The translations under genes and the position numbers were made by a program. From IMG/VR virus record IMGVR_UViG_3300025012_000310, positions 1-20,950 of that record: 20,950 nt of DNA. One strand, written 5' to 3'. Below, piece by piece: positions 1 to 20,950 of this stretch (position 1 is its first letter; each line of letters starts with the position of its first letter). Below the pieces are notes generated by a model. The model was not told the DNA's origin. It searched no databases and saw only the letters and a list, made by a program, of their open reading frames with translations. The stretch is from a virus.

Positions 1-61
1 CATGTTCATTCGGAGTATCTGACTTTCTCAAAAACCGTCTCAGTGTCAATAAAGACAAATA

Positions 62-106
62 TACGGTTGGCGAGATTATTTCTCTTACGGTTGGAGAATA
101 CGGTGG
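62..106 (+). repeat. Three direct repeats TACGGT(T)GG upstream of recT
   Basis: TACGGTTGG occurs at 62-70 and 86-94, and a one-base-shorter TACGGTGG at 99-106. A small inverted repeat TGTC-N6-GACA lies just before them at 44-57. All are in the leader before the recT start. They could be binding sites for a regulator of the early plus-strand operon. No function is shown by the sequence alone, and the reading frame of recT stays open through this stretch, so a coding origin for the repeats is not fully excluded. Confidence 0.35.
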
Positions 107-130
107 TGACACATTTAGGAGATTTTTGGG

Positions 131-158
131 TTGTTAGACACCGTGTGCCAGATATCAA
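131..158 (+). promoter_or_regulatory. Possible promoter for the recT operon
   Basis: TTGTTA at 131-136 and TATCAA at 153-158 are separated by 16 bases, each matching 4 of 6 bases of the sigma-70 boxes. A short dyad ACAC-C-GTGT (138-146) lies between the boxes, where an operator could sit. The leader is AT-rich compared with the genes around it. This is a weak match and only one of several possibilities. Confidence 0.3.
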
Positions 159-198
159 AATAGAGTCAGTAAAAATTTCACAAAAAAGGAGAACAATC

Positions 199-1362
199 AT
201 GCAAGGAAAACAACAAGACCTGCCGATTCCCGGCACTCAACAGAAAATCACCGAGTCATCAGCCAATCTCCCGGCCGCGCCTGCCCAATCCATGTCCGAG
301 CGGTTCATGCTCAAAGTCGTAAGTGAATTCGGATCAGGTGTGGGAGAGCTTGCCCTGACCGAGCACCAGAAGCGCCTGGCACAGAACTATTTCATGGCCC
401 TGGATGCCGCGCTGAAACTGGCCGAAGAAAAGCGCCTGAAAAAGAGCGAGCAATACCGCGACACGGTTCCGATTACCTGGCAGAACGTGAACATGTCATC
501 GCTAGCCCGTAATGTCGTGTCTGCAGCCCGCATCGGCTGGGATGCCCTGGAAAAGAACCATGTCCATCTCGTCCCGTACAAAAACAACACCACCGGTCAA
601 TATGATATCGGTTTTCTCCCGGGATATAGAGGCCTCGAACTGAAGGCCGAGAAATACGCCCTTGGCGAACCGCCTGTCGTCACCTGTGAGTTGGTCTTCT
701 CCACCGACGAATTCAAGATCATTAAGAAGGATCACGAGAATAAATTCGACTCCTATACCCTGAAGGTCACCAATCCTTTCGACCGTGGCGCCATCGTCGG
801 CGGGTTCTATTATCACGCCTACAAGGACAAGACCAGGAATAAACTCGTGGTGATGTCCATGAAGGATATTGAGAAGCGGAGACCGAAGCATGCCAGTCCT
901 GAGTTCTGGGGCGGGGAAAAAGATGCTTGGGTGAAAGACGAGAAGACCGGAAAGAACAAGAAGGCCGGTAAAGAAAAGGTCGAAGGATGGTTTGAAGAGA
1001 TGTGCCTGAAGACCATCAAGCGGGCAGCCTACGGCAATATCACCATCGATTCGCAGAAGATCGATGATGCTTATCAGGTCCTTCAGCAAAACGAAGTTTC
1101 GGTGCGCGAAGCTGAATCTCAGATGACCTACGAAGAGGAAGCGAACAAGGATTTCATCGATATGGAGACTGGGGAAATCACCAAAGAGGATGAGCCGGCA
1201 ACCACTCCCGAGAATACTCCCCCGCAAGGAGACGAACCGCCGCCGGCAGATATCGGACCGGCCCCGCCTGAAGCTGGTGGCATGACATCAGAGGAAGCCG
1301 ACCGGGCACTCATGGAGGAAGAGGCGAAGAATCAGCCGAGAAAAGGCCGGGCGCCGTTCTGA
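199..1362 (+). CDS. recT: RecT-family single-strand annealing protein
   Basis: A 387-residue protein of the RecT family. These proteins coat single-stranded DNA and pair it with complementary strands during phage recombination. The conserved core spans about residues 55-298: GFLPGYRGLELKA at 138-150, PFDRGAIVGGFYYHAY at 193-208, VMSMKDIEKR at 218-227 and WFEEMCLKTIKR at 264-275. The tail from about residue 300 is acidic and proline-rich, probably disordered, and ends in the basic-aromatic KGRAPF. I chose the ATG at 199 because AAAAAGGAG sits 7 bases before it. The frame is open to the window edge, but the upstream part has no family similarity. No RecE- or YqaJ-type nuclease follows, which is unusual for recT. 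The next genes overlap or nearly touch, so this is the first gene of an operon. Confidence 0.93.
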   Translation: MQGKQQDLPIPGTQQKITESSANLPAAPAQSMSERFMLKVVSEFGSGVGELALTEHQKRLAQNYFMALDAALKLAEEKRLKKSEQYRDTVPITWQNVNMSSLARNVVSAARIGWDALEKNHVHLVPYKNNTTGQYDIGFLPGYRGLELKAEKYALGEPPVVTCELVFSTDEFKIIKKDHENKFDSYTLKVTNPFDRGAIVGGFYYHAYKDKTRNKLVVMSMKDIEKRRPKHASPEFWGGEKDAWVKDEKTGKNKKAGKEKVEGWFEEMCLKTIKRAAYGNITIDSQKIDDAYQVLQQNEVSVREAESQMTYEEEANKDFIDMETGEITKEDEPATTPENTPPQGDEPPPADIGPAPPEAGGMTSEEADRALMEEEAKNQPRKGRAPF

Positions 1363-1382
1363 TGTCAAAAAAGGATGCCGTA

Positions 1383-1742
1383 ATGAAAACATCTGAATTC
1401 AGAAAAGAACTCGAAAAAATCATGCCTGGATATTCCTGGACGGTGCACACCCCTTTTCCAGACATTCCTGGATACCTCTGTGCCACCGGGATACAGAGCA
1501 GCGGATTTAATAGGTTATCGACACTACAGGTTGAAAGAAGAGAAAAAGACGGTTCCGTTGAATATGAGGTGAAAAGCTCTGGTTTTGGGAAAAGATCTCC
1601 ATGGCTATCAAGTGCTGCCGACAAAACCCTTGCTCGGGCGCTGAGAGCCTTACAAGCCCATTACGAAGGCATGGCGAGCACATACAGCTCTCATGCGAGA
1701 GCCCTGGAAGACGGCCGCGAGCACTCTGGAAGACGCCCGTAA
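1383..1742 (+). CDS. Hypothetical phage protein
   Basis: A 119-residue soluble protein that I cannot assign to a family. It begins with a short charged helix and an MPGYSWTVH segment, then a mixed middle part resembling a small alpha/beta fold, and ends in a charged tail (residues 100-119). I prefer the ATG at 1383 because AAAAGGA lies 7-8 bases before it. An in-frame ATG at 1362 overlaps the recT stop as TGATG and would add seven residues (MSKKDAV). The position between recT and a Gp49-like gene suggests an early accessory role, which is only inference. Confidence 0.7.
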   Translation: MKTSEFRKELEKIMPGYSWTVHTPFPDIPGYLCATGIQSSGFNRLSTLQVERREKDGSVEYEVKSSGFGKRSPWLSSAADKTLARALRALQAHYEGMASTYSSHARALEDGREHSGRRP

Positions 1743-1765
1743 AATAATAATCTCAAAAATAACAA

Positions 1766-1788
1766 CTCCCCTCTTTCTCCGAGGGGAG
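1766..1788 (+). promoter_or_regulatory. Perfect 8-bp hairpin before a GTG start
   Basis: CTCCCCTC (1766-1773) and GAGGGGAG (1781-1788) are exact reverse complements around a 7-base loop. No T-run follows, so it is not a standard intrinsic terminator. It ends 3 bases before the AAGGAG ribosome-binding site of the next gene, so in the mRNA it could affect translation of that gene or protect the transcript end. Confidence 0.5.
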
Positions 1789-1803
1789 CGCAAGGAGAAC
1801 AGC

Positions 1804-2289
1804 GTGAAGACATACATCGGAGTAAAGCAGGTGATGGCAGAAGAGGATGAGCGGGACGGGCAGCCGGGATACAAAGTAGTCTACCCCGACGGATATGAAT
1901 CATGGTCCCCGAAAGAAGTTTTTGACCGAGCCTACCTCGAAATGCCGGAGAATATGACATCCGAGCCGAACTACGAGATGATCAACAGTTTCATCTCCAT
2001 GGCTACTGTGGTTGATCGAGAAGACAATACCATCCTGGCCACCTTGATTCTGAGATCAGGATTTGAGCAGCAGGCGCTCGGCGGATACGATCCGATTGAC
2101 GGCATGACCGATGCCGAGAAAGCGGATTACATCCTTATTAAATCCAAGGAAATCATATGGGACTATCTTAAATTCGTCCACCAGTGGGCGGTTAAAGGAT
2201 TGAGTCCGGTCTATGGACAGTTGGAGCCGATGACCAAGAAAGATTTCGATCTCCTTCTCGCCCCTATGCCTGTCGGAAAACCGTCATGA
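1804..2289 (+). CDS. Phage protein with Gp49/Sf6 gp66-like N-terminus
   Basis: A 161-residue protein. Its N-terminus (KTYIGVKQVMAEE, then GYKVVYPDGY and SWSPKEVFDRAY) matches my memory of the small phage family named after N4 Gp49 and Sf6 gene 66, whose function is unknown. The part after residue 55 is extra for that family: it is largely helical, with an ILATLILRSGFEQQALGGYD segment, and may be a second domain. The GTG at 1804 is chosen because AAGGAG (1792-1797) is 6 bases upstream. An in-frame ATG at 1834 would cut the conserved start. Its end overlaps the MBL gene by ATGA, implying coupled translation. Confidence 0.75.
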   Translation: MKTYIGVKQVMAEEDERDGQPGYKVVYPDGYESWSPKEVFDRAYLEMPENMTSEPNYEMINSFISMATVVDREDNTILATLILRSGFEQQALGGYDPIDGMTDAEKADYILIKSKEIIWDYLKFVHQWAVKGLSPVYGQLEPMTKKDFDLLLAPMPVGKPS

Positions 2290-3026
2290 ATCTCACCATC
2301 ACTTCAATCGCCAGCTCGTCGGCCGGAAATTGCTATCTGCTCGATAACGGCAATTCCCGATTGATGATCGAATGCGGAATAACCTGGAAACGTATTCAGC
2401 AGGCTACAGGCTACACGACTTCGACCTTGGCCGGGTGTTTGGTCACCCACGGTCATTCTGATCATTCTAGGGCCGTAAAAGACGCCATCAAGAACGGTGT
2501 CGATGTCTACCTGAGTTTTGGCACATTGGGAGAATTGGAATTGGCAGATCCGAGCGAGGCAAATAAGCAGTTCAATCATCATCGTCTCCATATCATATCC
2601 ACCAGGCGGCAATTCTCCATCCAGGGAGACTGGAATGTCATGCCATTCGATGTGGTCCACGATGCAGAAGAACCGCTCGGCTTCCTGATTTCCACCGGAC
2701 CATACAAAATCCTCTTTCTTACCGATTTGTCGTATTGCCGGTACAAGTTTAAAGGGGTGACACACCTTATGGTCGAGGCGAATTTCTGTGAGAGAATCCT
2801 TGCCGAGAACATTCGATCAGGACTCGTGGATCCTGCCCGCCGGAAACGGCTTGTGGATAGCCACATGAGCATTCAACGGGTGGTGGATTTACTTCATAAG
2901 ATGGACGGTTCGTCTCTTCAGGAGATCCATCTTATCCACCTGTCAGAGCAAAACAGCGATGAGGTTTTATTTAAAAAACTTGTGGCAGGATATACTGGGA
3001 AACCGGTCTATGTCTGCCCGGCGTAA
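2286..3026 (+). CDS. MBL-fold metallohydrolase (YycJ-like)
   Basis: A 246-residue metallo-beta-lactamase-fold protein. It opens with SSSAGNCYLL and the metal-binding motif HGHSDH is at residues 55-60. Further likely metal ligands are H125-D126, D147 (LTDLSY) and H218 in the C-terminal HLSEQNSD. Order and length match the YycJ/WalJ group of hydrolases, which includes enzymes acting on nucleic acids. The start overlaps the previous stop (ATGA). Its place two genes after recT, where an exonuclease is usual, makes a nuclease role in recombination a reasonable guess, but the substrate is not shown by the sequence. Confidence 0.85.
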   Translation: MNLTITSIASSSAGNCYLLDNGNSRLMIECGITWKRIQQATGYTTSTLAGCLVTHGHSDHSRAVKDAIKNGVDVYLSFGTLGELELADPSEANKQFNHHRLHIISTRRQFSIQGDWNVMPFDVVHDAEEPLGFLISTGPYKILFLTDLSYCRYKFKGVTHLMVEANFCERILAENIRSGLVDPARRKRLVDSHMSIQRVVDLLHKMDGSSLQEIHLIHLSEQNSDEVLFKKLVAGYTGKPVYVCPA

Positions 3027-3034
3027 CGGCCGGG
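3017..3034 (+). other. Hairpin over the stop codon of the MBL gene
   Basis: CCCGGC (3017-3022) and GCCGGG (3029-3034) pair around a 6-base loop that contains the TAA stop. No T-run follows directly; the nearest (about 3060-3066) is 25 bases on. It may be a weak terminator or pause, since the next gene lacks a clear ribosome-binding site and has the largest gap so far in the operon. Confidence 0.35.
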
Positions 3035-3073
3035 ATAAGATCAACTCGAAACTATAATCTTCTTTTTAAAAAT

Positions 3074-3790
3074 ATGAAAATGCAGCAGAAAATAAGAAAA
3101 GAAGTGATTGGGAATTGTACTTTGTATCTCGCAAATTGCCTAGATGTCTTGGCTGAGATTGGCTGCGGTACCGTCGACGCAGTTGTGTCTGATCCACCAT
3201 ATGGGATTAACTTTGATTGCTCTAAAAAACGTACCAGAAAAAGTGCGCTTTCAATGGGGGTAACTCCACTCGCAGATAGGCGATGGAGAAAAATTAATGG
3301 AGACAACAAGCCTTTCGACCCATCGCCATGGATCCGGTACCGGAAAGTCATTTTGTGGGGAGCGAATCATTACGCCGATAAACTTCCACCTTCATCGGTG
3401 CCAACCTGCTGGCTGGTGTGGGATAAAAAAATCGATACAACTCCAGACAACTTTAGTGATTGTGAACTGGCCTGGACAAACCTTCCGGGGGTGGTGAAAA
3501 AGTTCTCCCATCTTTGGCGGGGAATGGTGAGAGCTGGAAAAGAAAATATCTCCAAAGGACCAAAACTACACCCTTTTCAGAAACCAGAAGCCTTGATGGT
3601 GTGGTGCCTGGCGCTTTGTAAGCTGGATCTAGGGGCCGTTGTCCTGGATCCATATATGGGGAGCGGCACCACCGGAGTCGCCTGTATTAAAAACGGATTC
3701 AATTTTATCGGAATAGATAATGACGAAGAGCATTTTGAAGTAGCAGTGAAAAGGATCCAGATGGAAAGCAAACAAGTGCGGCTCTGTTAG
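3074..3790 (+). CDS. DNA amino-methyltransferase (N6-adenine or N4-cytosine)
   Basis: A 238-residue DNA methyltransferase with the two halves in the permuted (beta-class) order. The catalytic motif IV SDPPYG is at residues 39-44, and the S-adenosylmethionine-binding motif DPYMGSGTTG is near the end at 192-201, with HPFQKP at 166-171 before it. DPPY proteins methylate the exocyclic amino group of adenine or cytosine; which one cannot be read here. No restriction enzyme is nearby, so it is an orphan enzyme, probably protecting phage DNA or marking it. ATGs at 3074 and 3080 are both possible and neither has a good ribosome-binding site. Confidence 0.9.
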   Translation: MKMQQKIRKEVIGNCTLYLANCLDVLAEIGCGTVDAVVSDPPYGINFDCSKKRTRKSALSMGVTPLADRRWRKINGDNKPFDPSPWIRYRKVILWGANHYADKLPPSSVPTCWLVWDKKIDTTPDNFSDCELAWTNLPGVVKKFSHLWRGMVRAGKENISKGPKLHPFQKPEALMVWCLALCKLDLGAVVLDPYMGSGTTGVACIKNGFNFIGIDNDEEHFEVAVKRIQMESKQVRLC

Positions 3791-3855
3791 GGCCGGTGAC
3801 CGATTACGAAATAGAAGCAGTCTTTTTAAAAAAGCCGAAAGGCAAAAGGAGACCC

Positions 3856-4089
3856 ATGGAAAAGAAAAAAGAACCGAAGATTGAAATTACCGCAGCAAAA
3901 TCATCTTCAATCACCGGCCACGGATACGACGAAGAAACGTCCACAATGGCCCTGCAGTTCAAATCCGGGACATACCACTATCCAGGAGTCACGAAGAAGG
4001 AATATGACGAGTTGGTGGCGGCTAAGTCACTCGGGAAGCATTTCTTTGCGAACATCAAGGGAAGGTTTACGGGTAAGAAAATCAGATGA
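3856..4089 (+). CDS. KTSC-domain protein
   Basis: A 77-residue protein almost entirely made of a KTSC domain (a small domain also found at the C-terminus of some lysyl-tRNA synthetases). The pattern is seen in SSSITGHGYDEETSTM, then LQFKSGTYHYPGVTKKEYDEL and SLGKHFFANIKGRF. The molecular role in phages is unknown; nucleic-acid binding is often suggested. I chose the ATG at 3856 because AAAAGGAG is 4 bases upstream; a GTG at 3796 would add 20 residues outside the domain. Confidence 0.85.
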   Translation: MEKKKEPKIEITAAKSSSITGHGYDEETSTMALQFKSGTYHYPGVTKKEYDELVAAKSLGKHFFANIKGRFTGKKIR

Positions 4090-4106
4090 CCGGCGATAAG
4101 CTTCGA

Positions 4107-4134
4107 AGAGCCGAGTGATATTCTCCTTGGCTCT
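4107..4134 (+). other. Intergenic hairpin before the replication initiator
   Basis: AGAGCC (4107-4112) and GGCTCT (4129-4134) form a stem that can extend by three more pairs including one G-T. There is no following T-run. It fills most of the 84-base gap between the KTSC gene and the replication initiator, so it could be an attenuator or an RNA-processing site. Confidence 0.35.
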
Positions 4135-4173
4135 AATCTGTAGACATTGTGGTATGACATCGGGAAGAAAGAA

Positions 4174-4998
4174 ATGGGCACAGATATCAGAATTTCAGTC
4201 GAGTTTCTTGATCATCCAAAAACCATCAAACTTGAGAGGAAACTTGGGGTCGATGGCCTTAAAAGTCTGATTTCTCTTTGGTTGTGGAGCCGTGTGAACA
4301 GACCATGCGGGGATCTGCATGGAATGGATACAGAAGATATTGAAATAGCTGCAAAATGGAATGGTACCCCCGGCGAATTCGTTAACGCCACCTTAACGCT
4401 CCGTTGGCTGGACGTTAACGAGCCGTTAACGGAAAATTGCAAACCTTGTTATTCACTCCATGATTGGGCTGATCACAACTCATGGGCTGTTGGTACTGAG
4501 GCACGTAGCGATGCATCACGTTTCTCTCGAATGGCAAAAACCCATCCTGTTTTACATGAAAAGCTCAAAAACGAAGGACGAAAGTCTATATCTTTAGAAG
4601 AATTCAGAACACTTACGGAAGGTAACGGAACCTTAACGATTCGTAAACGGAACGTTAACGCGCCGTTAACCCCTTCTCCTTCTCCTTCTCCTTCTCCTTC
4701 TCCTGTTCCTTCTCCAATAGATAGGGGTAAAAAATTTACCCCCCCGACACTCGACCAAGTAAGGGTTTATTGCCAAGAGAGGAAGAACGGAATCGATCCT
4801 GAAAAGTTCATAGCCCACTATGAAACAACGGGCTGGATGTACGGAAAAACCAAGATGAAGAATTGGAAGTCGGCGATCATCACTTGGGAGAAAAACCAGA
4901 GATATAGGGGAGGCAACCGTCAGCCTAAAACCTTCTCTGAAATCAAAGACCAGAAAATGCGGCAAGCGATAAACGATTTCGTGGAGGGTGCAGAATGA
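4174..4998 (+). CDS. Phage replication initiator (lambda O / DnaD-like role)
   Basis: A 274-residue protein of the phage replication-initiation type. The N-terminal part (residues 1-115) resembles the winged-helix region of such proteins: IRISVEFLDHPKTIKLERKLG, then DIEIAAKWNGTPGEFV and YSLHDWADHNSWAVGTEAR. A PS-rich linker follows (about residues 167-182). The C-terminal region DPEKFIAHYETTGWMYGKTK and MKNWKSAIITWEKN is typical of phage initiators that recruit a helicase loader. The ATG at 4174 is preferred over a TTG at 4147 because the family core starts there, though its ribosome-binding site is weak. The gene contains repeats and a dyad that look like the origin itself. It overlaps the next gene by ATGA. 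Confidence 0.85.
   Translation: MGTDIRISVEFLDHPKTIKLERKLGVDGLKSLISLWLWSRVNRPCGDLHGMDTEDIEIAAKWNGTPGEFVNATLTLRWLDVNEPLTENCKPCYSLHDWADHNSWAVGTEARSDASRFSRMAKTHPVLHEKLKNEGRKSISLEEFRTLTEGNGTLTIRKRNVNAPLTPSPSPSPSPSPVPSPIDRGKKFTPPTLDQVRVYCQERKNGIDPEKFIAHYETTGWMYGKTKMKNWKSAIITWEKNQRYRGGNRQPKTFSEIKDQKMRQAINDFVEGAE
4380..4431 (+). repeat. Iteron cluster 1 (CGTTAACG), candidate initiator-binding sites
   Basis: Perfect 8-base palindromes CGTTAACG lie at 4380-4387, 4413-4420 and 4424-4431. A degenerate copy CTTAACG is at 4392-4398 and a half copy CGTT at 4402-4405. Centre spacings are about 10-12 bases, so the sites face the same side of the helix. The cluster is within the coding sequence of the initiator, and uses the TTA leucine codon twice. 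I see few TTAACG elsewhere in the window. Confidence 0.65.
4612..4670 (+). repeat. Iteron cluster 2, candidate core of replication origin
   Basis: Six related motifs follow each other: CTTACGG (4612-4618), GTAACGG (4622-4628), CTTAACG (4632-4638), CGTAAACG (4642-4649), CGTTAACG (4653-4660) and CGTTAAC (4664-4670). Centres are 10-11 bases apart, matching one helical turn. Positions 4631-4670 match 4391-4430 of cluster 1 at 32 of 40 bases by my count, exactly 240 bases apart. Arrays of this kind bind initiator proteins in lambda-like and plasmid origins. The binding protein would be the product of the host gene itself, by analogy. Confidence 0.65.
4672..4713 (+). repeat. CCTTCT hexamer tandem tract
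   Basis: Five exact CCTTCT units (4672-4701), one variant CCTGTT and one more CCTTCT. It is nearly all pyrimidine on this strand. Each unit encodes Pro-Ser, so gain or loss of units keeps the frame and only changes the linker length. It lies directly between the second iteron cluster and the dyad, where lambda has a strand-biased purine/pyrimidine stretch. Confidence 0.85.
4724..4742 (+). repeat. Perfect dyad in the candidate origin
   Basis: GGGGTAAA (4724-4731) and TTTACCCC (4735-4742) are exact reverse complements with a 3-base spacer, making a 19-base near-palindrome with an AT-rich centre. It comes 54 bases after the last iteron. A similar inverted repeat follows the iterons and the asymmetric tract in the lambda origin. 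It is inside the initiator coding sequence. Confidence 0.65.
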
Positions 4999-5630
4999 AA
5001 GGGAAGAATGACAGGATGGCCTTTTCAACGGTTATGTATCCTTTCGGAAAACTCTATGACCTTTCCCTGGAAGACAGCAAAATGTTTGGCCTTTGGTGGG
5101 ATGCCTTAAAGGAATACGACATCGAGGAGGTGGTCAAGGCTGCTCAAAAATTCATCAAGAGCCCTGATTTCGGCAATTATAAGCCGAAACCGGCAGATAT
5201 CATCAAGATGATTGAAGGAACATCCAGCGACAGGAGTTTGCTGGCCTGGTCGAAAGTCGAAAAAGCTATTCGGCGCGTGGGCTCATATCAAACCGTGTCC
5301 TTTGATGATCCGATTATCCATCGAGTGATAGAGGATATGGGCGGGTGGGTTGCAATGTGTGGATCCCAGGAGAACGAGATTCCATTTGTCTCCAAGGAAT
5401 TTTGCACCAGGTATCGAGGTTTCTCAGTGATGCAGGAGATTCCCCAGCACCCGACAAGGTTGTTTGGGATAATCGACTGCGACAATTCGGCTAATGGCTA
5501 TCGCGAGCTTTCCCGGCCGGTGTTCATCGGTGACCAGCAAAAGGCCGCCAAGGTTCTGGAAGGATGTCTGCAGCCAAAGGATGGCCTTCTATTGATCGAA
5601 GGAGAAAACAGTGAGCCAGGAAAAAGATAA
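4995..5630 (+). CDS. Putative replication partner protein (DUF6475-like)
   Basis: A 211-residue protein translated from an ATGA overlap with the initiator. Motifs such as MFGLWWDALKEYDIEEV, YKPKPADIIKMIEG, AWSKVEKAIRRVG and DDPIIHRVIEDMGGWVAMC match my recollection of the phage family DUF6475. The pattern of an N-terminal helical region with a KPADI step and an AWxKV helix is shared with phage proteins next to replication initiators. By position it is the equivalent of lambda P, the helicase loader, but I see no ATP-binding motif, so loader function is inference. Residues after 165 are variable and probably not part of the core. Confidence 0.78.
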   Translation: MKGKNDRMAFSTVMYPFGKLYDLSLEDSKMFGLWWDALKEYDIEEVVKAAQKFIKSPDFGNYKPKPADIIKMIEGTSSDRSLLAWSKVEKAIRRVGSYQTVSFDDPIIHRVIEDMGGWVAMCGSQENEIPFVSKEFCTRYRGFSVMQEIPQHPTRLFGIIDCDNSANGYRELSRPVFIGDQQKAAKVLEGCLQPKDGLLLIEGENSEPGKR

Positions 5631-5778
5631 GTGCGGGAAGTGTTACAAACTGGTCCGAAAGCAATCGTATTGCGAACGGCATAAAACAAAGATCCTCGTG
5701 ACAAGTGGCGGGCAGCATGTTCGTTGCCCGCAATGTATCGAGGAAAAAACGAGAGGGAGTCATGGGGCAAGGAATTGA
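5611..5778 (+). CDS. Short zinc-ribbon-like protein
   Basis: A 55-residue protein starting at GTG 5611 and ending at TGA 5776-5778. GAAGGAG ends 6 bases before the start. It carries CGKC (residues 8-11), CERH (21-24) and CPQC (39-42), enough ligands for a zinc-ribbon fold. It overlaps the end of the previous gene by 20 bases and the start of the next by 17, in different frames, which fits the packing style here. No family is recognised. Zinc ribbons of this size in phages often bind nucleic acid or regulate host proteins, but nothing shows which. Confidence 0.65.
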   Translation: MSQEKDKCGKCYKLVRKQSYCERHKTKILVTSGGQHVRCPQCIEEKTRGSHGARN

Positions 5779-5992
5779 ATTGGCAAAGCTGTTGAACCCG
5801 GAGAATGAGGGGTTTATTCAGTTGCTCGATGAATTGAAAGAGCAACTACTCCTCGTTTTTATCGAGAGGCTAGGCGGGAAAGTGGTTGTTCCCGTCATCG
5901 AAATCGACACGGCACCGCTCGGGAAAATCCTCACGATGGGATTTAACCAGGAGAAGATGGAGTTTGTTTTCGAGGTGAAGAAAAAAAACTAA
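5762..5992 (+). CDS. Hypothetical small phage protein
   Basis: A 76-residue protein. An N-terminal helix (GQGIELAKLLNPENEGFIQL) is followed by a leucine-rich helix and a beta-rich region (VVVPVIEIDTAPLGKILTMG), ending in basic residues. I chose ATG 5762 because GAGAGGGAG lies just before it; the in-frame GTG at 5705 would run through the zinc-ribbon gene. Nothing beyond size and position, just upstream of a DNA methyltransferase, hints at a role. Confidence 0.65.
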   Translation: MGQGIELAKLLNPENEGFIQLLDELKEQLLLVFIERLGGKVVVPVIEIDTAPLGKILTMGFNQEKMEFVFEVKKKN

Positions 5993-6018
5993 AGGTAGAA
6001 ACGGTCAAGGAGAACGAG

Positions 6019-7746
6019 ATGACAAGGGGTGTTCCCAGGTTACAACCTGGATTGTGGGATGAACTGATTGTTGATAATTTTGCCGGTGGCGGCGGGGCTA
6101 GCTTGGGTATCGAGTGGGGGCTCGGCCGGGGAGTAGATATCGCCATCAACCATGACCGCGAGGCGGTTGAGATGCACAAAGCCAACCACCCATGGACCAA
6201 GCATTACACCGAGGATGTTTGGGATGTCGATCCGGTGAAAGTCTGTAAGGGTAGGTCCGTTGGCTTGGCGTGGTTCAGCCCTGATTGCAAACATTTTTCT
6301 AAGGCAAAAGGAGGGCAGCCGGTATCTAGGAAAATTCGTGGTCTCGCGTGGGTGGCGGTAAAGTGGGGGAAAAAGAAAAGTCCCAGGGTGATCATGCTGG
6401 AAAACGTGGAAGAGTTCCAGGACTGGGGCCCGCTGATTCACGTTTGCGATAGCGACGGCAAACCAAAATTCGACAGCGAGGGGCGGCCGGTAATGATGCC
6501 GTGCGGAGTGAATAAGGGAAAAACCTTCTATCTGTGGGTCCATCGCCTCGAACAGCTTGGTTATAAGGTTGATTGGAGAGAACTCCGGGCTTGCGACTAT
6601 GGCGCCCCTACCATTCGCAAACGGCTTTTCCTTATCGCTCGCCGGGATGGTTTACCGATTGTCTGGCCTGACCCGACCCACGGCGATCCGAAGAGCGAGG
6701 AAGTGAAGAGCGGTAAACTGCAGCCATGGAAAACGGCCGCTGATTGCATTGATTGGTCCATCCCTTGTCATTCAATTTTTCTCACCAAGGAAGAGGCCCG
6801 GGCGGTTGGCGTCAAGCGGCCGCTGGCGGATGCTACAATGCGGCGAATTGCCAAGGGGGTGATGAGGTATGTTATTGAGAGTCTGGAGCCGTTTGTCGTT
6901 ACCTACTACGGCGACAAGGGTGGAGAGTTTCGTGGGCAGTCGCTCGGCGAACCGCTGGCTACTCAGACTACGGCAAACCGCCATTCCCTGGTTGTTCCGG
7001 TTTTTACCGAGCATGCGAACGCTTCTTCGCCGCGATGTATGCCAGCGGATGAGCCGCTGCGGACTATCTGCGCGAACGTCAAAGGCGGGCACCATGCCCT
7101 TGTCTCGGCTTTTCTCGCAAAGCACTATACCGGGGTTGTCGGCTCAGATGTGCGAGAGCCAATTGGTACAGTGACAGCGGTAGATCATCATAGCCTGGTT
7201 ACCGCTCACATCAGACGAGATTTTGGCCAATCAATCGGGCACGCAGCGGATGTTCCTCTTGGCACGGTGACAGCGGATGGAATGGGAAAATCTGCGATCG
7301 TAACTTCTCACCTGGTCAAACTGCGAGGCACCTGCAGGGACGGCCAGCCGGTTACGGCGCCGATGCCGACGATCACCGCTTCCGGCACTCATATTGGGGA
7401 GGTCCGTGCCTTCCTGTTGAAATACTTTGGTAATGAGCATAATGGTCACGCGCTCCAAGAACCTCTTGGGACCGTCACCACAAGAGATCGGTTTGGTCTG
7501 GTGACCGTCCGTGGCGAGATTTACCACATAGCCGATATTTGTCTCCGGATGTTCTCGCCCAGGGAACTATTCAGGGCTCAAGGATTCCCTGACGAGTATG
7601 TCATCGACATAAAGATTGATGGGAAGCGGATTACCAAAGAGGCGCAGGTCAGCATGTGTGGGAATTCTGTGTCGCCATACGTGCCGGCGGCGCTGGTGCG
7701 GGCGAATATGAAGATCAGATCAGGCGCATTGTTGGAGGTGGCGTGA
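6019..7746 (+). CDS. DNA (cytosine-5) methyltransferase with repeat-rich target region
   Basis: A 575-residue C5-cytosine methyltransferase. Motif I (FAGGGGASLG) is at 21-30. The catalytic cysteine is C90 in SPDCKHFS, where most family members have PPC. Motif VI ENV is at 128-130, motif VIII (CDYGAPTIRKR) at 192-202, RELFRAQGFPDE at 515-526 and GNSVSPYVPAAL at 548-559. The target-recognition region (about 291-498) is made of six repeated units of roughly 32-36 residues, each built around an EPLGTVT-like core followed by a HHSLVTA-like stretch. AAGGAG precedes ATG 6019 by 6 bases. No partner nuclease is present, so it is an orphan enzyme, probably protecting phage DNA from host restriction. 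Confidence 0.93.
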   Translation: MTRGVPRLQPGLWDELIVDNFAGGGGASLGIEWGLGRGVDIAINHDREAVEMHKANHPWTKHYTEDVWDVDPVKVCKGRSVGLAWFSPDCKHFSKAKGGQPVSRKIRGLAWVAVKWGKKKSPRVIMLENVEEFQDWGPLIHVCDSDGKPKFDSEGRPVMMPCGVNKGKTFYLWVHRLEQLGYKVDWRELRACDYGAPTIRKRLFLIARRDGLPIVWPDPTHGDPKSEEVKSGKLQPWKTAADCIDWSIPCHSIFLTKEEARAVGVKRPLADATMRRIAKGVMRYVIESLEPFVVTYYGDKGGEFRGQSLGEPLATQTTANRHSLVVPVFTEHANASSPRCMPADEPLRTICANVKGGHHALVSAFLAKHYTGVVGSDVREPIGTVTAVDHHSLVTAHIRRDFGQSIGHAADVPLGTVTADGMGKSAIVTSHLVKLRGTCRDGQPVTAPMPTITASGTHIGEVRAFLLKYFGNEHNGHALQEPLGTVTTRDRFGLVTVRGEIYHIADICLRMFSPRELFRAQGFPDEYVIDIKIDGKRITKEAQVSMCGNSVSPYVPAALVRANMKIRSGALLEVA

Positions 7747-8231
7747 TGATGGAAATTATAGCGAATCAAAACTTCACAAGCCTGCAAGACCTAGTGGTGA
7801 ACGCTAAAGCCAGGGCCGCAACCGGGTTATATGATGGAACCAAAGAAACATTCGACTATCTGATAGCATGCCGCAGTTTCTTTGTGCCAGCTGGGGCGAA
7901 AGTGATATTCACGCGCGACCAGGGGCACCACTCATGCGGGTGGTGGAAAAATCCTGATTATGAGCGCTGCTTCCATTTGTCGCTTTCTTTCGATGAAGGA
8001 TATCTATCCCGGCGGGCCGAGTCGTTGGCGAAAGCATTCTTCGGTGACGATACTAGGCTGTTGTGGATCGAACCGCCGATGACTCCCCAGGGAAAGGCTA
8101 TGGAGGTGTGGCATTATCGGTTGTTTTGTGATCAGGCATGGAAAGGGATTAAACCGACAGGTGAAGTGTATTCCCGACGCATGCCGACAGGATGGATGTC
8201 TTTTTCAGAAAAACATGGGAGGAGGAAATGA
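7746..8231 (+). CDS. Hypothetical phage protein, Trp/aromatic-rich
   Basis: A 161-residue protein starting at the ATG that overlaps the methyltransferase stop (TGATG). It has an aromatic-rich centre with GWWKNPDYERC and FHLSLSF and a second block with LLWIEPPMTPQGKAMEVWHYRLF. I have seen GWWKNPDYERC-like text in phage proteins of unknown function and cannot name a domain. It lacks membrane segments and obvious catalytic motifs. The start at 7746 is preferred over 7656, which is deep inside the upstream gene. It overlaps the next gene by ATGA. Confidence 0.75.
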   Translation: MMEIIANQNFTSLQDLVVNAKARAATGLYDGTKETFDYLIACRSFFVPAGAKVIFTRDQGHHSCGWWKNPDYERCFHLSLSFDEGYLSRRAESLAKAFFGDDTRLLWIEPPMTPQGKAMEVWHYRLFCDQAWKGIKPTGEVYSRRMPTGWMSFSEKHGRRK

Positions 8232-8686
8232 AAACTGCTGGAATGATAATGGCGAGATCAAATATTCTTGTTGATTTCACCGGGCGAAAAATAAACGGAT
8301 GGGAAGTCCTGCAGCTGCACAAGGCCGGTGACAATTCCCCGTCTGAGTGGAAGGTGCGGCATAAGTGCGGGGCTGAAAGGATACTCCGGATAGCTCAGTT
8401 GCGGAGTAATGGGAAAAGGCTTTGCGAATGCCGATTCAAGAAGCCATTGGTGGAAGAAATCAAAGAGATGCGGAAGGAGAATGCCAAGGTTGAAGAATCT
8501 CCGCGCTCACTTACTCCGCCGAAGCAGTTCCATCAGAATACCAATCCTGACCGGCAACGGACTCTTACCGGAGAAGAGGCCGAGGAAAAGCGGATGGAGC
8601 ATAAGAAAATGTCACCCAGGGAATTCGGCCGGCTGCAGGCTTACAATTACGCCCGCGTGGTCTACCGGCCGGAAAATCGTCAATAG
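8228..8686 (+). CDS. Phage protein with an HNH/AP2-associated zinc-ribbon-like N-terminus
   Basis: A 152-residue protein. Residues 15-69 (DFTGRKINGWEVLQLHKAG to LRSNGKRLCEC) look like the small zinc-binding N-terminal module found in phage HNH or AP2 homing-type proteins, with the usual DLTGxRFGRLTV and LRSGxxxSCGC shapes. Here only CG and CEC are kept (HKCG and LCEC), so metal binding may be partial. No nuclease or AP2 domain follows: the C-terminal half is charged and ends in MSPREFGRLQAYNYARVVYR. It may be a derelict or re-used DNA-binding module. ATG 8228 has GGAGGA before it and overlaps the previous stop. Confidence 0.68.
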   Translation: MKTAGMIMARSNILVDFTGRKINGWEVLQLHKAGDNSPSEWKVRHKCGAERILRIAQLRSNGKRLCECRFKKPLVEEIKEMRKENAKVEESPRSLTPPKQFHQNTNPDRQRTLTGEEAEEKRMEHKKMSPREFGRLQAYNYARVVYRPENRQ

Positions 8687-8704
8687 TTGATCGAGGTGGA
8701 GAGA

Positions 8705-9085
8705 ATGGCAGATACTTTCAGGCAGATGGTCGATGCTGGAATGGTGGAAGATCCTGGCTCTTGCACCCATGGTGTTCCGTGGGGAGGTGATGGTTGCGAC
8801 GAGTGCGAGATCATTCGGTTAAAGCGAGAGGTGGAGGAATTACAGGAAGTTCTTAGATTAAACGAAAGCGACTTCTTCTCGTTAAAAGAGGCTGTGAAGC
8901 CTTTCGTCGATGCTTTCGAGGAGGTCAGGGAGTCGAACGAGGTCACCGACAAGCATCAATGGCCAAAGGAAGAATTTCAGGAATTTCTGGATAGAAATAT
9001 AATCACTCCTGGCGGGACAAAGATGGGGGATTGGCGGAAACTGGCGGACGTTTATAAAGAAATTTTCGGGGGAGATGGAGAATGA
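8705..9085 (+). CDS. Hypothetical coiled-coil protein with Cys motif
   Basis: A 126-residue protein. Residues 20-34 contain CTHG and CDEC spaced as in small metal-binding phage proteins, and a leucine-heptad helix follows (about 37-65, LKREVEELQEVLRL), suggesting a dimer. The C-terminal part is charged with a WRKLADVYKEIF helix. GAGGTGGAG sits just before ATG 8705, which is better than the ATT-region start upstream. Its stop overlaps the ASCH gene by ATGA. No family is recognised. Confidence 0.68.
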   Translation: MADTFRQMVDAGMVEDPGSCTHGVPWGGDGCDECEIIRLKREVEELQEVLRLNESDFFSLKEAVKPFVDAFEEVRESNEVTDKHQWPKEEFQEFLDRNIITPGGTKMGDWRKLADVYKEIFGGDGE

Positions 9086-9555
9086 AAACAATAAAAGCAA
9101 TCAGTCTGTGGCAACCATGGGCTAGCCTGATCATGACCGGGGCGAAGACCTTCGAAACAAGAGCTTGGCCGACGAAATACCGAGGTCCGCTGGTGATATG
9201 CGCGGCGAAAGGTGGATTATCGAAGACTGAGTTGATTCACCAGTTGTGCTTTTGGTCTTTCCAGGGTGGCCTGGCGCCGCTCGTGGGGAAGCCTCTAGAT
9301 CTCACTGGAAAATCATGGCCGGGAGTGAGTATAGACCACCTCCCTTTCGGAGCGGCACTTGGTATTGTCGATCTGGTAGACTGCATTCGAACCGATGATT
9401 TAACGCTTGGCCAGATCGGTACCGACAAACCTTTCGGTGATTTCAGCCTTGGCCGCTACGCCTGGAAACTCGAAAATGTGAGACCGTTCGATAAACCTAT
9501 CCAGGTGAAAGGGAAACAGGGATTTTTCAATATTCAACTGGAGAAAGAGAGATGA
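9082..9555 (+). CDS. ASCH-domain protein
   Basis: A 157-residue protein with a full ASCH domain. The start KAISLWQPWASLIMTGAKTFETRAW is diagnostic, followed by TKYRGPLVICAAK and a late ALGIVDLVDC strand, then GRYAWKLENV and KGKQGFFNI. ASCH domains are PUA-like folds that bind RNA or modified bases; one bacterial member removes the acetyl group of N4-acetylcytidine. Which activity this one has is not shown. The gene overlaps both neighbours by ATGA, in a run that also carries a radical-SAM and a MazG-like gene. Confidence 0.88.
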   Translation: MKTIKAISLWQPWASLIMTGAKTFETRAWPTKYRGPLVICAAKGGLSKTELIHQLCFWSFQGGLAPLVGKPLDLTGKSWPGVSIDHLPFGAALGIVDLVDCIRTDDLTLGQIGTDKPFGDFSLGRYAWKLENVRPFDKPIQVKGKQGFFNIQLEKER

Positions 9556-9986
9556 TCGACAGTGAAATCATAGCCAGGCAGGCTCGGGTGATCGAGGAAT
9601 TAAAGGAACAGGTCAGTATCCTTGAGCGCAATAAAAAGGACGCTCTCGGTCATATCTTTTGCATAGGTGGTCCACTAAACGACAACAAACTTGGATTCAG
9701 CAAACAGCAGATGGTGACGTTTGCACGGATAGCTGAATGCCTTGGAAACGAGGAAAGGCCAGTCAAATGTCTTGGCCAAAAGACCGACCCCATCGGCTAT
9801 ATAGCCTTCGGCGGAAGTCCCAGTGGAGAACTTTTCCCTTTAACCCAATACACCGGAAAAACCGAGAAGGAAGTCGGGGACAAAATCATGATTGGCGCCA
9901 AAGCCGAAGGGTGGCGCGGGACAGTCGCCGAACGCCTGGATTATCTCGGGTGGGTGATTCTTCCCGTCTACATGAAGGAGGGTTGA
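9552..9986 (+). CDS. Hypothetical phage protein with N-terminal coiled coil
   Basis: A 144-residue protein with a predicted coiled coil at residues 5-30 (ARQARVIEELKEQVSILERN), then an HIFCIGGPLNDNKLGF segment and a C-terminal stretch with WRGTVAERLDYLGWVILP. The repeated hydrophobic pattern suggests a small alpha/beta fold. It starts in ATGA overlap with the ASCH gene. I do not recognise a family or function. Confidence 0.68.
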   Translation: MIDSEIIARQARVIEELKEQVSILERNKKDALGHIFCIGGPLNDNKLGFSKQQMVTFARIAECLGNEERPVKCLGQKTDPIGYIAFGGSPSGELFPLTQYTGKTEKEVGDKIMIGAKAEGWRGTVAERLDYLGWVILPVYMKEG

Positions 9987-9989
9987 GCG

Positions 9990-10898
9990 ATGGGCGATTT
10001 CGATTCGGACAGGAAAGGAACAGGTACCGCAGAATGGGCAGAGGTAAACGAAAACATCTGCCGTGGGTGCCAGAATATGTGCCTGTACTGCTATGCAGCA
10101 TACAACGCCAATCGATTCGGGCAGAGAGACCGGGAGAATTGGGGGCGAGAGGAACTCACCAAGCGGGCTGAGATCCAGGCCTACCCGGCGAAAAATGGCG
10201 TCATCATGTTTCCCAGCTCGCACGATATCACGCCGTTCAACCTGGACGCTTACATTCGAGTAGCGAAATTGATACTCGAAAAGGGCAATAAACTGCTGAT
10301 CGTCAGCAAGCCGCGCCTGGAGTGCGTGGAAAAGATGATTTTGGAATTCGAGCTGTACCGGAAACAGATTCTTTTCCGCTTCACGATGGGAACCGTGCAG
10401 GAAAGCGTTTCGTTATTATGGGAACCAGGTGCGCCTTTACCGAGAGAGCGTCGGGAGTGCCTGGCTCTTGCCTACGGCAGAGGGTTTGATACTTCGGTTT
10501 CTATCGAGCCGATGCTCGAAGGTTTTCAGATGACAGAGATCCTGGTTGAATGGGTCAGGCCGTTTGTTTCGAAAACCATATGGATCGGTAAAATGAACAA
10601 ACCTCAATTGAGAGTGCCGAAAACTCACGCTTACCTGGTCGACGCCATTCTGAAAATGCAAAGTGATGACCAGATTATGAACCTGTACGAGTGGTTCAAA
10701 GATGACGGGATAATCAGGTGGAAAGACAGCATTAAAACAGTGGTGGAGTTGCATAAATCAAGAGTCGATCATCATTACGGCAATCGGTGTTCTTGTGGTA
10801 AGCCTCTTCCGAAAATCAACGCCAGTATTGAGGCGAAACTCGACATGGGTGCCAGTTGCCCGCATGCAGAAATTCCAGTGGAGAAGGGAAAATGGTAA
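9990..10898 (+). CDS. Radical SAM protein, phage type
   Basis: A 302-residue protein with the iron-sulphur cluster motif C-x3-C-x2-C (GCQNMCLYCYA, cysteines 27, 31 and 34) that binds S-adenosylmethionine in radical SAM enzymes. Later conserved blocks are MFPSSHDITPFNLDA, KLLIVSKPRLECV, ILFRFTMGTVQE, FWEPGAP-like LLWEPGAP and VSIEPMLEG, then WIGKMNK. These are seen together in a group of phage and bacterial radical SAM proteins without a well-known reaction. A C-terminal cysteine pair (CSCGKPL) may bind another cluster or zinc. The start ATG at 9990 has GAGGGTTGAG before it. Substrate unknown; DNA, RNA or nucleotide modification are all possible. Confidence 0.87.
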   Translation: MGDFDSDRKGTGTAEWAEVNENICRGCQNMCLYCYAAYNANRFGQRDRENWGREELTKRAEIQAYPAKNGVIMFPSSHDITPFNLDAYIRVAKLILEKGNKLLIVSKPRLECVEKMILEFELYRKQILFRFTMGTVQESVSLLWEPGAPLPRERRECLALAYGRGFDTSVSIEPMLEGFQMTEILVEWVRPFVSKTIWIGKMNKPQLRVPKTHAYLVDAILKMQSDDQIMNLYEWFKDDGIIRWKDSIKTVVELHKSRVDHHYGNRCSCGKPLPKINASIEAKLDMGASCPHAEIPVEKGKW

Positions 10899-11371
10899 AA
10901 ATCAATCTTGACGCTGACGCGGCCGAGATCCTCGTTGAGGTCGAGCGCGAGTTAGCGCGGGCACTATCGATCAATGGCCCATTCTGTTCGGAGTACGAGG
11001 CTTTCGGAGCTTTGACCGAGGAATTCAACGAGGTGGTGGAGGAATTCCGCAAGAGTTCGGATAAGCAACCGGAAAAGAACACCAGCCTCCATCTGGAACT
11101 GGTGCAGTTGGCTGCCATGTGTAAAAAGTGGAAGGCCATGGTCGATGGTGAATTAGTCAGTCCGTTGTGGGAATGGGAGTACGAAGGTAACGAGCGGGCG
11201 ATGTCGACCATGGAAGCCATGGGAAACCTGGTTTATCAATATGAATTCCTCATTGACTATTTCAAGCGGCAAAAGGGAGATGCGGTCTATAAGCAGCTGT
11301 TCGAAATCTGGAACCTGTGTGTGGCGGCCGTTCTATCACTTTGCACGATTGGAGGGGGGAAAAGATGTTGA
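10892..11371 (+). CDS. MazG-like nucleotide pyrophosphohydrolase-fold protein
   Basis: A 159-residue protein. The first 90 residues form helices with the acidic motif ALTEEFNEVVEEFRK and the later LHLELVQLAAMCKKW, a pattern of MazG-like enzymes, which remove pyrophosphate from nucleoside triphosphates using acidic residues in EExxE helices. The C-terminal half (from PLWEWEYEGNERAMSTMEAM) is also helical and may be a partner or dimer domain. GGAGAAGGG precedes ATG 10892. The start lies within the radical SAM stop region (7 bases overlap) and its own stop overlaps the next start, so the genes are coupled. Activity not confirmed by sequence. Confidence 0.68.
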   Translation: MVKINLDADAAEILVEVERELARALSINGPFCSEYEAFGALTEEFNEVVEEFRKSSDKQPEKNTSLHLELVQLAAMCKKWKAMVDGELVSPLWEWEYEGNERAMSTMEAMGNLVYQYEFLIDYFKRQKGDAVYKQLFEIWNLCVAAVLSLCTIGGGKRC

Positions 11372-11535
11372 GACGAATCTGGATTCCGGCGGCGATTTAT
11401 AAGGTTGTGCCGATCATGGCGGTCATCGTCGGGATGTGGGCCTTTGGGTATGGCGGGAAGGTCATGCAGGGTATCGGCCTTGCTATGGTGTTTTACGGGA
11501 CAGCGGTAATATTTCTACGGGCGGAATGTGCCTGA
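11365..11535 (+). CDS. Small two-helix membrane protein
   Basis: A 56-residue protein with two hydrophobic stretches: IYKVVPIMAVIVGMWAFGYG (about 11-30) and IGLAMVFYGTAVIFL (about 37-51). The first residues MLRRIW are basic, as expected for the cytoplasmic side. GGAGG lies 9 bases before ATG 11365. It overlaps the end of the previous gene. It is not holin-like in context, since no lysis genes are near, so its role is unknown. Confidence 0.7.
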   Translation: MLRRIWIPAAIYKVVPIMAVIVGMWAFGYGGKVMQGIGLAMVFYGTAVIFLRAECA

Positions 11536-11548
11536 AAGGCTGAGAGCG

Positions 11549-11734
11549 ATGAAAAAACTTGAATTGGGTAATGGTCTTAAATTGACTGAATCTGACGATA
11601 TGGGAGTCTTCCTGCATTTTAAAACCAAGGATGGAAATTCTAGCGGCATGAGTTTGGAGCAGGGGCCGATTTGTGTAGGGCTAAGATGGGCGCAGGAGTT
11701 ACTGGAAGATGTGCAGGATGTAAAAGAAGATTGA
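11549..11734 (+). CDS. Hypothetical small phage protein
   Basis: A 61-residue protein: a beta-rich start (LELGNGLKLTESDDMGVFLHF) and a C-terminal acidic helix (LRWAQELLEDVQDVKED). It is the last plus-strand gene before the terminator hairpin. The ATG at 11549 is preferred; a GTG at 11528 in the same frame would overlap the previous stop. No strong ribosome-binding site is visible for either, so confidence is modest. Confidence 0.55.
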   Translation: MKKLELGNGLKLTESDDMGVFLHFKTKDGNSSGMSLEQGPICVGLRWAQELLEDVQDVKED

Positions 11735-11744
11735 AACGAGAAAG

Positions 11745-11768
11745 GCCCTGCCAATTTACCGGCAGGGC
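11745..11768. terminator. Bidirectional terminator-like hairpin
   Basis: GCCCTGCC (11745-11752) and GGCAGGGC (11761-11768) pair perfectly around an 8-base AT-rich loop. It lies between the last plus-strand gene (ends 11734) and the end of the minus-strand operon (11805). There is no strong T-run on the plus strand; on the minus strand the bases after it read CTTTCTCGTTT, a weak one. Position between converging operons supports termination. Confidence 0.65.
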
Positions 11769-11804
11769 ACTGTATAAAGCCAAATTTGAGCTAAATTGAG
11801 CCAA

Positions 11805-12314
11805 TCAGCCTTTCACAATCCCCAAGGCCCGGGCATAATGAAGAGCGGTTTCAATCCACGGTTTTCCAAGATCGGTGGTAAGTTCCACCTGTACCAGACA
11901 GGTTCTGTGGACCCACTTACCGATTGAATGGATTGGCCAGAACCATTCTTTTTCTTCAATGTATTTCCCGCAGATCGGGCAAACCACGAGACCGACCACA
12001 TGTTGGTAAGGCATTTTCTCCGCAGCACCACGATTTACCACCTCGTTGAGTATGGTGTTGAGTAGGTCTTTCGACACCTCGACGTCGTTCGGGTCAACCA
12101 TAATAACCCCCTTTGGCTTCTGGCTTTGAGGAGGTGTCCATCCGAGCGTGATAAGCGCCAGCCTGATCTGCTCTTCCTGGACATCAAAAATTCTTCGGTG
12201 CAAGAGCTCACGGAATCCCCCTATTCCCATCGAAATGTCCTGTTGGATAAACCTGTCGTTAAAGATCGATGTGTCTATCTGGTATGCCTCTGCGCTTCCT
12301 ATTTTCTTGCTCAT
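11805..12314 (-). CDS. Hypothetical protein with CxxC...HxxC zinc motif
   Basis: A 169-residue protein, last gene of the minus-strand operon. Near residues 112-139 it carries CPICGKYI and, after an aromatic run, VHRTC, so likely a treble-clef or ribbon zinc site. The N-terminal part is helical with MGIGGFRELLHRRIF and EEQIRLALITLGWTPP. No family is recognised. CGGAG lies about 8 bases before the ATG at 12312-12314. The preceding 73-base gap holds a perfect 10-base dyad. Confidence 0.68.
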   Translation of the reverse strand: MSKKIGSAEAYQIDTSIFNDRFIQQDISMGIGGFRELLHRRIFDVQEEQIRLALITLGWTPPQSQKPKGVIMVDPNDVEVSKDLLNTILNEVVNRGAAEKMPYQHVVGLVVCPICGKYIEEKEWFWPIHSIGKWVHRTCLVQVELTTDLGKPWIETALHYARALGIVKG

Positions 12315-12340
12315 GTCAATTCTCCGTTTGGTGATGGGTG

Positions 12341-12369
12341 AGATATATTCAAGACCGTCGAATATATCT
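12341..12369 (-). promoter_or_regulatory. Perfect 10-base inverted repeat before a minus-strand gene
   Basis: AGATATATTC (12341-12350) and GAATATATCT (12360-12369) are exact reverse complements around 9 bases. The sequence is AT-rich, unlike the genes around it, and is in the gap between a 27-residue reading frame and the gene starting at 12314. It could be an operator, a hairpin in the mRNA, or part of a promoter for that gene. Confidence 0.5.
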
Positions 12370-12387
12370 ATTATTCAATACAAGTAC

Positions 12388-12471
12388 TTACATGCTTTTC
12401 ATGATTGCGGCCGCGACCGATACGCCCAATATCGCGCCTGGTGATGAAACGCTTATCGTCAGCATAATCAT
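12388..12471 (-). CDS. Possible 27-residue membrane peptide
   Basis: A reading frame of 27 residues that starts at an ATG overlapping the previous stop as ATGA (12468-12471), as many genes here do, with GAGGAAG in the coding end of the upstream gene about 7 bases before. Sixteen or so residues in the middle (GAILGVSVAAAIM region) are hydrophobic, as in a single membrane-spanning peptide. It ends at TAA 12388-12390. Too short to judge by composition, so this is tentative. Confidence 0.35.
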   Translation of the reverse strand: MIMLTISVSSPGAILGVSVAAAIMKSM

Positions 12472-12674
12472 GGTTTTGCTTCCTCGATAAAATGGATGTT
12501 GGCCATCCGCAGAATTGCCGGAGTGTCCAGCCCTTTCGCATGGGCGAGGTGGAGGAGGTTCGTCATCGTGTCCACGATATCGGCCTCAAGGTCGTCTGGG
12601 TCTCGATGATATAGAGCGTTGAGGGCATGTTCCGCCTGTTCGATCCTGCCGAAGTTCCTATTTTTCTCTGGCAT
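12468..12674 (-). CDS. Hypothetical small helical protein
   Basis: A 68-residue protein. It is charged and helical, with RIEQAEHALNALYHR, an acidic DPDDLEADIVDTM and a second helix LLHLAHAKGLDTPAILRMA. AGAGGAA precedes ATG 12672-12674. It overlaps the end of the previous gene by 17 bases. The two-helix layout may be a small dimer. No family is recognised. Confidence 0.65.
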   Translation of the reverse strand: MPEKNRNFGRIEQAEHALNALYHRDPDDLEADIVDTMTNLLHLAHAKGLDTPAILRMANIHFIEEAKP

Positions 12675-13065
12675 TGGATTCCTCTTTTTCGACAAAATGT
12701 TCAAAAACGAACCGCTCATGTGCGTCGGTCCAGGTGAAACCGGCGTCCTCAATCGCTTCCTGCGCGTAGGTGAGCCTGCCCGCGCCAATGCAATCCGCAT
12801 TGAAAATGGCGTCGGTGATGACGGCCAGTTCTTCGGCTGAGAGTTTTTTCTGTTTCCTGTTGAAATCTCTGATGGTCATGTCTGGATCCCCGGATTTGAT
12901 CATCTTGATGACATTGATGACGGTGATTTTCTTATCGATCGCTCCCTCTGTTCTCTCCAACAGCGCGGCCGCTCGGTGTGGCGAAATACCTTTCTCTATC
13001 AGGTCCATCAGTCTCGTGTAATTGGCAACCGACCAAGGTTTGCCGTGTTTCTTCGGTTTCTCCAC
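12658..13065 (-). CDS. Putative DNA-binding protein with HTH-like segment
   Basis: A 135-residue protein starting at GTG 13063-13065, with AAGGAG exactly 6 bases before. Residues about 8-43 (KPWSVANYTRLMDLIEKG then SPHRAAALLERTEGAIDKKI) read like a Myb/HTH-type fold of phage regulators: an aromatic-rich helix, then a turn and a recognition-like helix. The C-terminal half is alternating helices (EELAVITDAIFNADC, AQEAIEDAGFTW). It may regulate the operon or host genes; nothing fixes this. A longer frame to 13122 would overlap the previous gene more. Confidence 0.65.
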   Translation of the reverse strand: MEKPKKHGKPWSVANYTRLMDLIEKGISPHRAAALLERTEGAIDKKITVINVIKMIKSGDPDMTIRDFNRKQKKLSAEELAVITDAIFNADCIGAGRLTYAQEAIEDAGFTWTDAHERFVFEHFVEKEESNAREK

Positions 13066-13076
13066 CTCTCTCTCCT

Positions 13077-13295
13077 TCAAATCATGTTCAGTTTTTTGCC
13101 GATAGCCCAGCAGGTGGGGCACCAGCCGATAAACACCGGGATATCATTGCCGTGTTTCGCTTCCATGTCAGCCTGCTCTTTCGCCATCCTGGCGAGTTTC
13201 TCGTCGAAATCCTCAACTCGGTTGATTCCGACCGATGTAAGGTGGCTCTGTTCCCACTTCGACAGGAGCCGCTTTGCTTTTTTCGTCTTCAGCAT
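13077..13295 (-). CDS. Hypothetical small protein with CxxC
   Basis: A 72-residue protein: a basic start (MLKTKKAKRLLSKW), an acidic helical middle (DFDEKLARMAKEQADMEAK), and a CPTC near residue 60 followed by a basic tail. It may need a partner cysteine pair, since only one pair is present. ATG 13293-13295 has GGAGG 8 bases before it; the ATG at 13310 lacks a binding site and overlaps the upstream gene. No family recognised. Confidence 0.62.
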   Translation of the reverse strand: MLKTKKAKRLLSKWEQSHLTSVGINRVEDFDEKLARMAKEQADMEAKHGNDIPVFIGWCPTCWAIGKKLNMI

Positions 13296-13297
13296 TG

Positions 13298-13543
13298 CTA
13301 TGACCTCCATTGGTATTCCGGATAGTGGCCCTCAAGGACAAGGATAACCTCGATATCCTCGTGGTCGTGATCAATGATATCGTCCTGGTTCCATTCGTTT
13401 ACCTTGATCATCTCATCTTTCGCCGCCTCGATACCATCAATGGCTGTAGGTGCCTCGCTCAAGGTGTAAAATGTCTCCAGTCCTGAGTAGTCCGGGTACA
13501 GCAGCATAATGCTCCATTTTTTGTTTTCACCCTCTCTTTCCAT
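13298..13543 (-). CDS. Phage protein of PDY...EGH type
   Basis: An 81-residue protein with WSIMLLYPDYSGLETFYTLS at the start and IEVILVLEGHYPEYQW at the end. The same layout appears in the C-terminal half of the 171-residue protein at 14786-15301 (VILIVPEYAADNYG and VAMVCEGH), so the two share a domain. I recognise this only as a recurrent phage protein of unknown role. AAAAGGAG precedes ATG 13541-13543. The gap upstream of it (13544-13622) holds the duplicated hairpin element. Confidence 0.72.
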   Translation of the reverse strand: MEREGENKKWSIMLLYPDYSGLETFYTLSEAPTAIDGIEAAKDEMIKVNEWNQDDIIDHDHEDIEVILVLEGHYPEYQWRS

Positions 13544-13562
13544 GCTTTTCTCCTTTTATTTG

Positions 13563-13627
13563 GTGTTGAGGTTTAACCGCTCGACTGCCGCCGGGGACAG
13601 CGCCCCCGGTTTGGTCCAAAGGTTAAT
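13563..13627 (-). repeat. Duplicated hairpin element, copy A
   Basis: Shares GTGTTGAG, GTTTRACCGCTCGACTGC and TGGTCCAA with the copy at 16420-16489, in the same order, around a GC-rich hairpin. Here the stem is CCGGGG (13591-13596) with CCCCGG (13604-13609). It begins at the stop of the minus-strand gene 13623-13835 and ends near the ribosome-binding site of the next, so it fills a whole gap in the operon. No T-run follows in either direction. I do not know a family for it. The 'strand' is the transcription direction. Confidence 0.7.
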
Positions 13628-13835
13628 CGTTCTGAGTTGTACAGCAGTCCTTATGCAGGTTTGATTCTATTCCAACATTTTCCTCATGCGGTTCGATATA
13701 ATTCCCGCATGCGTCACAAACTACATTTCCGGCCGACGAATTAAGCTCATAAAGTACCTCACTTACGGTCATCTTAACCCCATCCTTAAGGATGCATGCT
13801 CCATCAGCCATAATCCCTTCAGTGTATATAGGCAT
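13623..13835 (-). CDS. Hypothetical small protein with zinc-finger-like end
   Basis: A 70-residue protein. The C-terminal third has CDACGNYIEPHEE and then HKDCC, consistent with a small zinc finger (C, C, H, C). The first part is plain with DGVKMTVSEVLYELNSSAG. AAGGTGAG is 5 bases before ATG 13833-13835; a GTG at 13844 would be an alternative start. The end of the reading frame overlaps the hairpin element. No family is recognised. Confidence 0.66.
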   Translation of the reverse strand: MPIYTEGIMADGACILKDGVKMTVSEVLYELNSSAGNVVCDACGNYIEPHEENVGIESNLHKDCCTTQND

Positions 13836-13854
13836 AATACTCACCTTATGTTTA

Positions 13855-14277
13855 TTAAACGAATCGCTTCAGGATGTAGATTGCTGCTTCCAGAGCATTA
13901 TCACTTGATGTCCTGGGAAGATCGTTCCGCGTAAGTCGGCTGTGAAGGTCTTCAATTTCCTTGATCATCGCAGGTGAAACTTTGGTTAGTGTTCTTTCAT
14001 CGATGACACATTTGGTATCCGCGGGGGGAAAACATGTCTGGTGATATTTGGGAGGCTCAGGTAGAGGTGGCTCAAGAAAGCGGATGTAGAAGGCCGGTAC
14101 CAATTCAACCTGACCATCCGGCCATTCGACGATAGCAGCCGTGTAATTACCAGGCCCGCCATCAAACTCCTCGTGGTCCACTCCGAAGTGATGGAAAAGC
14201 GCCTCGCCTTTTTCCTGCTTCACGTTTCTTTTTGCTTCTGCAGACCACACCATGTGGCTGACCATTACCTTTCTCAT
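13855..14277 (-). CDS. Recurrent phage protein (ALFHxxG...GPGN type)
   Basis: A 140-residue protein. Residues about 24-68 (GEALFHHFGVDHEEFDGGPG then NYTAAIVEWPDGQVELVP) match a motif recurrent in tailed-phage proteins of unknown function. The C-terminal part is a helical extension (SPAMIKEIEDLHSRLTRNDL, ALEAAIYILKRFV) that could oligomerise. AAAGGAG precedes ATG 14275-14277 well. Its role cannot be told. It is in the operon's middle, after gene 14305-14784. Confidence 0.72.
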   Translation of the reverse strand: MRKVMVSHMVWSAEAKRNVKQEKGEALFHHFGVDHEEFDGGPGNYTAAIVEWPDGQVELVPAFYIRFLEPPLPEPPKYHQTCFPPADTKCVIDERTLTKVSPAMIKEIEDLHSRLTRNDLPRTSSDNALEAAIYILKRFV

Positions 14278-14304
14278 GCTGTTCTCCTTTTGTTGTTTAT
14301 GGGT

Positions 14305-14784
14305 TTAAGCGTCGAGGGAATCCTCGTTTATTTCGACAATCTTGTCGCAGCGGCCGCACTTGTAGAGCAGCCTATCGGTGACGGAAATGTCCATCTCTGA
14401 GAGGTACTCGCCCTGCTCATCGACCTGGAAGAAACCCTCGTCGTGTTTGGTATTGCCGCAATTGCAGCGGTACGTTTCGCACTCGCTTTGTTTCAGGATC
14501 TGGCAAACCGGTTCGGCCGGAGGCTCGACTTCCATCGACCAGCCCCATGTGATCTCAGGAAGGCCACACAGGACCGCCACGAGTTCGTAGTCGCCTTGGT
14601 CGCAGGGAAGTCTGCCCTCGCACTCGTCGATTTTGTAGGCCTTGATGATGGCCAGTTCGCCCGCCTGTTTCGCCGTGTCGGCCATGACCTGGAGGCCGTG
14701 GTACGGCTCAGGGTAATCGTCGATGATGTATGACGGTTTCCGGACGATGGCGGTCCAGGCTATTTTTTCGGTGTCTTCTTTCAT
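14305..14784 (-). CDS. Hypothetical protein with four-cysteine ribbon
   Basis: A 159-residue protein. It has two Cys pairs, CNCGNTKHDE (about 107-116) and CGRCDK (about 142-147), forming a likely zinc ribbon. The first part carries CEGRLPCDQGDYELVAVLCGL. The charged C-terminal IVEINEDSL ends the frame. The ATG at 14782-14784 has TGGAG before it; the longer upstream frame lies inside the next gene. No function suggested. Confidence 0.68.
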   Translation of the reverse strand: MKEDTEKIAWTAIVRKPSYIIDDYPEPYHGLQVMADTAKQAGELAIIKAYKIDECEGRLPCDQGDYELVAVLCGLPEITWGWSMEVEPPAEPVCQILKQSECETYRCNCGNTKHDEGFFQVDEQGEYLSEMDISVTDRLLYKCGRCDKIVEINEDSLDA

Positions 14785-14785
14785 T

Positions 14786-15301
14786 TTATTCTCCACGGAA
14801 GATGTCTTGAATGTGGCCCTCACAGACCATGGCGACCTTGTAGTCGTTGAAGCAGTCCGGGTTAAAATCCTCTCCATCCGGGTCAACCTCGTGTGATTTC
14901 CATGCGTTCTTTCGAGCCAATCGCACCGCATCGTCAATATCTAAAGCCTCGACATGATCAAGCCATGTATCCTGGCCGTAGTTGTCCGCGGCATATTCCG
15001 GAACGATCAAGATGACCGTGTAGGGCTTGGGCGTAAGTGGAACGAATGGCTTCAGGAGCGCGATTGCCGCTGAGATGGTGTCGGCCTCTTGAAAATACTC
15101 AGCGTCAAGACGATCAGCCAGTATCCTATCCAGGTTATCGATGAGACTTTGCTCGACAACTGGCAGTGTGCCAATGGCTTCTTCGATTGCGAGTTGCACT
15201 TGTTTTTGCGCGATCGGGAAAGCTCCCTGTGGGTCATGAAAAATATTGCCCATTTCACAAATGGTTTTTACCGCAAGTGCCTCGATCTGTTTCTTGTTCA
15301 T
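14786..15301 (-). CDS. Phage protein with PEY...EGH C-terminal domain
   Basis: A 171-residue protein. The N-terminal half is helical (KKQIEALAVKTICEMGNIF, and AQKQVQLAIEEAIGTLPVVE). The C-terminal half from about residue 92 carries TVILIVPEYAADNYGQDT, a conserved acidic helix, and YKVAMVCEGH, like the 81-residue protein at 13298-13543. The two may be related by duplication. AAGGAG is 9 bases before ATG 15299-15301. It overlaps the gene upstream by ATGA. Confidence 0.7.
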   Translation of the reverse strand: MNKKQIEALAVKTICEMGNIFHDPQGAFPIAQKQVQLAIEEAIGTLPVVEQSLIDNLDRILADRLDAEYFQEADTISAAIALLKPFVPLTPKPYTVILIVPEYAADNYGQDTWLDHVEALDIDDAVRLARKNAWKSHEVDPDGEDFNPDCFNDYKVAMVCEGHIQDIFRGE

Positions 15302-15570
15302 CTCTTTTTTCTCCTTGACCATGGGTGCATGACTTTTTTGTCCCGGTATGGCAGTGATGGCTCAGTTGCGTCCGTGGCAGGGATTTTGAATTCCAGATCG
15401 ATTTGTTCCAGTTCAGACATAACGAATCTGTCGTGGGTTTCTTGGTAGAAATCAATGTCATCGACAAATATCAGTTCAACGCCGGTTCCTGCGGCTATTT
15501 CTTTAAGCGACTCTCGGTGGAATGCGTCGTCACAGCCGGCCACCAGTATTATCATTTCTTCAGTTTTCAT
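15298..15570 (-). CDS. Hypothetical small phage protein
   Basis: A 90-residue protein. The start MKTEEMIILVAGCDDAFHRE looks like a Rossmann-type strand-loop, followed by LKEIAAGTGVELIFVDDIDF. It is acidic in the middle and basic at the end (PWSRRKKR). ATG 15568-15570 has only a weak AGAGG-like site upstream. ATGA overlap with the next gene suggests coupling. It resembles no family I can name. Confidence 0.65.
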   Translation of the reverse strand: MKTEEMIILVAGCDDAFHRESLKEIAAGTGVELIFVDDIDFYQETHDRFVMSELEQIDLEFKIPATDATEPSLPYRDKKVMHPWSRRKKR

Positions 15571-15793
15571 CTGGATTTTCCCTCTCCGCTTCCTTGATGT
15601 TTTCAATGAGTCGATGAGTGAGCCCTGCCTTCTCGATCATGAGAAGTGCATGCAGGTGCCTCTTCATCTGTTTGGTTTCCTTTCTGGCGACTCTCTCAAA
15701 ATCGCTCACGCGGCACCTGGACGTGCCCAGGAGCGTGGCCATGGAGGATTGAGAGACGCCGAGCAGGGCACGGACGGCTTTTACTGTTGGCAT
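15560..15793 (-). CDS. Small helix-turn-helix protein (XRE/Aca-like size)
   Basis: A 77-residue protein. Residues 3-38 (TVKAVRALLGVSQSSMATLLG then TSRCRVSDFERVARK) form a helix-turn-helix of the XRE type, where SQSSMATLLG and the CRVSDFE recognition helix are typical. The C-terminal KRHLHALLMIEKAG helix may pair two copies. GGAGG is 4 bases before ATG 15791-15793. In the middle of an operon of small unknown genes, such a regulator is reminiscent of anti-CRISPR-associated (Aca) repressors, but this is only an analogy. Confidence 0.75.
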   Translation of the reverse strand: MPTVKAVRALLGVSQSSMATLLGTSRCRVSDFERVARKETKQMKRHLHALLMIEKAGLTHRLIENIKEAERENPDEN

Positions 15794-15999
15794 GTATCCT
15801 CCTTCCGCTTCCAAGCTCTAACCACAACCTCTTTACCATCTCGATCTTCCACCTCCAACAAGGTCCATCCTTCGTCATAGGCGATTTCAAGCATGTCATC
15901 CCACTGGCCGGGAGAGCATGTGATAAACAGGCCTCCAGGTTTTGTTATATCTGGGATTGGTGTTGAATCGAGTTCCGGCCTCTTTTCCGTGTTGGTCAT
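15781..15999 (-). CDS. Hypothetical small protein
   Basis: A 72-residue protein. A disordered start (TNTEKRPELDSTPIPD) leads into GGLFITCSPGQWDDMLEIAYDEGW, then LLEVEDRDGKEVVVRAW, an alternating strand-helix-strand pattern. AAGGAG is 9 bases before ATG 15997-15999. It overlaps the HTH gene start by 13 bases. No family is recognised. Confidence 0.65.
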   Translation of the reverse strand: MTNTEKRPELDSTPIPDITKPGGLFITCSPGQWDDMLEIAYDEGWTLLEVEDRDGKEVVVRAWKRKEDTCQQ

Positions 16000-16012
16000 T
16001 TTGGTGCACTCC

Positions 16013-16282
16013 TTATCTGATGATTTTTCCATACCCCAACTCGGAGTAATCGAATTCCAGCCGCTCGCGCTGCCCTTTCCCGCACAGACCGGTTATGTCG
16101 CAGGTTCCGGAAAACAACCTGATTACGGCCGCAGTTGGCACATCGGCGGGGATGTTGTTGATCTGCCGGATCTGCACCGATGCATCCCGGACATCACCCA
16201 GGGGTGCGAGAGGTGATGCGAGAGTGGTATTCACGTGCATACCGTTGCAGGTGGTTTTGATTTTGATGCTTCTGGTTCCCAT
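16013..16282 (-). CDS. Hypothetical small protein with basic and beta-rich regions
   Basis: An 89-residue protein. Residues 1-20 are basic (RSIKIKTTCNGMHVNTTL), the middle reads like beta strands (VRDASVQIRQINNIPADVP, AVIRLFSGTCDITGLCGKGQ) and the end EFDYSELGYGKIIR is aromatic. Three cysteines (C12, C60 and C67) are not paired as a zinc finger. AAGGAG precedes ATG 16280-16282. Not recognised. Confidence 0.66.
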   Translation of the reverse strand: MGTRSIKIKTTCNGMHVNTTLASPLAPLGDVRDASVQIRQINNIPADVPTAAVIRLFSGTCDITGLCGKGQRERLEFDYSELGYGKIIR

Positions 16283-16292
16283 ACTGTTCTCC

Positions 16293-16406
16293 TTACATTT
16301 TTTCTATAATTCCGACTGCCATATAGATGGCAATCAGCATCCACGGCGCGACCATGCGCCATTTCTCAAGGTTCCGCTGCCCCCTCGTGACCTTTCTGTT
16401 TCTCAT
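16293..16406 (-). CDS. Possible 37-residue membrane protein
   Basis: A 37-residue protein with a basic start (MRNRKVTRGQRNLEKWR) and a hydrophobic end (MVAPWMLIAIYMAVGIIEKM), as in a small single-pass membrane protein. A longer in-frame ORF starts earlier at 16481 but runs through the hairpin element, so I prefer the later ATG at 16404-16406. CGGAG is about 10 bases before. Very short, so moderate confidence. Confidence 0.5.
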   Translation of the reverse strand: MRNRKVTRGQRNLEKWRMVAPWMLIAIYMAVGIIEKM

Positions 16407-16419
16407 GCTCCATATCTCC

Positions 16420-16489
16420 GTGTTGAGATTGATGTTTGACCGCTCGACTGCGGGCGGGGCGCAAGCCCCGCCGTGGTCCAATGATCAAT
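16420..16489 (-). repeat. Duplicated hairpin element, copy B
   Basis: Same layout as the copy at 13563-13627: GTGTTGAG (16420-16427), GTTTGACCGCTCGACTGC (16434-16451) and TGGTCCAA (16474-16481). The central stem is GGCGGGGC (16453-16460) with GCCCCGCC (16465-16472) around a 4-base loop, GCAA on the plus strand. It fills the gap between the stop of gene 16493-17338 and the start of gene 16293-16406. Stems of the two copies differ but both pair perfectly. Confidence 0.72.
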
Positions 16490-16492
16490 GCA

Positions 16493-17338
16493 TTAAAACT
16501 CAACGTTTTCGAGGCGTTTATAAAGGTTATCTGAGTTCAGATAACCAATTACCTCTGTCATATATTGCCCCCCAAGCATTTTCTTTTTAAATTTTCCGAG
16601 ACCCATTTTCCCCCGGCCAATTCGCTCAAATTCAGCAGGAGCTATGGTGTTCCTTATTATCGCCTGAACTAATGAGTTTTGCAGGAGATCATCCCATGAT
16701 AGGCTGCGAATATAGGCCACTCTGTCGGCAATTTCCCCGGCGCGAACCATTCTCTCTCTGTGCTCCACAAGGGCCAGCTCGTATTGTTCATCCAAAAAAA
16801 TTTTACGCTCATCAGCCTCCTGTAACTCACGTTGTTTTCGCTCGGACTCCTCCTGCTCAACCTGTTCCCTGTGTTTCTCAGCTGCGTCATATTTACCGTT
16901 ATTATATTCTGTTTTCAGCCAATCCGAGTCGATACCGGTTAACAGGTCAACCGGGAAATCATCTCCAGCCCATCCAGCATTATATGCACGGTACTCCCTG
17001 GCGCGCTGTTTCTCGTATTGTTTACTGATCTCTAATTCCCGCTCTCGGTCATCCTGTTGTTGTTTGAGAAAATTAACTGATGGTTGGCCTATTGGTTCTA
17101 CGTCGATCTCGATACGATAGGTTACGGAGCTATTTCCCGGCTGAGAGTTGCGTTTTGTCGGTTTCAGCGCCTCAAAAACCTGGCCATATCCAGGAACACC
17201 ACTGTCGGGAAACCAAAAACACCGTTTGCCAAATAATTTTTCAACCGCTCGTCCTATTGCCTCGCTCTCATTTTCTACGTGTACGCATGTGGATTTGTCG
17301 CCGATTACTACCTGGAATTTCCGTGTGTAACGTGCCAT
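16493..17338 (-). CDS. Hypothetical charged protein, first in the minus-strand operon
   Basis: A 281-residue protein. The first 50 residues look like a beta-rich domain (RKFQVVIGDKSTCVHVENES). The middle (about residues 90-200) is very rich in Glu, Arg and Lys and likely a long helix or coiled coil (EKHREQVEQEESERKQ). The C-terminal 80 residues carry AYIRSLSWDDLLQN and AEFERIGRGKMGLGKFKKK. AGGAGGTG is 5 bases before ATG 17336-17338, an excellent site, and the promoter is upstream. No family is recognised; it is the longest and first minus-strand gene, often the site of an operon's main function. Confidence 0.75.
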   Translation of the reverse strand: MARYTRKFQVVIGDKSTCVHVENESEAIGRAVEKLFGKRCFWFPDSGVPGYGQVFEALKPTKRNSQPGNSSVTYRIEIDVEPIGQPSVNFLKQQQDDRERELEISKQYEKQRAREYRAYNAGWAGDDFPVDLLTGIDSDWLKTEYNNGKYDAAEKHREQVEQEESERKQRELQEADERKIFLDEQYELALVEHRERMVRAGEIADRVAYIRSLSWDDLLQNSLVQAIIRNTIAPAEFERIGRGKMGLGKFKKKMLGGQYMTEVIGYLNSDNLYKRLENVEF

Positions 17339-17430
17339 GTGGCACCTCCTGGGCGCGTGCCCGGTTGAGTTGCTGTGATTTTAACCTGTTATGTCTTTCG
17401 CCTGTAGTCCTATGGTGTACTCTTATCTCC

Positions 17431-17459
17431 TTTATACAGTTATCCATTGGCTAATGCAA
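17431..17459 (-). promoter_or_regulatory. Promoter for the minus-strand operon
   Basis: Read on the minus strand, TTGCAT (17459-17454) is the -35 box and TATAAA (17436-17431) the -10 box, with exactly 17 bases between. Transcription would start near 17424 and give a leader of about 85 bases before the gene at 17338. A second TATAAT on the minus strand (plus positions 17481-17486) has no good -35 and overlaps the operator-like repeat, so I judge it less likely. Confidence 0.6.
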
Positions 17460-17483
17460 GAACAAAATTCCACTTTCGGTATT

Positions 17484-17498
17484 ATAGGTTTCGCCTAT
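17484..17498. promoter_or_regulatory. Operator-like inverted repeat 1
   Basis: ATAGG (17484-17488) and CCTAT (17494-17498) are reverse complements with a 5-base spacer. It overlaps a TATAAT on the minus strand. The 9-base sequence CGCCTATGC (17492-17500) recurs inverted at 17544-17552. It probably binds a repressor acting on both divergent promoters. Confidence 0.5.
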
Positions 17499-17518
17499 GC
17501 AACCAATAAAAAAATCCG

Positions 17519-17547
17519 TTGATACTAAGGCAGGAATCCTATAGCAT
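17519..17547 (+). promoter_or_regulatory. Possible promoter for the packaging genes
   Basis: TTGATA (17519-17524) matches 5 of 6 bases of the -35 box and TAGCAT (17542-17547) 4 of 6 of the -10 box, with 17 bases between. The -10 box lies inside inverted repeat 2, so repressor binding would block it. The terminase small-subunit gene starts at 17573. Confidence 0.45.
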
Positions 17548-17550
17548 AGG
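17538..17550. promoter_or_regulatory. Operator-like inverted repeat 2
   Basis: CCTAT (17538-17542) and ATAGG (17546-17550) are reverse complements with a 3-base spacer. It shares CCTAT/ATAGG half-sites with repeat 1 about 50 bases away, and GCATAGGCG (17544-17552) is the inverse of CGCCTATGC in repeat 1. Spacing differs, so the two are not identical sites. Confidence 0.5.
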
Positions 17551-17572
17551 CGTAAATACGGGGGATTACGGT

Positions 17573-18265
17573 ATGGCGACGGAGAAAAAAGGGCGAGACA
17601 GGTTTGATTGGGACACTATCCGGCGGGAATATTCGACCGGGCAGTTCTCTCCTATGGAACTTGCACGTCGTCATGGTTGCAGTCATACCGCAATAGGGAA
17701 GCGTGTCAAAAAGGAGTTATGGGTAAGAGATAACTCCGCAGAAGTACGCCGCATTGCTCAAGCGAGACTGATACAGGAAGATGCCAAAGTTGCTAAGGAT
17801 TTGGATGAAAGTTGCATGGTTTCGTCCGAAGTTGCATCTGACGAAACGCGAGAGACAAACCGGAAACTTCTTTCATCCATCGATCTTGAGCAGCGCGAGC
17901 TTGAGCTTGCAGCCGAGACCCGCGTAGCTGTTCTTCGCTCCCATCGGAAAGACCTATCGCAACTCAGAGCACTCGAAGATGAACTCGTCATCAATATGAG
18001 GACCGCGAAGATCACGAAGGTTTTCTGTTACAAGGGCGAGATCGTTTCCCAGGATTTCGATGTGTGCGATACCGATAAGGCAGCTGCCGCCGCGCAACTT
18101 GCCAGCTGCATGCACAAGCGACAGATGCTTGAGCGCCTGGCCTTCAACCTCGATGATAAGAGATCGAGCGAGGACGATTTGCCTACCGTAATCATCCACG
18201 ACCCAGCATACGGCGCATACGAAGAGGGCGGGCCGGAAGATCCAAATAAGGAGGGCGACGAGTGA
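17573..18265 (+). CDS. Terminase small subunit
   Basis: A 230-residue protein. Its N-terminus (RFDWDTIRREYSTGQFSPME and LARRHGCSHTAIGKRVKKE) is the helix-turn-helix of phage small terminases, which recognise phage DNA for packaging. A long charged helix (QRELELAAETRVAVLRSHRK) follows, then a C-terminal acidic tail. The start ATG at 17573 has GGGGGA upstream; a TTG at 17519 lies in the promoter. It is directly followed, with a 4-base overlap, by the large subunit, which supports the assignment. Confidence 0.88.
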   Translation: MATEKKGRDRFDWDTIRREYSTGQFSPMELARRHGCSHTAIGKRVKKELWVRDNSAEVRRIAQARLIQEDAKVAKDLDESCMVSSEVASDETRETNRKLLSSIDLEQRELELAAETRVAVLRSHRKDLSQLRALEDELVINMRTAKITKVFCYKGEIVSQDFDVCDTDKAAAAAQLASCMHKRQMLERLAFNLDDKRSSEDDLPTVIIHDPAYGAYEEGGPEDPNKEGDE

Positions 18266-19719
18266 GCACCCATCGCTACCTCTTCACGCCTCCCGGGCCG
18301 GTCCTGCAGGCCTATTACGACGATACAACGACGAACGCGATCATCTCAGGACCTTTAGGAAGTGGCAAGACCACGACCAGCTGTTACAAATCCTTCCGGT
18401 TGATGACCAAGCAGGCGCCCAACCGGCGCAAGATCCGGCCGACGAAGTGCATAGCCATCCGGAATACCTACGGCGAGCTCCTGTCCACCACGGCAAAAGA
18501 TTTCATGACGATCTTCGGCGATCTTGGCGTGTGGAAGGAAGGCGGCAAGGAGCCGCCCACGTTCACCATGCGTTTCAAGCTCCCGGACGGGACGATGGTC
18601 TGGCATGAGATGATGTTCATCGCCCTGGACCGCCCCCAGCACATCCGCAAACTGCGCGGTCATCAAATCACCTGGTTCTGGCTTAGTGAGGCAAAGGAAC
18701 TGCCGAAAGAGATCGTCGACATGGCCGACTTGCGGCACGGCCGGTTCCCCTCGATGATGCTCGGTGAGGTCCTGCCCACATGGCACGGCATGTTCGGAGA
18801 CACCAACCAGTGCGACGAAGACCATTGGCTCTATGAGTTCCAGGAGCACCTGAAGCCAGCGGGCAAGCTGCCCGACTGGCAGTTCTTCACTCAGCCTGGT
18901 GGCGTGATAAAGGTCAACGGCCAATGGGTTATCAATCCCGCCAGGGAGAACCGGGAGAACCTCGACAAGCAGGTCCCTCGCTATTACGAGCGCGGCATGC
19001 AGGGCAAGAGCGAGGATTGGATCAAGGTAAATCTCGGCAACATGTACGGCTTCGTCATGGACGGTAAGCCGGTCCATCCCGAGTACAACGACACCACCCA
19101 TTGCGTGGATGACGTGGATCCGATCTTCGATTCTCCGATAGTTCTCGGTTTCGACTTCGGCCGCACCCCGGCCTGCGCCATCATTCAACAGATCGGCCTG
19201 CAGTGGTATTGCATTGATGAGTTTGTATCCTCCGGCATGTCGGCGTCCAAGTTTGCCCCAAATCTCCTGAACTACCTGAGCCAGAACTACAAGGGGCACT
19301 CGTTCATCGGCTGGGGAGATCCGGCTGGCAAGCACCCGGGACAAGAGGTGGAATCATCGGCTATCCAGATCCTCAACCTGAACGGTATCCCCTGCATGCC
19401 GTGCGATACCAACGACCCGCTGCAGCGCCGGGCCGCCGTTGCCAATCCCCTGACCGAGCTCGCCATGAACGGCCGCCCGCGCCTGCTCATCTGCAAGAAG
19501 GCCAAGATGATTCGCAAGGGACTTGCCGGCAAGTTCTGTTACCGGCGCCTGCAGGTGGCTGGCGACGAGAAGCACATGGATGAGCCGGACAAGAACGCAT
19601 GGTCTCACCCCGTCGAGGCCCTTGAATACGGGCTCATGGGCGAGGGTGAAGGATTGCAAGCACTCATTGAAGAGAAGTCGGCGGTGACCTACAAGGACCG
19701 GCCGGCTTCGCCTTATTAA
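18262..19719 (+). CDS. Terminase large subunit
   Basis: A 485-residue packaging motor. The Walker A ATP site GPLGSGKTTT is at residues 30-39. A Walker B-like TWFWLSEAKE is at 137-146. The nuclease (RNase H-like) part starts at GFDFGRTPA (296-304, catalytic D298), with IDEF (318-321) and WGDPAG (351-356), and ends with WSHPVEALEYGLM (447-459). Length and order are complete. The start is GTG 18262, overlapping the small-subunit stop, with AAGGAGG about 8 bases upstream. The portal gene follows soon after, as usual in head modules. Confidence 0.95.
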   Translation: MSTHRYLFTPPGPVLQAYYDDTTTNAIISGPLGSGKTTTSCYKSFRLMTKQAPNRRKIRPTKCIAIRNTYGELLSTTAKDFMTIFGDLGVWKEGGKEPPTFTMRFKLPDGTMVWHEMMFIALDRPQHIRKLRGHQITWFWLSEAKELPKEIVDMADLRHGRFPSMMLGEVLPTWHGMFGDTNQCDEDHWLYEFQEHLKPAGKLPDWQFFTQPGGVIKVNGQWVINPARENRENLDKQVPRYYERGMQGKSEDWIKVNLGNMYGFVMDGKPVHPEYNDTTHCVDDVDPIFDSPIVLGFDFGRTPACAIIQQIGLQWYCIDEFVSSGMSASKFAPNLLNYLSQNYKGHSFIGWGDPAGKHPGQEVESSAIQILNLNGIPCMPCDTNDPLQRRAAVANPLTELAMNGRPRLLICKKAKMIRKGLAGKFCYRRLQVAGDEKHMDEPDKNAWSHPVEALEYGLMGEGEGLQALIEEKSAVTYKDRPASPY

Positions 19720-19740
19720 CCAGCAGAACAGGAGAACACC

Positions 19741-20259
19741 ATGCCACCCAGGAAACAGGCACCGCAACCGTTACCCACGACGAAGGTAGACACCGAGCAA
19801 CAGGAAAATCCAGTTATGACCGGGGCTGCAATTCAGGCGGCACAGCAGGGCGGGGCTGATGCCTTTTCGCAGTATGCAGGACAATCCATCGAAAACTCCC
19901 TTTCCGGCATAAACGCCATGGCTGAGAACGCAAGCGTGGGCATCAGCGAGTCTCACAACTACAACGAGTCTCGCAACTACGATGAGAACCACAGCTTCGC
20001 CGAGACCAAAGAAGAAAGCCTGGCAACCGTGCATGTCTATGAAGATGGTCCAGAGGGACAGCCGGTCAAGCGCAACGAGAAATGGGTAGTCGTGGAAGAA
20101 CTTTCCGACGATGAATTCCAGGTCGAGGTGGCCAACATCGACGGCTACCAGATGCGGAAGAGTATCCTGCGGTTCCGCGTTCGCGGCGAGTTGATGCCGA
20201 ATGTCGTTGTCATGGACGGGATCCGCTACCATCCGACGCAGGGCTTCCAGAAAAGGTAA
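19741..20259 (+). CDS. Hypothetical protein between terminase and portal
   Basis: A 172-residue protein. The first 75 residues are Gln/Ala/Pro-rich and probably disordered. Residues 68-90 are rich in Asn, Ser, Tyr and acidic residues (SESHNYNESRNYDENHS). The end (WVVVEELSDDEFQVEVANID, then ILRFRVRGELMPNVVV) is beta-rich. GGAG lies 7 bases before ATG 19741. It could be a scaffold or head-associated protein by position, but I do not recognise it. Confidence 0.72.
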   Translation: MPPRKQAPQPLPTTKVDTEQQENPVMTGAAIQAAQQGGADAFSQYAGQSIENSLSGINAMAENASVGISESHNYNESRNYDENHSFAETKEESLATVHVYEDGPEGQPVKRNEKWVVVEELSDDEFQVEVANIDGYQMRKSILRFRVRGELMPNVVVMDGIRYHPTQGFQKR

Positions 20260-20265
20260 ACACCT

Positions 20266-20950
20266 ATGGCTATCCTCAAGCTCTCAGAAGCAAACCCGAT
20301 CCTCCGGAGCCTGCTCAGTGACATTTCCTCCCAGCAGCAATGGAGAGGCGAGGCCGCTATCGATCTGGCATGGCGCGACAATCGACAGTGGACGAAAGAG
20401 CAGATCGTCTACCTCGAAAGTCTCGGGCTCACCCCGCTGCAGATCAACCTCATTGCCCCAGCCATGGAGTCGGTCACCGGCTACGAGGCCAAGCACCGGG
20501 TGGACTGGATGATCAGTGGCGCTTCTGAAGAGCATGAGGAGATGGCCGAGGCCGTAAACCACAAGCTGAACGATGAAATGCGGTTGGCCGATGCCAATAC
20601 CGCATGCTCTGATGCATATGAGCTGCAGGCAGGTGTCGGGATTGGCTGGATACATGTTACCCGCAATCCCGATCCGCTAGCCCCCGGGAAACTCCTTGTC
20701 GAGGATGTCCACCGAGACGAAATATGGTGGGATATGCGCGGCCGGTCCATCGATCTGCGCCGCGACTGCCGGTGGCTCGCCCGTAGGAAGTTCTTCGACA
20801 AGGACTCGGCCAAGGGTTTCCTTGGCAAGCAGTTTCACGAGCTCATTGATTTCACGTTCAGCGACTGGCGAACGATCGATATCTCGGAAGAAGGCCCTCA
20901 CGTCGATTGGTTCACCTCGCTGAATGAGTACACCGACCCGATGGATATGG
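20266..20950 (+). CDS. Portal protein, P22-type (cut by the window end)
   Basis: The 228 visible residues run from ATG 20266 to the window edge with no stop. The start NPILRSLLSDISSQQQWRGEA and AWRDNRQWTKEQIVYLESLG, then INLIAPAMESVTGYEAKHRV, match the N-terminal stem and clip region of P22-like portal proteins, the ring through which DNA passes. GWIHVTRNPDPLAPGKLLVED and VHRDEIWWDMRGRS continue this. The truncation is due to the window, not a mutation. Its place after terminase is typical. Confidence 0.88.
   Translation, partial: MAILKLSEANPILRSLLSDISSQQQWRGEAAIDLAWRDNRQWTKEQIVYLESLGLTPLQINLIAPAMESVTGYEAKHRVDWMISGASEEHEEMAEAVNHKLNDEMRLADANTACSDAYELQAGVGIGWIHVTRNPDPLAPGKLLVEDVHRDEIWWDMRGRSIDLRRDCRWLARRKFFDKDSAKGFLGKQFHELIDFTFSDWRTIDISEEGPHVDWFTSLNEYTDPMDM

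Follow-up and report, generated by a model that had tools for sequence, protein, structure and literature searches.

The initiator gene of a 20,950-bp phage fragment from IMG/VR (the window, i.e., the whole stretch of DNA analysed here) very probably contains its own replication origin, in which intragenic iterons would be bound by the gene's own product and the helicase would be recruited through a loader. The earlier note had read two groups of repeats, a tract and a dyad as the phage origin, and this reading is supported, as the arrays and the tract are selected at the DNA level in relatives and lie inside a gene of an initiation family. What was observed directly are the DNA features, the selection on them, a constraint imposed by the reading frame and the recurrence of the arrangement in initiator genes. 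The arrays, tract and dyad all fall within the coding sequence, as had been claimed:

4174..4998, plus strand: initiator gene, whose ATG lines up with the MNTDIR start in homologs; a TTG at 4147 is a possible alternative start
4380..4431, plus strand: upstream iteron array, five 11-bp units starting at 4380, 4391, 4402 (degenerate), 4413 and 4424
4620..4671, plus strand: main iteron array, five 11-bp units starting at 4620, 4631, 4642 (stop-frame variant CGTAAACG), 4653 and 4664, ending at the tract
4672..4713, plus strand: strand-asymmetric hexamer tract (CCTTCT)n, coding for (PS)n and composed of five CCTTCT, one CCTGTT and one CCTTCT
4724..4742, no strand assigned: perfect dyad GGGGTAAA-N3-TTTACCCC, directly 3' of the tract, an optional hairpin
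4995..5630, plus strand: downstream gene with DUF6475 and a helicase-loader-like N-terminus, overlapping the end of the initiator gene by four bases

The N-terminal domain of the initiator matches phrog_9474 (replication initiation protein, E=1e-13), a family also matched by 23 of 28 relatives, and its C-terminus matches phrog_15768. The AlphaFold2 model (mean pLDDT 85) predicts a winged-helix-like domain (aa 1-106), well-predicted helices (aa 108-149), a disordered linker (about aa 152-190) and a C-terminal domain (about aa 193-245); a fold search against the PDB returned nothing below E=0.001, the top hit being DnaD at E=0.08. The product of the downstream gene matches PF20081 (E=4e-32) and the helicase loader family phrog_2289 (E=4e-7), with a weak, below-cutoff match to G39P (PF11417, E=0.0017) and a weak one to 1NO1 (E=0.67). 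Judged by these matches, it is probably a helicase loader.

Both arrays belong to a 48-bp direct repeat whose copies are 79% identical and 240 bp apart. Allowing up to one mismatch, CGTTAACG occurs 10 times in the window versus 4.3 expected, a count reached in none of 100 shuffles, and eight of the 10 copies fall in the reported region. The earlier note had placed two motif groups at 4380-4431 and 4612-4670, with centres about 10-12 bases apart; the two arrays stand, with a spacing of exactly 11 bp, but the second starts at 4620 and not at 4612. The array at 4620-4671 encodes the start of the disordered linker, and the one at 4380-4431 encodes the wing region. Part of the latter is an insertion of about seven amino acids that is absent in most homologs, which gives the impression that the protein grew to make room for a second array. 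A counterpart of this upstream array is present in the relatives L003 and L052 and partial in L067. Neither a naive k-mer cluster test nor a codon shuffle of the motif count within the gene had enough power, since the iteron codons of the gene itself contribute to the null. A scan for the exact motif CGTTAACG-N3-CGTTAACG was set aside, as most of its 14 matches were chance-like, yet it pointed to L047, L052, L055 and L057.

Since 11 is not a multiple of three, successive units rotate through the reading frames, and TTAACG contains a TAA stop in one of these frames while being harmless in the other two. In each array the stop-frame unit is the third one, and this is the unit that is altered (CGTTGGCT in the first array, CGTAAACG in the second). 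Considering the window together with the four relatives that have such chains, TTAACG is read by none of 10 stop-frame units versus 16 of 25 units in the other frames. The same holds more widely: with the base before AACG at codon position 1, T is found in 0 of 63 units from 43 other sense-coded AACGA arrays, versus 34 of 79 units in arrays outside sense ORFs. The frame shift with every unit also means that no peptide repeat with an 11-bp period can arise, and from the sequence the period is best read as a DNA signal fitted into the coding frame, not as a peptide repeat. In one relative, a non-coding stretch (L146 685-790) that stops 16 bp short of the initiator start carries ten NAACG units at 11-bp spacing, and a second array is present inside the gene. 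This upstream array is free of the stop-frame limit and is a candidate autoregulation site.

Conservation of the motifs at synonymous sites in related phages had been named beforehand as a refutation test, and close relatives do keep the unit cores at such sites. In L003, whose initiator is 85% identical, most cores are kept, more weakly in the array at 4380-4431, and all 15 codons of 4672-4716 are identical, with synonymous changes being common in the rest of the gene. Wider homolog searches gave 91 initiator genes, 79 of them non-redundant, and periodicity and codon statistics were computed on 70. Across these 70 homologs, the lag-11 autocorrelation in the 88 bp before the tract is 0.371 versus 0.303 in synonymous-codon shuffles (z=13.2), and the signal persists at lag 22 (z=11.4) and lag 33 (z=6.6). 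Elsewhere in these homologs, a control region lacks the 11-bp autocorrelation. The homologous arrays finish directly at the tract.

The layout is constant across lineages while the core motif varies, being NAACGA-like in the relatives of the window, GCA(N)TGC in a second, sizeable group and of other types in a few. An R[FL]xRM-type segment following the winged helix pairs with the NAACGA class (21 of 24 such genes, none with GCA(N)TGC), and an ARW-type segment pairs with the GCA(N)TGC class; the class assignment relied on simple patterns, and the tree is based on few columns. A natural swap was found in one clade, where L068/L072 and L076/L080 share 72-79% of the winged-helix domain (79% for L068 versus L076). 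The segment after it is shared to only about 21%, and the iterons are different as well. The swap is consistent with a model in which segment and iterons form a cassette, and does not identify the residues that would read the DNA.

The CCTTCT tract is found exactly as the earlier note had described it, and its codon usage points to the DNA. Within the tracts of the 70 genes, serine is encoded by TCT in 288 of 293 cases versus 177 of 1,364 (13%) elsewhere, so selection acts on the DNA itself. For alanine, GCT accounts for 37 of 45 tract codons versus 519 of 2,642 elsewhere. In total, the third base is T in 394 of 490 tract codons versus 108 expected, and this preference is common to Ser, Ala, Thr and Asn. 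At 23 loci, the first 20 tract positions are about 86% pyrimidine on the coding strand and 40-43% AT, and AT content reaches only 53-57% after 20-60 bp. Duplex stability is slightly lower at +20 to +60. The tract is a candidate entry or unwinding element but, not being AT-rich, no classical unwinding element.

The dyad at 4724-4742 is likewise present and perfect, as had been reported. Perfect dyads with short loops and arms of 7 bp or longer are seen just after the tract at 14 of 71 loci versus 2.3 expected, an excess that disappears by +100. An energy-based hairpin test after the tract gave a weak signal, and in L003 the dyad is broken by synonymous changes; the dyad is for these reasons treated as optional.

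The arrangement is not restricted to the relatives of the window. Four in-phase AACGA units at 11-bp spacing were found in at least 120 viral contigs (about 0.1 expected by chance, a rough figure taken from 4^-20 and an assumed tens of gigabases, which tandem repeats raise), and four in-phase AGCAA units likewise in at least 120. Both sets of matches are mostly in sense orientation inside initiator genes and are followed by tandem tracts. Of 63 non-redundant AACGA loci, 41 fall within an ORF of 150 aa or more in sense orientation (38 of these at aa 70-200) and one is antisense, whereas the cleaner of two controls, with this core at 10-bp spacing, gave 61 matches whose 55 non-redundant loci comprise nine sense, three antisense and 43 without an ORF, and even some of these control matches look like initiators. 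Many of the ORFs with 11-bp AACGA arrays match DnaD-like loader or replication-initiation PHROG families. AGCAA, a permuted core picked as a neutral control, shows the same pattern, with initiator and primosomal families. Since it behaves like AACGA, it counts as a second iteron core and is unusable as background. Period 6 dominates the tandem tracts after AGCAA arrays (z=11.4), and periods are mixed after AACGA arrays. In unrelated families, no single peptide signature was found upstream of AACGA versus AGCAA arrays. The earlier note had described the iteron as a sequence unlike known origin repeats; it is no one-off, as NAACGA units are present in the initiator genes of many phages. Cultured comparators agree with the pattern: besides Tuc2009 rep, described below, a Microcystis phage has CCGTTCA repeats and a GCCAGA tract, and the Faecalibacterium phage Lagaffe has a 5-bp tract, then GGGGGATACCCCC.

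Two groups of these contigs deserve separate mention. In L196, L214, L216, L228, L234, L243 and L245, in-phase AACGA arrays, often with TAACGA, have no notable overlapping ORF, and these are possible intergenic origins or operators. In L369, L376, L393, L411, L417, L419 and others in A6, initiator-like proteins have (NV)n, (NH)n or (KD)n directly after AGCAA arrays, and such dipeptide repeats may be by-products of the 6-bp DNA tract.

By analogy with lambda O, SPP1 gp38/gp39/gp40 and pSK41 Rep, we infer how binding, opening and loading could proceed. The winged helix of the initiator and the helices following it would bind the phased 11-bp iterons on one face of the helix, with the array at 4620-4671, beside the tract, as the core and the one at 4380-4431 as an auxiliary site. 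Oligomerisation of the initiator would then open the DNA beside the array, over or just past the hexamer tract and in the weaker DNA beyond, and the C-terminal domain, together with the loader encoded at 4995-5630, would recruit the host replicative helicase. GC skew, which had been suggested as a check, gives a mixed picture: it shows no turn in the window, and of four longer contigs two have their minimum no more than about 2 kb away from the gene. This mixed skew, the AT content of the tract and the loss of the dyad in L003 speak against the origin reading. In the window, many of the longer ORFs at 11805-17338 are on the minus strand and GC skew there drops to zero or negative, so skew-based origin finding is confounded.

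Alternatively, the arrays could be operators through which the initiator, or else a phage repressor, regulates how the replication genes are transcribed, with the origin being elsewhere. Two placements favour this: the ten-unit array of L146 ends just ahead of the initiator start, where a promoter could be, and the array at 4380-4431 stands apart from the tract. However, the conserved array sits far inside the coding sequence, stops precisely where a selected tandem tract begins and occupies the same position in unrelated initiator families, and we consider this explanation unlikely, an operator role being possible especially for the array at 4380-4431 and the one upstream of the L146 gene. 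A centromere-like site, with a segregation protein binding the repeats, would have a similar appearance, since partition sites too typically contain arrays of short repeats in helical phase; it is very improbable here, as the arrays adjoin the tract inside replication-initiator-like genes and no partition gene was recognised among the scanned window proteins. It is scarcely credible, finally, that the region lacks a DNA function and is a low-complexity linker at the protein level, homogenised by repeat slippage: it does encode a disordered linker, and tandem repeats do slip, but a frame shift per unit leaves no peptide repeat of 11-bp period, synonymous-shuffle nulls are widely exceeded, stop-frame units are altered and not lost, and the third-base T of the tract holds for four amino acids alike.

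An intragenic origin would thus remain the preferred reading, and several known systems resemble it. The earlier note called it lambda-like, which is apt for the layout and the presumed mechanism but not for homology, given the lack of a lambda-O Pfam match, the 11-bp instead of longer units and the lack of a lambda-type AT-rich element. Lambda iterons are longer than 11 bp, and the lambda origin has four of them and an AT-rich tract, whereas the window has two arrays of 11-bp units and a hexamer pyrimidine tract. No lambda O-family Pfam match was found in 28 relatives, O-like PHROGs are matched by few relatives and not by the window protein, and no AT-rich unwinding stretch was found beside the iterons. 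What is shared is an iteron array inside the initiator gene: in lambda, the origin is in the middle of gene O, and the initiator binds direct repeats that are followed by an unwinding stretch (PMC7466680). SPP1 has direct repeats within its initiator gene gp38 (oriL), with the loader gp39 among the partners (PMC6316719), and the window similarly has direct repeats in its initiator gene; the probable loader gene directly downstream has the weak, below-cutoff G39P match. SPP1 differs in its AT-rich unwinding elements and two distant origins, and the likeness drawn here is one of layout.

In the plasmid pSK41, the N-terminal domain of Rep binds four Rep boxes located centrally in rep, the central region encoded by the origin is a linker, and the natural chimera pPR9 has had its N-terminal domain and its origin replaced jointly (PMC5703833). 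The array at 4620-4671 and the tract are also central and encode the disordered linker (aa 152-190) between domains, the role as boxes being assigned here by analogy, and the chimera resembles the swap between L068/L072 and L076/L080. The available text describes no hexamer tract for pSK41, and the RepA_N Pfam has no match in the window protein or its relatives. The record for rep of the lactococcal phage Tuc2009 states 'contains origin of replication', and the gene has CAACCAAATG repeats, then a GATAG-type tract, but repeat sequence and spacing differ and its tract is purine-rich with a 5-bp period. The family phrog_9474 is a protein family only, without a described origin. We do not claim membership in the lambda, SPP1 or RepA_N families. 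No description of the layout was found in full-text searches, which covered few subscription papers and not the original lactococcal phage ones.

With some reserve, we lean towards a general grammar of origins that unrelated families of phage initiators have in common, in which 11-bp units with few cores (NAACGA, AGCAA/GCANTGC) end at a short tandem tract, (PS)n, (NV)n and (KD)n are by-products of the DNA tract, and binding specificity is swapped as one cassette with the adjacent coding segment. Intragenic iteron origins are so far known from a handful of model replicons. If true, the origins of many uncultured phages would be recognisable by a single layout, the dipeptide-repeat linkers of phage initiators would be explained, and the swap would show in nature how a specificity segment changes hands along with the sites it binds. 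Since the layout recurs in many unrelated phage initiator genes, it could help to locate origins in phages that have not been cultured, and to test them.

Among other genes of the window, 2286-3026 encodes a metallo-hydrolase (phrog_392) that weakly matches the anti-Pycsar protein Apyc1 (E=3.7e-4, below cutoff), and 9990-10898 has a weak, below-cutoff radical SAM match (E=0.0013). The replication genes are flanked by an N6/N4 DNA methylase (3074-3790) and a C5 cytosine methylase (6019-7746).
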